Assembly: GCA_015057325.1 (NCBI GenBank)
Contig: SVEQ01000002.1
Coordinates: forward strand, 62,001 to 126,000
Direction: 5' to 3'
Length of the DNA stretch: 64,000 bases
Source of the DNA: Lachnospiraceae bacterium
GTDB lineage: Bacteria; Bacillota; Clostridia; Lachnospirales; Lachnospiraceae
This document shows positions 1-64,000 of this stretch, one piece after another. The stretch's first letter is position 1; each line of letters begins with the position of its first letter. Made by a program: the position numbers and the translations under genes. The notes under the pieces were generated by a model that was not told the origin of the DNA, did not search any database, and was given only the letters and a program-made list of their open reading frames with translations.

Positions 1-1231
1 CCGAATTGATAAAAAACAAATAATCTGCCGGATAATAAGTGCTGACCGCATTAACATCTATTATTATCGGAGAATTATCATCAATAAATGCCTGTATATC
101 ATTCTTACACGTTTCTGATTTCTTACCCGGTGCCACAAGAAGAACTTTTCTTCCCGAAATACCATCGGATAATTCCTTCATAGCCGATTCATCATCAACC
201 ATTCTATTCTGATTTTCAAGATACTTTTGTTCAAGCAAATCATAGTCATAATGTCTTCTCTCTTCCTCCGAAAGAGAAGCTATAATATTACGCATATCAT
301 GTGCATTGGTTCTATGATTCTTCGTAAGATATGCAATATTGTTGACATGACACTGATACATTCCCGCAATAAAGTACGGCGTGGAATACCCCCACATATA
401 CTTTTCATGGAAGCCCTGCATGTATGTATCAATAGCATCCATTATCACATTCATATCATAGTTGCCGTAACATTTTCTCTCAAGATACCCTGCAACAAGC
501 TCGGTAGTGGCGTTACCTGCACCTCGACCCATACCGTTAAGCGTTGCATCAATAATTATTCCACGCTCCGACTCACTCATTATATCAACAAAGCTTATAC
601 AAAGAGCGAATGCCAACTGCTGATTATTGTGTGCATGAAAACCCAATTCTATATTCTTGTCCAAAGTTGCATCCAATATGTCAACTATTCGTCTCAAATC
701 ATCGAAATACATCGCACCGAATGTATCCACAATTGAAACCGAATCAGGCATAAACTTGTTCATACAATCGGCAAGTTCTTTCAAATCATCATCGCTATAT
801 GCCAACGTATTAGCCGCCTGAAACATTACTCTGTAGCCTTTGCTTCTTATCGCCTCGCCAATAATTATTGCTTCCTTATGCTTTCCATGTGGAAAAACGA
901 CTCTAATTGCATCCACCGTCTTATTATCACATACAGGAAGATTGGCGACGTTATATCTGTCCCAATCAATCATTACTGAATACAACGAATTACTGTTCTT
1001 GCTTCTTACATATTGCGACAGATCGTCAGGAACATGATAGTAACTTGTTCCCTTCTTATATTCATCATCCTTCAACCAGCCACACTCTATAATATCCACA
1101 TTGGCGTCCTGCATTTTTGAAATGATACCGGTTATAGCAGCTTCACCAAAGTATGAATTTGTTATATATGCACCGTCTCTTAAAGTGCAATCCAATAATT
1201 TAACCAATCGTCTCAATGTAACCTCTCCCAT
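1..1231 (-). CDS. HMGL-like aldolase (4-hydroxy-2-oxovalerate aldolase type), partial at window edge
   Basis: The reading frame is open from 1231 to the left edge (about 410 codons), so the C-terminus is missing. The N-terminus has the DRE-TIM metallolyase signature LLDCTLRDGAY (residues 12-22), where the Arg-Asp pair binds the metal. A later GFHAHNNQQLA segment supplies the metal-binding His-x-His, and GMGRGAGN follows. This is the catalytic barrel of HMG-CoA lyase/4-hydroxy-2-oxovalerate aldolase enzymes. After about residue 330 comes a different region with a VLLVAPGKKS loop, possibly a second Rossmann-like domain. The ATG at 1231 has no ribosome site, whereas a TTG at 1216 follows GGGAGAGG, so 1216 may be the real start. 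It directly follows rsmE. Substrate unknown; such genes often occur in glycan clusters. Confidence 0.75.
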   Translation of the reverse strand, partial: MGEVTLRRLVKLLDCTLRDGAYITNSYFGEAAITGIISKMQDANVDIIECGWLKDDEYKKGTSYYHVPDDLSQYVRSKNSNSLYSVMIDWDRYNVANLPVCDNKTVDAIRVVFPHGKHKEAIIIGEAIRSKGYRVMFQAANTLAYSDDDLKELADCMNKFMPDSVSIVDTFGAMYFDDLRRIVDILDATLDKNIELGFHAHNNQQLAFALCISFVDIMSESERGIIIDATLNGMGRGAGNATTELVAGYLERKCYGNYDMNVIMDAIDTYMQGFHEKYMWGYSTPYFIAGMYQCHVNNIAYLTKNHRTNAHDMRNIIASLSEEERRHYDYDLLEQKYLENQNRMVDDESAMKELSDGISGRKVLLVAPGKKSETCKNDIQAFIDDNSPIIIDVNAVSTYYPADYLFFINS

Positions 1232-1243
1232 TTTATTGCATTA

Positions 1244-1996
1244 TTATTGTTCTAACGAAAACATTAGAATTGACAAAACCGTCATTCCCGCTGTTTCCGT
1301 CCTAAGAATCCTGTTACCAAGGGTTATAATCTTACCACCTATATCTGATAATGTTTCAATCTCCGATGTATCAAAACCGCCCTCAGGACCGATAAATACA
1401 CCTATCTTTTTTTCTTTTACTGCCTCAGAAATAATCTTTTTTGAGTACTCAACCCCCTCTGCACACTCATACGGTATTATAACATAGTCAAGTTCCTTTG
1501 CATAGGAAAGTGCTTCCTTCATGCTCATCACAGGCTTAACTTCAGGAACGATTCCTCTCTTGGACTGCTTTGCAGCACTAAGAGCAATTGTGTTAAGACG
1601 TTCAACCTTTTTCGAAGCTTTTTTTTCGTCGAGTTTGACAACACATCTGTTCATCATAACAGGTACAACTTCAAACGCTCCAAGCTCGACAGCCTTTTGA
1701 ATAATCTGCTCCATTTTATCCCCTTTAGGATAGCCCTGGAACAATGTAATCTTAGCGGGCAATTCCCTGCTTTGTCCATATACGTCTGTAATCTTCAATG
1801 ACACGGCAGCATCTCCACCACCGTCATTAACATACTCCACAATGCTAGCTTCATATTCTCTGTCACTTCCATCACTAAGAAGTACATTTTCTCCGACTTT
1901 CATTCTTAACACATTGCGGATATGATTATAGTCATCACCGCTAATGCTTATGTACTCGTTATTAAGTTGTTCCGGATCTATAAAAAAGCGATACAT
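1244..1996 (-). CDS. rsmE: 16S rRNA (uracil-1498-N3)-methyltransferase RsmE
   Basis: 250 aa, normal for the family. It methylates N3 of U1498 in 16S rRNA of the small subunit, using SAM. The C-terminal SPOUT trefoil-knot motifs are visible: IGVFIGPEGGF and ITLGNRILRTETA. The N-terminal PUA-like part starts MYRFFIDPEQL and contains the usual HIRNVLRMKVGE stretch. It lies 9 nt after prmA, as in Bacillus subtilis (yqeT-yqeU), so the two are surely co-transcribed. Confidence 0.95.
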   Translation of the reverse strand: MYRFFIDPEQLNNEYISISGDDYNHIRNVLRMKVGENVLLSDGSDREYEASIVEYVNDGGGDAAVSLKITDVYGQSRELPAKITLFQGYPKGDKMEQIIQKAVELGAFEVVPVMMNRCVVKLDEKKASKKVERLNTIALSAAKQSKRGIVPEVKPVMSMKEALSYAKELDYVIIPYECAEGVEYSKKIISEAVKEKKIGVFIGPEGGFDTSEIETLSDIGGKIITLGNRILRTETAGMTVLSILMFSLEQ

Positions 1997-2005
1997 TAAA
2001 CTCTC

Positions 2006-3001
2006 CTATTTTGCAACAAATGATACCCATTCACCAAGATGAGTTGTTTCTACTATCTCGAAGCCGTTAGAAATAAGTGCTTTTCTAACCTCTTCCTCTT
2101 TAATATCAATAATACCCGAAGAGATAAATACAGCACCGGGTTTCATAAACTTTCTAACGACTGCAGACAACGGAATAATGACATCTGCAAGTATATTGGC
2201 AACAACTATATCATATTGCCCAATCTCTGCGACCTTGTTGGCAAAATCCTCGTCTCCGATAACATCGCCTTTGACAATTTCAAATTTGTCCTCTGTAATA
2301 TCATTTAACTTAAGGTTATCTAGGCTTGCCTTGACAGCAAGTTCATCAATATCAATTCCAAACACTTTGGATGCACCAAGCTTTAATGCAATAATTGAAA
2401 GAATTCCACTTCCGCAACCTGCATCTAATACGGATGTGTTGCCGTTCTGGCTTATATATTTTTTCAAGTTAGATATACAAAGTTTTGTTGTCTCGTGTGA
2501 GCCTGTTCCAAATGCAGTACCTGGATCAATATTAATTATAATGTCATCAGGCTTTGTATCCGCATCCTCTGTCCATGTAGGTTGAATTACAATATTCTCC
2601 TCTAATCTGAAGGGATGGAAGAACTCTTTCCAGTTATTAATCCAATCCTTATCTTCTGTCTCCCCAATTGATATTTTGCCTGTTCCAACATCCATATATG
2701 TGGACATCTCGTCTAACTGTTCCTTGATATATCTGCATAGATCTTTTAAATCAATGCCTTGATTACCAAGGTTATTATCCGTATTATCCTCAGTTAAATC
2801 AACGTAACAAGATATATAACAAACACCATCATCCGGAGGAAGTTCCGGCAAGATATCAATAAACATTGCCTTCTTATCCTCATCAGATAACGGAATCTTA
2901 TCCTCAACTTCGATTCCTTCAACACCATATTCGCCAAGCAAATAACTCAACATATCGGTTGCCTCTGTTGTAGTCTCTATTGTAACTTTAGTCCACTTCA
3001 T
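2006..3001 (-). CDS. prmA: ribosomal protein L11 methyltransferase PrmA
   Basis: 331 aa. It trimethylates lysines and the N-terminus of ribosomal protein L11. The class I SAM fold is clear: motif I DAGCGSGILSIIALKLGA, the acidic GIDIDELAV of strand 2, and the PrmA hallmark VVANILADVI. Upstream GTAFGTGSHETTKL matches the family's substrate-side signature. It is separated from dnaJ by a strong terminator and has its own promoter, so here prmA-rsmE form a unit distinct from the chaperone operon. Confidence 0.96.
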   Translation of the reverse strand: MKWTKVTIETTTEATDMLSYLLGEYGVEGIEVEDKIPLSDEDKKAMFIDILPELPPDDGVCYISCYVDLTEDNTDNNLGNQGIDLKDLCRYIKEQLDEMSTYMDVGTGKISIGETEDKDWINNWKEFFHPFRLEENIVIQPTWTEDADTKPDDIIINIDPGTAFGTGSHETTKLCISNLKKYISQNGNTSVLDAGCGSGILSIIALKLGASKVFGIDIDELAVKASLDNLKLNDITEDKFEIVKGDVIGDEDFANKVAEIGQYDIVVANILADVIIPLSAVVRKFMKPGAVFISSGIIDIKEEEVRKALISNGFEIVETTHLGEWVSFVAK

Positions 3002-3060
3002 TGCCTATCCCTTTCACACTGTGTTTTTATTATAATCCCGTGTAAAACACACCAAATTTT

Positions 3061-3089
3061 ATTATACCCTTTAACGTTCAAAATCGCAA
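3061..3089 (-). promoter_or_regulatory. sigma-A promoter of prmA-rsmE
   Basis: Minus-strand -35 TTGCGA (3089-3084), 17-bp spacer, -10 TATAAT (3066-3061), just downstream of the dnaJ terminator and about 60 nt from the prmA start. Confidence 0.6.
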
Positions 3090-3100
3090 CCAAAAACACA

Positions 3101-3140
3101 CAATAAAACAGCCACAAGACACTACATCTTGTGGCTGTAA
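3101..3140 (-). terminator. rho-independent terminator after dnaJ
   Basis: A 12-bp perfect stem (ACAGCCACAAGA, 3127-3138 pairing with 3108-3119) with a 7-nt loop, followed on the minus strand by TTTATT. It starts about 6 nt past the dnaJ stop. Confidence 0.9.
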
Positions 3141-3143
3141 AAA

Positions 3144-4310
3144 TTATTTCTTACCAAATGATTTCTTCTTTTTATGACCCGAAAAACTGAAATCTCCAGA
3201 AGAATCTGTTGATCTTCTTGCCGTAGAACCCGTTGCTTCATCAAAGTTGTTAAGAATATTCTTCTGCTCCTCTGTAAGCTTATCAGGAACCTGAACAACG
3301 AGTGTTACATAATGGTCACCTCTTGTTGTTCTATTTCTAAGTGTAGGAACACCTTTACCCTTTAACTTAACCTTTGTATCAGTCTGTGTACCCGGCTTAA
3401 TTTCATATTCCATTGGTCCGTCTATTGTATTGATTGTAATTGTTCCACCAAGTGCGGCCTGTGTAAATGTAATAGGCTCCGTGGAGAATAAATCATACTC
3501 CTGACGCTGGAATTGAGGGTGACGGTCAACAAGTACCGTAACAAGTAAATCTCCTCTTCCTCCACCGTTTGTTCCCGGTTCACCTTTCTCACGAATACGT
3601 ATGCTCTGTCCGTTATCAATTCCTGCAGGAACTGCGACCTGGATTTTCTTCTTACTCTTAACGTACCCTGTACCGGAACACTGATTACACTTAAACTTAA
3701 TAACCTTACCTGTTCCCGAACATTCAGGACAGGTCTGAACATTACGAACTACGCCAAACAATGACTGCTGTGTAAATACAACCTGACCCTTACCGTTACA
3801 CTTCGGACAAGTTTCAGGATCATGTCCCGGCTGTGCTCCCGTACCATGACAAACCACACATTCATCCTTAAGTGGGAGTTCTAACTCTTTCTGACAACCA
3901 AATACAGCCTCGTCAAACTTAACACGAACACTAGTCTTAATGTTAGCACCCTTGATTGGTCCATTAGATTGTCTGCTTCTTGTAGCTCCTCCAAACATGT
4001 CTCCAAAGATATCTCCAAAAATATCTCCCATGTCTGAGAAATCAAAGCCACCAAATCCGCCGCCCATTCCACTATTAGGGTCAAATGCAGCGTGACCAAA
4101 CTGGTCATACTTTGCTCTCGAATCCGGATCACTCAATACTTTATATGCTTCAGAAGCCTCCTTAAACTTAGCTTCTGCTTCGGCATCACCCGGATTCATA
4201 TCCGGATGATACTTCTTTGCAATTACACGATACGCCTTCTTAAGTTCGGCATCTGTCGCCGTCTTAGAAACCCCAAGAACCTCATAATAATCTCTTTTTG
4301 TCTCTGCCAT
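3144..4310 (-). CDS. dnaJ: chaperone protein DnaJ (Hsp40)
   Basis: 388 aa co-chaperone that stimulates DnaK ATPase and binds unfolded proteins. Visible in order: J domain with KYHPDMNPG (HPD), a Gly/Phe-rich linker, four zinc-binding CxxCxGxG repeats ([32 protein letters not shown]), then the C-terminal substrate-binding domains. The frame can be opened at a GTG at 4319, but the ATG at 4310 lies 5 nt after AGGTGA and yields the canonical [14 protein letters not shown] start, so I use it. It is the last gene of the hrcA operon. Confidence 0.96.
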
Positions 4311-4357
4311 CTTCCTCACCTATATCTTATCAAATCACTCAAATGACGTGCTGCAAA

Positions 4358-6208
4358 TTAAAGCTCTGTATAGTCACCATCAACAACATCGCCCTCTGAA
4401 TAATCTGCCGGGCCTTCTGCACCTGTTCCGGCATTAGCTCCCGGACCATTCTGCTCGTAAAGTTTAGCAAAAAGATTCTGTGCGCTGTTCATAAGTGTCT
4501 CTCTTGCATTTTTAAGCTGCTCAACATCATAATCACTCATGTTCTCAGGATCTGTGCTCTCAACAAGACTCTTAAGTGCTGCAAGATCAGCCTCGACCTT
4601 AGTCTTATCCTCTCCTGAAAGCTTATCTCCAACATCCTGAAGTGCTTTCTCTGTCTGGAATACCATTGCATCAGCATCATTTCTAGCTTCAACTGCTTCT
4701 TTTCTCTTCTTATCCTGAGCTTCATACTCAGCAGCTTCCTTAACTGCCTTTTCGATATCGTCATCAGACATGTTAGAACCAGCTGTAATTGTGATATGCT
4801 GCTCTCTTCCTGTTCCAAGATCCTTAGCTGATACGTTAACGATACCGTTAGCATCGATATCAAATGTCACCTCAATCTGAGGAACACCACGGCGTGCAGG
4901 AGCAATACCGTCAAGACGGAAACGACCAAGTGTCTTATTGTCTCTTGCAAACTGTCTCTCACCCTGTACTATATGAATATCAACGGCATCCTGATTATCC
5001 TGTGCTGTTGAGAATATCTGACTCTTCTTTGTAGGAATTGTTGTATTTCTATCGATAAGTCTTGTAGCAACACCACCCATTGTCTCGATTGAAAGTGAAA
5101 GAGGTGTAACATCAAGAAGAAGGATTTCACCTGCTCCTGCATCTCCGGCAAGCTTACCACCCTGGATAGAAGCACCGATAGCAACACACTCATCAGGGTT
5201 AATTCCCTTAAATGGCTCCTTACCTGTAAGCTTCTTAACCATCTCCTGTACAGCGATAATACGTGTAGAACCACCAACAAGAAGTACTTTATCAAGCTCT
5301 GAAGCTGTAAGACCTGCATCATTAAGAGCTGTCTTAACAGGCTCTGAAGTTCTCTCTACAAGATGTGCTGTAAGTTCATCGAACTTAGCTCTTGTAAGAT
5401 CCATATCAAAATGCTTAGGACCTTCTGCTGTTGCAGTAATGAAAGGAAGGTTAACATTAGTTGTTGTTGAAGATGAAAGCTCTTTCTTAGCCTTCTCTGC
5501 TGCTTCCTTAAGTCTCTGCATAGCCATCTTATCAGTTGAAAGATCAACGCCCTCTGTCTTCTTAAACTCATCTAACATATACTGTGTGATTACGTTATCG
5601 AAGTCATCACCACCGAGCTTATTATCACCGGCAGTTGCAAGAACCTCAATGACACCGTCACCAATCTCAATGATAGATACATCAAATGTACCACCACCAA
5701 GGTCATATACCATAATCTTCTGCTCATTCTCATTATCAAGACCATAAGAAAGCGCTGCAGCTGTAGGCTCGTTAATGATACGCTTAACATCAAGACCTGC
5801 GATACGTCCGGCATCCTTTGTTGCCTGTCTCTGTGAATCTGAGAAGTAAGCAGGAACTGTGATAACTGCCTCATCAACCTTCTCACCCAAGTAGCTCTCT
5901 GCATCAGCCTTCAACTTCTGAAGTACCATAGCTGAAATCTCCTGAGGAGTATACTTCTTATCGTCAATTGATACTTTGTAATCTGAGCCCATATGTCTCT
6001 TAATAGAAGAAATTGTCTTGTCAGCATTAGTAACTGCCTGACGTTTTGCAGGCTCACCGACTACACGCTCTCCTGTCTTTGTAAATGCTACAACAGATGG
6101 TGTTGTTCTTGCGCCTTCTGCATTGTTAATTACAACCGGCTTACCACCTTCCATAACAGCTACACATGAATTAGTTGTACCTAAGTCAATACCAATAATT
6201 TTTCCCAT
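4358..6208 (-). CDS. dnaK: chaperone protein DnaK (Hsp70)
   Basis: 616 aa ATP-dependent Hsp70. Actin-fold nucleotide-binding motifs: [17 protein letters not shown] at the N-terminus, [17 protein letters not shown], and LVGGSTRI. The beta-sandwich substrate domain begins near [17 protein letters not shown]. The Gly-rich tail ends GDYTEL. It lies between grpE and dnaJ with short gaps; expression should follow HrcA/CIRCE control. Confidence 0.98.
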
Positions 6209-6254
6209 GATTTTTTCCTCCTAAAAAAACTCTTTGATTTTATTTTGATTTAGT

Positions 6255-6917
6255 TTAGTTGGCTACTTTTACCATACTATGTCTAAGAACTTCTTCCTTG
6301 TACATGTATCCCTTTTGAAGTTCTTCAGCTACTACATTCTCGCCTAATTCCTCATCCTCGACATGCAAAACCGCATTATGAAAATCAGGATTAAACTCAG
6401 TACCTTCAGCATTCATTGGTGTTACACCGATTTCTTCAAGTGTAACCATCATCTGCTTATATATCTTATCAACACCCTGTTCGAAGGCTCTTTCTTTGTC
6501 TTCTTCAGGAATTGCCATAAGCGCTCTTTCGAAATTGTCAACCACAGGTAAGAGCTTTTCAAGAACCTCTTTGGCTCCAACATCATACATGTGCTTTGAC
6601 TCTTTCTCGTTACGGTTTCTCGCATTCTCAAACTCTGCAAGAAGTCTCTTATATCTGTCGTTAACCTCTTCTGTAATGGCTTTCTGCTTCTCAAGTTCAA
6701 GCTCTAATGCTTTGTTATTACCACCGCCTCGTCTGCTTCCTTTCTTACCTTTAACAGGCTTCTTTTCAGCATCCTCGTTGGTTTCCTTAACATCAACTAC
6801 TGTTTCTTCTGCAATTTCATCTGCCACTTTTTCAACAGTTTCCTCTACCGGCTTACCCTCAGGTACACCTTTCTTTTCTTCATTAACCGCGGCAGTATCT
6901 TTAATATTCTCGTCCAC
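6255..6917 (-). CDS. grpE: nucleotide exchange factor GrpE
   Basis: 220 aa from a GTG start. It releases ADP from DnaK. A long charged, probably coiled-coil N-terminus (rich in Glu/Lys/Val) precedes the conserved dimer and beta domain: NRYKRLLAEFENARNR-like segment, VLEKLLPVVDNFERAL, and C-terminal FNPDFHNAVLHVED. The frame extends upstream to an ATG at 6953 inside hrcA. However, the GTG at 6917 has AGGGGTGA placed 5 nt upstream and overlapping the hrcA stop, so translation is probably coupled to hrcA and starts there. Confidence 0.93.
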   Translation of the reverse strand: MDENIKDTAAVNEEKKGVPEGKPVEETVEKVADEIAEETVVDVKETNEDAEKKPVKGKKGSRRGGGNNKALELELEKQKAITEEVNDRYKRLLAEFENARNRNEKESKHMYDVGAKEVLEKLLPVVDNFERALMAIPEEDKERAFEQGVDKIYKQMMVTLEEIGVTPMNAEGTEFNPDFHNAVLHVEDEELGENVVAEELQKGYMYKEEVLRHSMVKVAN

Positions 6918-6927
6918 CTCTTCACCC

Positions 6928-7959
6928 CTATTCTTTCTTCTTGAATATTGCATCTAGTTCGCCAGTAAGATTCTTTAATGTACTGACAACTTTCTGATAA
7001 TCCATTCTCTTCGGACCGATAATTCCTATCGTTCCCTTTGCACCTTCCTCCAATTCGTAAGTTGCAGTTACAATACTGCAATCTTTCATGGATTTCACCG
7101 GAGCCTCTTCTCCGATATATACCTGGATTCCGTTGCTGTTCTCACTGTGTATTGTCTCATCAATCAATTCATCAAGACCTTGCCTGTCTTCTAATGCTTC
7201 CAACAACTTGGTTGTCTGCTCTACAGATCCAAGTTCAGGATACTTAAGCATATTGGTTGTTCCACTTGTATATATCTCAACCTCATCTGCTTCATGTATT
7301 GCTTCCGTTATACCTTGGAAAATTGCTTCCATAACATCCGCAAACTCTCCTGCCTGATTCTTGATTGTATGAATCATTTCCAAATTGATGTCCTGTAATG
7401 ATGCGCCCTGTAAGAACGTGTTAAGAAGTACATTAAGTTTCAATATCTCATCATTACCCATTGGTCTTGTAAGCGGAATTAATTTGTTCTTAATTACATT
7501 GTTATCAACAACAATTACCGCAAGCATTTGTGTTTCATCAACCTGAGAAAGCTGAATGAACTTAAGTTTTGAGTTCTGATACTGCGGTGCGGATACCAAT
7601 GTCGCATAATTCGTATTATACGCTAGAACTTTTGCAACCTGCTTAAGCATCGATTCCATCTTATCGACTCTTTCGAGGAGCTGTGTTTTCATCTCCTGCA
7701 TCTCGGAATCCTTCTCAATCATCATCTGGTCAACATACAATCTGTATCCCTGATCTGTTGGAATTCGTCCGGCTGATGTATATGGCTGCTTAATCAAACC
7801 AAGTTCTTCAAGATCCGCCATCTCATTTCGAATAGTTGCTGAGGAAAGATTAAGGTCGGTATACTTTGAAATAGTTCTCGAACCAACCGGCTCTCCGGTT
7901 TCCAGATAATTGGAAATGATTGCTTTGAGAATCTTCAGTTTTCGTTCGTCTAATTCCAT
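6928..7959 (-). CDS. hrcA: heat-inducible transcription repressor HrcA
   Basis: 343 aa repressor of class I heat-shock genes; it binds CIRCE and needs GroEL for activity. N-terminal winged helix: ERKLKILKAIISNYLETGEPVGS and SSATIRNEMADLEELGLI. The middle and C-terminal parts match the family in length and in the closing LTGELDAIF. It is the first gene of hrcA-grpE-dnaK-dnaJ, immediately behind a perfect CIRCE, so it is autoregulated. Confidence 0.96.
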   Translation of the reverse strand: MELDERKLKILKAIISNYLETGEPVGSRTISKYTDLNLSSATIRNEMADLEELGLIKQPYTSAGRIPTDQGYRLYVDQMMIEKDSEMQEMKTQLLERVDKMESMLKQVAKVLAYNTNYATLVSAPQYQNSKLKFIQLSQVDETQMLAVIVVDNNVIKNKLIPLTRPMGNDEILKLNVLLNTFLQGASLQDINLEMIHTIKNQAGEFADVMEAIFQGITEAIHEADEVEIYTSGTTNMLKYPELGSVEQTTKLLEALEDRQGLDELIDETIHSENSNGIQVYIGEEAPVKSMKDCSIVTATYELEEGAKGTIGIIGPKRMDYQKVVSTLKNLTGELDAIFKKKE

Positions 7960-7986
7960 ATATCAAACCCCTTTCCTTTTTAATTA

Positions 7987-8013
7987 TTAGCACTCATTAC
8001 TTTTGAGTGCTAA
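7987..8013. promoter_or_regulatory. CIRCE operator (HrcA-binding site)
   Basis: Perfect inverted repeat TTAGCACTC-N9-GAGTGCTAA, identical to the CIRCE consensus. It lies between the hrcA promoter and the hrcA start codon. Confidence 0.97.
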
Positions 8014-8024
8014 TATCTTTATAT

Positions 8025-8053
8025 AGAGTACCACCCGATATTACCTTTGTCAA
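8025..8053 (-). promoter_or_regulatory. sigma-A promoter of hrcA-grpE-dnaK-dnaJ
   Basis: Consensus -35 TTGACA (8053-8048), 17-bp spacer, -10 TACTCT (8030-8025). CIRCE begins about 12 nt downstream of the -10, so a bound repressor would cover the transcription start. Confidence 0.8.
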
Positions 8054-8065
8054 GAAAAATGTGCA

Positions 8066-8100
8066 TAAAAAAAGCAGAAAATATAATATTTTCCGCTTTC
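8066..8100 (-). terminator. terminator after the zinc-ribbon membrane protein gene
   Basis: Minus-strand hairpin AAAGCGGAAAAT...ATTTTCTGCTTT (one G-T pair) followed by a T run. It insulates the hrcA promoter from upstream transcription. Confidence 0.75.
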
Positions 8101-8118
8101 ATTATATATGTTTTATCT

Positions 8119-8556
8119 TTACGTTCTCTTTACGTAAGTACTGCTGCATTTGGGACATCTCACACTTACTTTATTCTTACCCTTAGGAAGTCTGATGACC
8201 TGCTTACATGTGCTGCATACAAAGTACATATATTCTTTATCTTTGAGACTTCTTATATACATCTTTACTACAAGTTTTAAGTAATTGGAGAACTCAACTG
8301 CTTTTCCCATGTAGCGCATATAAAAATCATTTTCTTTTCTTCTTGCTTCTATATTCTTTGAAAAGACTCTCAAATAGCATAGTAAAACAAATACAAAGCC
8401 AAGTAGAACAAATATCCATTTATGCGAGAAAAGGGCAATCAACACAAAAATAAACCCGATAAGCATTATAAAATTATTAAGTTCATCAAGTCCGCATCTT
8501 TTCTCCATGGCGTAGCCCATATCCTCACGGAACATATTAAAATATTTTTTTAGCAT
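8119..8556 (-). CDS. small membrane protein with C-terminal zinc ribbon, function unknown
   Basis: 145 aa from the ATG at 8556, which has GGTGGA upstream; the longer frame to 8607 has no ribosome site. Two adjacent hydrophobic segments (FIMLIGFIFVLIALF and WIFVLLGFVFVLLCYL, about residues 29-62) form a membrane hairpin. The C-terminus carries CSTCKQ...CPKCSS, a four-cysteine zinc ribbon. It lies between the glycan cluster and hrcA and ends in its own terminator. I cannot assign a function; Lachnospiraceae have many such short zinc-ribbon membrane proteins. Confidence 0.75.
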   Translation of the reverse strand: MLKKYFNMFREDMGYAMEKRCGLDELNNFIMLIGFIFVLIALFSHKWIFVLLGFVFVLLCYLRVFSKNIEARRKENDFYMRYMGKAVEFSNYLKLVVKMYIRSLKDKEYMYFVCSTCKQVIRLPKGKNKVSVRCPKCSSTYVKRT

Positions 8557-8648
8557 TATTCCACCATCTTCCAAATAATTATCAATTAAAAACAATATCG
8601 AACTCAATTTTCAAGTCTAGCATAAAATAATCTGCGTGTCAAAAGCAA

Positions 8649-9416
8649 TCAAAACGATTCCATAACAAAAAGTGGTCTATTAAGAAACTCTCCCAACGAA
8701 TCATTTCTAATAATATTGGTATCTGAAATATCACAATAACATATATCACCTCTTTTGTCCTGCTCAGCTATTGCAATATTTTTAATTGACCATTTACCTT
8801 TTGTACCCTTTTTTATGAATTCAATCATTTCTGATTTTTCTCCATTATCAAACAAGCCATAATCCTTGTTACCCTTCCAATTAAATCCTAATTGAAAAAC
8901 AAGATACTTTGATATAAATGACAAATTATTTATTTCCTTAATTATATTTTTTTTTGCTTCACTTATACTATTTACATTTCCATAATCATCCCCTACATGA
9001 TGTAAAACATTCAATAAAAATATAACATCATATTTTTTACAATCCAAATCATCTGAAAATGTAAAATAGTCATTATTTATGTTAATTAAATCCGAAAAAC
9101 CAAACGCATCACAAGCAAGTTTTACAAACTGTGCATGTTTTTTATTACCTTCATAATAATCCACGTGAGAGGCCCCTTCATTAACAGATTCAAAAGTAAA
9201 ATACCCAGTATTCCCACCAATATCAAGTATATTTTGATTTTTCAAAGCTACATGTTTTTTTATATAACTAAACCTCTCATCTTCATATCTGGAAAATACG
9301 TTTAGGCAAGATGTATCAATTATTCCGTCAAAATTAGAAGCAAGTTTTTGATAATTCGAATGTTTACTGTTCACATTATATATGTTTATAAGTTTTTCAA
9401 TCAAATCTCTATTCAT
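8649..9416 (-). CDS. class I SAM-dependent methyltransferase
   Basis: 255 aa. Motif I ILDIGGNTGYFTFESV binds SAM; DVIFLLNVLHHVGDD is the usual post-II/motif IV region of small-molecule methyltransferases. It overlaps the upstream ATP-grasp gene by 4 nt (ATGA), with GGAGG 4 nt before the start, so the two are translationally coupled. As the last gene of the glycan cluster it probably methylates a sugar or a precursor made here; the substrate cannot be read from the sequence. Confidence 0.8.
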   Translation of the reverse strand: MNRDLIEKLINIYNVNSKHSNYQKLASNFDGIIDTSCLNVFSRYEDERFSYIKKHVALKNQNILDIGGNTGYFTFESVNEGASHVDYYEGNKKHAQFVKLACDAFGFSDLININNDYFTFSDDLDCKKYDVIFLLNVLHHVGDDYGNVNSISEAKKNIIKEINNLSFISKYLVFQLGFNWKGNKDYGLFDNGEKSEMIEFIKKGTKGKWSIKNIAIAEQDKRGDICYCDISDTNIIRNDSLGEFLNRPLFVMESF

Positions 9417-10558
9417 AAACCCTCCTCACTCTCAAATATTTCCATAGTATCAGCCTTACGATATATATCTGCTTTTAAATATTCAACAAATTTATCCGGT
9501 TCAAAACCCTCATTAGAAAGAACAGATAGATTTTTCCCCTTTATTAGATTATTCTTTATACCGCCAATCCAGCAATACTTTCCATCTATTGGAGTTGTCT
9601 CAACCGGCGTTTCTGTTAATTTGTAGTCATACAAAAAGGCATGTAACATACTTACTCCCGAATCAATACATAATTGCGATGGGCCCCACATTCTTGGATT
9701 AGCTTCTATCATAAAATACTTCCCATCTTTTTTTCTTAATTCAACCATTATCAATCCGCGAAACTTTAACTCTTGAAACAGCATTTCATATTTGCTTGAT
9801 ACTGGTTCTTTATGTATATACGAAGCTTTTGCCATTACAATTGATTTACCGTCAGCTTGTTGCAATAAATTTTTTTGAGAAAATTTCTGAATCTTTCCAT
9901 TTTCAAAAAAATAATATAACAAATAATAACTCTCTCCATGCAAATCATCAAGATACTCCTCATAATAAAAATCATCGATATCATATAAATTAGCAAATTC
10001 ATCTTTTTCATGTTTATTATGTATGATAATAGGGTATAAATATTTATTTGTTTTTGAAGAAAAATAGTATTTGTTTTTTGCAACAAATATGCTTGGGCAG
10101 TTATCAAAATCATTATATAATGCAGGAACATCAAACCCTTTATTTCTACAAAGATTACGAAACCGAATTTTATCCGAAAGCATACTATATGTATTGTTAT
10201 CCACAATAGGTAAAACGAAATTATAGTTTGCTAAAATATCTCTATATTGGAGAAAAAGACGTATTAACGATTCTGTAGAAGGTGCAATAATAAAACTTTC
10301 ATTCTGAAAATAATCATTAAGTTTCCTAAATAACGATTCAAAAATATTAATATCTAATGACAGGTCTGACCTAGTTTCAAATACCAAATCTTTATATTTT
10401 GTTAAAAATATGCTATCGTCAATACTTGAAGCAATTATCGAAACACTAACGTTTAATCGAGAACATTCTCTTAACAAGGAAATAACTGCTCTTTGATTAT
10501 ATCCTGAAAATATAATCAATCTATAATTTTGTTTTCTATTTTTCTTATCAGAACACAT
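9413..10558 (-). CDS. ATP-grasp domain carboxylate-amine ligase-like protein
   Basis: 381 aa. An N-terminal Rossmann-like preATP-grasp domain (LIIFSGYNQRAVISLLREC) is followed by an ATP-grasp fold. The metal-binding C-terminal signature is seen as GKYFMIEANPRMWGPSQL, where E and N of EANPR hold Mg. The family ligates a carboxylate to an amine or thiol through an acyl-phosphate. In a glycan cluster it could add an amino acid to a sugar, which would fit the neighbouring aminotransferases. Start supported by GGAG 8 nt upstream. Confidence 0.75.
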   Translation of the reverse strand: MCSDKKNRKQNYRLIIFSGYNQRAVISLLRECSRLNVSVSIIASSIDDSIFLTKYKDLVFETRSDLSLDINIFESLFRKLNDYFQNESFIIAPSTESLIRLFLQYRDILANYNFVLPIVDNNTYSMLSDKIRFRNLCRNKGFDVPALYNDFDNCPSIFVAKNKYYFSSKTNKYLYPIIIHNKHEKDEFANLYDIDDFYYEEYLDDLHGESYYLLYYFFENGKIQKFSQKNLLQQADGKSIVMAKASYIHKEPVSSKYEMLFQELKFRGLIMVELRKKDGKYFMIEANPRMWGPSQLCIDSGVSMLHAFLYDYKLTETPVETTPIDGKYCWIGGIKNNLIKGKNLSVLSNEGFEPDKFVEYLKADIYRKADTMEIFESEEGL

Positions 10559-10575
10559 ATTATTGACTCCAATGT

Positions 10576-11676
10576 TTAATCAAGGATAATTTGACATATT
10601 TTTTCTACATCTTTATTCAACAAGTCTGAATACATCGGAAGTGTAAGAATGCGGTCAGCCAAATAAGCTGCAATAGGAGTCTTCTCAACTCCAGCAGTTG
10701 GATAATTCGCATAGCACTCCAAATCGTTGGTAATGGGATAGAAATATTTACGCGCACCAATTCCTTCTTTTGCAAGTTTATCAAAGACAACATCACGCGA
10801 ATATTTATATCCATCAAAAACCACAGGAAAATATGCGTAGTTTGGTTCAACTCCTTCCTGTGTTTTGCACAGCTTTATTCCAGCAATGCCATCTAATCTA
10901 TCCCTGTAACACTCTGCAACTTTCTTTCTCTTTATAATCTCATCATCTATATGTCTCAGATTGCATATTCCCATTGCCGCTTGAAACTCATTCATCTTTG
11001 CATTTCCACCAACAAACACAACCCTTTCAGGACCACGAATTCCAAAATTTTTCATATCGTTCAAAACACTAACTAAATCATCATTCTGAAGGCATACTGC
11101 CCCACCCTCAATTGTATTAAACACCTTAGTTGCATGAAAACTAAATACAGAAGCATCCCCAAAGTCAGCAGCTGAAATTCCTTTATATTTTACTGCAAAG
11201 GCGTGAGCAGCATCATATATAACTTTAATCTTATATGTATCAGCAATCTCTTTAATTTTATCTACATCGCACATATTCCCATACACATGAACAGGAACAA
11301 TCGCTACTGTTTTATTTGTGATAAGGCTCTCAATCTTATCTACATCAATTGTAAAATCCTGCGGATTTATATCACAAAAAATTGGAACAAGTCCATTTCT
11401 TACTATTGCGTGCGTAGTTGAAACGAACGTATACGGTGTAGTAATAACCTCTCCACCTTGCGGAAATCCCATCGCTGCAATAATATTCTCAAGAGCTAGA
11501 TGACCATTGGTATAAAGGATCACATGTGGACAATTCAGGTATCTTTCCAATTCCACTTGCAGTGTCTTATGCTCCACACCCATATTGGTCAACCAGCGAC
11601 TGTCCCACAGTTTTTTTATTTCGTCACAATACTCCTCGTACGAAGGCATCGACGATTTTGTCACCTGGATATTCAT
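10576..11676 (-). CDS. DegT/DnrJ/EryC1/StrS family PLP aminotransferase
   Basis: 366 aa. A PLP-dependent sugar aminotransferase fold: VPVHVYGNMCDVDKI, the cofactor aspartate in VIYDAAHAF, and the Schiff-base lysine in FSFHATKVFNTIEGGA. Start set at the ATG at 11676, which has AAGGAG 6 nt upstream overlapping the flippase stop. It differs from the second DegT protein at 16028 (for example FHATK versus FYPTK), so the cluster probably makes two different amino sugars, or this one serves the ATP-grasp step. Confidence 0.88.
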   Translation of the reverse strand: MNIQVTKSSMPSYEEYCDEIKKLWDSRWLTNMGVEHKTLQVELERYLNCPHVILYTNGHLALENIIAAMGFPQGGEVITTPYTFVSTTHAIVRNGLVPIFCDINPQDFTIDVDKIESLITNKTVAIVPVHVYGNMCDVDKIKEIADTYKIKVIYDAAHAFAVKYKGISAADFGDASVFSFHATKVFNTIEGGAVCLQNDDLVSVLNDMKNFGIRGPERVVFVGGNAKMNEFQAAMGICNLRHIDDEIIKRKKVAECYRDRLDGIAGIKLCKTQEGVEPNYAYFPVVFDGYKYSRDVVFDKLAKEGIGARKYFYPITNDLECYANYPTAGVEKTPIAAYLADRILTLPMYSDLLNKDVEKICQIILD

Positions 11677-11678
11677 AA

Positions 11679-13169
11679 TCAACTCCTTTTTTTCATCATC
11701 AGAAAATAATCTTTTACTATTGTCATCAAATAAATATAACTCTCATTTTTAAATAATGCTGAACAAATAAGATAAAAAATAACTCCAACTATTATTTGAA
11801 TAATTATTCGAAGAATATCCGTACAATTAACAACCCCTATAATATAAACAGTTACACCCATTATAAATGCCATAATCAAATTCGGCAAAATATCTTTCAT
11901 CTGTTCAACATATCTATAACCAAGCAACTTCTTATTTGGCCATGAATTAATTATTTGACTGGTAAATGTCGATATCAGTACGCTATATGCCATTGCCTTA
12001 ACACTGATATTAATTGTTATTATTAATAAAATTAATCCAACCGTCTTCTTAGCAATTTCTAATTTCAGAAATAAATCACTTCTTCCAACCGCATTAATAG
12101 CATTTAAATTCGCTGTATGTATTGGATAAAATAAAAAACTAATACAGAAAATACGCAAAAAAAATACTGCTGGCAACCATTTATAGGTCAATAGAACCCT
12201 AACTAGCGGTTCACTTATAAATATTAGACCAATCATAAGCGGCGCCATAATATATGTGCTCACTTGAATTGAACGTCGTACCATCATTTTTATGTGTTCT
12301 CTATCATCTTGTTCCCTTGACATAGTTGGAAGAAGAACGGAATCAATCGAAGCATCTATATTTTCAATAATAACTTTAGGAAATCTCTCGCCCTGATTGT
12401 AAAATGCTAAATCCGATGATGTATAAAATTTTCCTATTAACAGTTGTCTAATTTCATTATATCCAGTATCTAACAGTGCAGATACAAGTAATTTCCATCC
12501 GAAGCTATATAGTTTTTTTAGTCTTGCGAAACTAAACTTCTTAACCGGTCTCCATTTTACAGTAATCCATAAAATAATTGTATCAATCAAGAGATTAATA
12601 ACCTGCTGAGCTATTAAAGCCCATACTCCTGCTCCATTAAAAGCCATATACATACCAATAATTCCGGCAACAACTGTTCCACCTAGAGTAGAGAAAAAGA
12701 ATTTTCTGAACAACATATGTTTTGAAACATATGCTTGTTGAACGTTTTTAATACCGGAAATCAAAACCGTCAAGCCAAGCACTCTTATGTATGGCGTCAT
12801 CATCTGATCACCATAAAATGAAGAGATAATTGGAGCGACTATAAATATTAAACAATAAAGAAAAAAACAAAAAATCAAATTAGTATAGAACACAGTCGAA
12901 AAATCAATATCATCAGCATCCTTTTTTTGTATTAGTGAATTACCCAAACCACTATCTACAAAAACTTGAAGTATTCTTGTAAAAACAGTTATTAATGCAA
13001 CTGTTCCATAAATTTCAGGATTAAGAATTCTTGCTATAATAATTGAAACAACAAACCCTACTAATTGAGCCAAAACTCTTTCCAAAAAACGCCAAATAAT
13101 ATTGCTAGTAACTATTGTTTTGTTATCCAAATCCCTCTTCAACCTCTTCTCTATTTCATAGAGTATCAT
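11679..13169 (-). CDS. lipopolysaccharide/teichuronic-type polysaccharide flippase (Wzx/MATE-like)
   Basis: 496 aa integral membrane protein of the MVF superfamily, with about 12-14 hydrophobic helices spread over the whole length. The N-terminal segment IIWRFLERVLAQLVGFVVSIIIARILNPEIYG is typical of the polysaccharide_synt/WzxC type (GxxL/F...ARxLxPExYG). It would flip lipid-linked repeat units across the cytoplasmic membrane. It is the only flippase of the cluster; no Wzy-like polymerase is seen in this window. Confidence 0.9.
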   Translation of the reverse strand: MILYEIEKRLKRDLDNKTIVTSNIIWRFLERVLAQLVGFVVSIIIARILNPEIYGTVALITVFTRILQVFVDSGLGNSLIQKKDADDIDFSTVFYTNLIFCFFLYCLIFIVAPIISSFYGDQMMTPYIRVLGLTVLISGIKNVQQAYVSKHMLFRKFFFSTLGGTVVAGIIGMYMAFNGAGVWALIAQQVINLLIDTIILWITVKWRPVKKFSFARLKKLYSFGWKLLVSALLDTGYNEIRQLLIGKFYTSSDLAFYNQGERFPKVIIENIDASIDSVLLPTMSREQDDREHIKMMVRRSIQVSTYIMAPLMIGLIFISEPLVRVLLTYKWLPAVFFLRIFCISFLFYPIHTANLNAINAVGRSDLFLKLEIAKKTVGLILLIITINISVKAMAYSVLISTFTSQIINSWPNKKLLGYRYVEQMKDILPNLIMAFIMGVTVYIIGVVNCTDILRIIIQIIVGVIFYLICSALFKNESYIYLMTIVKDYFLMMKKRS

Positions 13170-13202
13170 TTAATAAAATCTTCTACTACAATAATAAAAA
13201 TA

Positions 13203-14255
13203 CTAATAATCGTTACTTTTATTAAAAACCCAAAGTAGCAATCTATACATTTTTCTTAATAACTTGTATATAACAATTGTAATATCAAATCCAAATACCA
13301 TTAACGAAATATAGAACAGTTCTGTCATCAATCGCCATGGTAAATGCGATGGAACTTCCATTGGATCATGATTTTTCCAATCATCAACCCGATCCATAAT
13401 TTTCTTCATTTCCAAATCAGTAAGATTATTCTTATATATAAAGAAACTTTCGTCTGATATAACTTGTGTCATACGTCCATCCATAATTCTAGGTGTATTA
13501 ACACCACTTCCATCACTTCCTGTATTTCGAACTAAAGAATGAACTGGATTTATAGTAAATCTATTATTTAATTTACAATAACATGAAAGAGCAAAATCAC
13601 ATTTGCCGTTTAATCTAGGAAAAAATAGAGGCCAAAATATTAACTGATATAAGTTTCTTTGATACTTATGTAGTTTTACTAAATCTGTTCTTCTCCTGCA
13701 GATATATTCCATATATTTATACGGAATACTATTTAATTCTTCCTCTCTATCCTTCCATCTTCCATACCCCCACGTATGAAATTCCTGTAACTTTACATAT
13801 GTTGTTTTGTCTCTTTCAATATTCTCAAAATGAATTGGACTCATATAACCACAAATTGCAAGAATGCTTTTATCATTTTTATATAAAGTTAATCCCTTAT
13901 CAACATAATCCAAAAAATTAGGTGAGAAAACATTGTCATCGTCCGTAACAATATATGCATCATATTTTTTTAGTGCATATCTTTTTAAACTTTCACTATT
14001 TTTCGCAGGTCCTATATTTTTCTTCCTTTTAATTATTGTAACTTTTTTAAACCCATTTATTGTCTTGGAATATTCAATTATTCTTTTCCATCCCTCATAA
14101 TATTTATTACTCGGCGGATAATCTATGCCAATAATCAACTCTGTTTCATTAGCATGTGTATTATTTTGAAGGCTTTCTACGCATCTTTTAAAATGTTCAT
14201 ATCTATTAAGAGTTGGAATCAACACCGGATAATATGTAACTATATCATCATTCAT
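13203..14255 (-). CDS. GT-A glycosyltransferase, GnT-I/GT2-like
   Basis: 350 aa from the ATG at 14255, which has GAGG 9 nt upstream; a GTG at 14270 is the alternative. YYPVLIPTLNRYEHFKRCVESLQNN is the nucleotide-sugar strand-loop-helix, and AYIVTDDDNVFSPNFLDYV carries the metal-binding DxD. The later FHTWGYGRWKDREEE block resembles the catalytic side of GnT-I-type enzymes. A C-terminal hydrophobic segment (ELFYISLMVFGFDITIVIY) may bind the membrane. Donor and acceptor unknown. Confidence 0.82.
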   Translation of the reverse strand: MNDDIVTYYPVLIPTLNRYEHFKRCVESLQNNTHANETELIIGIDYPPSNKYYEGWKRIIEYSKTINGFKKVTIIKRKKNIGPAKNSESLKRYALKKYDAYIVTDDDNVFSPNFLDYVDKGLTLYKNDKSILAICGYMSPIHFENIERDKTTYVKLQEFHTWGYGRWKDREEELNSIPYKYMEYICRRRTDLVKLHKYQRNLYQLIFWPLFFPRLNGKCDFALSCYCKLNNRFTINPVHSLVRNTGSDGSGVNTPRIMDGRMTQVISDESFFIYKNNLTDLEMKKIMDRVDDWKNHDPMEVPSHLPWRLMTELFYISLMVFGFDITIVIYKLLRKMYRLLLWVFNKSNDY

Positions 14256-14273
14256 AATATATTGCCTCACAAA

Positions 14274-15020
14274 TCAAACTTCAGGTTTTATCCTTAATTT
14301 CAAATTAAGAAATATTTCACTGCCATATGATGGGAAATACTTTTCTAGCAAATATAATCCATCAAGTACTTTTTCATCAATAATTCTATGTTGAAGCATT
14401 CTATACATTTGTTCATGACTAAAAGGTTTTATAAAAAAAGAGCCTTCATCTAATACATCGAATCCTGCACTATCGACTAGTTCCTTTAATGTATTTAAAT
14501 CAAAAACTGTGTTTTGCTGATACAACCTGTTTCTATCAGACATCTCATGAACATCATTAATAATCCCCATTTCTTTTGCCAAAATTCGATGTAATGATAA
14601 CGCATTAGGGACATTAATATGAACCAAGGTATCCTTATTACTTATATCAGCAATGTCACCAATCATGCACGAAGGATCATTTATTTCATGTAACAGGCTG
14701 GAGCATATAATAAAATCAAATGAATAATCACGTAACCTTTCACTTGCTTCAAAACATTCTTTATAGCAAAAAACCTTTTTATTTCCCACCAGACTTTTAG
14801 CATGCTCATAGAATTCCGTACAGGGTTCCACAATAACACATACTTCATAATCCCAATCAATATATGGAAATATAGGTTTCATACCACAACCAATCTCCAG
14901 TATTCTTTGGGGCTTATAAGTTTTTAATATACTTAATATTTTCTTTTTTCTATACTCTATCTGATAATCTTCAAAATTAGGAACATTATAATCCTTCTCA
15001 TATTTCACTAAATCTCTCAT
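14274..15020 (-). CDS. class I SAM-dependent methyltransferase
   Basis: 248 aa. Motif I ILEIGCGMKPIFPYID is preceded by a long lead-in, and the DFIICSSLLHEINDPSCMI block is the usual strand-4/motif region. It resembles small-molecule or sugar methyltransferases. It overlaps the preceding gene by 4 nt, so it is co-translated with the GNAT-like enzyme. It is the second methyltransferase of the cluster and clearly not a duplicate of the one at 8649. Confidence 0.78.
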   Translation of the reverse strand: MRDLVKYEKDYNVPNFEDYQIEYRKKKILSILKTYKPQRILEIGCGMKPIFPYIDWDYEVCVIVEPCTEFYEHAKSLVGNKKVFCYKECFEASERLRDYSFDFIICSSLLHEINDPSCMIGDIADISNKDTLVHINVPNALSLHRILAKEMGIINDVHEMSDRNRLYQQNTVFDLNTLKELVDSAGFDVLDEGSFFIKPFSHEQMYRMLQHRIIDEKVLDGLYLLEKYFPSYGSEIFLNLKLRIKPEV

Positions 15021-15997
15021 TCCTCAGTCTCCTTAATACCCCCCACACAATCAGACAATTTCTTATAAAATCTAAATTTCACTGTTCTCAAACATCCAAT
15101 GCTCTCTTTAAAATCACATAAACCATAATTAGGCTTCCCATATTCTGTGGATGGACCTATATCTAAATATTCAAATCCTTTATTCGCATACACTTTTATC
15201 AACTCATAAGCAAGATAGTTCATTACTCTACTCTCAGAATGCTCAATCAGTTCTCCCCAGTAAATCACCTGCGCAATATTGGTAGTCACCTCATAAACAA
15301 GGGCTGAAGCAATATTATTATTATCCAACGAAACCATATACATTTCACTAGGAACAACTTTCATGGTCTCCAACACCTGTTCTTCTGTCATTTTAAGCGG
15401 GTAACCTTTTTCCTGTCGGTTTCTTTTGATTATTGAATAAGCCTCCTTGATGTCACCATTTGATACGCACTCTGATATTTTAAAATTATACTTTAGAGTT
15501 GTTTTCAAGTTCTTTTTTGCATTATATTTAACCTTACCATGGTAGTCATCAATCAAATCCTTCAAGGCTAACTCATAGTTGATGTCAGCAAAATCTACCA
15601 GCCACCCATTAGATAAAAAAACATTGTACCAACAGTTAATAACTTGATTATCATAGAAGTCCGGTGGAAGTGTTATTGAAATTTTTTTATAACCAATTCT
15701 ATAAATCAGATTTTCAAATGCTTTTATTGCTTCATAAAAACTATTAACACTTTGTTCTTTTTTTATTGGTTCTATATATCCAAACGGAGCTGAATATGGA
15801 CAACAAACCTCCTTCTCATCATCATCACAACCACAAGCAACAGCAAATCTCGGTGATTCTTCTTTATAGATAATAATATATATAATCTTACTTACCTTAT
15901 ATTTGTTTAACTCGTTGAACGCTGAAGTATTATATACCGTCTTAATACTTCTAGTAAACAAATCAAATCTTTCTCTTTCTACACACTTTGCAATCAT
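15017..15997 (-). CDS. GNAT/FemAB-like acyltransferase
   Basis: 326 aa. An N-terminal domain of unclear type is followed by a GNAT-like half: KYNAKKNLKTTLKYNFKI, then SALVYEVTTNIAQVIYWGE, then MNYLAYELIKVYANKGFEYLDIGPS. This is the pattern of BioF2-like/FemAB acyltransferases, which acylate amino groups on sugars or peptides. Next to an FdtA/FdtB-like pair it may N-acylate the 3-amino sugar. However, known FdtC and QdtC enzymes are hexapeptide-repeat proteins, so this would be a substitute. GAGG-type site upstream. Confidence 0.65.
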   Translation of the reverse strand: MIAKCVERERFDLFTRSIKTVYNTSAFNELNKYKVSKIIYIIIYKEESPRFAVACGCDDDEKEVCCPYSAPFGYIEPIKKEQSVNSFYEAIKAFENLIYRIGYKKISITLPPDFYDNQVINCWYNVFLSNGWLVDFADINYELALKDLIDDYHGKVKYNAKKNLKTTLKYNFKISECVSNGDIKEAYSIIKRNRQEKGYPLKMTEEQVLETMKVVPSEMYMVSLDNNNIASALVYEVTTNIAQVIYWGELIEHSESRVMNYLAYELIKVYANKGFEYLDIGPSTEYGKPNYGLCDFKESIGCLRTVKFRFYKKLSDCVGGIKETEE

Positions 15998-16027
15998 ACG
16001 AACCTCAACATAATTAATTAAAACTCT

Positions 16028-17128
16028 TTATTTCCACTCATTAATAGCATCAATGACATAATCTAAATCATCTGTACTTATACCATTATATATTGGTAAT
16101 GAAAGAACTTCTGAAGCATAGCTCTCTGTTATAGGGAAATCATTTTCATCAATCCCCATATACAAATAAGCTTCGCTACGATATGGTGGTATAGGATAAT
16201 GAATAATTGTGTTAATACCTTTACCATTAAGATATTTTATTAAATCATTTCTCTCAGAAGTACGTATTACAAATTGATGCCAAACTGATGATGCATTTTC
16301 TCTAACCCTAGGAAGTTCAATCCTTTCATTTGAAATGTTCCTCAAATAACTATTTGCAACAATTCTTCTTTCATCAATTAATTCTTCTATATGTGATAAT
16401 TTAATCCTTAATAATCCAGCCTGAATTTCATCTAATCTTGAATTAATACCGATTTCTTTATAATGGTATTTTTTATCACTTCCATAATTTCGATAACACT
16501 TTGCTTTTTGATCTAAAGTCTTATCGTTTGTAACAATAGCTCCTCCATCACCAAAAGCCCCCAGATTCTTCGTGGGATAAAAAGAAAAACACGCTACATC
16601 ACCAAATGTTCCCACCTTTCTCCCCTTCCACTCTGCACCATGTGCTTGAGCACAATCTTCAATGACCTTTAGATTATAGTCCAACGCAAGTTGCATTATC
16701 GAATCCATATCAGATGCTTGTCCATACAGATGTACTACCATTATAGCCTTTGTATTAGGTGTTATTTTCTCTTTTATTCTCTCAACGCTAATATTGTTAT
16801 ATTCATCCGGTTCCACAAATACAGGAGTTGCGTTATTAAGAGATATTGCAAGAACACTGGCTATAAACGTATTCGCTTGAACTATTACCTCATCACCTTT
16901 CCCTAAACCAAGAATATGTACAGCAATTCTTAATGCATCTAATCCGCTCGCAACCCCAGAACAAAAACGGACACCCAAATAAGAAGCAAATTCTTTTTCG
17001 AAATATGAGCATTCATTTCCCAAAATATAACTTGCGGAATTTAAAACCTCCAACGCTTTATCTTCATATTCTTTCTGGTACTTTTTAAATGCAAGATCCA
17101 AACGATTGCATTGAATATTTCTCATCAT
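16028..17128 (-). CDS. dTDP-3-oxo-6-deoxyhexose aminotransferase (FdtB/QdtB-like, DegT family)
   Basis: 366 aa PLP enzyme. Schiff-base lysine in [17 protein letters not shown], cofactor aspartate in [11 protein letters not shown], and the closing [16 protein letters not shown] typical of VioA/FdtB/WecE relatives. It overlaps the 3,4-ketoisomerase gene upstream by 4 nt. That pairing is the basis for calling it the C3 transaminase that makes a dTDP-3-amino-3,6-dideoxyhexose. Fuc3N and Qui3N cannot be told apart from the sequence alone. Confidence 0.82.
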
Positions 17129-17532
17129 AGTCCCTTCTCACCAATAAATTCCAAAAATTTATCATAATCCCTTATATAATCGGCTTCATTATAATATTCC
17201 GAAGCAAGTACCATAAGTACCGCATCTGATGAAAAATCATACATCTCTCTCCACATATCATTCGGAATATACAATCCTTCATATGGTTTTTCAAGAAATA
17301 CCTTTTTCTTTTCCCTTCCGTTATCGAGCAAAACTTTACATGATCCGTGAATACAGATTAAAATCTGCTCAAGGTTTTTGTGAGCATGATATCCTCGAAT
17401 TACCCCTTCCTTCGTATCATACATATAATAAACTCTTTTAATCTTAAACGGTATATCATTAAATTCTTCCAAAGCAACAAGTTGCCCTCTCTCATCTCCA
17501 TGTTGTTGGAATTGGTATTTTACAATCTGCAT
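17125..17532 (-). CDS. dTDP-4-oxo-6-deoxyglucose 3,4-ketoisomerase (FdtA/QdtA-like cupin)
   Basis: 135 aa RmlC-like cupin of the WxcM/FdtA family. Diagnostic: [25 protein letters not shown], then [21 protein letters not shown], where the His residues of GYHAHK form the active site, then [14 protein letters not shown]. It converts dTDP-4-keto-6-deoxyglucose to the 3-keto isomer for the aminotransferase that follows. RmlA and RmlB, which supply the substrate, are not in this window. The YHAHK sequence is shared by FdtA and QdtA. Confidence 0.88.
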
Positions 17533-17538
17533 AAAGTC

Positions 17539-18420
17539 TCACATCCTATTTTTATTCTTGTTTTTTTCATATCTTTCTATTATCGTAGGAAAAAAGTGAT
17601 AAATAATATAATAAATAAAATATTTACTGTTATCGTAAATTGAAGAAAACATTCTGTATTTTAACAATAGTGGTAATCGTTCACAAATAAAAAACAACAA
17701 ACTACTTTTTAAAAATCTATAATTTCCGGATGTACATAATGATGTATCTGTTATGTTATAATATGCCAATTCTTCATCTAGAAGTACAATCTTATTGCCT
17801 TTCTTGATATATTTAAAAATAAAAGGATAATCCTCAAGCATCGAATATTTCAAATCAAACATCCCCTGTTTGAAGAAAAAAGACCTTAATATAAAAGAAC
17901 CTGAAGGACCGGCAATATAATTATTTTTTATTATCTCATTCCACTGTGTTTCTCTTCCTTTTTCTATTATAGAGTATCCTCTATCGCAAAATTCTTTCAT
18001 TGCTTCAACTTTATTTTTATCTTTTCCAATCACACGGACCCTACTAAACACATAACTAATACTATTTTTTTCAGCAAATGCAACCTTTTTTTCAATTGCA
18101 TCACTTACCATTATATCATCTCCTGCAAAAAACTGAATATATTTTCCCTTTGAAACTGATGCTCCAATATTACAATTTTTCACAACCCCATGATTCCTTT
18201 TTGCCTTTAGAACTCTTACTGAACAAAAACGTTTTTTATTAGTTTCCAGCCATTTTCTCACGTCTTTTACAGTGGAATCTTGTGAGCAATCATCTGTAAT
18301 GATTAGTTCTAATTCCTTATAAGTTTGATCTTTGATACTATTAAGAGTTCTAATAATAGTATCAGAAGAATTATAAGTAACAACAATTACACTTACTAAA
18401 CATTCATCTATCACAATCAT
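17539..18420 (-). CDS. family 2 glycosyltransferase
   Basis: 293 aa GT-A enzyme. VSVIVVTYNSSDTIIRTLNSIKDQTYKELELIITDDCS is the standard GT2 opening. FAGDDIMVSDAIEKK contains the DxD-type metal site, and SMLEDYPFIFKYIKKG the catalytic ED region. The C-terminus has a hydrophobic, aromatic stretch that may contact the membrane. It is the first gene after the internal promoter and structured leader at 18466-18599. A GTG two codons inside is an alternative start. Confidence 0.88.
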   Translation of the reverse strand: MIVIDECLVSVIVVTYNSSDTIIRTLNSIKDQTYKELELIITDDCSQDSTVKDVRKWLETNKKRFCSVRVLKAKRNHGVVKNCNIGASVSKGKYIQFFAGDDIMVSDAIEKKVAFAEKNSISYVFSRVRVIGKDKNKVEAMKEFCDRGYSIIEKGRETQWNEIIKNNYIAGPSGSFILRSFFFKQGMFDLKYSMLEDYPFIFKYIKKGNKIVLLDEELAYYNITDTSLCTSGNYRFLKSSLLFFICERLPLLLKYRMFSSIYDNSKYFIYYIIYHFFPTIIERYEKNKNKNRM

Positions 18421-18465
18421 TACCTCAAATTAAACAAATAATAATCAAAAACATAAAACACAATA

Positions 18466-18523
18466 GAAATACACGAAAACAGCCGCCCTTGTTGACAAAA
18501 AACGAGCGGCTATATCGTATTTC
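18466..18523 (-). promoter_or_regulatory. structured leader hairpin before the glycan operon (possible attenuator)
   Basis: In the minus-strand transcript, GAAATAC (18523-18517) can pair with GTATTTC (18472-18466). Inside that, AGCCGC (18511-18506) pairs with GCGGCT (18486-18481), closing a U-rich loop, and GUUUU follows the inner stem. The inner stem plus U run could act as a terminator for the upstream glycosyltransferase gene or as a regulated barrier between the promoter at 18571 and the gene at 18420. Confidence 0.5.
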
Positions 18524-18570
18524 TAAAAATGCATGTATACCGTTATTTCCGGCAACTTTTTTACCACTTT

Positions 18571-18599
18571 ATATTAGCATCTCATAGTATAATTGTCAA
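18571..18599 (-). promoter_or_regulatory. sigma-A promoter of the main glycan operon
   Basis: Minus-strand -35 TTGACA (18599-18594), 17-bp spacer, -10 TAATAT (18576-18571). It drives the genes from 18420 leftwards with a leader of roughly 145 nt. Confidence 0.7.
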
Positions 18600-18664
18600 T
18601 TGTAGTTTTGTTTAGCTAGATACTAGGCAAAATATAAATCATATAAGAAGTTTTTGTTTATACA

Positions 18665-19684
18665 TCACCTATCTCTTAAATATATAAAAACGTATAACCA
18701 ATTTGGCATAATTATTTTTAATATTGTTCTTATCTTAAAATAAATAGACATTTCGTGAAATACTTTCTTGTTTTCTGTAGTTTTAAAAATATCTGAAAAA
18801 CTTCCACATCCAAGTTTTTTACTGATGTATTCTTTCTTCACTTTCCAAATGCTGTCTGTGTATTGACGTTTGGTAAGTTCATCAATCTCACAAAGCATTC
18901 TAACATATTCTTCATTTATATCCTTTTGTTGTGGAATATCAAAATTTTTCCAACTGGAAGTTGCAGACCCTTTTACATCTATCCTATATATACATGTCTC
19001 TTCCGAAAAATAATAGACATAACCTTTAGTCATTAGAAAAAGCCTGTTCCTAAAATCCGATGCTCTACACGGCGACATTGCTTTTTCTACACCCTCTAAG
19101 AACTCTCGCCTATATACATGCGATGCCGTTGGAGGATATTTGAGTAAGTAAAAATTATTCAAATCATACTTTCCGTTTCTTTTGGAAATCTCAATCTCAT
19201 TTTCTTCGAATACCGGCGAAATACTTCCTGATAAAACATTCAATCTTTTTCCATTGGTAACTGTTAATGAGCAATCCTCATGCTCTTCCATATAATCAAT
19301 TTGTCTTTGCAATTTATGAGGATCTGTCCAATAATCGTCACCCTCGCATTCGGCCTGATACTTTCTTTTTGTAATTTCCTTGTGAAACAAATATGATGCG
19401 CCATAATCTTCTTTCCAACGATTTTCAGATTCATATATTGGTTTGATAATTCCGGGAAATGCTTCCGCATATTCTTGAACTATAGACACCGTACCATCTG
19501 TTGAACAATCATCATGTATATATATTTCGAAAGGAAATGTCGTTTTCTGGCTTAGGAAACTCTCAATTGCATCCCTAATATACAATTCATGATTATACGT
19601 CAAACATACGATTGCCACCAAAGGCTCAATATATTTTGAATAATCCCAGTTTTCCATCACTGTTTCTTCTTTTATATCTATCAT
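18665..19684 (-). CDS. family 2 glycosyltransferase
   Basis: 339 aa. PLVAIVCLTYNHELYIRDAIESFLSQ opens the GT-A fold, and EIYIHDDCSTDGTVSIVQEYA and AECEGDDYWTDPHKLQRQIDYM carry the nucleotide- and metal-binding acids. The EGDDYW variant is common in capsule and rhamnan-type GT2 enzymes. A basic, hydrophobic C-terminus (YFKIRTILKIIMPNWLYVFIYL) suggests membrane contact. It stands between the HAD protein and the internal promoter. Acceptor unknown. Confidence 0.88.
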   Translation of the reverse strand: MIDIKEETVMENWDYSKYIEPLVAIVCLTYNHELYIRDAIESFLSQKTTFPFEIYIHDDCSTDGTVSIVQEYAEAFPGIIKPIYESENRWKEDYGASYLFHKEITKRKYQAECEGDDYWTDPHKLQRQIDYMEEHEDCSLTVTNGKRLNVLSGSISPVFEENEIEISKRNGKYDLNNFYLLKYPPTASHVYRREFLEGVEKAMSPCRASDFRNRLFLMTKGYVYYFSEETCIYRIDVKGSATSSWKNFDIPQQKDINEEYVRMLCEIDELTKRQYTDSIWKVKKEYISKKLGCGSFSDIFKTTENKKVFHEMSIYFKIRTILKIIMPNWLYVFIYLRDR

Positions 19685-19776
19685 TTTATAATTCTCTTAT
19701 CTCGTATATTTGTAGCCTATTCGTGCATTATTTCAATAACAAATTTTAATTCGCCGCTTTCAAGAAGGATTTTTTT

Positions 19777-21777
19777 CTATAAATACCCGTTCCTTTTCAA
19801 ATAATCACTCAACGCAACGTCAGCGCCGGCACCACCTGCAGCTCGTCTAAATTGATAATCTTTAAATAAATTGCATATATATTTATCGCTGTTCTTAACA
19901 TAGAATATTGGTTTTATTGCGTTTTCACCGGCTATATCGATAGTCAAATCCAAAGCATTTTCAACTTGACGATACTGTTTGACAAATAAATCGATTCCGT
20001 TGTGTATAGAATTAATTATCTCTTCATTTTTGTTTGAAGTTTCCTGATATTTCAATTGACATTGACCGTTTTTGTCAAGTTCGTATTCAAGCAAAGAATT
20101 AGCATTAGAAGAAAATAATGTCTCAACAATTATTATTCTGCCTAAATCATAGTTGTAATAATCATTCCATCTTGTGTTGTAATCGGACGAACAACAATAG
20201 GAAAGCATTGCAGCTTGTTCATATTCTGTTTTGTTCCATTCTTCTCTTCTCGTTCCAATCTGAATAGAATATACTTTAACATTCATATTGCAGACATGAT
20301 TAAAAAACAAATTAAGAACAACCGGTATTGTTCCACGCCTTCCTACATCAACAAAAGCAATAGTCTTATTGTTTCCAATAACATTTTGCCAATACTTCCT
20401 AGCAGCGTCCAGCATACCATCCAATCCATTTAATATATCATTCTTGTATCGATATATTAATTCTGCAACGCTAGTATAATTGTGAAGATTAAATATATCA
20501 TCCTTGTTTAAATTAATCTCCGACAATCTGTCAATAATACAATCCATGTGAGATTCCTTTAAGGTATCCTCAATTGTCATATTATATTCTTCAGCGCGTT
20601 CCTTAAGTATCCTTTCTACAAACAACTCGGGATATTTCTCAAATACCAATAGCAAGACCGATCTTCTCGATCCATAAACATATTCACAATCATACTTACA
20701 AAAATAGTCTTTATAACTATTGTACATAACCTCAGCATCTCTTGCTAAAAACAACAACTTATCTACATTCTTTTCAGCGGCTACCTTATTAATCCAATCA
20801 CAATAACCTGCAACCAATATTCCCCCGTAGATATATCCGTATTTCTCATATCTGTTAAGCAATGATATCCCATTATGTATTTCATTATTAACCAATGCAT
20901 TAGCTACCGATACACCAACCGACCTGTCAGAAGGTGAAGTATGACGATATTTTTCTCCTCTTTGTCCAACACTTTTATAATATAACGTATTTATTTTTTT
21001 CTTTTTTGCATTTTTTATGTCTGCATTATAATTATCACCTATATGTATTACTCTCTCGCCCGATGATAAGTCTTTTATTACTAATTCATACAATTTTCCA
21101 GAATACTTTGATGCATCATAATCACAGGACACATATAAATGATTCCATCCCGAATATCCGCATTTTGCAAGAATCTTTTCCATGTAATCTGACGGCCAAT
21201 ACATATCTGAAACAATTATCACTTTTTTTCCTGCCGCAACCATAGCCTCGTATATTTTCTTCATATACGGATTAGGTGTCACCAGCATCTCTTCAACACT
21301 AAACTCTTCATCAATCAACTCTGCTGAATCAAGCCCATTGACAGCGTGCAATCTTGCATATATGTCATTTATTGTAGTCTTACTTCCATGCTGCTTATAA
21401 CAATACGCCTCTGCACTCTTTCTTATTTTTGCAAAACCCGTTATGTTTTTTCTTAAACCTATAATATTAAAAACATCTTCCGGCTTTTCAACCATACGCA
21501 GAATCAAAGTATCAAAAATATCAAATGAAATAACATCATATTTCATTAGTTTGCCAATTATCTTCTCAACATCTTCTCGTTCAGAATCCTCATACTCACC
21601 AATTTTAATTTTGTTTATTCTATTGTCAGTAATAAGCAGTTTCAAAAAATACATATAACCAATAAGTCTTTGTTTATTGCTTATATCATCAATAGAATTG
21701 ACATAGTGTGCATACTTGTCTACAGCTATCGGATGCTTCTCAATCATGCGATTTTTCATTTTCATATACAGACTCAT
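19777..21777 (-). CDS. large HAD-domain protein of a polysaccharide locus
   Basis: About 666 aa from the ATG at 21777, with GGGGAG 6 nt upstream; a TTG at 21792 is the alternative. An N-terminal HAD domain is clear: VISFDIFDTLILRMVEKPEDVF (nucleophile Asp and acid Asp), KVIIVSDMYWPSDYMEKIL, and ERVIHIGDNYNADIKNAKK. The C-terminal half begins DKLLFLARDAEVMYNSYKDYF and contains IAFVDVGRRGTIPVVLNLFF; I do not recognise it as an established enzyme. Such two-part proteins are common in capsule clusters. It follows hemW after only 38 nt without a terminator, so it is probably partly read through from lepA-hemW. Confidence 0.75.
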   Translation of the reverse strand: MSLYMKMKNRMIEKHPIAVDKYAHYVNSIDDISNKQRLIGYMYFLKLLITDNRINKIKIGEYEDSEREDVEKIIGKLMKYDVISFDIFDTLILRMVEKPEDVFNIIGLRKNITGFAKIRKSAEAYCYKQHGSKTTINDIYARLHAVNGLDSAELIDEEFSVEEMLVTPNPYMKKIYEAMVAAGKKVIIVSDMYWPSDYMEKILAKCGYSGWNHLYVSCDYDASKYSGKLYELVIKDLSSGERVIHIGDNYNADIKNAKKKKINTLYYKSVGQRGEKYRHTSPSDRSVGVSVANALVNNEIHNGISLLNRYEKYGYIYGGILVAGYCDWINKVAAEKNVDKLLFLARDAEVMYNSYKDYFCKYDCEYVYGSRRSVLLLVFEKYPELFVERILKERAEEYNMTIEDTLKESHMDCIIDRLSEINLNKDDIFNLHNYTSVAELIYRYKNDILNGLDGMLDAARKYWQNVIGNNKTIAFVDVGRRGTIPVVLNLFFNHVCNMNVKVYSIQIGTRREEWNKTEYEQAAMLSYCCSSDYNTRWNDYYNYDLGRIIIVETLFSSNANSLLEYELDKNGQCQLKYQETSNKNEEIINSIHNGIDLFVKQYRQVENALDLTIDIAGENAIKPIFYVKNSDKYICNLFKDYQFRRAAGGAGADVALSDYLKRNGYL

Positions 21778-21815
21778 ATTTACGCTCCCCAAAACAACAA
21801 TTAACTATCGAAACA

Positions 21816-23135
21816 TCACAACATAAACTCCGCCATAACAGTATTGCTCACATCAAGCCCCTTATCACTTAAATGAAGCCTGTCCCCGTCAATAACAAGG
21901 TGCCCGCTTGACACATACTTATCTATAACAGAACCATACACCATTTGTATTCCTCTGCCAAAACGTTTCTCAAACTCGTTTACATCAATTCCGTTAATGC
22001 ATCTAAGTCCAAGGAACATGAACTCTTCAATTTCGTCCTTTTCCTTTTGAACATGAATCGCTGTATAACAGTTATTGATATATTCCGCAATTGTTGACAC
22101 ATCTGTCCAACCGGTTCCAAGTTTTGAGAATCTTCCTATATATTCATCAAGATTGTCTATTCCTTTAAATCTTACAGGTGTATACTCATTTCTAACACTA
22201 TCATCCAAGTCATATGACATATCATCAGAACCATATCCATCAATATAGTCTTCAAATCCGGCATCAACATCATACATCTTATCAAAATTATCACCTATAT
22301 CTAATTTCATATACGAAGACGCACCAAGACCAACGCCAAGATATTCTCCGCCTGTCCAGTACCGCAAATTATGTTTGCACTCATACCCCTTCTTTGAATA
22401 ATTGGATATTTCATATCGCTCATATCCCGATTGTTTTAAAAAAAGTTTTGTTTGAGCATACTGTCTTCTATCCATCTCTTCTGACGGAAGTAAGGCCAAC
22501 AATTCTTCATTTTCCGCAAGTGGCGTGTCGTCCTCAACAATCAAACTATAAGCAGATATATGTTCCGGCTGCATTTTCACAACCTTATCAAGCGTTCTAA
22601 TATATGAAGACATATCTTCACCCGGAAGTCCCGACATAATATCAACATTAATGTTTGCAAAACCGGCTTTTCTTGCATTACTGTATGCAGCAACAAACTG
22701 GTCGTAATTGTGAACTCGGCCAAGATTTTTAAGCATCTCATCATTAGCGCTTTGAAGTCCGATTGAGAGTCTGTTAATCCCAAAATCGATATACTTCTCA
22801 ATTTTATCCGCGGTTAAACTATCAGGATTACCCTCTATCGTAATCTCGCAATCATCAGCGACAGTAAATGTCCCCCTAACCGTTTCAAGTACCTTGCAAA
22901 TCAATTCCGCAGGAATAAATGACGGTGTTCCGCCGCCAATAAAAATCGTAATCACTCGATACTCATCTGCAATAAGACGATATTGCTCTATTTCCTTACA
23001 AAGTGCATCCACATACTCCCGCTGCAAGCTTCCGTCACAACCACCAAATGACAGAAAATCACAGTAAGCACATTTCTTCTTACAAAAAGGAATATGAATA
23101 TATATACTTAAATCTCTCTTCCAAAAATCCATCAA
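21816..23135 (-). CDS. hemW: radical SAM heme chaperone HemW
   Basis: 439 aa, longer than the usual 375-400. IYIHIPFCKKKCAYCDFLSFGG holds the CxxxCxxC 4Fe-4S site plus the HemN/HemW-type extra Cys region, followed by GGGTPSFI and NPDSLTADK. The protein inserts heme into target proteins and is not an oxygen-independent coproporphyrinogen oxidase. The extra length lies in an acidic middle insert (about residues 280-320, MKLDIGDNFDKMYDVDAG). It is 18 nt after lepA, as in B. subtilis. Confidence 0.92.
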   Translation of the reverse strand: MMDFWKRDLSIYIHIPFCKKKCAYCDFLSFGGCDGSLQREYVDALCKEIEQYRLIADEYRVITIFIGGGTPSFIPAELICKVLETVRGTFTVADDCEITIEGNPDSLTADKIEKYIDFGINRLSIGLQSANDEMLKNLGRVHNYDQFVAAYSNARKAGFANINVDIMSGLPGEDMSSYIRTLDKVVKMQPEHISAYSLIVEDDTPLAENEELLALLPSEEMDRRQYAQTKLFLKQSGYERYEISNYSKKGYECKHNLRYWTGGEYLGVGLGASSYMKLDIGDNFDKMYDVDAGFEDYIDGYGSDDMSYDLDDSVRNEYTPVRFKGIDNLDEYIGRFSKLGTGWTDVSTIAEYINNCYTAIHVQKEKDEIEEFMFLGLRCINGIDVNEFEKRFGRGIQMVYGSVIDKYVSSGHLVIDGDRLHLSDKGLDVSNTVMAEFML

Positions 23136-23153
23136 TCAAACACCATACCCGAT

Positions 23154-24968
23154 TTATTCGTCATCAAGCTTAAGCACACTCATAAATGCCTTCTGCGGCA
23201 CCTCAACGCTTCCTATCTGACGCATACGCTTCTTACCTTCCTTCTGTTTCTCAAGAAGCTTCTTCTTACGTGTGATATCACCGCCGTAACATTTTGCAAG
23301 CACGTCCTTCTTGTAAGCCTTAACCGTCTCACGTGCAATAATCTTGCTTCCAATAGCCGCCTGAATAGGTATCTCAAACAAATGTCTTGGAATCTCACCC
23401 TTTAACTTCTCGCACATCTTACGTCCTCTCTCATACGCAGTATCAGCATGTACGATAAATGACAAGGCATCCACCTCTTCTTTGTTAATGAGAATATCAA
23501 GTTTAACAAGATTAGAACGAACGTATCCGTTAAGCTCATAATCAAATGAGGCATATCCACGCGAGCGTGATTTTAATGCATCAAAGAAATCATATATTAT
23601 CTCGTTAAGAGGAAGATCGTATTTGAGCAACGCTCTCGTCTCCTCCATATATTCCATACTCTTATATACACCACGTCTTTCCTGACAAAGCTGCATAATA
23701 GGTCCGACAAAATCCTTTGTAACCATAATCTCTGCAGCAACAAAAGGTTCCTCCATATATTCAATTTGCGAAGGATCCGGAAGATTAGATGGATTGGTAA
23801 GTTCAATCATCTCACCATCTGTCTTATGCACGCGATATACAACACCCGGTGCTGTAGTTACAAGGTCAAGATTGTATTCTCTTTCCAATCTTTCCTGAAT
23901 AATTTCAAGATGCAAAAGTCCCAAAAAACCGCAACGGAAACCAAAGCCCAAAGCAATTGATGTTTCCGGCTCATATGAGAGTGCTGCATCATTTAATTGT
24001 AATTTTTCAAGTGCGTCACGAAGGTCAGGATATTTTGCACCGTCTGCAGGATACAAACCGCAATAAACCATAGGGTTTGCCTTCTTATATCCCGGAAGTG
24101 CTTCAGCGCAAGGATTATCCGCTTCAGTTACGGTATCACCAACTCTGGTTTCCTTAACGTCCTTAAGACTTGCTGTTATATATCCAACCATACCGGCAGA
24201 GAGCTCATCCTGCGGAATAAACTGTCCCGCACCGAATATTCCAACCTCGACAACCTCAACCTCTGCTCCTGTTGCCATCATCCTAATCACACTTCCGCGT
24301 TTGACAACTCCGTCAAATACACGGCAGAAAATGATAACGCCCTTGTACGCATCGTATTTACTATCAAATATAAGTGCCTTAAGAGGACCATTTACATCTC
24401 CTGATGGTGCCGGAATCTTAGTTACAATCTGTTCTAACACATCATCAATATTAAGTCCTGTTTTCGCAGAAATTCTAGGTGCATCCTGCGCCTCTATTCC
24501 AATAACATCCTCTATCTCGTTGACCACTCGCTCAGGTTCAGCACTTGGCAAATCTATCTTATTAATAACCGGCATAACATCAAGGTCATTATCGATTGCA
24601 AGATATACGTTAGCAAGTGTCTGTGCCTCTATTCCCTGCGCCGCATCAACAACTAATATCGCACCCTCGCATGCTGCAAGGCTTCTTGAAACCTCATAGT
24701 TAAAGTCAACATGACCCGGGGTGTCTATAAGATTAAATATGTACTCCTGTCCGTCTTTTGCTTTGTAAACAATACGAACTGCCTGCGCCTTGATTGTTAT
24801 TCCACGTTCTCTTTCAAGCTCCATATTATCGAGCACCTGAGCCTGCATTTCTCTATCTGTAAGAAGTCCGGTCTTTTCGATAATTCTATCTGCAAGTGTG
24901 GACTTACCATGATCTATGTGTGCAATTATACAGAAGTTTCTAATCTTACTCTGATCCATATGTGACAT
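23154..24968 (-). CDS. lepA: elongation factor 4 (LepA, back-translocating GTPase)
   Basis: 604 aa, normal length. GTPase motifs: G1 [10 protein letters not shown]3 DTPGHVDF, G4 [11 protein letters not shown]. The LepA-specific C-terminal domain is present ([48 protein letters not shown]). It acts on stalled ribosomes. It starts about 50 nt after spoIIP with its own promoter. Confidence 0.97.
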
Positions 24969-25008
24969 TCTTCTTGTCTCTCCCTATTCTAAACAGCATT
25001 TTCCTTGT

Positions 25009-25037
25009 AGTATAGCACATCACTCCTGTTTTCTCAA
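25009..25037 (-). promoter_or_regulatory. sigma-A promoter of lepA-hemW
   Basis: -35 TTGAGA (25037-25032), 17-bp spacer, extended -10 TGCTATACT with -10 hexamer at 25014-25009. It overlaps the end of spoIIP and lets lepA be made in vegetative cells, independently of the sporulation genes upstream. Confidence 0.7.
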
Positions 25038-26153
25038 CACTTTATCAAGCATAGAAGCCAACGGTTCCATGGCATTTAACTCCTCCTGTAGAGTGTTATT
25101 TTGCGCACCTGCTTCAATAAGAGTTGCGCGTGGCATAACATGCAGATTGTAACGAAGGCTTCGTACATATATCTTCCTTACAAAATCGCCGTAGTTTTCC
25201 TTACCCGCAAGATATAATTGAAAACTGAAAGCAAGATTTCCAAGTTTGTTGGGATTGGCAAGATACTCAATATCTCCGTTCATTTCCGAGCGACTTACAC
25301 CATTTAGAAACATTATCTTAGCGGTTGGCTTGCCGTTAATCTCTGTCACCAAATGTGTTTCCTCATCCACTCCATCTCTATGTAAATCAATCACGACTTC
25401 AATTGACGGATTATCCTTTAAAATCTTTGTAATGCCCTTATATGCATACTCATATGCTTTGCTTCTATCAAGCCTTCCATCAATAACATCATACGTCGTC
25501 CTGTCGTGATATGTCGGTATGCCATATTGCTCATTCAAAAGTTTTGCAAGATAGTCACCGGCACCGACAACAGTATCCTCAATAACACCCGGTCTGCTAT
25601 CAACAAATGCTTCCGAAGCATGTGTATGATATATCAAAACCTTATATCCCTGATTCCCGTCCGACGTGGCATTTAACAAGTCGTCAAGCGACATATCGGC
25701 ATCTACAAGATTTGCAATATTAAGCTCGTCTGCCGTCATACTTGTATTGCCGTCAATCGTAAATATTTTACTTTTCAGAAAATCCGGGTTTGACAACTGC
25801 TTTCTTGTGTAAATGGTCCCGATTGACATATTGTTAACATGTGCCGATGTTTCCACCGTGCTGCTTTCATTTACATTCTCTTCCTCCCGATGCTCATCTA
25901 CAGCAAGGTCGCTGTTTTGAGGCTCTTCTTTCTTATCTTGCCTGTTTTGCATCACTGTATAAGAGCCCTCATAAGCAATCGAACCACTACCGCACTCCAT
26001 GTCGTAGGTAAGAATCGGGGCAGTATGCCTCACAAAAATGTAGCAAATATCGGAAACATTTTGACATGAAAAATATATACCGATTATCGCAATCAATATA
26101 CATCCTGATATACTCTTTTTATTAATCAAATCATTATGAATAGCATGTTTCAT
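25020..26153 (-). CDS. spoIIP: stage II sporulation protein P (SpoIIP)
   Basis: 377 aa. An N-terminal membrane anchor (GCILIAIIGIYFSC, about residues 18-31) is followed by a low-complexity linker. The amidase/endopeptidase domain has the HTHASEAF motif (residues around 177-184), VIDLHRDGVD and MPRATLIEAGAQNNTLQEE. SpoIIP degrades septal peptidoglycan with SpoIID and SpoIIM during engulfment. It lies 29 nt after gpr, the B. subtilis order. Confidence 0.95.
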   Translation of the reverse strand: MKHAIHNDLINKKSISGCILIAIIGIYFSCQNVSDICYIFVRHTAPILTYDMECGSGSIAYEGSYTVMQNRQDKKEEPQNSDLAVDEHREEENVNESSTVETSAHVNNMSIGTIYTRKQLSNPDFLKSKIFTIDGNTSMTADELNIANLVDADMSLDDLLNATSDGNQGYKVLIYHTHASEAFVDSRPGVIEDTVVGAGDYLAKLLNEQYGIPTYHDRTTYDVIDGRLDRSKAYEYAYKGITKILKDNPSIEVVIDLHRDGVDEETHLVTEINGKPTAKIMFLNGVSRSEMNGDIEYLANPNKLGNLAFSFQLYLAGKENYGDFVRKIYVRSLRYNLHVMPRATLIEAGAQNNTLQEELNAMEPLASMLDKVLRKQE

Positions 26154-26182
26154 ATTTCCATTCTATTCATAAAATTTGGGGG

Positions 26183-27088
26183 TTATGCCAATGCGGCTTT
26201 ATTAATCGCTTCCGATATCGTATAGCTTATTCGCTTAACCGCCTCATCAATATCCTTTGGTGTTACAAACATATCCTCCATAAAAGGATCTACCATTTCA
26301 CAGGCAAGTTTGTATCTTTCTTCCTCACTAAATCTTTCAAGAACCTCCTTAAAACCGACCTTGCCAATTGTGTCAATCATCATATCCATGGAATCATTTA
26401 CGATAGTCGGAACTGATATTACAGTCGGAACCCCAATTGCAAGCACAGGAACACCAAGGCTTTCCTCATTGATTGCATTTCTATGATTGCCAACTCCCGA
26501 GCCCGGTGCAATTCCGGTATCCGCAAGTTGTATTGTTTTATTAAGACGATCTGATTTTCTTGCAGCTAACGCGTCAATTACTATTACAAACTCAGGTTTT
26601 ACTTCATTTACAACCGCACGAAGAACCGAAACCGACTCCATTCCCGTCTGTGCCATAACTCCCGGTGCGATAGCGCTGACCTCGTTACTGTGTGATATTA
26701 TTCCCTCTTTTAACAAGTGTCTCGTTATATACAAATTATCAATTACAAGTGGACCTAATGCATCAGGCGTAACCTCACGATTGCCAAGTCCCGCTACCAG
26801 AATCTTCTTTTTTCTCCCCATGAAGTTTTTCAAAATCTTTGATAACACTTCTGCCATAGGTTCATGATACGTATCATCATGTTCTCTTAAATGTTCACTC
26901 TCAAGCGTTATATATGTTCCTATCGGCTTGCCAAGATTGGCTTCCCCTTCTTTGGTTTCCACAATTATACGTGTTTCAAGAATGTCTGTATCTCCGTTAT
27001 TTTTCGTTGTAACCCTGACTCCTTTTATCGGCTCTTCGCCCTCAATATCCTCCTTCATTTCAACCGCAAGGTCTGTTCTAATCCGCAT
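26183..27088 (-). CDS. gpr: germination protease GPR
   Basis: 301 aa from the ATG at 27088; a TTG at 27112 lacks a good site. GPR degrades small acid-soluble spore proteins when spores germinate. The start reads MRIRTDLAVEMKED; the TDLAVE stretch resembles the SASP-like cleavage site where the zymogen processes itself. Family segments include RVTTKNNGDTDILETRI, VLVAGLGNREVTPDALGP-type text (ILVAGLGNREVTPDALGP) and GIAPGSGVGNHRNAI. It is transcribed divergently from rpsT behind a sigma-G-type promoter. Confidence 0.95.
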   Translation of the reverse strand: MRIRTDLAVEMKEDIEGEEPIKGVRVTTKNNGDTDILETRIIVETKEGEANLGKPIGTYITLESEHLREHDDTYHEPMAEVLSKILKNFMGRKKKILVAGLGNREVTPDALGPLVIDNLYITRHLLKEGIISHSNEVSAIAPGVMAQTGMESVSVLRAVVNEVKPEFVIVIDALAARKSDRLNKTIQLADTGIAPGSGVGNHRNAINEESLGVPVLAIGVPTVISVPTIVNDSMDMMIDTIGKVGFKEVLERFSEEERYKLACEMVDPFMEDMFVTPKDIDEAVKRISYTISEAINKAALA

Positions 27089-27129
27089 ATATTTTAACCT
27101 TCCCTTCTTCAATGCATAATTTATATAAG

Positions 27130-27159
27130 AAGTATGTTCATAATTTCCTATAAATATGC
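27130..27159 (-). promoter_or_regulatory. sigma-G-type promoter of gpr
   Basis: Minus-strand -35 GCATA (27159-27155), 18-bp spacer, -10 CATACTT (27136-27130). This fits the sigma-G pattern GMATR-N18-CATNMTA with one mismatch, and forespore expression is what gpr needs. Confidence 0.6.
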
Positions 27160-27170
27160 GAAAAAAACAT

Positions 27171-27199
27171 TTGACAAAACCATTGCAACTATGTATTAT
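27171..27199 (+). promoter_or_regulatory. sigma-A promoter of rpsT
   Basis: -35 TTGACA (27171-27176), 17-bp spacer, -10 TATTAT (27194-27199). A small hairpin GGTTTTA-ATG-TAAAACC lies in the leader near 27233-27250, before the ribosome site. Confidence 0.85.
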
Positions 27200-27286
27200 A
27201 TATGAGTATGTTTACATTAGATTGTCCGTGTCCGGTTTTAATGTAAAACCACAACATAAATACATTCAAGAATGGAGGTGTTTTCA

Positions 27287-27550
27287 TTGGCTAACATTAA
27301 ATCAGCAAAGAAGAGAATTAAAGTTATCGAGACAAAGACATTAAGAAATAAAATGGTGAAGTCAAAGCTTAAGACTCTTATTAAGAAGTTTGAGGCTGCT
27401 GTTGAAGCAGGTGACAAGACTGAGGCTGCAGAGCAGCTTAAGGTTTGTACATCAGAACTTAGCAAGGCTGCTGCTAAGGGAATCATGCACAAGAATACTG
27501 TTTCAAGAAAGATTTCGCGTTTATCTGCTACTCTTAACAAGATGGCATAA
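27287..27550 (+). CDS. rpsT: 30S ribosomal protein S20
   Basis: 87 aa, the usual length. The sequence (M)[20 protein letters not shown], with a basic helical body and [12 protein letters not shown] at the end, is typical of bS20, which binds 16S rRNA early in assembly. The frame can be opened at an ATG at 27272, but that ATG is part of the ribosome site: GGAGGTG lies 7 nt before the TTG at 27287, which gives the canonical N-terminus. TTG/GTG starts are usual for rpsT. Confidence 0.96.
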
Positions 27551-27572
27551 TTTATATAAATGCATTATAAAA

Positions 27573-27656
27573 GGACTGTTAATGTACCGACCCCCAAAAG
27601 TTAGATTTTTGGTCTAACTTTTGGGGAGGTCGGTACATAACCCACAGTCCATTTTT
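27573..27656 (+). terminator. rpsT terminator with an inserted palindrome in its loop (bidirectional with holA)
   Basis: Outer arms GGACTGT (27573-27579) and ACAGTCC (27644-27650) with ATTTTT after them on the plus strand and an A run before them, which serves as the T run for minus-strand holA. Without the insert and one TAA copy, the loop would be TAACCC, giving a standard 7-bp terminator. Confidence 0.8.
27583..27637. mobile_element. IS3-like palindromic mini-element (paired terminal repeats)
   Basis: 55 bp: left arm 27583-27605 starting TGTACCGACCCCCAAAAG, 7-bp centre, right arm 27613-27637 ending GGTCGGTACA. The arms are complementary except for a 2-nt bulge. TAA flanks both sides (27580-27582, 27638-27640), fitting a 3-bp target duplication. 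From memory the arm resembles IS150/IS3-group terminal repeats; it has no coding capacity. Confidence 0.65.
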
Positions 27657-27660
27657 AGTG

Positions 27661-28653
27661 CTATTTTTTAGTTTTCATAGAAGAGAACTCAATTATCAAA
27701 AGTTCTGCTCCCACTATTCCTTTGATATTACCTGTCTTAATTCCATAGTCGGTATCCTGACATCTTTCAAGCATTTTCTTAAGATCAGCCTCACTAAAAT
27801 TACGCATCTGTTTCTTGTACTGGTTAAGTTGCCATTTGGGGCGACCCAAAACGGAAGCTGCCTCATCCATGCTCTTTCCCTCCTGCAAAAGAGTTGAGAC
27901 CTCTAACATTGATTTCATATGTCGTGACAGATTGGCAAGTATTACCATAGGCTCTGACTTAAGCATCAAAAGATTCCTATACAGGGTAAGTGCTCTCTTT
28001 TGCTCACGGTTACCAATTGCTTCAATCATTGCAAACATTGTGTCCTCTGCTTCATCAGAACACACTGCTCTAACATCTTCTTCTGTAATCTCATCTTTGT
28101 CCGCACAATAAGAAAACACTTTTTCGAGTTCATTCTTAACACGGAACATATCTAGTCCTACAGAGCCAAAGAATACTTCTACTGCATTCTCGTATATCTG
28201 CTTTCCCTCATCCTTGCAAAGTTTGCCAACCCATTTTCTAAGTTCACCTTCGCTTGGAGTCTTCATCTCGCATTTATAACCGTTATTCTTAAACCATGAC
28301 CATAACTTGTTTCTACCGTCAGTTTCCTTTTCAACAAATATAACGTGTGTGGATTCCGGAAACTGCTCAAGCCTCTTGGTAAAATCATCCGGTGTCTTCT
28401 TAAACAATCCGCTGTTTTCCACAACAATAACGCGATTGTCAGAAAAGAACGGAAGAGTTTCTCCCGTTTCAAGCAGGTTGGGTACATCTATATTCTTACC
28501 CTCATATACAGTATAATTCATATTGTCATCAACCGAAACAAGCGATGAAACAAGTTTATCCTTATATTGAAGTTTGAGATAGTCCTCTTCTCCATACAGA
28601 AGATAGAATCTCTCAAATGTATGCTCTTTAATATCCTGATTGATTTTCTTCAT
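27661..28653 (-). CDS. holA: DNA polymerase III subunit delta
   Basis: 330 aa from the ATG at 28653, with GAGGAG upstream; a TTG at 28671 opens the frame earlier. It is the clamp-loader delta subunit that opens the beta ring. Recognisable: FERFYLLYGEEDYLKLQYKDKLV at the N-terminus, LPFFSDNRVIVVENSGLF, and the C-terminal collar segment ALTLYRNLLMLKSEPMVILANLSRHM. It overlaps the end of comEC, as in other Firmicutes (comEC-holA, convergent with rpsT). Confidence 0.93.
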   Translation of the reverse strand: MKKINQDIKEHTFERFYLLYGEEDYLKLQYKDKLVSSLVSVDDNMNYTVYEGKNIDVPNLLETGETLPFFSDNRVIVVENSGLFKKTPDDFTKRLEQFPESTHVIFVEKETDGRNKLWSWFKNNGYKCEMKTPSEGELRKWVGKLCKDEGKQIYENAVEVFFGSVGLDMFRVKNELEKVFSYCADKDEITEEDVRAVCSDEAEDTMFAMIEAIGNREQKRALTLYRNLLMLKSEPMVILANLSRHMKSMLEVSTLLQEGKSMDEAASVLGRPKWQLNQYKKQMRNFSEADLKKMLERCQDTDYGIKTGNIKGIVGAELLIIEFSSMKTKK

Positions 28654-30931
28654 TATGCACAAACTCCTCAATCGTGTACTTTTTTCCGTCTGTTCTAATG
28701 GTAATTGCTCCCGATTGTTTTGTCAAATACATATTAACACCAAAACTTTTCAAAGCTTTAAGAACTCTCGGTGAGGGGTGGCCGTAATGATTCCTCTCTC
28801 CAACAGATATCAAAGCATTAGAAAAACCGCATGTCTTTAGCAAATCATCTGTTGTTGCTGTATCTGAACCATGATGGCCAACCTTTAACACCTCTATTTT
28901 GTTACCCGAATTGACACTATCCCGCAACCGTTTGTTGTTAACAATTCTTTTCTCCACTTCTGCATCAGCATCCCCGGTTAACATAATATCAAAATCCTTA
29001 TAACTTAACCACATAACTATACTGCCCTGATTTTTATCAGGATAATTGGTGTTTTCAGGATTAAGACAATAAAATGATACATCTCCCATTCTAAAGCAGT
29101 CGCCCTGTTTCGCATAATAAAGCTTACTTCCGAAATCTCTTGCTGTTTTTTCAAGCTTTCTATAGGCTTCATCAGGATTAGTAATCGCCGGCAAAACCAC
29201 CGTATCAATCTTGATATCTTTATCCTCCATAAGTTCAAGCGCACCTGAATAATGATCGCTATCACTATGTGTAATTATAAGATACGACAAATGAGAAGCC
29301 CCATGATATTTAAGTCCATTTTTGAGCACATATTTTCCAACCTGTTTTTTGCTACTACTTCCGCCATCTATTAATATTCTTTGCTTTAATGGTGTTTCAA
29401 TATATATACCATCTCCCTGCCCCACATCAAACATTACAATACGTAAACCACTTGGAATTATAAATGTTACAAACAACATAATCATTAACAATCCCGCTGC
29501 ACGCATTGCCTTCTTTCTTTTCCTCTTATGAAGCAATAAAATAAATGTCAATATGGCAAAATATCCAACTATCCACAAAATGTGTGGTCGCCCATAACAA
29601 ACACTATGCAAAGGAAGTCTGTTTGAAAACATACATAATGTTTCATATACAGAGAAAATAAATGTTGCCACCTTGGCAAATATCCACGCAAATCCCAACA
29701 CATCGCAAAAAAACGCTATCATTACTAACATTGCCAACAGCACACTCATTAACGGCACAACAATAATATTAAGAAACACGGCATAAATCGGTACTTCAAA
29801 AAAGAAATACAAAAGAATAGGCATCGTTGCAAGCTGAACACTTACACTTACAAAGAAACCTTTAAGTATCACCTTATCGTTATACTTTTCAAATAAAGGG
29901 GAAATATATGCGATACCCAAAACCGCACCAAAAGATAAAAGAAATCCAACCTGATATACCTGATATGGGTTAGACAACAACATCAGGAAAAGTGCAAAAG
30001 CAATAGCACTTAATGAATCATATTTCCTTCCAAGAACATCTGCACCTATCGCCACACAAAGCATGATAATCGCTCTTATTGTCGCTCCCGAAAGTCCCGT
30101 CATAACACCATACAAAATAATAAATGTCATTCCCGGTATTGCCGCAACAAAAAAACTTCCGACACACCTTCTTATTAACTTATAAAGCGTACCTCCCAAA
30201 AGGGCAATGTGCAGACCCGATATTGCTATCAGATGTGCAATTCCGCTTTGCTGATATAATGCCTTAATATCAGGCGAAATACCACCTTTTTCTCCAAGCA
30301 CCATGGCCTTGGCAAGAGAGGCATCCTCCTCATCAAGCCACACATCGAAACTATGTCCGATTCGTTGCCGTATATTATAAAGCCATGTCCTTATCCTAAT
30401 AGCCGGATAATAAGCCCTATCGACTATAACATCATTTATCTGTGCCATATTACCACGACCAAGTTCATACGACCTATTATCATACTCACCCGGATTGGTT
30501 GCTTGAGAAAACTTAGTGACCTTACCACTTGCTTCAATTCGCATTCCGGGACTCAATGTACTGTCAGAAGCCACGACAAACCTCGTACAGAAATGCCTTT
30601 GATCTATACTTGACACCTTCACACCGTATTTGCCTTTATCCAGGTCGTATACATCTGTAACAATCCCACAAAACCTGATGTTCTTTTCCGCATACTCATC
30701 GACAATACTTATCTTCTTATTGTTATAACTTACACATATCAACCCTAGTGTAATAAAAAGTCCACCGCATAACAAAAGTTTTCTGTACTTATCGATAAAT
30801 GAACCTTTTGCGTTATATGTAACAAGTAAATATATAATATTTAAAGAAACCATCGCTGCTAATGGAAGTTTATCTGTCAAAACCTCTCCAAGTACAAACA
30901 GTAATACCCAATATAGCATTGGTCGCTTCAA
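28628..30931 (-). CDS. comEC: ComEC/Rec2 DNA-uptake channel protein
   Basis: 767 aa. Layout: N-terminal membrane segments, an OB-like soluble region, the multi-helix Competence domain (AIPGMTFIILYGVMTGLSGATIRAI and surrounding helices, about residues 230-490), then a metallo-beta-lactamase-type domain. In that domain VGQGDGIYIETP, THSDSDHYSGALELM and VGHHGSDTATTDDLL are visible. ComEC forms the pore for single-stranded DNA in transformation. With comEA at 34061 and no disruption, DNA-uptake capacity may be intact; a type IV pilus system is not in this window. Confidence 0.93.
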   Translation of the reverse strand: MKRPMLYWVLLFVLGEVLTDKLPLAAMVSLNIIYLLVTYNAKGSFIDKYRKLLLCGGLFITLGLICVSYNNKKISIVDEYAEKNIRFCGIVTDVYDLDKGKYGVKVSSIDQRHFCTRFVVASDSTLSPGMRIEASGKVTKFSQATNPGEYDNRSYELGRGNMAQINDVIVDRAYYPAIRIRTWLYNIRQRIGHSFDVWLDEEDASLAKAMVLGEKGGISPDIKALYQQSGIAHLIAISGLHIALLGGTLYKLIRRCVGSFFVAAIPGMTFIILYGVMTGLSGATIRAIIMLCVAIGADVLGRKYDSLSAIAFALFLMLLSNPYQVYQVGFLLSFGAVLGIAYISPLFEKYNDKVILKGFFVSVSVQLATMPILLYFFFEVPIYAVFLNIIVVPLMSVLLAMLVMIAFFCDVLGFAWIFAKVATFIFSVYETLCMFSNRLPLHSVCYGRPHILWIVGYFAILTFILLLHKRKRKKAMRAAGLLMIMLFVTFIIPSGLRIVMFDVGQGDGIYIETPLKQRILIDGGSSSKKQVGKYVLKNGLKYHGASHLSYLIITHSDSDHYSGALELMEDKDIKIDTVVLPAITNPDEAYRKLEKTARDFGSKLYYAKQGDCFRMGDVSFYCLNPENTNYPDKNQGSIVMWLSYKDFDIMLTGDADAEVEKRIVNNKRLRDSVNSGNKIEVLKVGHHGSDTATTDDLLKTCGFSNALISVGERNHYGHPSPRVLKALKSFGVNMYLTKQSGAITIRTDGKKYTIEEFVHNEENQSGY

Positions 30932-30939
30932 ACTATACT

Positions 30940-31887
30940 CTATCCCTCCTGTTCAACAATATCCAAATTACGCTCAAACAATCCGTCAAACGGCAACGTT
31001 TCTCTGTAAAAAGGAATCCTCTCTCCTTCCTTAAGGAACTGCACCTTTGACACGTTAGGAAGATCCACCAAAGAATTAACAACAGAGTAAACAATTATAT
31101 CATTCTTCAACGGATTATCCATATTATAAAACTCGTCACTTAAATCCACATAACATATACCGTCTTTTACTGCAATGTTATTAATTACGGTATCCGAACT
31201 TAATGTTGCCTTATAGCCTTCTCTTGCCGGTCCTTCTATCAACGATTCAACTACAAGCCTATCAAGCGATGTAGTATTGGTAATCTCTACCGATTTCCTA
31301 TATGCCTTTAATGTCTCGCCCGAATCAGATGCAAAATATAAAACGATATTACCTCTTTGAATATTTCCGGACTCGCCATATGACATAATAAAGGAATCAT
31401 CATTAAATGTCTCACTAACTGTCGCCGTTTCCGGGTCAGGATTAGCAATATCCGTCATATTAATCGTAACATTGCTGACCCCGTCTAATTGCAAAAGTGT
31501 CTTTGCAACACAACTCTTAAAAAACAACAACCCTTCAGCATTAACATTATCGTATATTACGTTAAATGATACCTCAAGTGTACCATTTACCACCTCTACC
31601 GGCCTATCCATATATGTAAAATCTTCCGGTATCGGCGACTGGCACTCCGATGTCACTTCCGCGTTCTTCAAACTCTCAATTAAAGTGCTGACTTTTTCCG
31701 AAAAATTATCAGAAAAAGACAACGTATAAACAGACTGAACCATGTCCGTCTTTTCAAGATTAACGTAGTATATATATATTTGGTTGGGATTTAATTCCTG
31801 CGTGTTTTCTTCTTTCTTTGCCTGCTTACCGCACGCACTAAGGAATATCAAAGAAAGCAGCATTATTATGCTTAATACTTTTCTCAT
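30940..31887 (-). CDS. GerMN-domain lipoprotein
   Basis: 315 aa. A lipoprotein signal (LSIIMLLSLIFLSAC, lipobox LSAC about residues 16-19) is followed by two GerMN-like domains. One ends SCVAKTLLQLDGVSNVTINM; the other reads VESLIEGPAREGYKATL and NSLVDLPNVSKVQFLKEG, the classic GerMN pattern. It directly follows the two-component kinase gene. In actinobacteria LpqB (a GerMN lipoprotein) modulates the MtrAB two-component system, so a signal-modulating role is possible. Alternatively it may be a spore-cortex/germination GerM homologue. Confidence 0.85.
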   Translation of the reverse strand: MRKVLSIIMLLSLIFLSACGKQAKKEENTQELNPNQIYIYYVNLEKTDMVQSVYTLSFSDNFSEKVSTLIESLKNAEVTSECQSPIPEDFTYMDRPVEVVNGTLEVSFNVIYDNVNAEGLLFFKSCVAKTLLQLDGVSNVTINMTDIANPDPETATVSETFNDDSFIMSYGESGNIQRGNIVLYFASDSGETLKAYRKSVEITNTTSLDRLVVESLIEGPAREGYKATLSSDTVINNIAVKDGICYVDLSDEFYNMDNPLKNDIIVYSVVNSLVDLPNVSKVQFLKEGERIPFYRETLPFDGLFERNLDIVEQEG

Positions 31888-31911
31888 ATTAATAAAATCC
31901 TCACTCTAATT

Positions 31912-33348
31912 CTAATTAACGTATTTAAGCGGTATTCTTACCGTAAAGGTAGTTCCCTCACCCGGCTCCGAATATAACTTAATTGCACCCTTGTGCATCA
32001 ATATCGCATTCCTTGTAATTGCAAGACCAAGTCCTGTTCCTCCGGTATCTCTGCTTCTTGCCTTATCAACTCTGTAGAAACGTTCAAACACCTGCGACTG
32101 TGCATCTTCAGGTATTCCAACACCTGTATCCTGCACCTTGACATAGAAAAACTTATGATCTGAATTAAGCGAAACATATACACTTCCGCCGTCATTATTA
32201 TACTTAACCGCATTCTCAATAAGATTTGAAAAAGCAAGAGTAAGCTTAACCTCATCAATCTCGCCAACAACATCACGAAAACTCTCAAATGTAACTTCTA
32301 TGTTACGTTTTGCAGCAATAGGTTTAATTCTTTTAAGCAACAATTCAAGAAGCGAATTAATATTAACCGGAGCTATATTTAACGCTGATGACTTCTTGTC
32401 CATTTTAACCAGGGTTAATAAGTCATTGATAATCTTACTCTCTCTGTCTATCTCATCAACCATATCGCTCATAAACTCACGGTACATCTCGTTAGGAACT
32501 TCCTCCTGCATAAGAAGTGAGTCCGCCAAAACCTTCATTGATGTAATAGGAGTCTTTAGCTCATGGGACACATTCGAAACAAACTCCTGTCTGGAATCCT
32601 CAAGCCTCTGCATCTTATCAAGCAATACGTTAAATGAATCCGTAAGTTCCTCATACTCAACATAACGACTTTCCTTCTTAAGAGTTTCTAAATGTCCTTC
32701 ATTAAGACCTTTTATCTGCTTGGTAAGTTTCTCTGTTCCCGCAACAGATATTCTGCTTATTATGTAGGCACAGCACATAGCAAGCATTACAAAAAGCATA
32801 ATAAGAATCTTAATTTGTTCATGTATAAACTCATTATTACTCTTAATGTCAGCCATTGATACTGTAGCAATCATTATTCCGCTTACAAGTTTTTCTGCAT
32901 CAACAATCGGAATAACAACCTCCGCATAGTCATCGACCATACGGATATTTCTGTCCTTATCACCACGCATAACCTTAACCGCTTCATCATAAATAATATA
33001 ATCATTCTGGTCTATGGTATACGTATCCTTAAGAATGCGGTAGCTTGAATCAATAACAAGAATACGACCTTCCCACACGTTGGCAAGCTGGTCAATCTGC
33101 ACACTTAAGTTACCTTTTAAATTGTCCATGGTAAACTGATTGACAAGAATCTGGTTACCCAGAATATTACACTGATTCTGCACAAGTGTAAGTTTCTGTT
33201 TGACCATTCTGTCATTGTTAGATCGCTGCACAAGCATACTAAATGAAACCATTATAATAAGCACAAGCAGCAAAAAAGAACAAAAGACCACGAAGCGCAA
33301 GCTTCTAAAGGGATTGGATATCTTTTTATTTCTTAAAATAATAACCAA
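31912..33348 (-). CDS. sensor histidine kinase (PhoR/WalK-like)
   Basis: 478 aa. TM1 (FVVFCSFLLLVLIIMVSF), an extracytoplasmic sensor of about 120 residues, TM2 (ILIMLFVMLAMCCAYIIS), HAMP-like linker, then HisKA with FVSNVSHELKTPITSMKVL (phosphoacceptor His) and HATPase with NLIENAVKYNNDGG, DTGVGIP and GTGLGLAI. No PAS domain is evident, unlike B. subtilis WalK. It overlaps the response-regulator gene by 23 nt. The frame opens at a TTG (33348) with GGGGAG directly adjacent, an unusual site, so the exact start is uncertain. Confidence 0.92.
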   Translation of the reverse strand: MVIILRNKKISNPFRSLRFVVFCSFLLLVLIIMVSFSMLVQRSNNDRMVKQKLTLVQNQCNILGNQILVNQFTMDNLKGNLSVQIDQLANVWEGRILVIDSSYRILKDTYTIDQNDYIIYDEAVKVMRGDKDRNIRMVDDYAEVVIPIVDAEKLVSGIMIATVSMADIKSNNEFIHEQIKILIMLFVMLAMCCAYIISRISVAGTEKLTKQIKGLNEGHLETLKKESRYVEYEELTDSFNVLLDKMQRLEDSRQEFVSNVSHELKTPITSMKVLADSLLMQEEVPNEMYREFMSDMVDEIDRESKIINDLLTLVKMDKKSSALNIAPVNINSLLELLLKRIKPIAAKRNIEVTFESFRDVVGEIDEVKLTLAFSNLIENAVKYNNDGGSVYVSLNSDHKFFYVKVQDTGVGIPEDAQSQVFERFYRVDKARSRDTGGTGLGLAITRNAILMHKGAIKLYSEPGEGTTFTVRIPLKYVN

Positions 33349-34012
33349 CTCCCCACTTTGTCTGAATATACTTAGGGTCTCCCGGGTTAGATTCTATCTT
33401 CTCACGAAGACGTCTCACATGAACATCAACTGTACGTCCGTCACCGAGTGCGTCACTACCCCAAACAGTCTTTAATAAATCATCTCTTGAATATACCTTG
33501 TTCGGGTGGAACAAAAGTAATGTAAGTATGTTGAATTCCTTAGCAGTAAGATTAATCTCTGTACCGGAAATATATACACGTCTGCTATCAACGTCAATTT
33601 TCAAATCACCTTCTACCAAAGTCTTAGAATCTGATGGTTCTGCGCTTCTCTTGCTGTTTCTTCGGATAATCGCCTTAATTCTTGCCTTAACCTCAAGAAT
33701 ATTAAACGGCTTTGTAATGTAATCATCCGCACCATACTCAAGGCCCAAAATCTTATCCATATCCTCACCCTTAGCAGTGAGCATGATTATAGGAACATCG
33801 GAAAATTCACGTATTGCCTGACAAACTTCAAAGCCTGATAATCCGGGAAGCATAACATCAAGCAAAATGATATCGAACTCAGTACTTTTTGCAAGCTCTA
33901 ACGCCTGCTCACCATCATATGCCGCAGTTACCTCCATCTCATCCTGTTCAAGTGAAAACTTGATTCCCTTAACGATTAACTTTTCATCATCAACAACCAA
34001 TACCTTTTTCAT
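33326..34012 (-). CDS. OmpR/PhoB-family response regulator (WalR/PhoP-like)
   Basis: 228 aa. Receiver domain: acidic pair in VLVVDDEKLIV, phospho-acceptor Asp in DIILLDVMLPGLSG, Thr in IIMLTAKGED, Lys in DDYITKPFNILE. C-terminal winged helix ends GDGRTVDVHVRRLREKIE and TKWGVGYYFKK. It is translated with the kinase that follows. The genes upstream (comEA) and downstream (GerMN lipoprotein) give no firm clue to the stimulus; a cell-wall-related WalRK-like role is an inference. Confidence 0.93.
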   Translation of the reverse strand: MKKVLVVDDEKLIVKGIKFSLEQDEMEVTAAYDGEQALELAKSTEFDIILLDVMLPGLSGFEVCQAIREFSDVPIIMLTAKGEDMDKILGLEYGADDYITKPFNILEVKARIKAIIRRNSKRSAEPSDSKTLVEGDLKIDVDSRRVYISGTEINLTAKEFNILTLLLFHPNKVYSRDDLLKTVWGSDALGDGRTVDVHVRRLREKIESNPGDPKYIQTKWGVGYYFKK

Positions 34013-34060
34013 TCCGATTCTCCCAAATAATCATATGATAAGAATATATCAAATGAGAAA

Positions 34061-34639
34061 TCACGTCTTAACTTTATCCTTAATCTTATTAAATACACCC
34101 TCCTTTATTCCCGGTATATTCATAAGATCCTCAATGCTATTGTACGGACCGTGTTCCTCTCTGTAATTAATTATATCCGATGCCTTTGAACTTCCTATTC
34201 CCGGAAGTGATGTGAGTTCCTCTTCCGAAGCCTTATTGATATTAATAAGACCATCATCTTCTTCAACCCCACTGGCATCTACGTTCTCTTCATCAATTCC
34301 CGGAACATATATTGTCTGCCCATCTGTTACCTTCATTGCCTGCGAAAGTGCAGTCGGATTCGCATCTTCCGTCACGCCTCCTGCCTTATCAATAGCATCA
34401 CATATTCTGCTATCCACACAAAGCGCATATACTCCGGGCTCATTTACATGTCCGCAAACATACACATAAACTTCTGATGTATCAGCCACCTCTTCTGTAT
34501 CCGGCGATACTTCTCCTTCAGATGAAGCCTCTTTGCTTTGAACGGATTGACCTTGTGATATAACCACTTCGTCACCGGCACAGCCAAAAAGAAAAATGCT
34601 TACCAAAGAAAGCATTAAAAAGTAATATGTTTTCTTCAT
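34061..34639 (-). CDS. comEA: ComEA-like helix-hairpin-helix DNA-binding lipoprotein
   Basis: 192 aa. The signal ends LFGCAG, so this copy is a lipoprotein rather than the TM-anchored form. An SLBB domain (VYVYVCGHVNEPGVYAL) precedes the C-terminal paired HhH motif: LININKASEEELTSLPGIGSSKASDIINYREEHGPYNSIEDLMNIPGIKEG. ComEA binds incoming double-stranded DNA at the cell surface. AGGAGG lies 7 nt before the ATG. In B. subtilis comEA neighbours comEC; here about 3 kb holding the two-component genes and GerMN gene separates them. Confidence 0.9.
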   Translation of the reverse strand: MKKTYYFLMLSLVSIFLFGCAGDEVVISQGQSVQSKEASSEGEVSPDTEEVADTSEVYVYVCGHVNEPGVYALCVDSRICDAIDKAGGVTEDANPTALSQAMKVTDGQTIYVPGIDEENVDASGVEEDDGLININKASEEELTSLPGIGSSKASDIINYREEHGPYNSIEDLMNIPGIKEGVFNKIKDKVKT

Positions 34640-34736
34640 AAATATTCCTCCTAAAATGTAATCTCATAATAGGAGAAAGATAAGAATTGATAAAATATAG
34701 AACAATCTCATAATACCGAAAATATCAAGAAAAAAC

Positions 34737-34788
34737 AACCTCTTTTTCACATAAAAAATTCTTAAAATTTCATTACGAAAAAGAGGTT
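34737..34788. terminator. terminator downstream of the DMT permease gene
   Basis: 12-bp perfect stem AACCTCTTTTTC (34737-34748) / GAAAAAGAGGTT (34777-34788) with a 28-nt loop. On the minus strand GTTTTTTC follows the stem, which terminates the DMT gene. Confidence 0.8.
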
Positions 34789-34804
34789 TTATATGTCATT
34801 TTTA

Positions 34805-35245
34805 CTATATTTCCCATTTAAAGATACAAAGCCCCACAACAGCTATTACCATGCCTACCATTTTCACCCACGAAAACGGTACTTTATCAACACCAAAAAG
34901 TCCCAACAGCTCTATAATATACGCTGCAAATACCTGAGAAATCACAATGGCAAGCACTGCTTTGGCAGGACCAAGTGCCGTCATGCTGTAAATGACCGTA
35001 AACGTTATAAAGGCTCCTATCACGCCACCTAAAAGCATGTACTTTTTATCCACAGCAAACAATGACTTTACAGGTACTTTCCCCATCTCAAGGAAAAGAT
35101 AAAGTCCAACACACACCAAAAATCCGGTTAATTGAACAAAACAATTTGTAAGCCACGTCCCGCTTTGTTTGGTCACCCCTGTATTAAATACACCCTGCAC
35201 GCTCATAAGTAATCCGGATATCATTGCAATCAAAAAGCCCCACAT
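34805..35245 (-). CDS. DMT-superfamily small permease (YdcZ/DUF606 type)
   Basis: 146 aa, five hydrophobic helices. MWGFLIAMISGLLMSVQGVFNTGVTKQSG and LGGVIGAFITFTVIYSMTALGPAKAVLAIVISQV are characteristic of the YdcZ (EamE-like) family of short transporters. Substrate unknown. It has a good AAGGAG site and a strong terminator downstream, and follows the solute-binding protein by about 65 nt. Confidence 0.85.
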   Translation of the reverse strand: MWGFLIAMISGLLMSVQGVFNTGVTKQSGTWLTNCFVQLTGFLVCVGLYLFLEMGKVPVKSLFAVDKKYMLLGGVIGAFITFTVIYSMTALGPAKAVLAIVISQVFAAYIIELLGLFGVDKVPFSWVKMVGMVIAVVGLCIFKWEI

Positions 35246-35310
35246 AACACATTCTCCTTTTTAATAATTAAATGTATTATATGAGGCTTAACCCATTAAA
35301 TATTCAAATA

Positions 35311-36642
35311 TTATTTGCCAATCATTTCCTGCATACTCTGCTGAAGCTTATTTAATTCTTCCTCTGCATCTGCACCCTTCCAGATGTTGTCAAAAGTCAT
35401 TGCACTTTCAAGCATGTAATTGCCTGTAAGCATTACTTTGGGAACCGGCTTTGAGTTCTGATATTGAGCATACAAAACTGTCTGCATATCATCAAAACCA
35501 TCCTTTTGATTAACTACCGGAAGCTTACCGTTACCGGCAAACTGATTAGCCTGGTTTTCTACACTCAAGTACAAAGCAAACATATTAGCTGCATCCGTCT
35601 CTTTACCATACGGATTGATAAATGCTCCATAGGTAGTTGAAAGACAAGTTGAAGACAATTCACTTGTAAGACTTGGCACATACGACACAGTATAGTTGGT
35701 TGCTTCTTTTGTGCTTTCTTCTGTGTTCTCGGTTTCATCGTTTTCTTCGGTACCTGCTTCTTCTGTTGTTGCCGCATTACTCTTCATCTCATAAAGAACA
35801 GGAAGAATATCCGACTTACACATTCCGATAACAAGTGTACCATCTTTGATACGGTTAATAATCGTATCGTGGGATATATTATTTTTATCCATCCACAAAT
35901 ATTCACTAAGTGACTGGAAATACTTCATAGCTTCAATTTCTTTCTCTCCGTTAACGGTAAAAGATGTCAAATCATCACCGTTTTCTCCAAAGAGATTCGC
36001 ATAGGAAGCAAGAAACATCGTATTAATATATGGATCTGCAACGTCCCAACGAAATACCGCCTTAGTTGAACCGGTATCCTCATATTCATCAAGGAATGTA
36101 AGTATATCATCAATTGACGCAGGTGCATTTTCCAAAAGATTGGCGTCGTACACAAGACAATAGGTATCAAAATAAACAGGATACCCATAACGCTTGCCCT
36201 TATAAGTCAATGCATTAACAGAAGTCTTTGGATAATTCTTATCCCAAAACTCATCATCAAGAATATCATTTTCCGATAAAACGCCTGCCGTCTTTGCAAA
36301 CTCCAAAAGGTCATTACCGCAAATGTACATATCAGGGCCATTTTCCTTTTGATTGGCGCTGTTAATATCCTCAAAAAGCTGGACACCGTCATAGGCAACA
36401 GGCTTAACATTTACACCATATTTCTTATTAAAGTTCTTTGCTGCAGCTTCTATCCATTCTTTGTCGGTATCATCCGTGTACCAGCAAATAACCTCTTTGC
36501 CTTTGGCCTTGTCCTTAAGGCTATCCATGGCCGACTCATAAGTCACAGGGCCTTTTGCGGTCTCATCCTGCTTCTTTGCGCCACAACTCGCACACGAAAC
36601 AACGAGTGCACATGCAATTATAAATGCTAAACATTTTTTCAT
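35311..36642 (-). CDS. extracellular solute-binding lipoprotein (family 1, carbohydrate-type)
   Basis: 443 aa. Signal peptide with lipobox VSCASC|GAKKQDE. The body resembles MalE/UgpB-type binding proteins: VICWYTDDTDKEWIEAAAKNFNKKYGVNVKPV at the start, YGYPVYFDTYCLVYDANLLENAP in the hinge, and ELNKLQQSMQEMIGK at the end. No membrane or ATPase subunits lie nearby. It starts 9 nt after argB with AGGAG 6 nt before its ATG, so it is in the argCB transcript, which is unexpected for a sugar-binding protein. Confidence 0.88.
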   Translation of the reverse strand: MKKCLAFIIACALVVSCASCGAKKQDETAKGPVTYESAMDSLKDKAKGKEVICWYTDDTDKEWIEAAAKNFNKKYGVNVKPVAYDGVQLFEDINSANQKENGPDMYICGNDLLEFAKTAGVLSENDILDDEFWDKNYPKTSVNALTYKGKRYGYPVYFDTYCLVYDANLLENAPASIDDILTFLDEYEDTGSTKAVFRWDVADPYINTMFLASYANLFGENGDDLTSFTVNGEKEIEAMKYFQSLSEYLWMDKNNISHDTIINRIKDGTLVIGMCKSDILPVLYEMKSNAATTEEAGTEENDETENTEESTKEATNYTVSYVPSLTSELSSTCLSTTYGAFINPYGKETDAANMFALYLSVENQANQFAGNGKLPVVNQKDGFDDMQTVLYAQYQNSKPVPKVMLTGNYMLESAMTFDNIWKGADAEEELNKLQQSMQEMIGK

Positions 36643-36651
36643 ACAATACTC

Positions 36652-37545
36652 CTAGAACAAAGGCTCCTTTAAGATAGCTGTTCCAATACCCTTTTCGGTA
36701 AAGAACTCAAGTAACAAACAATGCTCAACACGACCATCTAAGATATGGACACGTGAAACACCGTTTTCGATTGCATCGATACAGTTTGAAAGTTTTGGAA
36801 GCATACCGCCACCAACGATTCCCTTATCGATAAACTCTTTTGCTTCAGCTACGTTCATTTCAGAAATAAGTGTACTCTTGTCGTTAGGATCCATGAATAC
36901 ACCCTCAATATCAGTTAAGAAAACAAGCTTTTCTGCATTTAACGCCTTAGCAACCGCACAAGCCGCATCATCAGCGTTAATATTGTAGCTTTCAAAATCT
37001 TCCGAAGAACCAATAGGAGCAATAACCGGGATAAAGTTCTTCTCTAATAATGTATCAAGAATTGTTCCGTCAACACCACAAACCTCGCCGACATATCCGA
37101 TATCTTTTCCACCCGGGAAACGCTTCTTAACAGTCATAAGACCAGCATCCTTACCGCTTATTCCAACTGCATTTACACCAAGCTTCTGCATCATCTGAAC
37201 AAGACCTTTGTTGACTTTGGAAAGAACCATTTCGGCAATCTCCATAGTCTCGCCGTCTGTGACACGAAGTCCGTTAACAAACTCCGGCTCCTTACCTATC
37301 ATTTCTACCCATTTGCTAATCTCCTTACCACCACCGTGTACGATAATAGGGTTTAATCCGATAAGCTTAAGAAGTGCTACGTCTTTGATTACGTTGTACT
37401 TCAAGTTCTCGTCAAGCATAGCGCTTCCGCCGTACTTAACAACTATCTTTTTTCCGTTAAATTTCTGAATGTATGGAAGTGCCTCTATAAGTGTCTGAGC
37501 CTTGATAAGAAGCTGATCCATATTTATTTCACTGTTGGTCATCAT
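36652..37545 (-). CDS. argB: acetylglutamate kinase
   Basis: 297 aa. It phosphorylates N-acetylglutamate, the second step of arginine synthesis. [12 protein letters not shown] binds the phosphates, [13 protein letters not shown] the substrate, and [11 protein letters not shown] and [23 protein letters not shown] close the amino-acid-kinase fold. The N-terminal extension and length suggest the arginine-inhibited, hexameric form, which is an inference. It follows argC by 39 nt; argJ and argD are not here. Confidence 0.95.
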
Positions 37546-37584
37546 AAGATTCCTCCTGATATATTTATACTTTTCAATAAGATT

Positions 37585-38625
37585 TTACGGGAACATAGGT
37601 GGCTGCTCTAAGCCCATGCTCTCAGGAAGTCCAAATATAAGGTTCATATTCTGAACTGCCTGTCCTGCCGCACCTTTGACAAGATTGTCAAGTGCACCCA
37701 TAACAACAACTCTCTTTGTTCTCTCGTCAATTTTAAAATTAACGTCTACATAGTTACTGCCCTCAACCCATCTTGTCTCAGGACATACATCTTTCTCAAG
37801 AACTCTGACAAAGCGCTCATTTTTGTAATACTTATCGTAGATTGCTTTGATTTCTTCATATGTATAATCCTTAGTAAGATTACCGTATGCTGTAACAAGT
37901 ATTCCTCTGTTCATCGGAACAAGGTGTGGTGTAAAGTTAATCATTATCTGCTCTCCACACGCATATCCGAGCTGTTCTTCAATCTCAGGTGTGTGTCTAT
38001 GATTTGTAACACCGTATGCTTTAATGCTTTCGTTAACCTCACAGAAAAGATTAGGAACCTTTGCTCCTCTTCCTGCTCCTGATGTGCCGGACTTTGCATC
38101 AACTATGATGCTGTTAGGATCAATAATTCCTTCCTTAACAAGAGGATACAATGAAAGGATTGAACATGTTGTATAACAACCCGGATTAGCAATAAGACGC
38201 TTACCCTTAATGTCCTCTCTGTTAATCTCGCAAAGTCCATATACTGCTTCTTTAATATATTCAGGCGACTTATGTTCTATTCCGTACCATTTCTCATATA
38301 CCGATACGTCCTTAATTCGGAAATCCGCAGATAAATCAATAATTTTAACCTTGGATAATATTTCTTCATTAACAAGGGATGCACAAAGTCCTTGCGGAGT
38401 AGCAGTAAATATAACGTCTGCCTTGCTTGCAAGCTCGTCCATGTTATCATCAAGACATTTGCCATCAACAATCTCAAACATGTTTGCAAACACTTCCGAA
38501 TACTTCTTATCAATATAGCTTCTTGAGCCATACCAAACAATCTCAGCTTCCTTGTGTCCCAATAAGAGTCTTACCAATTCCTGTCCGGCATATCCTGTCG
38601 AACCGATAATTCCTACTTTAATCAT
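37585..38625 (-). CDS. argC: N-acetyl-gamma-glutamyl-phosphate reductase
   Basis: 346 aa from the ATG at 38625, with GAGGTGA 5 nt upstream; the frame also opens at a GTG at 38634. NADPH-binding IKVGIIGSTGYAGQELVRLL, catalytic cysteine in LIANPGCYTTCS, and KSGTSGAGRGAK are diagnostic. It reduces the acyl-phosphate made by ArgB. It is divergent from argG with shared ArgR-like boxes. Confidence 0.96.
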   Translation of the reverse strand: MIKVGIIGSTGYAGQELVRLLLGHKEAEIVWYGSRSYIDKKYSEVFANMFEIVDGKCLDDNMDELASKADVIFTATPQGLCASLVNEEILSKVKIIDLSADFRIKDVSVYEKWYGIEHKSPEYIKEAVYGLCEINREDIKGKRLIANPGCYTTCSILSLYPLVKEGIIDPNSIIVDAKSGTSGAGRGAKVPNLFCEVNESIKAYGVTNHRHTPEIEEQLGYACGEQIMINFTPHLVPMNRGILVTAYGNLTKDYTYEEIKAIYDKYYKNERFVRVLEKDVCPETRWVEGSNYVDVNFKIDERTKRVVVMGALDNLVKGAAGQAVQNMNLIFGLPESMGLEQPPMFP

Positions 38626-38717
38626 ACTTGTCACCTCGTTTTTACTTTAACAATCCAAACATGGATTATAGCACTATTTCCTAATTATGTACACATAGTT
38701 TTTGAATACGATTTATA

Positions 38718-38746
38718 ATTATACATTTTTTATGTATATTATGCAA
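38718..38746 (-). promoter_or_regulatory. sigma-A promoter of argCB
   Basis: -35 TTGCAT (38746-38741), 17-bp spacer, consensus -10 TATAAT (38723-38718). The -35 lies within a box TGTATATTATGCA (38733-38745). A second candidate closer to argC (TGTACA-N17-TATAAT) is also present. Confidence 0.7.
38733..38745. promoter_or_regulatory. putative ArgR operator at argC
   Basis: TGTATATTATGCA. It matches the two boxes at argG (38835, reverse orientation TGATTATTATGCA; 38855, TGTATATTATGGG). The pattern is close to an AT-rich ARG box; it is assigned from repetition and gene context. Confidence 0.5.
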
Positions 38747-38833
38747 GAACAATTTTAAACGAATATTCAAAGCCTTTCCGATTTTGTAAGCATTTCCAAC
38801 GAAAATATTATTCATTTTTTATACAATTAGGTA

Positions 38834-38862
38834 TTGCATAATAATCACATTCGTTGTATATT
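38834..38862 (+). promoter_or_regulatory. sigma-A promoter of argG
   Basis: -35 TTGCAT (38834-38839), 17-bp spacer, -10 TATATT (38857-38862). Leader hairpin GACGC-AAAA-GCGTC at 38876-38889; AAGGAGG follows before the argG ATG. Confidence 0.65.
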
Positions 38863-38867
38863 ATGGG
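38835..38867. promoter_or_regulatory. two putative ArgR boxes over the argG promoter
   Basis: Box A 38835-38847 (TGCATAATAATCA) covers the -35; box B 38855-38867 (TGTATATTATGGG) covers the -10. Both resemble the box on the argC -35, so one arginine-responsive repressor could silence both directions. Confidence 0.5.
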
Positions 38868-38929
38868 ATAGTGACGACGCAAAAGCGTCCATAATCATAC
38901 TTATATAATATGAAGGAGGAACTTCTATA

Positions 38930-40141
38930 ATGAAAGAGAAAGTTATTTTAGCTTATTCAGGCGGACTTGACACAACAGCAATTATCCCTTGGCTTAAAGA
39001 AAACTACGATTACGAAGTAATCTGCGTATGTATCGACGTAGGTCAGGAAAGCGAGTTAGACGGACTTGAGGAGAGAGCTAAGTCAAGCGGCGCTTCAAAA
39101 TGCTATATATTAGATGTAGTTGACGAGTTCTGCGATGACTATATCGTTCCAACTGTCAAAGCAGGAGCTGTTTATGAAAATGAATATTTATTAGGTACTT
39201 CTATGGCAAGACCTCTTATCGGTAAGATTTTGGTTGACATTGCTCACAAAGAGGGTGCTACTGCAATCTGCCACGGTGCAACAGGTAAGGGTAATGACCA
39301 GGTACGTTTCGAGCTTGCAATCAAGGCATTTGGCCCTGAGCTTAAGATTATCGCAGCTTGGAGACAGGATTCATGGACAATGAGCTCTCGTGAAGACGAG
39401 ATTGAATATTGTAAGCAGCATGGAATCAACCTTCCATTCTCAGCAGATTCTTCATACAGCCGTGACCGTAACTTATGGCATATAAGCCACGAGGGACTTG
39501 AGCTCGAGGATCCTGCAAATGAGCCTAACTATGATCATCTTCTTGTTCTTGGAACATATCCTGAAAAGGCTCCGGATGAACCTGAATATGTAACAATTAC
39601 ATTTGAGAAGGGTGTTCCAACATCTGTTAACGGAAAGAACATGAAGGTTTCTGATATCATTCGTGAGCTTAACCGTCTTGGCGGTAAGCACGGTATCGGA
39701 ATTGTTGATATCGTTGAGAACCGTGTCGTAGGAATGAAATCACGTGGTGTATATGAGACTCCTGGTGGAACAATCCTTATGGCAGCACACAATCAGTTAG
39801 AGGAATTAATCCTTGACCGCGAAACTCTTGCATACAAGAAGGGTATCGGCGACAAGTTTGCAGACGTTGTATACGAAGGAAAATGGTGGTCTCCTCTTCG
39901 CGAAGCCCTGCAGGCATTCGTTGAATCAACACAGGAGCGTGTTACAGGTGAAGTTAAGTTAAAGCTTTACAAGGGTAACATTATCAAAGCCGGTACAACT
40001 TCTCCATATTCATTGTATTCAGAGTCACTTGCAAGCTTCACAACCGGTGATCTTTACGATCATAAGGATGCAGAAGGATTTATCAATCTCTTCGGTCTTT
40101 CAACAAAGGTTCGTGCAATGCTTGATGCAAAGAGACAGTAA
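38930..40141 (+). CDS. argG: argininosuccinate synthase
   Basis: 403 aa. It joins citrulline and aspartate with ATP. The N-type ATP pyrophosphatase loop [18 protein letters not shown] is at the N-terminus; [34 protein letters not shown] and [23 protein letters not shown] follow. AAGGAGG precedes the ATG. Single-gene unit with its own promoter and terminator; argH is not in the window. Confidence 0.97.
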
Positions 40142-40161
40142 AAAAATGTTTAAACACAATG

Positions 40162-40199
40162 ACAGCCCGTGTATTGATTTATACGCGGGCTGTTTTTTT
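40162..40199 (+). terminator. rho-independent terminator of argG
   Basis: 13-bp stem (40162-40174 with 40181-40193, one G-T pair), 6-nt loop, followed by TTTTTTT. The reverse strand has no T run after it, so it serves argG only. Confidence 0.92.
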
Positions 40200-40215
40200 A
40201 CATTACTATATTTAA

Positions 40216-41556
40216 TTATCTTCGGTTGCTTCTGCGCCAGATCTTACGTTTCTCCGCCTCTTTAATCAAATAGTCACGAAATGCCGGATGCGCAATCGAA
40301 ACCAACGCCTCAGCTCTTTCCCATGTTGAGCGTCCCTCTAAGTTGATTACTCCATATTCTGTCGCTATAAAATACACCTGACTTCTTGGGGAAGTTATAA
40401 TATCACCATCAAACTGCGGCATTATTCTTGAGTGTGTCACTCCCTCTTTGTCCACAAAAATAGAGCTCATGCATATAAATGCTTTTCCTCCGTGAGACGC
40501 TGAGGCACCTATTAAGAAATCCAATTGTCCGCCTGTTCCGCTTATCTGACGAACCCCCGAACTTTCCGCTGCAACCTGTCCGTACAAATCAACTGCAACA
40601 CAACTGTTAATTGAAACCATGTTATCTATCTGTGAGATAACACTGGGTCTGTTCACATACTCAAGAGGAAATGCCTGCACTCCCGGATTGTTGTCAAGCC
40701 ACTCATAGAGCTTAGCTGAACCGACCGCACAGCCAAACACTCCTTTTCCTCTGTTAATTCTTTTCTTTTTGTTGGTAAGCTTACCCGACATATACAGCTT
40801 AAGATATGCATCCGTACAAAGCTCTGTATGCATAGCAAGATCCTTAAGATCAGACTCTGCCAATATCTCTCCCACCGCATTAGGCGTACTTCCGATTCCA
40901 AGCTGTAACGTTGCCCCATCTACAATATATGGAAGTATCAATTCCGCTATTTTTCTATCAGTTTCCGTAGGCTCTGCAGCAGGCGTATCAGGAAGTGGTT
41001 CGTGCTCTCCCTCAACGATATAATCAACCTCAGATATATGAATACACTCGTCATATCCGCCATGTACTTTTGGAAGGTTCTCATTCACCTCAACAATAAC
41101 AATATCCGCCATTCGTGCAATAGGTGCAGCAACTCCTGTATTAACAGAGAAATTGAAATACCCGTGCTCGTCCATAGGCGTAACGCTAACCATTACAACA
41201 TTTACGTTAAGAAAGAACTCATAATAAGCTGCATTATTATAGAAAACCATAGGAATATAATAACAAAGTCCTCTGTCACATAGTCTTCTCTCATAAGTAG
41301 AACAATGCCAGCTATGGTACACAAAATGTTCCTTGCTCTCGTCACACTCTGCGACTGCAATCGGGCCGGACAAAAGATTACCTCTGATCTTCACATCAGT
41401 AAGTTCATCTCTTCTTGCCGCTAACGCCTTATCAAGAAGCACAGGCTTACCAAGACAACTGGTATAATCTATCCAGTCGCCATCCTTCACGACCTTCACA
41501 GCTTCTTCCGGTGTGCGAAGTTTTTCCTTGTATTCCGAAGTATAATCAATAACCAC
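40216..41556 (-). CDS. acetyl-CoA hydrolase/transferase-family CoA-transferase (butyryl-CoA:acetate or 4-hydroxybutyrate type)
   Basis: 446 aa from the GTG at 41556, with AAGGAGGTG 7 nt upstream; an ATG at 41589 inside the regulator gene is less likely. Family text: GDWIDYTSCLGKPVLLDKALAARRDELTDVKIRG, LQLGIGSTPNAVGEIL, SINSCVAVDLYGQVAAESSGVRQISGTGGQLDFLIGA and FIATEYGVINLEGRSTWERA. It moves CoA between short-chain acids; in Lachnospiraceae relatives close butyrate formation. Whether it prefers butyryl-CoA cannot be read here. It starts 4 nt after the response-regulator stop, so it is the last gene of that operon. Confidence 0.85.
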   Translation of the reverse strand: MVIDYTSEYKEKLRTPEEAVKVVKDGDWIDYTSCLGKPVLLDKALAARRDELTDVKIRGNLLSGPIAVAECDESKEHFVYHSWHCSTYERRLCDRGLCYYIPMVFYNNAAYYEFFLNVNVVMVSVTPMDEHGYFNFSVNTGVAAPIARMADIVIVEVNENLPKVHGGYDECIHISEVDYIVEGEHEPLPDTPAAEPTETDRKIAELILPYIVDGATLQLGIGSTPNAVGEILAESDLKDLAMHTELCTDAYLKLYMSGKLTNKKKRINRGKGVFGCAVGSAKLYEWLDNNPGVQAFPLEYVNRPSVISQIDNMVSINSCVAVDLYGQVAAESSGVRQISGTGGQLDFLIGASASHGGKAFICMSSIFVDKEGVTHSRIMPQFDGDIITSPRSQVYFIATEYGVINLEGRSTWERAEALVSIAHPAFRDYLIKEAEKRKIWRRSNRR

Positions 41557-41560
41557 TTTG

Positions 41561-42187
41561 TTACACCTCCTTGTAGTAAAAAATAGCAAGATTTGTTCTA
41601 TCTCTAAGTTCCAACTTACTAAGTATAGTACTTATATAATTCCTTACCGTTCCCTCCGACAAACATAATTCATCTGCAATTTCCTTGTTGGATAGTCCCT
41701 GTGCGACAAGTTCAACAATCTCATATTCCTGTCCGCTTAATCCAAACTTCTCATAATCAAACCCTTTTTCATGGTTCATTTTAAGCATACCGGGAATCTT
41801 TCCCATAACGTCACTTCCAAAGACCGTCTGTCCTTCATATACCGCTTTTAACGCCGGCACGATACTTTCGTATTCCTGTTTGATGATATAACCCTTTGCA
41901 CCGATAGAAAGTGCCTTAACGATATATTCGTCATCGTTAAATGTAGTCAGAAACAGAAGTTTTGCATCCTCGTGTTTATCAATTATCACTTCTCCGGCCT
42001 CAAGTCCCGACATCTCTTCCATGCGTATGTCCATTAATAAAATATCCGGTTTGTACTCGTCATACAGTTCTATTGCCTCTTTGCCGGAATGACCGCAAGC
42101 CAATACTTCCGCCTCATCACTTGCCTCTATTATCATTTTCAGCGACATTGCAACTAATTTGTCATCGTCCACTATAACAATCTTCAT
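41561..42187 (-). CDS. NarL/FixJ-family response regulator (LiaR/DesR-like)
   Basis: 208 aa. Receiver: acidic pair in IVIVDDDKLV, phospho-acceptor in DILLMDIRMEEMSG, Thr in LLFLTTFNDDEY, Lys in GYIIKQEY. C-terminal LuxR-type HTH: QGLSNKEIADELCLSEGTVRNYISTILSKL. It partners the kinase that ends 10 nt upstream and probably controls the ABC exporter in the same operon. The palindrome at 46696 is a candidate binding site. Confidence 0.93.
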   Translation of the reverse strand: MKIVIVDDDKLVAMSLKMIIEASDEAEVLACGHSGKEAIELYDEYKPDILLMDIRMEEMSGLEAGEVIIDKHEDAKLLFLTTFNDDEYIVKALSIGAKGYIIKQEYESIVPALKAVYEGQTVFGSDVMGKIPGMLKMNHEKGFDYEKFGLSGQEYEIVELVAQGLSNKEIADELCLSEGTVRNYISTILSKLELRDRTNLAIFYYKEV

Positions 42188-42197
42188 ATCAAGCCTC

Positions 42198-43322
42198 TCA
42201 CTTTCCTATAGTCACAAATATTTTGAAACCGTCATCACCGGTTATAAGAACATTACCGCCAACACCATTAACTCGTGCTTTTATATTATCAAGTCCCATA
42301 CCACTGTAATCAACTTCATCCGCATACAGGCCTTTTCTGTTCTTCTCACCATAATCGTGAACTACCAACTGATACATAGCCGGATGTTCAATCAATGTAA
42401 TATCAACATTCTCGTTATCACTATGTTTGATTATGTTAGAAACCGCTTCCTTCACAACACCTATAATCGCATACTTGATGTCTTTATCAACATCAGAGGA
42501 AATGTCAATTTCAAGTTTCAGATTCCGGTCTTCCTTAAGAGGTGCCGCAATCTCCTCGATAGCCGAAGGAATATCTATAGCTTCATCACGCAAATCATGC
42601 ACGCTGTTTCTTATGTTATTCATTGCCGTATCAAGAGTTGCCTTTAAATCCTTTAATCCACTCTTTAAAGTTTCATCCTTACAGATTGCAATAAGCGCCC
42701 CAAGCTGTAATATTGCCCTTGTAAGCATGTGTCCTACATTATCGTGAATCTCCCTTGCTATTCGATTACGTTCCTTAAGTCTTCCAAAATATACTTCATC
42801 GTCTCTGGCTTGAATGAGCTCTGCATTCTTTTTCTTAAGTTCGTCCGTTTTAACGACAGACTCATCACGAAAACTTATAACCTTTTTCTTAAGCTTTTCA
42901 TTTCTACCACATTTAACACTTAAGTAAACAGCAACCACCAGCAACAGTTCAACATAAAGAATAACAGAAATCGGCTCATCAACACCTGTGTAAATCAAAG
43001 CAGCAACAAACGCCATTACAGCGGCTACATAATTCCTTATAGTAACTGCACCATACAATGCAATCGGCACCATAACAATAAGGTCTTTGTCAATAAATGC
43101 TGCCGAAACTGTCAATATCTGCAAAACAAAAGCAACCTTTTCGTTCGTAAGATTAAGTTGTAATCTATCTTTCTGCGTTGTCTTAAACAAAAGAAAAAAA
43201 TCAAAAAAAGCCACAGATAAAACCGAATATAAAACGACAATAAGGTATCTGTCGGTCATAATCATACGACCGACAAATACCGTCATTAAAAATATTATTA
43301 TTCTATCAATAAACCGTTCCAT
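42198..43322 (-). CDS. NarX/LiaS-type sensor histidine kinase
   Basis: 374 aa. Five or six N-terminal membrane helices without a large outer loop (intramembrane-sensing style, as in DesK) lead to HisKA_3 with ERNRIAREIHDNVGHMLTRAI (phosphoacceptor His) and a HATPase domain (VKEAVSNIIKHSDNENV, YSGMGLDNIKARV). It follows the ABC permease genes by 25 nt. The arrangement suggests it senses the exporter's substrate or membrane stress. Confidence 0.92.
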   Translation of the reverse strand: MERFIDRIIIFLMTVFVGRMIMTDRYLIVVLYSVLSVAFFDFFLLFKTTQKDRLQLNLTNEKVAFVLQILTVSAAFIDKDLIVMVPIALYGAVTIRNYVAAVMAFVAALIYTGVDEPISVILYVELLLVVAVYLSVKCGRNEKLKKKVISFRDESVVKTDELKKKNAELIQARDDEVYFGRLKERNRIAREIHDNVGHMLTRAILQLGALIAICKDETLKSGLKDLKATLDTAMNNIRNSVHDLRDEAIDIPSAIEEIAAPLKEDRNLKLEIDISSDVDKDIKYAIIGVVKEAVSNIIKHSDNENVDITLIEHPAMYQLVVHDYGEKNRKGLYADEVDYSGMGLDNIKARVNGVGGNVLITGDDGFKIFVTIGK

Positions 43323-43347
43323 AAAGTTCTCCCGTACTCAAGAAAGA

Positions 43348-44505
43348 TTAACTCTCCTTAAGATACATATAGACTCTTGATATCGCAAGTCCCGCTGCCA
43401 GGCAAAACACTCCGAATATTGCCTGCATTCCGAAACAGGAAGATACATCAGCAAACGAACTTCCGGCCTCAATCTTTTGCAGACCTACCGCATACCAGTA
43501 AGTTGGAAGAAATCTTCCGACATTTCTTACATCCTCCCCAAGAAGTTCAAGAGGCACGAAGATTCCGCCCAAAAACGAGAATGCAATTGTAATTATATTA
43601 ATTAAAACATCTTTTGCCTTCAGCATACTCTTTGAAGGGAATGATGCAACAAACATAAGGAATGCGCCATTAACCAACGAAAACACGAAAAGGTTAAGTG
43701 CTGCCAAGAACCATTTCTCTGTAAACAGATACTCTTTCAAAAAACATCCCGACAAAATAAGCATTGCTATATATACGCATACACAAACAACAGTAGAGCC
43801 TAAAAACAATGCAATTGTTCTCTCATGTGATGATATCGACGAAATCGCTGTTCGTGATTTGATATCCTTACTGCTGAACCTAAGTACAACAGGAAGCACG
43901 CACCATAAAACTATACTCATTATACCATAAGGTATGAACAAAAATAAACTATATAACTTGCTATTTGAATTAGAATCATCATTTTTTTCATTAAGCTTTA
44001 CAAAATTATCCGTTTCCACAGCTTCCTTTGTATTCTTAATCGCATCGTCAAGGCTAAAACCGGCATTTTCATACCTTACAATTCCCTGGGTAAATGAATC
44101 AAGTTGCAATATAACGAAGTTTCCTGAAGCTCTTCCTGTATCATAAAGCGTTTTTATCTTCAGTGCATCATCATCTTGATGTTTATCCATGAAGCCTTCA
44201 GGAATCTCTACGTAAGCCGTATAAAACTCACTGTAAATAAGATCCTTAAGTTCATCCTCTGTGTAATCATGAAACTCCACATTTTGTTGTTTCTTTAAGT
44301 AATCAACGACCGCTTTAGAAAGCTTGGTATTATCATTATCCTTTACAATTATAGAATATCTGTTACTTGTAAATGAGTTTTCTTTGCTGTCAGAATTGTA
44401 CTGTGAAGCAACAAGCACAGTCATTAATGCGCACAATCCAAAATAAAGAAACATACCAACTTTATATTTACAAACCAGTTTAAAAAAAGCTTTAAAGACT
44501 TGCAT
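43348..44505 (-). CDS. ABC-2 type exporter permease
   Basis: 385 aa. One N-terminal TM (KVGMFLYFGLCALMTVLVA), a large outer domain (about residues 35-180), then five C-terminal helices: the YhgE/ABC2_membrane_3 layout. It overlaps the sister permease by 14 nt, and the two probably form a heterodimer with the ATPase at 45651. Outer-domain text YSIIVKDNDNTKLSKAVVDYLKKQQNVEF is typical of this group. Confidence 0.88.
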   Translation of the reverse strand: MQVFKAFFKLVCKYKVGMFLYFGLCALMTVLVASQYNSDSKENSFTSNRYSIIVKDNDNTKLSKAVVDYLKKQQNVEFHDYTEDELKDLIYSEFYTAYVEIPEGFMDKHQDDDALKIKTLYDTGRASGNFVILQLDSFTQGIVRYENAGFSLDDAIKNTKEAVETDNFVKLNEKNDDSNSNSKLYSLFLFIPYGIMSIVLWCVLPVVLRFSSKDIKSRTAISSISSHERTIALFLGSTVVCVCVYIAMLILSGCFLKEYLFTEKWFLAALNLFVFSLVNGAFLMFVASFPSKSMLKAKDVLINIITIAFSFLGGIFVPLELLGEDVRNVGRFLPTYWYAVGLQKIEAGSSFADVSSCFGMQAIFGVFCLAAGLAISRVYMYLKES

Positions 44506-45646
44506 AACTCTTCCTCCTTGACATTATAAGACCGGCTACAATGAATACTATCGTAAGACCTACAATGTATATAATCGAATGATAGAACCTATCTGAGACT
44601 CCATACATATTAAGTGTGTAGAATGCGTCAGATATAACAGCCGATGGATTAATTCTGTTAATAATCGGACATTTCACCTCAATTAAGGATTTAATATTCG
44701 CAACCATAAGTCCTGACAAAAAACCACCGGCAACAACAACCGTAGTCAATATATTCTCTCTTGTTTTCTTTGAGAAGCTTCCTATGTGTCCTATAAAAAA
44801 ACCAAGTGATAATCCCAAAAGTGTTGCAAGAATCGCAGTCATGAATATATACGGCAAGTCTCCACCAAAATCGATCTTCAAAACGAAAATGAAATAACAC
44901 AAACCTATTATGGTTATCGCAATCTTGATAATTGCCGCAGACAAAAGACCTGCTATCTCATATAAAACCCTGTTTACCGGCGAGCAATCAACTCTTTTAC
45001 CCACTTCTGACTGGTTTGCCTGGCAGCTTTCCGGAATTGAAACTCCGGACATCGATGCCATAACAGCCATCATGGCAATTAAGTTGTAAAAATAAGTTAC
45101 ATAAGGATCTTTATTGTTTCCTGTTATCGGCTCGGATTTGACAAGTCCTTTTACATCATTGTCAAATGATTCAATAACCGAATTGACATTAGCAGGATTA
45201 CTTTTTATTGTCTCGACAATTATTGATGAATACTGCCTTAATATGCTTACTATTCCACCAAGCATACTTGCTTCAACGCCGGTTTCATTTACAATAAGTT
45301 TGATATCAGACATTTCTCTTAAGTCAATTATGCCGCTTACCTTAGGTTCCTTCGCATCAAGAAGTTTTTTCGCTTCTTTCATGTCAACCTTCTTAATATT
45401 AAGCATCTTTGTTCCGTCTTCATAGGTAAGTTCTTTGAGCAAATCACTCATGTTTCCGGAACCATACTGCTCCTCTCCCTCTACAACAGCAACATCAACA
45501 GTTACATTCATTGCATTTTTGTATATTGATTTAAATGCAAAATAAAACAGTGTTCCAAGTGCCAATGCAAATGCCAAAGACCAGAGAATAGCATCTACAC
45601 TTCTAAGTACGATTTTGAATCTGTTAACAAATACAGTTAAAAACAT
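44492..45646 (-). CDS. ABC-2 type exporter permease
   Basis: 384 aa, same architecture as its neighbour: TM1 (AILWSLAFALALGTLFYFAF), outer domain, then five or six helices in the C-terminal half. YDVAVVEGEE-like text (VDVAVVEGEEQYGSGNMSD) opens the outer domain. It starts 4 nt after the ATPase gene ends, so it is translationally coupled. Likely substrate is a drug, peptide or lipid; none can be chosen from the sequence. Confidence 0.88.
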   Translation of the reverse strand: MFLTVFVNRFKIVLRSVDAILWSLAFALALGTLFYFAFKSIYKNAMNVTVDVAVVEGEEQYGSGNMSDLLKELTYEDGTKMLNIKKVDMKEAKKLLDAKEPKVSGIIDLREMSDIKLIVNETGVEASMLGGIVSILRQYSSIIVETIKSNPANVNSVIESFDNDVKGLVKSEPITGNNKDPYVTYFYNLIAMMAVMASMSGVSIPESCQANQSEVGKRVDCSPVNRVLYEIAGLLSAAIIKIAITIIGLCYFIFVLKIDFGGDLPYIFMTAILATLLGLSLGFFIGHIGSFSKKTRENILTTVVVAGGFLSGLMVANIKSLIEVKCPIINRINPSAVISDAFYTLNMYGVSDRFYHSIIYIVGLTIVFIVAGLIMSRRKSYASL

Positions 45647-45650
45647 GCTA

Positions 45651-46598
45651 TCACTCCTTATCTCTCAATTCCTTACCTGTTATCTCTAAGAATACATCGT
45701 TAAGTGTCGGAAGCTCGGAATATATTCTGTCATAGTCAATTCCATTCTTCTCAAAATACTCTGAAACATGTGTTATATTATGCTTTCCGCCGCTACACTT
45801 AACTGTCAAAGTACCATTCATATACTTGACATCATACACATGATGAAGTCCCTTGATATCATTTAACACCTCATCGCTTAATCGTCTTACATCGACAACA
45901 ATGCTTTCAGTGTTTTTAATCATTCCCTTAAGCTCATCTTTTGTTCCCTCTGCAACCTTCTTGCCCTTATCCATAATAAGAACTCTGTTACAAAGTTGCT
46001 CAACCTCTTCCATGTAATGTGAAGTATAAATGATGGTTGCACCGTTTTTGTTTAGTTCTGCAATCCCCTCTAAGATTCTGTTTCTTGACTGTGGGTCAAC
46101 TGCAACGGTCGGTTCATCAAATATAATAAGTTCCGGCTTATGCGCTATTCCACAAGCAATATTAAGTCTTCTAAGCAAACCGCCCGAAAGCTTCTTGGGA
46201 TAAAACTTCTTAAAATCAGCTATATCAACAAACTCTATTGCTTCCTCAACGCACTTCTTTTTCAACTGCTTATCCTTAATATACAAACCACAGAAGTATT
46301 CAACATTCTCATAAACCGTAAGTTCGTCAAAAACCGCAACATTCTGTGGAACTACACCTATTCTGCTTTTTAAATCTCTCCTTGACGGTGTCATTTTCTC
46401 ACCAAACAGTTTGATTTCTCCTTTGTCATAAGACAAAAGCGATAAGAGACAATTAATTGTTGTTGTTTTTCCGGAACCGTTCGGTCCTAAGAGTCCGAAT
46501 ATCTCTCCTTCTTTTATTGTAAGGCCAAAATTATCAAGTGCGATTAATTCCTTGTACCTCTTAACTAAGTTGTTGATTTCCACTACTGTATTTGCCAT
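45651..46598 (-). CDS. ABC transporter ATP-binding protein (CcmA/DrrA-like)
   Basis: 315 aa. Walker A GPNGSGKTT, Q-loop GVVPQNVAVFDELTVYEN, signature LSGGLLRRLNIACGIA (unusual LL for the common MK/MR), Walker B ELIIFDEPTVAVDP, H-loop IIYTSHYMEEVEQLC. The C-terminal 80 residues are the DrrA-type accessory domain. First gene of the operon: ATPase, two permeases, kinase, regulator, CoA-transferase. Confidence 0.93.
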   Translation of the reverse strand: MANTVVEINNLVKRYKELIALDNFGLTIKEGEIFGLLGPNGSGKTTTINCLLSLLSYDKGEIKLFGEKMTPSRRDLKSRIGVVPQNVAVFDELTVYENVEYFCGLYIKDKQLKKKCVEEAIEFVDIADFKKFYPKKLSGGLLRRLNIACGIAHKPELIIFDEPTVAVDPQSRNRILEGIAELNKNGATIIYTSHYMEEVEQLCNRVLIMDKGKKVAEGTKDELKGMIKNTESIVVDVRRLSDEVLNDIKGLHHVYDVKYMNGTLTVKCSGGKHNITHVSEYFEKNGIDYDRIYSELPTLNDVFLEITGKELRDKE

Positions 46599-46645
46599 AG
46601 CTAATCTCCCTTTCTCATAAAAGAATGTTTTCTTGATATACTCAC

Positions 46646-46651
46646 ATTATA
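46646..46651 (-). promoter_or_regulatory. -10 element of the ABC/two-component operon
   Basis: Consensus TATAAT on the minus strand with a poor -35 (CTACAA, 46674-46669) at 17 bp. The weak -35 suggests activator dependence. Confidence 0.5.
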
Positions 46652-46695
46652 GTCTAACAAAAATAATATTGTAGTGTCTGCAATCATAACCTTTC

Positions 46696-46709
46696 ATGAC
46701 AAATGTCAT
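46696..46709. promoter_or_regulatory. palindrome, candidate response-regulator operator
   Basis: Perfect inverted repeat ATGACA-AA-TGTCAT lying about 22 bp upstream of the weak -35, where a NarL-type activator would bind. The assignment rests on position and symmetry only. Confidence 0.4.
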
Positions 46710-46717
46710 ATTATATA

Positions 46718-46750
46718 AAAAACCCTGCCAAGACGTATCCCGGCAGGGTT
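46718..46750 (-). terminator. terminator of the TIR-cyclase-PGDY operon
   Basis: 9-bp perfect stem AACCCTGCC (46750-46742 with 46729-46721, minus strand), 12-nt loop, followed by TTTTTTAT. It begins 6 nt past the stop of the 46756 gene. Confidence 0.9.
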
Positions 46751-46755
46751 AACAT

Positions 46756-47748
46756 TTACTCTGATTCATATGTATGTTTAAAAATATCTTTCTGTATAAT
46801 ATATATATCACTAAGGTCATCTACTCTTACAGCCATATAATCTCCGGGTCTGCCCAGAAAATAATCCCCGTCCTTATCTGCCGGAAATACTTTTGTACGC
46901 TTATCAAGCTGTTTTGCGTAAATCCCATTGCCTTTTTGTGGGTAGCAAAGGTGTGCCATCTCGTCTAAACTGATATACTCACCATCCGGCACCGTCTCAA
47001 CCTCAGGAAGAAAATCTAACATCTGTGTGAATACATCTAACTTTTCATCGGTAGTTTCATAAGTCGACTCAAATTTGTTCTTTTTAATGTAGTATACTTC
47101 TCCACGAGAACCAATCATTATATAAAGGTCATCATCCGCTTCAATCTCCGTTCCCGACTCATTTTCTAAAGATTTGATAAGGAGCTTTTTTCCCGCAGGA
47201 GTTATATCTGTTGATTTCACATAAGCCCATGTAATCTTTTTCTTATGAAAACGTTCAAAGTCCGCAATGGCTTCGGGCTGTTTGGCAAGATAATCCTTTG
47301 CGTATATCCAGTCATTTTCCTTAAAATATGCTTCTCCCATTTTCAAAAAATATTCCATTATTCCACCAAGTTCCATATCAGAAATCTGCGCCTGTAAAAT
47401 AGCACAAGAAACTCGTGCTATTGCAAAAAACTCGTTTCCTTTAATCAGACCATATTCATCAACCAACGAATCAAGAAACTCAATGGCACGTAATCTTTTA
47501 TTGTCAGATAAGAACAAGAGTCTTATTTCCACCTGTAAACTGCAAACAAACAAAAGATAGTCACAGTCAAACTTAGTTAAAAGTTCTCTGACCTTTTTCT
47601 GTCCCCCCTGTTCTTCTAACGTTTCCATTACATTAGAAGAAATCTCACAAATCACAAGCCGCTCATCAAAATAACGATAACACTCCCGACCGGTTGTCAA
47701 TTCATCTATTCCATTAGTCAATTCAAATCCATAATTATTACAATTCAT
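46756..47748 (-). CDS. protein with two PGDY-like repeats, function unknown
   Basis: 330 aa, soluble. The first 170 residues look helical with no motif I know. Two related C-terminal units follow: residues about 175-232 (WAYVKSTDITPAGKK ... GSRGEVYYIKKNKFESTYE) and 277-328 (YAKQLDKRTKVFPAD ... GRPGDYMAVRVDDLSDIYIIQKDIFKHTYE). Both end in F-x-x-TYE, and the second has the GRPGDY core of PGDYG-type domains. Last gene of a three-gene operon, 24 nt after the cyclase. A sensor or ligand-binding role is an inference from that company. Confidence 0.7.
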   Translation of the reverse strand: MNCNNYGFELTNGIDELTTGRECYRYFDERLVICEISSNVMETLEEQGGQKKVRELLTKFDCDYLLFVCSLQVEIRLLFLSDNKRLRAIEFLDSLVDEYGLIKGNEFFAIARVSCAILQAQISDMELGGIMEYFLKMGEAYFKENDWIYAKDYLAKQPEAIADFERFHKKKITWAYVKSTDITPAGKKLLIKSLENESGTEIEADDDLYIMIGSRGEVYYIKKNKFESTYETTDEKLDVFTQMLDFLPEVETVPDGEYISLDEMAHLCYPQKGNGIYAKQLDKRTKVFPADKDGDYFLGRPGDYMAVRVDDLSDIYIIQKDIFKHTYESE

Positions 47749-47772
47749 AAAATGCTCCTAATCTTACCTGCT

Positions 47773-48948
47773 TCATTTTTCTATGTAGCACTCATAGGCT
47801 CCTGCAATTCCGACAACCTCGCCTACAGGAATTGGGTTTTTTAATCCTTTGGCCATAATATCCAATCTTTTGGCAACCTGTACCGGGCAATCCGATTTGC
47901 TAATTGCTTCCTCTGACACTAATATCTGTCCACCGGCACTTTTACCTTCGATTCTGGAACACTCATTTACCACACGACCAATAACATTATATCGCATCAT
48001 TCTTTCAGAACCGATGTTACCAACAAAAACCTCACCGCAATGAATACCGATTCCCATTTCAAGTTTGGAATATCCTTGTCTTACACAATACTCATTAACC
48101 TCTTTCATGGCATTCTGCATGGAAATGGCCGCTGCTATCGCATCTGATGTAGGATTATCCAAATCAAGCGGTGCACCAAATACAGACAATAACCCATCTC
48201 CCAAGAACTCAATTACAGTGCCATGATACTTAAGAATTACCTCAAGCATTTTATCAAAATAAAAATTAAGTAATGCCGTTACCGTTTCGGGCTCCATATC
48301 TTCCGAAAGCGATGTAAATCCTCTAAGGTCGGACATCATAACGGTAACTTCACGCTTTTCTCCGCCAATCGTTGCACCTTGCGGGTATTCCAGTATAACT
48401 TCCACAACATCATCAGAAAAATATCTTCCCAAGACCTTATACAAAAGATCATTCATTGTTTTTAACTGTTGATTAAGACTAACAATTTCCTTTGCATTTT
48501 TTAAATCTGTCGCCTGTTTTTGAAGCATTTTCTCATAATTTTTTGTATTCTCATATTGCCATGCGGCATTCTCTATTCTCATTACTTCTGATTTTGAAAA
48601 AGACTTGTGAAGAATCACCATTGCACCTTTGGCATAACATTCCTCTTCCACATCTTCACTTTTCTTCTCAACCACAAAAAATAACGGAACACCTGCTAAC
48701 TCCCGTTGTTTTTTGATAAATGATAAAGGATCAAACTCAGACTTTATAACCAAATCATAGTCTATGATTATCAATGAAGGTCTACTAATATCAGATGTAC
48801 TATTATAATTATCGGAGGCAACAACTTTTTGCAACGCTTCAGAGGAAAGCATACAAAGTGCCTGCATACTTCCGGTCATATTAATCTTTCTTTGCATTTC
48901 TATCATTTGATTTCTATTATTGCCTATAACCCAAATTATTTTCTTCAT
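47773..48948 (-). CDS. receiver-linked class III nucleotide cyclase
   Basis: 391 aa. Residues 1-125 form a receiver-like domain (Asp63 in IIDYD, Lys115 in ILHKSF, but no clear acidic pair at the N-terminus). A coiled coil at about 130-175 leads into the cyclase homology domain (195-360). Metal-binding Asp207 (MMSDLRGF) and Asp251 (FLGDG), and transition-state residues Asn328 and Arg332 (VVNECSRIEG), are present. At the base-recognition positions there is Glu247 (Lys in adenylate cyclases) and Asn321 (Asp/Thr in them); the usual Asp of IGD is Arg325. It is probably active but its product is uncertain. It sits between the TIR and PGDY genes. Confidence 0.88.
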   Translation of the reverse strand: MKKIIWVIGNNRNQMIEMQRKINMTGSMQALCMLSSEALQKVVASDNYNSTSDISRPSLIIIDYDLVIKSEFDPLSFIKKQRELAGVPLFFVVEKKSEDVEEECYAKGAMVILHKSFSKSEVMRIENAAWQYENTKNYEKMLQKQATDLKNAKEIVSLNQQLKTMNDLLYKVLGRYFSDDVVEVILEYPQGATIGGEKREVTVMMSDLRGFTSLSEDMEPETVTALLNFYFDKMLEVILKYHGTVIEFLGDGLLSVFGAPLDLDNPTSDAIAAAISMQNAMKEVNEYCVRQGYSKLEMGIGIHCGEVFVGNIGSERMMRYNVIGRVVNECSRIEGKSAGGQILVSEEAISKSDCPVQVAKRLDIMAKGLKNPIPVGEVVGIAGAYECYIEK

Positions 48949-48963
48949 AGATAAACCCCTATC

Positions 48964-49836
48964 TTACCATTTGGTGTGCCATGTTCCTCTTGAAGTCTGT
49001 CTGCTACTGCTTGCAAAACCTTTTCTTTGACCTGATTTGCATAAATCGCATAAAACTCCGGTTCTAATCGGTGCACCACACTGTGAGCACGACAATCGAA
49101 CAGATGATAACTTGGGAATCTCTAAATATTCCTGTTCAAAAAAATGATTAATAACCCTACGTGAAACTCCTGTCTCACGCTCTATAATAACTGCCGCTGT
49201 TGCACCATTTTTTTCCAAGTAATTACGAACAGTCTGAAAATCATCATAGTTATCTTTTCCACATTGATTACAGCGATATGTCCCCACTTCTATTTGAGTT
49301 AAATCACCCTTACAATAACGGCACTCTGTGGGAATTTTATTAATGGAAAGGGCATTGCGTCTCTTTGCCTCTCCGGCAGTTATTTTCCTGCCGGACACCG
49401 TTTGTTTTTGCTTTAACATAGATTTTTGCTGTCCTGATATCAAAAACTCTAATTTTTCTTTCAGATCAACAACAGCATTTTCAGGATTATCGGAATATGA
49501 TATCATCTGCACATTATTAAGATAAAACAAAAACATCTCACTCATTGGTGTAGAATCAATCTGTATCGGTATAATAACCTTACGATTTCTGACTGCACTG
49601 TCCAATTCTTTCTCCACCCAAATTGATTCCTGTGAAGAAGCCGAAAGAAGAAGCAAAAACACTTCACACTCCGAAATTGCCTTAGGAATTTCTCTTGCAT
49701 AATTAGACCCTGCAGGAATCATATCCGGTGCTTTCCAATAAGAAACGCCCATATCCCTTAAAACTTTAGCAAAAGTGTTCACAAATGCACTATCTTTTGA
49801 ACTATAACTGATAAAAGCATATTTTTTTACAGCCAT
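48964..49836 (-). CDS. TIR-domain protein with two zinc ribbons
   Basis: 290 aa. TIR domain 1-135: KYAFISYSSKDSAFVNTFAKVLRDMGVSYWKAP, AISECEVFLLLLSASSQESIWVEKELDSA; Glu77 is at the place of the catalytic glutamate of NAD-cleaving TIRs. Zinc ribbon 1: C172-x2-C175 ... C189-x2-C192. Residues 200-240 look like a helix-turn-helix (ETGVSRRVINHFFEQEYL). Zinc ribbon 2: C250-x2-C253 ... C263-x2-C266. First gene of the operon, 15 nt before the cyclase gene. No cyclic-nucleotide-binding domain is visible. Confidence 0.88.
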   Translation of the reverse strand: MAVKKYAFISYSSKDSAFVNTFAKVLRDMGVSYWKAPDMIPAGSNYAREIPKAISECEVFLLLLSASSQESIWVEKELDSAVRNRKVIIPIQIDSTPMSEMFLFYLNNVQMISYSDNPENAVVDLKEKLEFLISGQQKSMLKQKQTVSGRKITAGEAKRRNALSINKIPTECRYCKGDLTQIEVGTYRCNQCGKDNYDDFQTVRNYLEKNGATAAVIIERETGVSRRVINHFFEQEYLEIPKLSSVRLSCSQCGAPIRTGVLCDLCKSGQRKGFASSSRQTSRGTWHTKW

Positions 49837-49883
49837 CCTGTTATCTCCTCACTTAGCCTGACAAACAATAATTATTGCTTTAT

Positions 49884-49912
49884 ATTTTACCACAAATAAG
49901 CATTTATGAGAA
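49884..49912 (-). promoter_or_regulatory. sigma-A promoter of the TIR-cyclase-PGDY operon
   Basis: -35 TTCTCA (49912-49907), 17-bp spacer, extended -10 TGGTAAAAT (hexamer 49889-49884). About 50 nt upstream of the TIR start codon. Confidence 0.55.
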
Positions 49913-49927
49913 GAATAATTCACCTAA

Positions 49928-49977
49928 AAAAGGGACCGAACAACTTGGCTATAACGTCAAATTATCCGATCCCATTA
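49928..49977 (-). terminator. terminator after the RhuM-like gene
   Basis: Minus-strand GGGATCGGATAA (49974-49963) pairs with TTGTTCGGTCCC (with G-T pairs), followed by TTTTTT. It separates the RhuM gene from the TIR operon. Confidence 0.8.
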
Positions 49978-50005
49978 GAATTTAAATTAAAACTCTATAA
50001 GTTAA

Positions 50006-50605
50006 TTATGCCTCTGCAGCGATTGCAGCCTGAATTGCATAATGTATCTTGTTTTGTACTTTTTTAAAAAACTGTATAGATTCATCAGCTTGAGGATCAT
50101 AATCAATACTTGTTGCATATATTTCTAACACCTGTCTGTAAAAAACCTTCTCAGAAGCACGAATGTCACGTATTCTTTCTAATAGTTCTTTAAAATATCC
50201 ACCACCACCGAGTTCTTTCAGACGGTCATCATCCATCGTGAATCCTTTTATCATATATTCCTTTAAACGCTCAGTTGCCCATTTGCGGAAATTTGTCGCA
50301 ATTTTAGAATGGACTCTATACCCCAATGATATTATCATATCTAGATTATAATGATTAATATTCCTTTCAACAGATCTATCACCCTCAAATTGAACTGTTC
50401 GGAATTTCCGAACAGTTGAGTCTTTGTCTAATTCCCCTTCATTATAAATATTCGTAATATGCTCACTTATATTAGATTTGGAAGTTTGATATAAATCAGC
50501 AAGCTGAAGTTGTGTAAGCCATACTGTATCTTCTTCCATTCTTACATCGATTTTTGTAAGACCATCATCTGATTGGTAAATAATCACATTGCCTTTATAA
50601 TCCAT
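50006..50605 (-). CDS. RhuM-family protein, C-terminally short
   Basis: 199 aa. MDYKGNVIIYQSDDGLTKIDVRMEEDTVWLTQLQLADLYQTSKSNISEHITNIYNEGEL is the conserved RhuM opening (a DNA-binding-like segment); ISLGYRVHSKIATNFRKWATERLKEYMIKGF follows. Usual members run to about 330 aa and continue past NKIHYAI with an HGHTAAE motif; here the frame ends at NKIHYAIQAAIAAEA. So it is probably a truncated or variant copy. GAGG lies 8 nt before the ATG. RhuM genes are common in accessory and defence regions; the function is not established. Confidence 0.8.
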   Translation of the reverse strand: MDYKGNVIIYQSDDGLTKIDVRMEEDTVWLTQLQLADLYQTSKSNISEHITNIYNEGELDKDSTVRKFRTVQFEGDRSVERNINHYNLDMIISLGYRVHSKIATNFRKWATERLKEYMIKGFTMDDDRLKELGGGGYFKELLERIRDIRASEKVFYRQVLEIYATSIDYDPQADESIQFFKKVQNKIHYAIQAAIAAEA

Positions 50606-50665
50606 AATGTTATCCTCATCGATTCACCATACAAATTGTTACATTTTATTATAAGATATAGTTCA

Positions 50666-51541
50666 CTACCAATGAACAAATTCTCCACCTATAACATCCC
50701 GAACGTCAGGATTGGATAATATACCGTATTTTTCGGGATATCTGTACTTATCTCCCATAATATCATTACTTCTATGAGTCCTAAGCCTATCGAGATCAAG
50801 TTCAGCTACATATACTCCCGGTTCACCCGGTGCTTCAAACACGCACATGTCCCTTGCCCCTGGTTCATTATGTAGCCATGGCACTCCATCAAAAAGAGTT
50901 GAGCGACCATTGCAATCCGGATGTCCTTCAGGATAATTACATGTAGCCACCGCAACCATATTCTCATAGGCTCTCGTTCTAAGTGCCGATAACCTGTTGA
51001 TTTCCAGCGGACAGGCATTTGGAGCCAAAATTAGTTCTGCACCTTTGAGCATCAGGATTCTTGCGCTCTCAGGAAACTCTCTGTCAAAACAGATCATGGA
51101 CCCAATTTTTACAGTTCCGCCATTCAAATCCAAATCAGTCACATAAAAATCTGTTCCTTCTGACAAGACCTTCTCATCATCAAAAGCACATGTATGAACC
51201 TTTGCATAGTGCAGAATTTCATTGCCATGTCTATCGAAAAAGGTCACAGAATTGAGCGGTTTCGGATCATTTGACTCCAAAAATGTTATACCTATAGCCA
51301 TCTGCAATTCTGCAGCAAGATTGCGGAATTCATTTACAAATTCACTATCCTTCCGGATAGCGAGTTTGTTTAATTCTGTTTCATCTTGCGGTAAACTATA
51401 CCCATCACTCCACATTTCAGGAAACAATACTATGTCTGCACCTTTTTCCTTCGCTTCAATACATGCCTTTTTCCCTATATCAAGATTGGCTTCGATATTA
51501 CTACCCGGAAGCAGTTGTATAAACGCTATTTTTATTATCAT
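50666..51541 (-). CDS. nitrilase-superfamily carbon-nitrogen hydrolase
   Basis: 291 aa. The Glu-Lys-Cys triad is visible: Glu in IVLFPEMWSDGY, Lys in LHYAKVHTCAF, Cys in GSMICFDREFPESARIL. This is an amidase-type CN-hydrolase (N-carbamoylputrescine amidase/omega-amidase neighbourhood) that cleaves a C-N bond of a small amide. It is an ordinary metabolic gene among accessory genes. Substrate unknown. Confidence 0.88.
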   Translation of the reverse strand: MIIKIAFIQLLPGSNIEANLDIGKKACIEAKEKGADIVLFPEMWSDGYSLPQDETELNKLAIRKDSEFVNEFRNLAAELQMAIGITFLESNDPKPLNSVTFFDRHGNEILHYAKVHTCAFDDEKVLSEGTDFYVTDLDLNGGTVKIGSMICFDREFPESARILMLKGAELILAPNACPLEINRLSALRTRAYENMVAVATCNYPEGHPDCNGRSTLFDGVPWLHNEPGARDMCVFEAPGEPGVYVAELDLDRLRTHRSNDIMGDKYRYPEKYGILSNPDVRDVIGGEFVHW

Positions 51542-51576
51542 TCTTATTTGCTCCCCTTGTCATTTTGGATATAGAA

Positions 51577-51843
51577 TTATATCCTATTCCAAAAGGCAGC
51601 ACCTGCTGTACCTACACGAAGTACGAAAGAAATAACATCACCAATCTCAACAACAGCCCAATTCTGAAGATCATCAGGATACACATCTCTTGCAAGAGCA
51701 TACATCTCACAAAACTGCTTAAGATTGTCGTATTCGGCAATTGGATTTCCATCCGGTCCCGGTACGGTAATTGTCTTGTTGTCGTTTTCGATTATTTTGA
51801 ATATGTCCACTTCATTATTAAAGTTGAATTTCAAATATCTCAT
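51577..51843 (-). CDS. small protein, possibly beta-grasp (ubiquitin-like), beside a JAMM protease
   Basis: 88 aa from the ATG at 51843; the frame opens at a TTG at 51903, but neither start has a strong ribosome site. It begins MRYLKFNFNN and ends VEIGDVISFVLRVGTAGAAFWNRI. The VEIGD...F-x-x-x-VGTAG tail is reminiscent of ubiquitin-like PRTRC protein C, which ends in a similar GTKG, but similarity is weak and judged by eye. It follows the JAMM gene by about 85 nt. If it is a ubiquitin-like protein, the extra AAFWNRI tail would have to be removed. Confidence 0.5.
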   Translation of the reverse strand: MRYLKFNFNNEVDIFKIIENDNKTITVPGPDGNPIAEYDNLKQFCEMYALARDVYPDDLQNWAVVEIGDVISFVLRVGTAGAAFWNRI

Positions 51844-51928
51844 ACTAGCTATCAACCTTTCTTTTTTCTCCGTCTTTAAGATTATAATATTCTTTATAAT
51901 CAAGGGTCTATTTTAATTCAGCTATCGC

Positions 51929-52573
51929 TTACTCGAGCGGCTTGCCACTAGGTATTTTTTTTATACGAAATTCATTTTTGTCTCCCTCAACGACAAATAC
52001 ATTTTCTTTTGTATCTTTGCCCTTTTCGTCTAACCAATACGCTACATGAATCATTTCATCGTTAATATGCCCAAGTACCATTTCCAACGAACCTGAATTT
52101 AAGGTGCTGTAATCGGTTGCTGACTGATAAGCGTCTAATACGTAATGACTATGAATTCGTGCCACGGGAACAATATCATTCCCAATGATATACTGTTGCC
52201 AGAACTTTTCACTTACCGATGAAGTAACATTTGTATTTACCTGAGGCAACACGAAAATTGCAACGGGAACATCTGCAAAAAACAAGTCCATACTTTTCGC
52301 AATTTCAGGAATAATTATGTCTTGTAATTTCTTATCATCTCCATTGTTTCTAGACACCAAAAGTATCTGCGCTTCAGTCCCAAATGATTCAAAAACCCGT
52401 TTAAAATATTCTCTAACTACTACAAGTGTTTGCAGACTATCTTCAATCGCAAACATTTTACCATTACTATATTTTATACCATAATCGTCATCATAGGTAT
52501 AATAAGGATTTTGAGCCACTGTTTTCTTTGGCATGCTCTTAAAAAACGCTATTGCCGCTTCATTATTCTTCAT
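51929..52573 (-). CDS. JAMM/MPN-type metalloprotease-like protein
   Basis: 214 aa from the ATG at 52573, with AGGAG 9 nt upstream; the frame opens at 52582. The JAMM zinc motif H-x-H-x7-S-x2-D is exact: His144, His146, Ser154, Asp157 (numbered from 52582) in RIHSHYVLDAYQSATDYS. The N-terminal half has no motif I know. The codons for residues 12-66 are duplicated at 53526-53689. Such enzymes remove ubiquitin-like tails or peptides. Its neighbours are the small protein at 51577 and, upstream, receiver and RNase H remnants. Confidence 0.72.
   Translation of the reverse strand: MKNNEAAIAFFKSMPKKTVAQNPYYTYDDDYGIKYSNGKMFAIEDSLQTLVVVREYFKRVFESFGTEAQILLVSRNNGDDKKLQDIIIPEIAKSMDLFFADVPVAIFVLPQVNTNVTSSVSEKFWQQYIIGNDIVPVARIHSHYVLDAYQSATDYSTLNSGSLEMVLGHINDEMIHVAYWLDEKGKDTKENVFVVEGDKNEFRIKKIPSGKPLE
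52388..52551. repeat. 164-bp direct repeat, copy 1 (inside the JAMM gene)
   Basis: Matches 53526-53689 in the same orientation with two mismatches over 164 bp. This copy lies in the 5' part of the JAMM gene. Confidence 0.95.
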
Positions 52574-52704
52574 TTTCCACATCTCCTAAATAACTGTGTA
52601 TTATTCTGTTCTTAAAACCTTTTCCATCATCAATCCTTTTGCACCACTTTTCTTGCTTTCATCAACCTTGTAGCAATTCTCTAAGTCTGTTAGCGGCAAA
52701 CCAT

Positions 52705-52776
52705 TTATCTCGTGATTCTGCGTCCTTTGTACGTATTATAAGGATAGTTTCTTCCATCATCTGTGCGATACGCCAT
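52705..52776 (-). CDS. possible 23-aa peptide
   Basis: ATG at 52776 preceded by GAGGAG at 7 nt; product MAYRTDDGRNYPYNTYKGRR plus three residues. The ribosome site is the main support. It lies in the 359-base gap between the JAMM and receiver genes, the rest of which (52574-52704) shows no convincing gene. Confidence 0.2.
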   Translation of the reverse strand: MAYRTDDGRNYPYNTYKGRRITR

Positions 52777-52787
52777 AATTAAACTCC

Positions 52788-52916
52788 TCATGATTCCTGC
52801 GGTTCATCATTTCTATCGCCAATCAGCCACGTGTCATTTGATTCATCTGTATCCATGATATACCACCTATCATGATTCTTTCCGTTCAGTGTAAATTTCC
52901 CCTTTCTGCAATACAT
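52788..52916 (-). CDS. possible 42-aa protein
   Basis: ATG at 52916, weak GGAG site 4 nt upstream, ending QES just before the ribosome site of the 23-aa frame. Rich in Asp/Asn/Trp (RWYIMDTDESNDTWLIGDRN). It may be the remnant of a larger protein; no family recognised. Confidence 0.3.
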   Translation of the reverse strand: MYCRKGKFTLNGKNHDRWYIMDTDESNDTWLIGDRNDEPQES

Positions 52917-52932
52917 ACGCTCCGTCCGACAA

Positions 52933-53316
52933 TTATTTTTTAATTACAATTAATTTGCGAAATTCTTCCCACAAATCATTTTTTTCAGGACAATAATGAA
53001 CACAACCCAATACGTCAGGAAGTCTGAGTCTATATGAAGAACACACAATAACAGGAATATCAACATTATGCTCTTTTAATTCAGCAATAAACTTCATGCC
53101 TGCATCGTCATCCGGAGTTCCGTTTGAAGACAAGGGAAACTGCATATCTGTGATTATCAGGTCATATGGATTGTTGTTCTCTATACTCTCTAATACTGAA
53201 ATAATTGCCTCATTTTCACATTCAGCAAGAATAATATCTGTAATTCCCATCCTGTTTAAAGCACTTTTAATCTGATGATGTTTAATTGGTTCATCTTCAA
53301 CATTCAGTACTCTCAT
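52933..53316 (-). CDS. stand-alone receiver-domain protein
   Basis: 127 aa, one receiver domain only. Acidic pair Glu7-Asp8 (VLNVEDEP), phospho-acceptor Asp57 (DLIITDMQFP), Ser93 in VIVCSSYRL; the helix ends ...EEFRKLIVIKK. No output domain and no kinase nearby. It starts 14 nt after the chimeric RNase H frame. It may be a protein-protein adaptor in the AAA+/protease-rich neighbourhood; the protease at 61888 also has a receiver-like N-terminus. Confidence 0.82.
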   Translation of the reverse strand: MRVLNVEDEPIKHHQIKSALNRMGITDIILAECENEAIISVLESIENNNPYDLIITDMQFPLSSNGTPDDDAGMKFIAELKEHNVDIPVIVCSSYRLRLPDVLGCVHYCPEKNDLWEEFRKLIVIKK

Positions 53317-53330
53317 TTATTGTTTCTCCT

Positions 53331-53672
53331 TTATTTTGTTGCTTCTTCAGCCAATTTATCAGCTTTTCTATTTCCCACGAACAATGTATGTTTTTCAAAT
53401 ATACTGTTATCTTCTAGTGTAATTGCTTTATCTTTAGATTCTATGGTTTCTCCGCCTTTTATTTTAATCTGCTCTTTTTCCCCAACATGGGAATATATAT
53501 GCATAAATTTGATGTCAAAACCATGTTCAAAAACCCGTTTAAAATATTCTCTAACTACTACGAGTGTTTGCAGATTATCTTCAATCGCAAACATTTTACC
53601 ATTACTATATTTTATACCATAATCGTCATCATAGGTATAATAAGGATTTTGAGCCACTGTTTTCTTTGGCAT
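53331..53672 (-). pseudogene. chimeric ORF: JAMM-gene fragment joined to the tail of an RNase HI
   Basis: 113 codons. Residues 1-49 are the same as residues 17-65 of the JAMM protein except one change, because the DNA is the 164-bp repeat. After VFE it switches to GFDIKFMHIYSHVG ... LFVGNRKADKLAEEATK, the C-terminal part of a type I RNase H (catalytic-side GNRKADKLA). Catalytic Asp and Glu of the N-terminal half are missing, so nuclease activity is not expected. No ribosome site near the start. Confidence 0.7.
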
Positions 53673-53689
53673 GCTCTTAAAAAACGCTA
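53526..53689. repeat. 164-bp direct repeat, copy 2
   Basis: Second copy of 52388-52551, with two mismatches. Its left edge is the switch point to RNase H sequence, and its right edge supplies the TAG stop of the 49-aa frame at 53687. Confidence 0.95.
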
Positions 53690-53836
53690 CTCCTTTTTTA
53701 ACCCGTCTTCATTTTCTCCCAAACAATCTTTTTTAATTTCTTGTAATTCTTCCCAACTCAAATCTCTAATAGCATGATAATCTTGTGAATAGTAATTTAC
53801 CAAAGTTGCTATTAATTCATCTCTTTCTAAATCCAT
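53687..53836 (-). CDS. possible 49-aa protein cut by the repeat
   Basis: ATG at 53836 with GAGG 8 nt upstream; sequence opens MDLERDELIATLVNYYSQ and ends DGLKKE. Acidic and helical. Its stop codon is the first three bases of repeat copy 2, so the original protein may have been longer. Confidence 0.4.
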   Translation of the reverse strand: MDLERDELIATLVNYYSQDYHAIRDLSWEELQEIKKDCLGENEDGLKKE

Positions 53837-54322
53837 CGTTTTATCCTCACTCTTCTTTTTCTCCATTTTCTACATTTGCTAATCCATCTACCATGGACCT
53901 TCTCAATCTCATCAAATATTAATACAGCATCAGGATTATCACGAACAAATCCTGTAAACACCCCCGGCATCGGGCTTTTATGGTTTCCTTCAAAACCGAA
54001 AAAGTCTAAATAACAATTTTCATCGGTATATTCCGTCATTTGAAATACCTTATGCGGACGATTCGAAATCTTTGCAAATTCCGTGGCAAGATAGGTCTTT
54101 CCCACACCCTAAGATCCTACAAACAGAAACGTAGACTCCAACATACTGCTTTCAGATTCCAACATGCTGATATCATTCTTAACAGATGATGTATATAATT
54201 CTTTTACAAAAACTATTAACAGTCGCATCCTATCTTTTGATTTTCCTAATCAGCTTTGAGTAAATATCATCTGATATTTTCTCAGGTTTATGAACGGGAA
54301 CGTCATTTCCCAAACCGGTCAC
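53827..54322 (-). pseudogene. decayed AAA+ ATPase (ClpA/ClpB C-terminal-domain type)
   Basis: Reading through damage gives KPEKISDDIYSKLIRK, a frameshift near 54240, then FLFVGS-stop-GVGKTYLATEFAKI, then GVFTGFVRDNPDAVLIFDEIEKVH. So Walker A (GSxGVGKT) carries a TAG where CAG is likely ancestral, and Walker B plus the EKVH sensor region are intact. After EKVH the frame runs into unrelated basic residues and stops at 53827, so the C-terminal half is deleted. A GTG at 54322 is the only start I can suggest. Confidence 0.75.
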
Positions 54323-54342
54323 TGTTTTTTCCCGATTTTTCC

Positions 54343-55692
54343 TCAATTTCCATTATTCCCGTTAGAAATAGCTTGTTCTATCAAAGGAAAAACACTTTTG
54401 ACTATTTCTCTTGTTATTGTACGACGACCTTTCTTATTGTCTTTATCTTCCGTAGCGATGTCGGAATTGTATATTTTTTTAAGATCAGTATCATTTTTTG
54501 ACAATGGGTAATTTCCATCCTCATTAGGAATTAAATGAATAGAGGATTCATTATCTTCAGCATCTACGCTTGACTTAACTGGTAATTCGGCTTTTGCCAT
54601 TAGGTCAACCAAATCGTTTAGCAATTCGTATAATCTGGTTACATTTCTATGGAATACATTTCCTTCTATTACATGTCCTTCTTCATCACCTTCTTCAGAT
54701 CCGAATTCATTAATCGGTCCTTTAATTGCATTGTCATGAGAACCGACTTTTCTTTTATTGAGTTTACATTTTTTCTCCCATTCTTCCCCATATTCTTTCT
54801 TACATTTTTTCTCCCATTCTTTCTTATTACTAAAAAATCGAATATAACTCATTGCGGGTTTTTCATCTTTATTTTTCTTCCGCGTATAGTCAGCTGAAGG
54901 ATGCTCTTCATTTTCTATAGCTTGAAATAATGACTTGCAATCGCTTATAAATATTATATTATACAAATTGTTTTCCATACAAATCTCCAACATGCGGGTC
55001 GCGCTTTCAGCCTCTGCACCATCTGCATTTATGGTTTTAACATATTTTTTATTATCTAATCTACCTAACACTTTTTCATCAAGTTCAATTTTTTCATATA
55101 TTTCTTCTGTTTTTATTTTTACTTGTTCGTCTTCCACGCTATACTTCGTAACGTACCGATAACGTTTGAACGACTTACCGTCTATATCATCTTCCAACCG
55201 ATCTGATTCAACAATTATATTTTCTATATCTCCCTTCACTTTTCCATTGTCTTTTTCTAAAGGAATCACTATTATTCCAAAAGAACCTGCAATACAATCA
55301 TTTTTTTCGTTAAATGAAGCGTCTGATACACACAAAGCATCATAACCAGAAAGTTCTTCACAGGCAATATTCTTGAACAGATAATCTTCCCATGTTCCAG
55401 CTTTAATCATTCCTTTTTCATCATCTAGAATATTTTTTTTACTTTGCTTGTCACTATCCATCGGAGCACTACTATCCTTCCAGGTAGACAATTCCTTCTT
55501 TTTTCTTTCGATAAACTCCTTACGATTATTCTCAAAAGCAGTTTTTTCTTCTGCACTATCAAACTTTACATAATGCGTACCAGAGATTTTATTCTTTCCG
55601 GTGGTTGGACCTAACCATTCATTCCATTTATAGTACACATTTTCGTCTTTTCCATTTTCATCATAATAACCAAAGTTGTTTTTTTCAGCCAT
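54343..55692 (-). CDS. RNase HI-like protein with N-terminal hybrid-binding-type domain
   Basis: 449 aa from the ATG at 55692, with AGGAG 8 nt upstream; the frame runs on into the IS end but that part is not native. Residues 8-55 (YYKWNEWLGPTTG ... YVKFDSAEEKTAFEN) resemble the RNase HI hybrid-binding domain. The RNase H fold follows with candidate catalytic residues Asp124 (CVSDASF), Glu227/229 (GAEAESATRML), Asp251 (FISDCKS) and Asp363 (LVDLMAKAEL), and KVGSH as the basic loop. It has a large acidic insert and a 75-residue tail of unknown function, unlike the usual 150-250-aa enzyme. Confidence 0.7.
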   Translation of the reverse strand: MAEKNNFGYYDENGKDENVYYKWNEWLGPTTGKNKISGTHYVKFDSAEEKTAFENNRKEFIERKKKELSTWKDSSAPMDSDKQSKKNILDDEKGMIKAGTWEDYLFKNIACEELSGYDALCVSDASFNEKNDCIAGSFGIIVIPLEKDNGKVKGDIENIIVESDRLEDDIDGKSFKRYRYVTKYSVEDEQVKIKTEEIYEKIELDEKVLGRLDNKKYVKTINADGAEAESATRMLEICMENNLYNIIFISDCKSLFQAIENEEHPSADYTRKKNKDEKPAMSYIRFFSNKKEWEKKCKKEYGEEWEKKCKLNKRKVGSHDNAIKGPINEFGSEEGDEEGHVIEGNVFHRNVTRLYELLNDLVDLMAKAELPVKSSVDAEDNESSIHLIPNEDGNYPLSKNDTDLKKIYNSDIATEDKDNKKGRRTITREIVKSVFPLIEQAISNGNNGN

Positions 55693-55856
55693 AGTTTTTT
55701 CTCCTTTCAATATTATTATAAATAGGCGTTTGCGAAACGCCACAAGCCGCATAAATACGGCATTTTTTGTTAATAAAATCAAAAATCTCCTCACGGTTTG
55801 TGATATAATGGAGTTGAACAGAAACCATAAACCACGCCCCGAAAGGAGACATATAT

Positions 55857-57332
55857 ATGATACCACAAAAACAACTCTCTTTGGCAGATATTTTTGAAGA
55901 TTGTAAAGAAATTTTTGATTCCGACAAACCTCAGTTTCTTACTCTGCTCGAAAATCACATTGACCTTGATGAAATTATCCCGGTTACTTTTTATAACCGT
56001 TTCTATGCATCAACGGGAAGATCCCGTAAATATCCTTTAAAAGCTTTACTATGGGCTCTGATTATTCAACGTATCTTCTCTATCCCTACAGACCAGCTTC
56101 TTTTGACTTTTCTTTCCTACTCCAAACCTCTTCGTGACTTCTGCGGCTTTTCCAAAGTTCCGGATGCTTCTAAGATCACGCGTTTCAAACAGGACTTTCT
56201 GGACGATCTGCAAATGGTCTTTGATAAACTTGTAGATCTTACCGAACCCATATGTCAGACTATTGATTCTTCAAAAGCCGACATGACCATATTTGATTCC
56301 TCAGGCATTGAAGCATTTGTTACCGAAAACAATCCTAAATACGCCAATAAAATCATTAAACAGCTTAAAGTTTATGCTAAGTCTCAAGGTTTTGACAATT
56401 CATATGATCCTTATAAAGCAGCCTATAATGTTATGCCATCCCATGCCGCTGCTAACCCTGAAATAAAACAACTTTTTATTAATGGTCATTTCTGTTATGT
56501 TTTTAAATTCGGTATTGTCACAAACGGTCTTGGCATCACACGACACATTTCTTTTTATAACAAAGACTTTATGGCTGCACATCCTGATATTGTTGCAGAA
56601 AAGAAATCTGATTCTCCTGACGAAGATAAGTGTGTGCATGATTCAAAGCTTCTTATCCCGACACTTAAAGATTTCTTTTTAAAACATCCGCTTATCAACC
56701 CTAAAACCTTCCTTGGTGATGCCGCATTTGATGCAGTAGAACTTTACAAACTCCTTCTAACCGGTGATACTTTCGGCAGTAATAAGCACTTTTCTAAAGC
56801 TTATATTCCTCTAAACGCCAGATCCGGACTTAAAAATCAGGATTATACCATTAATGAAGACGGTATTCCGTGCTGTCCACACGACTCCTCACTTCCCATG
56901 AAACCCGAAGGCAGCAAATCAAATTTAAGAAGTGGTATTCCAACATTTAAGTTTGTCTGCCCAAAGATGAAATGGGTTTATGACAAAACAACCCAAAAAG
57001 CTCACAGGCAATGTTTTTGTGAAACGCCATGTACTGATTCAAAATGCGGCCGTATGGTTTATATCTACCCTGAAAAAGATCTTCGTGCTTATCCCGGCGC
57101 ACTCCGTGGAACAAAGGAATGGGATACCACCTATAAAACCAGGACTGCCGTTGAAAGAGATATCAATCACATAAAAGATAACCTCTGCCTGGCAGGTCGG
57201 CGGACTCAAAATGAAAAAAAGCTACATGCCGACTTAATACTGGCAGGAATAACACAATTAGTAACTGTCCTTCTGGCAGATAAAATCCACCATCACGAAT
57301 ACATACGGAGTCTAAAACCTCTCATTGCATAG
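55857..57332 (+). CDS. IS1182-family transposase
   Basis: 491 aa, full length. The N-terminal DUF772-like domain (DEIIPVTFYNRFYASTGRSRKYPLKALLWALIIQRIFSIPTD) and C-terminal DDE domain are present. Candidate catalytic acids lie in TIFDSSGIEA, FLGDAAFDAVEL and AVERDINHIKDN. An internal zinc-like cysteine cluster (CFCETPCTDSKCGRMVY) is typical of the family. A GAAAGGAGA site precedes the ATG. No stops, so the element may be mobile. Confidence 0.93.
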   Translation: MIPQKQLSLADIFEDCKEIFDSDKPQFLTLLENHIDLDEIIPVTFYNRFYASTGRSRKYPLKALLWALIIQRIFSIPTDQLLLTFLSYSKPLRDFCGFSKVPDASKITRFKQDFLDDLQMVFDKLVDLTEPICQTIDSSKADMTIFDSSGIEAFVTENNPKYANKIIKQLKVYAKSQGFDNSYDPYKAAYNVMPSHAAANPEIKQLFINGHFCYVFKFGIVTNGLGITRHISFYNKDFMAAHPDIVAEKKSDSPDEDKCVHDSKLLIPTLKDFFLKHPLINPKTFLGDAAFDAVELYKLLLTGDTFGSNKHFSKAYIPLNARSGLKNQDYTINEDGIPCCPHDSSLPMKPEGSKSNLRSGIPTFKFVCPKMKWVYDKTTQKAHRQCFCETPCTDSKCGRMVYIYPEKDLRAYPGALRGTKEWDTTYKTRTAVERDINHIKDNLCLAGRRTQNEKKLHADLILAGITQLVTVLLADKIHHHEYIRSLKPLIA

Positions 57333-57397
57333 GACTTACCAACTTCATAAAGCATGAGGCTTATTAAAGTGCGCCTAAAACAACCTTTTTTATTATA

Positions 57398-57420
57398 GGA
57401 TTCGTGCATTAGCACGAATT
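57398..57420 (+). terminator. hairpin after the transposase gene
   Basis: ATTCGTGC-ATTA-GCACGAAT stem inside the IS, followed only by TCTTCC, so it is a weak terminator at best. Confidence 0.35.
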
Positions 57421-57559
57421 CTTCCTTGTTTAGTTCAAGATTGCGGAACTCGGTCACGAGTTTCGCAATTACCTATTCTTATAAAAATATATATACTTAT
57501 GACATCAGTAATTCATCTCCTAGAAATTATCTTTCATCGGCATTATCTGGCACAACCTT

Positions 57560-58516
57560 TCACTCCGGTTTTGGGCAACAAATTCTACAATATGTTTTCT
57601 TTCCGGAATTCAATGCTTGTGCCAGTGTTGCATAAGCCACCATTCTATCTTCATATCCTCTCATACATATACATTCTCTATCCAAATGATAAAAATCATT
57701 TCCTGGAAATGAATATACTTCGTAATCCACCCAATCGCATCCGGCATGATTAATATTCCATAATGCAAGATTTTTCAATTTGGGTTCAACTGTTTCACCT
57801 ATTTCAATTGATTCCCGTTTTATTTCACCAAGCAGATTATTTAATATGTTTTCATTTAATCGAATTCCAAGTTCATTTAAAAAAAACTCATCTGCGGGTC
57901 TGAAAGAATTAAGATCAACATTCGTCATAGGAGTTTGACTGCCTTCCGAATTAACATCGCGCTCAAGATCAAAGAATCCTCCCGTTTTTGACGGACATGA
58001 ATTACAATCATAATCATCTCTTTCCGTTGAATGATAACAGTATAAACACCTTATGTCTTTTGCAAACTGCGCCATCATAAGCTTTGCATTGTATGGGCAC
58101 GCCATTAAAACTATTGTACTCGGATAATACCTTCTATATGCCAACAGTGCTTCACGAGCCACAACACCAACCCTATCTGTCGAAAGCTTGTTATCACCGT
58201 TCTTTTCTTTCAGCATTTTTAATCTGGATGGTGCCCATGTCGGCGCTATACTATGCTTAACATCAACAAAATATAACTTTGAGGGCTTTGATTTCTTGAG
58301 CAATAAAAAGTCCGGTGCAAATTTAACAATCATTGATGAGGCTTGTTGATTAGCTTCAGGCTCTTTAATAAATTTCCAAAAATCCGTATCCGTGTTTTCA
58401 CCCAAAATTGTTTCACAGCCAAACTTTTTAATTGTGCACTTATCGTCAGGAAACAATTCTTGTAAATATTTTTCAACCATATTTGTTAGCCCAACTCGTT
58501 GTTCAAAACTTGACAT
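57560..58516 (-). CDS. PD-(D/E)xK nuclease-like protein with zinc-binding segments (candidate restriction endonuclease)
   Basis: 318 aa. Catalytic signature: Pro-Asp in KFAPDFLLLKK, then Asp-Val-Lys in LYFVDVKHS, spacing typical of PD-(D/E)xK enzymes. Two CxxC pairs (CLYCYHSTERDDYDCNSC) form a zinc knuckle. The C-terminal FYHLDRECICM ... GKKTYCRICCPKPE resembles an Ada-like metal site. It is the gene distal to two DNA methyltransferases and a DUF3883 gene; restriction is the natural reading, with target unknown. Confidence 0.72.
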   Translation of the reverse strand: MSSFEQRVGLTNMVEKYLQELFPDDKCTIKKFGCETILGENTDTDFWKFIKEPEANQQASSMIVKFAPDFLLLKKSKPSKLYFVDVKHSIAPTWAPSRLKMLKEKNGDNKLSTDRVGVVAREALLAYRRYYPSTIVLMACPYNAKLMMAQFAKDIRCLYCYHSTERDDYDCNSCPSKTGGFFDLERDVNSEGSQTPMTNVDLNSFRPADEFFLNELGIRLNENILNNLLGEIKRESIEIGETVEPKLKNLALWNINHAGCDWVDYEVYSFPGNDFYHLDRECICMRGYEDRMVAYATLAQALNSGKKTYCRICCPKPE

Positions 58517-58545
58517 CTCAATCTCCTCCTGAAAAATAAATTCTG

Positions 58546-59553
58546 TTAACTCCTAACGTAAAATGTTGCTTCTTTAATCTGCGCAGGTTTAAAAATGGTA
58601 TCAAATGGATTCGTATATACAATTAACTCAGGTGATTGATTGTGCAATAATCTTTCAATCCAATTTACTTTAAGAATATAGTATCTGTCTCCCATTTCTT
58701 GCATAGTAACCATTTCATTATGTGTCATAGTAAATAGTTTTCCGTCTTTCTTACTGGTTTTAACCTCAATCATTATCCTATCATTTTCCATCTCCACAAT
58801 AAGATCGCAGCCTTCACCAACGGATTTGTCTTTCCAATTATCATCTGTTTCAAATCCTTCATTAAACCAAACTACGTTATATGGTTTCTTGTCCGCCGCA
58901 ATTCTCTCTAACAGTTCTTTATTACGGTTCATCAACAGCATATAGATATACTTTTCTCCCAACCACCCAATGCTTTGCAACTGTTCTTTAGTAAATGAGC
59001 TGTTATTTGAATCCTCTCTCCTTGTCGCTTTCTTTTTTTTACCGGTTTTCACTTCAGGGCATTCAACCAATACAGGAGCAATCACACTATCTGAAGTCAA
59101 AGATTCACTCAATGAATCCATAAACTCATTGTGCTTGTTATATCCTTTAAGAAAAGCCTTGTATTCTTTTTCAGATAGAAATTTGGCTTTTTCAATAATT
59201 ATAGAACTCTCTTGCGGTGAATTCGTAATCCTGAATCCAAAACTACGAATAATAAAACTTATAAATGATGTATCATTCAGTCTAACACCGTATGTAGCGT
59301 CCAGTTGCTCCCTCAAAAAAGATGGACATCCATCATTGTCATTTAAATATAATCTCAACTGGTCCCCATACTTGGTTCCTTTCTTAACAATATATGGGTA
59401 TTCATCCGAGTACATTCCCTTGTACTTTTCCTTAAACTTTTCTACTCTATCTGCAGGAACTGTCGCTTCGATCTTGTTAACAACACCGGGACAGGCTAAA
59501 TACCCTATTGCTTCACACATATCTTCTTGGGATGGCCATTCTATCTTACTCAT
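58546..59553 (-). CDS. DUF3883 (NO VEIN C-terminal) nuclease-like protein
   Basis: 335 aa from the ATG at 59553, with AAGGAG 6 nt upstream; a TTG at 59577 is inside the methyltransferase gene. The C-terminal domain reads GWLGEKYIYMLLMN, VVWFNEGFETDDNWKDKSVGEGCDLIVEM and IMIEVKTSKK. That is the DUF3883 pattern, with a possible D...ExK nuclease centre. The N-terminal 180 residues are unassigned. DUF3883 proteins commonly accompany restriction and other defence genes. It overlaps the methyltransferase operon with no gap. Confidence 0.78.
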   Translation of the reverse strand: MSKIEWPSQEDMCEAIGYLACPGVVNKIEATVPADRVEKFKEKYKGMYSDEYPYIVKKGTKYGDQLRLYLNDNDGCPSFLREQLDATYGVRLNDTSFISFIIRSFGFRITNSPQESSIIIEKAKFLSEKEYKAFLKGYNKHNEFMDSLSESLTSDSVIAPVLVECPEVKTGKKKKATRREDSNNSSFTKEQLQSIGWLGEKYIYMLLMNRNKELLERIAADKKPYNVVWFNEGFETDDNWKDKSVGEGCDLIVEMENDRIMIEVKTSKKDGKLFTMTHNEMVTMQEMGDRYYILKVNWIERLLHNQSPELIVYTNPFDTIFKPAQIKEATFYVRS

Positions 59554-59563
59554 ATTTTTCTCC

Positions 59564-60634
59564 TTATGTATTAGCAAATGCCTTTTCTATACTATCTGCA
59601 ATAGCTTTTGCTAAAAGTGGCGGAACAGCATTTCCTATTTGTTTTCTAATATAAACCTTTGAACCATAAAAAATAAAACTATCGTCAAAAGATTGTATAC
59701 GTGCTGCTTCCCTTGGTGTAATCGCCCTATGTAAATACGGATGATTATTGGTTCCATTGGATGATGCATCAAACCTTGTATCAATTGTGGGTGAAACCTC
59801 ATCCCACTTAAGTCTTCCCCAAGTGGTTTTGAACTTCTGATTACCGTGTAATTCCACAGGCAAAAACTCCTTTCCTTGTTCCGGTGGAATCATTTTCAAT
59901 TTTTCTATAGCAACTTGTTTATGATTAGATGCTTTATGATTATATAACAGTTCACTATTACTTCGCATAAGCTTCTGATATTCTGTCTGCGGATTTGTTA
60001 TATACTCTTGAACAAACTGTCCCTCACCTGAGTCAAGATATGACAAATCGCTTATTGCATCTCTTACCGTCACATTTTTTTTTGCGGTAGGTTTAGGTAA
60101 TGGAATAGCTTGTTTCTTTGAACAGATAAAGATAGCCCTTTCTCTGGCTTGCGGAACTCCAAAATCAGCAGCATTCAATACTCCAAATTCAACCATGTAT
60201 CCCAACTCGTTTATTACTTTCAATATTTCATCTCTGAACCATCCATTAGATGCAAGCAAAAGACCTTTTACATTTTCAATAACAAACACTTCCGGCTTCA
60301 ACTCTTTTACAATATTTAAATACTCTCTAAACAAAAAATTACGAGGATCTTTTAAGCCTAATTTTTTCCCTTTCATCGAATAGCCTTGACATGGCGGACC
60401 ACCAATTATCATATTGACTCCTTTAGCTTTTGATAAGGAAATGATATCGTTTTTTATCCGATTATCTGTTATGTCCCCAACAACAACTTCTGTTTCCGGC
60501 ATATTTTTTTTAAATGTATCAGCAGCTTTTTCATCAAAATCAAGAGCTACTACCGTAGTAAAATTAGGATTTTTATCCATTCCATAAGAAAAGCCGCCGG
60601 CACCGCAAAAAAGGTCAAGCACATTAAACAACAT
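59564..60634 (-). CDS. DNA (cytosine-5-)-methyltransferase
   Basis: 356 aa. Motif I VLDLFCGAGGFSYGM, motif IV MIIGGPPCQGYSMKGK with the catalytic Cys, motif VI PEVFVIENVKGLL, motif VIII-type QARERAIFI, and motif X YIRKQIGNAVPPLLAKAIA. The target-recognition region between about 190 and 300 is not identifiable by eye. It overlaps the adenine methyltransferase gene by 11 nt. It methylates C5 of cytosine in a specific site; which site is unknown. Confidence 0.95.
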   Translation of the reverse strand: MLFNVLDLFCGAGGFSYGMDKNPNFTTVVALDFDEKAADTFKKNMPETEVVVGDITDNRIKNDIISLSKAKGVNMIIGGPPCQGYSMKGKKLGLKDPRNFLFREYLNIVKELKPEVFVIENVKGLLLASNGWFRDEILKVINELGYMVEFGVLNAADFGVPQARERAIFICSKKQAIPLPKPTAKKNVTVRDAISDLSYLDSGEGQFVQEYITNPQTEYQKLMRSNSELLYNHKASNHKQVAIEKLKMIPPEQGKEFLPVELHGNQKFKTTWGRLKWDEVSPTIDTRFDASSNGTNNHPYLHRAITPREAARIQSFDDSFIFYGSKVYIRKQIGNAVPPLLAKAIADSIEKAFANT

Positions 60635-61694
60635 TTTCTTCTACCTCGTAATTAATTTTCCTTATTAAGATTCTTTTAAATAATTCTTTACCTGCTATTC
60701 TTGGTTTAAATAAATCAAATTCGTTATCAGATCCATGATTCGCTTCACCTATTATTTCAAATTGAGAATCATTATAGTATTTAAGAAAAGTTATAGGAAC
60801 ACCCATAACGCCATCATAATCCATAGGAATATTGGCTACTCTTGAAACATTTATAGCATCATAATCATCAAAAACCGGATAAACTAACGGATCAAATCTT
60901 TGTGTAAGAATTAATTCTTTATGTCGTCTGGGTATATCAAGGTTTGTAAGCCACATTGCATTTCCAAGACTTCTCCACTTTTGTCCATATTCATCTATCC
61001 AAAACCTTGTTTTTCTTGGTTCTGTATCACTTGGAACTTTAAATGACATATCCCCAAAGTGATAGCCAACCCAAGCTTTATTCTCCTTGATATAAGGAAA
61101 AATCTCTTTATAAGTAATTGCATTTTGATTTCCTATCAACAAAAACTTTTTCTTATACTTCATTAATAACGAGAATAGTGATGCAAACAAACTAAATGGC
61201 GGGTTTGTACAACAAATATCGCATTTTTTCAAGTATTCTATGCATTCATCTGAGCGAAAATCTCCGTCTCCTTTTAGTTTTTTTACCGTTCCCTTTCTAC
61301 TTAACATTTCCTTTATTGTTTCATCATCAACTTCTGAATCACTTTCCCCGGGCATACGTGAAATTTCAAGAACATAACCGTTTCTCGAAACAATAGGATT
61401 GCCCTCTTCATCCTCAATCGTCAGAACCATTTGAACGTTATTTTTGATAGTATCAATTTTAGATGCTCCATAAGAAGTGCATATCAATTTTTTTATTCGC
61501 AATATATTAAAATTCTTCAAAAAATAATATGTAAAATTTGACTCATACGGATCATCACAATTGCATAAAACCACCTTACCTCTGAACTGTTTTTCATAAT
61601 GTCTAAGCTCATCAGCTATAGTTTCATATGTTGTATACCATTCATCCGTATCAGCAGAATACTTAGCATTATTTAAAATTGCATTTCCTAACAT
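60624..61694 (-). CDS. M.EcoRI-type adenine-specific DNA methyltransferase
   Basis: 356 aa from the ATG at 61694, 8 nt after AAAGG; the frame opens at 61739. The chosen start gives NAILNNAKYSADTDEWYTTYETIADEL, which lines up with the M.EcoRI N-terminus. VVLCNCDDPYESNF is a family hallmark, and CDICCTNPPFSLFASL is the catalytic NPPF. It makes N6-methyladenine. Most M.EcoRI-type enzymes recognise GAATTC-like sites, but specificity is not readable here. Confidence 0.9.
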   Translation of the reverse strand: MLGNAILNNAKYSADTDEWYTTYETIADELRHYEKQFRGKVVLCNCDDPYESNFTYYFLKNFNILRIKKLICTSYGASKIDTIKNNVQMVLTIEDEEGNPIVSRNGYVLEISRMPGESDSEVDDETIKEMLSRKGTVKKLKGDGDFRSDECIEYLKKCDICCTNPPFSLFASLFSLLMKYKKKFLLIGNQNAITYKEIFPYIKENKAWVGYHFGDMSFKVPSDTEPRKTRFWIDEYGQKWRSLGNAMWLTNLDIPRRHKELILTQRFDPLVYPVFDDYDAINVSRVANIPMDYDGVMGVPITFLKYYNDSQFEIIGEANHGSDNEFDLFKPRIAGKELFKRILIRKINYEVEENVV

Positions 61695-61887
61695 ATTCAT
61701 TAACCTTTCTTTATCCGACTCTGTAGTACCGTAAGTCATCCACCTTCAAATCAAATCTGACAAGATAATAATTACCACTCCGTTTTGCTGTTATATGTTT
61801 AATTTTATTTCTCCAATTGTTTTCTCCTCTTTCTCATTTTTATTTCCCGCGCTTCAACGGCTTAATGTTTGAGATACAGAAAAAGCA

Positions 61888-63993
61888 TTAGTCCAATGAA
61901 ATATATGGTTTCAATATCTCTCTCATATCATCATACTCTAGACGCCTCTTTTGATACAGTTCCTTTTGTAATGCATCTAAAGCCTTTCGATTATCCTTTA
62001 AAGCTTTCGCTGCTTCCGCCATTTGATTTGCTAATATCTCATTTATCCGTTTATATATTCTTTCACCGAGTGGCGATGTCATGAACTTTTCGATGTCATC
62101 AACATCCAAATAAGAAACCATAAAATCATCTTCCATTGCATAACAGGTAAGATATTCTCTGGCAAGACTTGTCGCATACTTCAGGTCAACGCCCAGTCCT
62201 ATTGTAATACCCCTATTCTCGCCATATGCCACAACCTCGGCAGCCCTTCCTGCTAAGAAAATACGAATGTGTGAAAGGAAATCTTCTTTTCTCCTATGCT
62301 CAATTTTAAAATCAACATAACCGCCAAAATTACCACGCGAAACCACTGTAGCATAATCCGGGTAGAACTTCTTACCTGACAAGAATCCCATCAGTGCATG
62401 ACCAGCCTCATGATATGTGACTTGCTTGAATTCTTCCGCACCATCACCTGACTTAGTTTCCAGCCCATAATAATATTCCTCAAAACAATCATAGAGGAAA
62501 CCATAATCTACTTCTGTACATTTCATAACTGCCTGCGACATAGTATAATTAATGACATTTTCAATCTCTGCCAGACTCTGTCCGCTCATTACCCTGGCAA
62601 ACTTCTCTACATCAACATCACTAAGCCCGCTCAAATCATAAGTCAGCTTTTCTTTGGACATTTCGTCAATCTTTTTCTTGATAAATAATGTTCGGCTATT
62701 TAATCCCGGTTTTTTGATTAAAATACTATTTCCAAATCTACGCAACAACGCTTCGTCTAAAATACCAGGATCGTAATTAGTCGCAGCGATTACGAATACC
62801 GGTCTGGAAGGATCTGTTTCAAATCCATCCATCTCTGTCAAAAGCTGATTAATAATTCTGGCATCACCGTCGTGCCTTATACGGTCTTTTGCAATCACAT
62901 CAATCTCATCGATAAATATAATTGATGGTGCATATTTTCTTGCAAGGGAAAATACAGTATGAATATCCTTCACTACTTCATCGCCTGTATGTGAGTGATG
63001 GTTTTCCTCATTTTTTAATAACTCAACACCGGTACAGGATATAAACGGACAGTCAGCCTCATTTGCAAGAGCCTTTGCCAGCAAAGTTTTTCCCGTACCG
63101 GGTGCACCATACATCAAAATACCCCTTGACACCTTTGCACCGCTTTTTCTGAACCAATCCGGTTTCTCTAGAAAAATCTTGAACTTCCGCAATTCATTGA
63201 CAGCCTGTTTGTTTCCAATCACATCGTCAAATGTCACTCCCGGACGGTTTTTGTCATTAATCATAACAACTGCCGCATCTTCACCAAAGTCATTGATCTC
63301 CTGGTAATTACCGATTTCCAGTTCTATAGTATTTATTTCCTTTTGTTCTAGAATATTTGAATTAAATTCAAGTTTTCGGCCTTTCTTTTGAAGACTTTGC
63401 ACTTTTTCCTGCAGGAAACACTCTTTCACAAAAGTGCTTAAGTCATACTCCATCTTTGTCATGGAAATGATATCCTCAATACCATTTTCCAATAACTCCT
63501 TTTTCTCTGAAGCAAGGTAATCTCTTTCAAAGGATACGGCATATACAGGTGGAGTATTAGGTTGTTTTTGAAGCCAGCGGTATATCTGTGCCGGAACGGA
63601 ATCATTTAGCAGAAGGCTTTCATAAACCTCTTTTTCCTGTTGTTTTTGACGTAATTTTCCTCCCACCATATTATAATGAAAATCTATTAATATACCATCG
63701 ATTTGGGTTTCCGGGTCCTTGAGGAGATTCCTGATATTTTTTTCTTGTTCATTTTCTTTTGGTTCGCTTTTTTCAAACTGATGTATATAATAGAGCTTAT
63801 AGGCGGAGTCCTCTGACATCTTTTCAAAAAGTCTGTGCTTATCCCCTTTTCCATCCTTATTCCCACATATGACAATAAAATTCCTCGTTTCCCTTTTATC
63901 TGCTTCCCAGAGATAATTCTTTGCAACATCCCCATCTAATGCTAAAGTCGCCTTTACTTTCTTGATTTTTTCTTTCGCTTTCTCAGACTGCAT
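61888..63993 (-). CDS. soluble FtsH-like AAA+ zinc protease with receiver-like N-terminus
   Basis: At least 701 aa; the frame is open to the window end, so the true start may lie outside. Residues 36-180 look like a receiver fold (FIVICGNKDG, Asp104 in ILIDFH, PPVYAVSF). AAA+ module: Walker A GAPGTGKT (296-303), Walker B SIIFIDEID (357-365), NQLLTEMDGFE, arginine fingers LLRRFG. Peptidase M41: HEAGH (528-532) and third-ligand Asp603 in GLGVDLKYATSLAREY. No membrane helices, unlike FtsH. Next to the methyltransferase/nuclease genes, 150 nt away with no terminator in between. Confidence 0.88.
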   Translation of the reverse strand: MQSEKAKEKIKKVKATLALDGDVAKNYLWEADKRETRNFIVICGNKDGKGDKHRLFEKMSEDSAYKLYYIHQFEKSEPKENEQEKNIRNLLKDPETQIDGILIDFHYNMVGGKLRQKQQEKEVYESLLLNDSVPAQIYRWLQKQPNTPPVYAVSFERDYLASEKKELLENGIEDIISMTKMEYDLSTFVKECFLQEKVQSLQKKGRKLEFNSNILEQKEINTIELEIGNYQEINDFGEDAAVVMINDKNRPGVTFDDVIGNKQAVNELRKFKIFLEKPDWFRKSGAKVSRGILMYGAPGTGKTLLAKALANEADCPFISCTGVELLKNEENHHSHTGDEVVKDIHTVFSLARKYAPSIIFIDEIDVIAKDRIRHDGDARIINQLLTEMDGFETDPSRPVFVIAATNYDPGILDEALLRRFGNSILIKKPGLNSRTLFIKKKIDEMSKEKLTYDLSGLSDVDVEKFARVMSGQSLAEIENVINYTMSQAVMKCTEVDYGFLYDCFEEYYYGLETKSGDGAEEFKQVTYHEAGHALMGFLSGKKFYPDYATVVSRGNFGGYVDFKIEHRRKEDFLSHIRIFLAGRAAEVVAYGENRGITIGLGVDLKYATSLAREYLTCYAMEDDFMVSYLDVDDIEKFMTSPLGERIYKRINEILANQMAEAAKALKDNRKALDALQKELYQKRRLEYDDMREILKPYISLD

Positions 63994-64000
63994 AAGCCGA

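What the first reader, a model, noticed from the sequence alone, without database searches (positions are those of the whole stretch)
46756..49836. Three-gene module: TIR/zinc-ribbon protein, receiver-linked nucleotide cyclase, PGDY-repeat protein
The three genes share one promoter (49884-49912) and terminator (46718-46750) with gaps of 15 and 24 nt. A class III cyclase beside a TIR protein recalls Pycsar, where a cyclic pyrimidine nucleotide activates a TIR effector. This TIR has zinc ribbons and an HTH-like segment instead of a cyclic-nucleotide-binding domain, and the cyclase has a receiver domain. The PGDY protein could be the missing ligand sensor. Presence in a defence-rich region supports an immune role, but stress signalling is equally possible.
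Basis: partly seen in the sequence, partly recalled or inferred. Interest (0 to 1): 0.78.

Follow-up and report, generated by a model that had tools for sequence, protein, structure and literature searches.

The report
TIR–guanylate-cyclase signalling operon
Three neighbouring genes (an enzyme-like TIR protein, a maker of a cyclic nucleotide signal, and a degenerate phosphodiesterase that probably senses a nucleotide) have stayed together in more than 50 species of gut and rumen bacteria, and they look like an undescribed signalling system of flagellated cells rather than a known antiviral system.

Summary
The operon is real and far more than chance: of 54 TIR-protein hits in 84,980 species genomes (all Lachnospiraceae-type apart from one unrelated TIR-PASTA protein), 52 are followed by the cyclase and then the PGDY gene, with median gaps of 21 and 11 nt. 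Nine have cyclase and PGDY fused. The cyclase is closest to Cya2, a guanylyl cyclase (45% identity), with guanine-type Glu247 in 25/25 relatives. There is no cyclic-nucleotide-binding domain. New identifications: the TIR C-terminus (zinc ribbon–HTH–zinc ribbon) belongs with YvyF-like proteins. The PGDY protein is a DHH–DHHA1–PGDY phosphodiesterase that lost its DHH catalytic half and its GGGH motif. An intact DHH–DHHA1–PGDY paralogue sits directly beside a different TIR gene in 9 of 22 loci. Upstream partners are GAF-GGDEF, GAF-only or histidine-kinase genes. Flanks are housekeeping, not defence, and carriers are almost all flagellated (29/32 against 201/396 in the family). Best reading: a second-messenger signalling module in which a sensed input drives a purine cyclase, DHHA1–PGDY reads a nucleotide, and the TIR is the output. 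Biochemistry is inferred, not shown.

The parts
48964..49836 (-). Gene 1: TIR protein with a C-terminal zinc ribbon-HTH-zinc ribbon (290 aa)
49477..49818 (-). TIR domain (residues 7-120), catalytic-type Glu77 in WVEKE, invariant in 19/19
49033..49332 (-). YvyF-like domain (residues 169-268): CxxC..CxxC, HTH-like segment, CxxC..CxxC; all 8 Cys invariant
   Evidence: (TIGR03826 E 1e-16, below its cut-off)
47773..48948 (-). Gene 2: class III nucleotide cyclase with an N-terminal degenerate receiver (391 aa)
48574..48948 (-). Receiver-like domain (residues 1-125): D63 kept in 24/25 and K115 in 20/25; positions 10-11, where the Mg2+-binding acidic pair would lie, are not conserved
   Evidence: motif roles from general knowledge
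47791..48363 (-). Cyclase catalytic domain (residues 196-386): D207/D251 metals, E247/N321 base positions, N328/R332 transition state
46756..47748 (-). Gene 3: PGDY protein = DHHA1-like domain + tandem PGDY domains (330 aa)
47314..47712 (-). DHHA1-like domain (residues 13-145), GGGH motif replaced by GL(I/V)KG
46759..47229 (-). Two PGDY units (residues about 174-330)
46721..46750 (-). Intrinsic terminator closing the operon

Best explanation
The operon is a conserved second-messenger signalling module of flagellated Lachnospiraceae, not a phage-defence cassette. Shown: the gene order TIR-cyclase-PGDY, the domain identities, invariant catalytic residues, co-inheritance, and upstream sensor genes (TIM barrel + GAF-GGDEF, GAF alone, or a hybrid histidine kinase) in most relatives. 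Inferred: (1) an input acts through the receiver-like domain and coiled coil on the cyclase. (2) The cyclase makes a cyclic purine nucleotide, most likely cGMP. (3) The DHHA1-PGDY protein, a phosphodiesterase relic without its catalytic DHH half, binds that or a related nucleotide through its DHHA1 domain. (4) Through its PGDY domains it controls the TIR protein, whose NAD-cleaving or scaffolding activity, aimed by the zinc-ribbon/HTH tail, is the output. The physiological output is unknown; control of motility or lifestyle is the best guess.
For: Fixed order in 52 of 54 hits; cyclase-PGDY fused in 9. Trees of the module proteins correlate with each other (r 0.71-0.88) more than with FliG (0.47-0.55). 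Cya2 is the top structural match (Z 30.4, 45% identity) and E247 is invariant; Glu at this position marks guanylyl cyclases (PMC4215837, PMC7384201). The PGDY protein aligns over its full length with residues 187-502 of DHH-DHHA1-PGDY proteins (HHalign E 4e-59) and its N-terminus folds as DHHA1 (Z about 8-11). PGDY-TIR neighbourhood recurs independently: DHH-PGDY lies directly beside a TIR-beta-propeller gene in 9 of 22 loci. 10 of 18 carrier genomes in the genus have no protein with a PF00027 match, so the usual cNMP receptor is missing. Sensor genes upstream. Carriers flagellated: 29/32 and 9/9 against 201/396. Flanks not defence.
Against: No biochemistry. The second base position is Asn, not among the residues listed for guanylyl cyclases in the paper read, and the Tyr that boosts GTP use in Cya2 is Ser331 here, so the product is uncertain. 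The DHHA1 GGGH motif is lost, so ligand binding may be lost too. The receiver-like domain scores weakly in Pfam. No contact between PGDY and TIR proteins has been shown. Flagella co-occurrence is not corrected for relatedness, and three carriers lack FliG. The closest free-standing relatives of the YvyF-like domain lie outside flagellar operons. The window's own copy lacks the upstream GGDEF/TIM genes and the cyclase C-terminal domain.
Confidence: 0.5

Rival explanations
1. Anti-phage abortive-infection system that works like Pycsar: infection activates the cyclase, the cyclic nucleotide reaches the TIR protein through the PGDY protein, and NAD loss stops phage growth.
For: TIR catalytic-type Glu77 invariant. 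PADLOC PycC profiles match the cyclase domain (E 1e-23), which may only reflect the shared class III catalytic domain. Cyclase + TIR + no CNB-domain receptor in 10 of 18 carriers. In the window a methyltransferase pair and RhuM lie nearby.
Against: Guanylyl-type pocket. Present in 18 of 26 genomes of the genus including the window's, steadier than most defence genes. Flanking genes are housekeeping or signalling. None in phages, plasmids or viral contigs. Associated with GGDEF/GAF/kinase sensors and with flagella.
Confidence: 0.2
2. The PGDY protein is a regulator of the cyclase itself (9 loci have them fused), and the TIR protein is a structural adaptor that positions the complex; no NAD chemistry is involved.
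For: Cyclase-PGDY fusion in 9 loci and the highest tree correlation, r 0.88. YvyF-like zinc-ribbon/HTH tail suggests a docking or nucleic-acid-binding part.
Against: The TIR active-site Glu and surrounding WVEKE motif are invariant in 19/19, which a pure adaptor would not need. PGDY also pairs with TIR genes where no cyclase is adjacent.
Confidence: 0.2
3. Chance neighbours sharing an operon only in this lineage.
For: None.
Against: 52 of 54 loci, fixed order, short gaps, gene fusions.
Confidence: 0.01

Closest known systems
Pycsar (PycC + PycTIR)
   Same: Class III cyclase gene beside a TIR gene; invariant metal Asp and TIR Glu.
   Different: Base pocket is guanylyl-cyclase-like, not the residue sets of characterised PycC enzymes; TIR has no CNB domain; extra DHHA1-PGDY gene; no defence-island context.
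Cya2 guanylyl cyclase of Synechocystis (PDB 2w01)
   Same: 45% identity, Z 30.4 over 201 residues, Glu at the guanine position.
   Different: Asn instead of Gly at the second base position and Ser instead of Tyr before the transition-state Arg; degenerate receiver in front; operon with TIR and PGDY.
DHH-DHHA1 phosphodiesterases (NrnA, GdpP, DhhP)
   Same: Residues 13-145 of the PGDY protein have the DHHA1 fold; full-length homology to DHH-DHHA1-PGDY proteins.
   Different: DHH catalytic domain and GGGH motif absent; tandem PGDY domains added.
YvyF (TIGR03826 flagellar region protein)
   Same: Zinc ribbon, HTH-like segment, zinc ribbon; E 1e-16.
   Different: Fused to a TIR domain; below the family cut-off; best free-standing relatives are a separate paralogue of about 150 aa outside flagellar operons.
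Thoeris (ThsA/ThsB)
   Same: TIR domain matches ThsB profiles (E 5e-10).
   Different: No ThsA-type partner in the operon.

Membership tests
Pycsar | Cyclase with a pyrimidine-selecting pocket (aromatic two residues before the first metal Asp; R/D/K-type residue four before the second) | tested here: not met
   M205 (M/I/L in 25/25) and E247 (25/25) at these positions, compared with EaPycC and AnPycC residues in PMC11224242; positions placed by spacing from the metal Asp, not by structure.
Pycsar | Effector with a cyclic-nucleotide-binding domain (PycTIR) or PycTM | tested here: not met
   No CNB-domain hit at E 1 in any of the three proteins.
Class III guanylyl cyclase | Metal Asp pair, Asn/Arg transition-state pair, Glu at first base position | tested here: met
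   25/25 for all five residues; Cya2 best structural match.
Class III guanylyl cyclase | Makes cGMP from GTP | not testable with these tools
   Needs an enzyme assay; second base residue N321 is unusual.
TIR NADase | Catalytic Glu in the WxxxE-type motif | tested here: met
   E77 invariant 19/19 and aligned with Cat1 and other NADase TIRs. Activity itself not tested.
DHH-DHHA1 phosphodiesterase | DHH catalytic domain and DHHA1 GGGH motif | tested here: not met
   PGDY protein starts at the DHHA1 part; GGGH replaced. Intact in the paralogue.
DHHA1 domain | DHHA1 fold | tested here: met
   AlphaFold model pLDDT 85.8; nearly all of the top 50 PDB matches are DHHA1 or C-Ala type, Z 7.7-10.8, mostly over residues 13-145.
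YvyF (TIGR03826) | Score above the curated cut-off (124 bits) | tested here: not met
   61 bits, E 1e-16, residues 184-281: homologous, not a member.
Response regulator receiver | Mg2+-binding acidic pair, phospho-Asp, Lys | tested here: inconclusive
   D63 24/25 and K115 20/25 kept, positions 10-11 not conserved; Pfam E 0.019, below cut-off.
Thoeris | ThsA partner gene | tested here: not met
   No ThsA-type protein in the operon; PADLOC found only the TIR match.
PilZ (C-terminal domain of relatives' cyclases) | PilZ sequence profile or fold | tested here: inconclusive
   Six strands plus a C-terminal helix in the model, but no Pfam or PDB sequence match, and the domain was not searched alone as a fold.

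The most novel reading that the evidence does not exclude
A signalling circuit in which a cyclic mononucleotide made by a guanylyl-type cyclase is read not by a CNB domain but by a phosphodiesterase relic (DHHA1-PGDY), which switches a TIR enzyme. PGDY would then be a general TIR-control domain, used both here and in the DHH-PGDY/TIR-propeller pair, and the pathway would use NAD-derived chemistry in normal physiology such as motility rather than in immunity.
Probability: 0.3. Interest if true: 0.88.

Novelty: new variant of a known kind. Interest (0 to 1): 0.7.

Why it matters
Bacterial TIR proteins are known mainly as immune enzymes. A strictly conserved TIR–cyclase–pseudophosphodiesterase operon outside defence islands, tied to sensor genes and flagellated hosts, would be a rare case of TIR chemistry in ordinary signalling, and would give cyclic mononucleotides a new receptor type. 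It also gives the unexplained PGDY domain (PF14083, no paper found in the library searched) a testable role as a partner of TIR proteins.

Tried and rejected
Pycsar membership: rejected on pocket residues and missing CNB domain. Thoeris: rejected, no ThsA. Mobile or phage origin: no relative in the phages, plasmids or viral contigs collections. Defence island: flanking proteins of the module in relatives (74 scanned) gave few PADLOC hits, mostly helicase- or transporter-type models. Flagellar role read directly from YvyF: weakened, since the canonical YvyF-like gene of this genome lies in a comF-flgM-flgK-like cluster, while the domain fused to TIR is nearer to a second paralogue in unrelated contexts. 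PilZ identity of the cyclase C-terminal domain in relatives: not confirmed. Search for the upstream TIM-barrel gene elsewhere in the own genome: no hit (an empty answer without a positive control). Literature on PGDYG: no paper in the library; searches for a published TIR–cyclase–DHH operon found none. The PGDY domains themselves (residues 146-330) were not resolved by fold search because the DHHA1 part filled the list.

Full report
OBSERVATION. The three genes are present exactly as described, on the minus strand with gaps of 15 and 24 nt and a good terminator at 46721-46750. The promoter 49884-49912 is no better than chance matches in the region. Pfam gives TIR_2 (E 1e-20) and Guanylate_cyc (E 2e-27) clearly, a receiver weakly (E 0.019) and PGDYG weakly (E 0.005).

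CONSERVATION. In 115 related genomes the PGDY protein has a match in 38. Reading wider regions showed TIR–cyclase–PGDY in that order in 17 further genomes of the same genus and in one of another genus (G039), besides the window itself. A profile of the TIR protein (A1) run against 84,980 species genomes returned 54 loci, nearly all titled Lachnospiraceae or unclassified Clostridia, many from rumen and gut; one carries a Bacteroidales title, but its contig has the same length and match position as one of the window's own genus. In 51 the cyclase follows, in a 52nd (L111) tblastn recovers cyclase and PGDY, L123 ends at a contig edge, and L134 is a TIR-PASTA protein of another kind. Median gaps are 21 and 11 nt, with many 4-nt overlaps; nine loci have cyclase and PGDY fused. 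Distances on the trees of the three proteins correlate at r 0.71-0.88, against 0.47-0.55 with FliG: they travel together, perhaps with some transfer between lineages.

WIDER OPERON. In 33 of 51 loci a GAF-GGDEF diguanylate cyclase lies directly upstream, and in 31 a xylose-isomerase-like TIM barrel precedes; six have the two fused. Other lineages have a GAF-only protein, a GAF or 7TM hybrid histidine kinase with receiver and Hpt, or unrelated genes there. The window's copy has neither TIM nor GGDEF upstream, and its cyclase lacks a C-terminal domain of about 110 residues found in most relatives. That domain models as six strands and a helix, has no Pfam or PDB sequence match, and resembles PilZ only in its order of elements.

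CYCLASE. The closest solved structure is the Synechocystis guanylyl cyclase Cya2 (2w01), Z 30.4, 201 residues, 45% identity (model of the relative in L037, 25 sequences, pLDDT 85.5). Metal residues D207 and D251, transition-state N328 and R332, and E247 are invariant in 25/25. PMC4215837 and PMC7384201 report that Glu replaces the Lys of adenylyl cyclases in guanylyl cyclases while the second residue varies. Here the second residue is Asn in 24/25, and the Tyr that raises GTP use in Cya2 is Ser331, so GTP is likely but not certain. Characterised Pycsar cyclases carry F100/R142/Q144, Y50/D94/R97 or F60/K104/F109 (PMC11224242); by spacing from the metal residues this protein has M205 and E247 at the first two positions. 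The PADLOC PycC matches probably reflect the shared catalytic domain.

TIR PROTEIN. E77 in WVEKE and eight cysteines are invariant in 19/19. Residues 184-281 match TIGR03826 YvyF (E 1e-16, below its cut-off). In this genome a canonical YvyF-like gene sits after a comF-like gene and before FlgM/FlgN/FlgK-like genes (gene names read from their sequences, inference), but the TIR-fused domain is closer to a second free-standing protein of about 150-170 aa found in unrelated contexts. So the tail is a zinc-ribbon/HTH module of YvyF type, probably a docking or nucleic-acid-binding part (inference).

PGDY PROTEIN. An AlphaFold model (16 sequences, pLDDT 85.8) matched DHHA1/C-Ala domains of DHH phosphodiesterases, RecJ, type II pyrophosphatases and alanyl-tRNA synthetase over residues 13-145 (Foldseek; Z 7.7-10.8). 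Profile comparison with 22 DHH–DHHA1–PGDY proteins aligns the whole window protein to their residues 187-502 (HHalign E 4e-59; N-terminal half alone E 7e-6, probability 67%). The paralogues keep DHH and mostly GGGH; the window family has lost the DHH domain and replaced GGGH by GL(I/V)KG. The protein is therefore a phosphodiesterase relic, which makes a nucleotide-sensing role plausible without proving it.

SECOND PGDY–TIR PAIRING. The intact DHH–DHHA1–PGDY gene lies directly beside a gene for a TIR-beta-propeller protein in 9 of 22 loci, one of them in the window's own genome, and within a few kilobases in a tenth. Thus PGDY and TIR meet in two different architectures.

CONTEXT. Ten of 18 carrier genomes in the genus have no PF00027 cyclic-nucleotide-binding match, so any cyclic mononucleotide probably needs another receptor there. 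FliG is present in 9/9 carriers of a family sample and in 29/32 carrier genomes reached through the named loci, against 201/396 in the family (Fisher p 0.004 and 5e-6, not corrected for relatedness). Carriers of any PGDY protein show the same trend (55 of 64 have FliG, against 146 of 332 without PGDY). Of 74 flanking proteins, few match PADLOC at 1e-20, mostly as helicases or transporters, while Pfam shows transport, metabolism and signalling. No relatives turned up in phages, plasmids or viral contigs.

MECHANISM AND VERDICT. Best reading: sensor input acts on a degenerate-receiver cyclase, a cyclic purine nucleotide (probably cGMP) is made, the DHHA1–PGDY protein reads a nucleotide, and the TIR protein is the output, in a physiological rather than immune pathway of flagellated cells. 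Order, identity and conservation are shown; product, ligand and TIR control are inferred. Defence remains possible at about 0.2. The system is a new variant of nucleotide second-messenger signalling with a TIR component; no description of it was found in the library searched.

Noticed in passing
L050:4824-9394 (own genome, G000:C20) and L049, L135, L137, L139, L144-L146, L149: Second module: an intact DHH-DHHA1-PGDY phosphodiesterase directly beside a TIR-beta-propeller gene; widespread in the order and more frequent in flagellated genomes.
   Followed up: partly
L037:9809-11308 (cyclase residues about 395-499): Conserved C-terminal barrel-like domain on most relatives' cyclases, with no Pfam or PDB sequence match; PilZ-like in its order of elements only; absent from the window's copy.
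   Followed up: partly
window 50006-50605: RhuM-family gene that matches only the first 137 of 252 Pfam positions and so looks truncated.
   Followed up: no
window 58546-63993: Two adjacent methyltransferase genes (59564-61739, type II methyltransferase profiles), with a TmtA-like protein and an IetA-like AAA protein on either side.
   Followed up: no
L184:7634-8149 and similar loci L186-L190, L193-L196, L198: A free-standing protein of about 150-170 aa (zinc ribbon-HTH-zinc ribbon), a paralogue of YvyF in non-flagellar contexts and the nearest relative of the TIR-fused domain.
   Followed up: partly
L118:8747-12460: A cyclase-PGDY fusion followed by a second, separate PGDY gene.
   Followed up: no
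L117:5489-6907: A second TIR gene (TIR + DUF6273) just upstream of the GGDEF-TIR-cyclase-PGDY operon.
   Followed up: no
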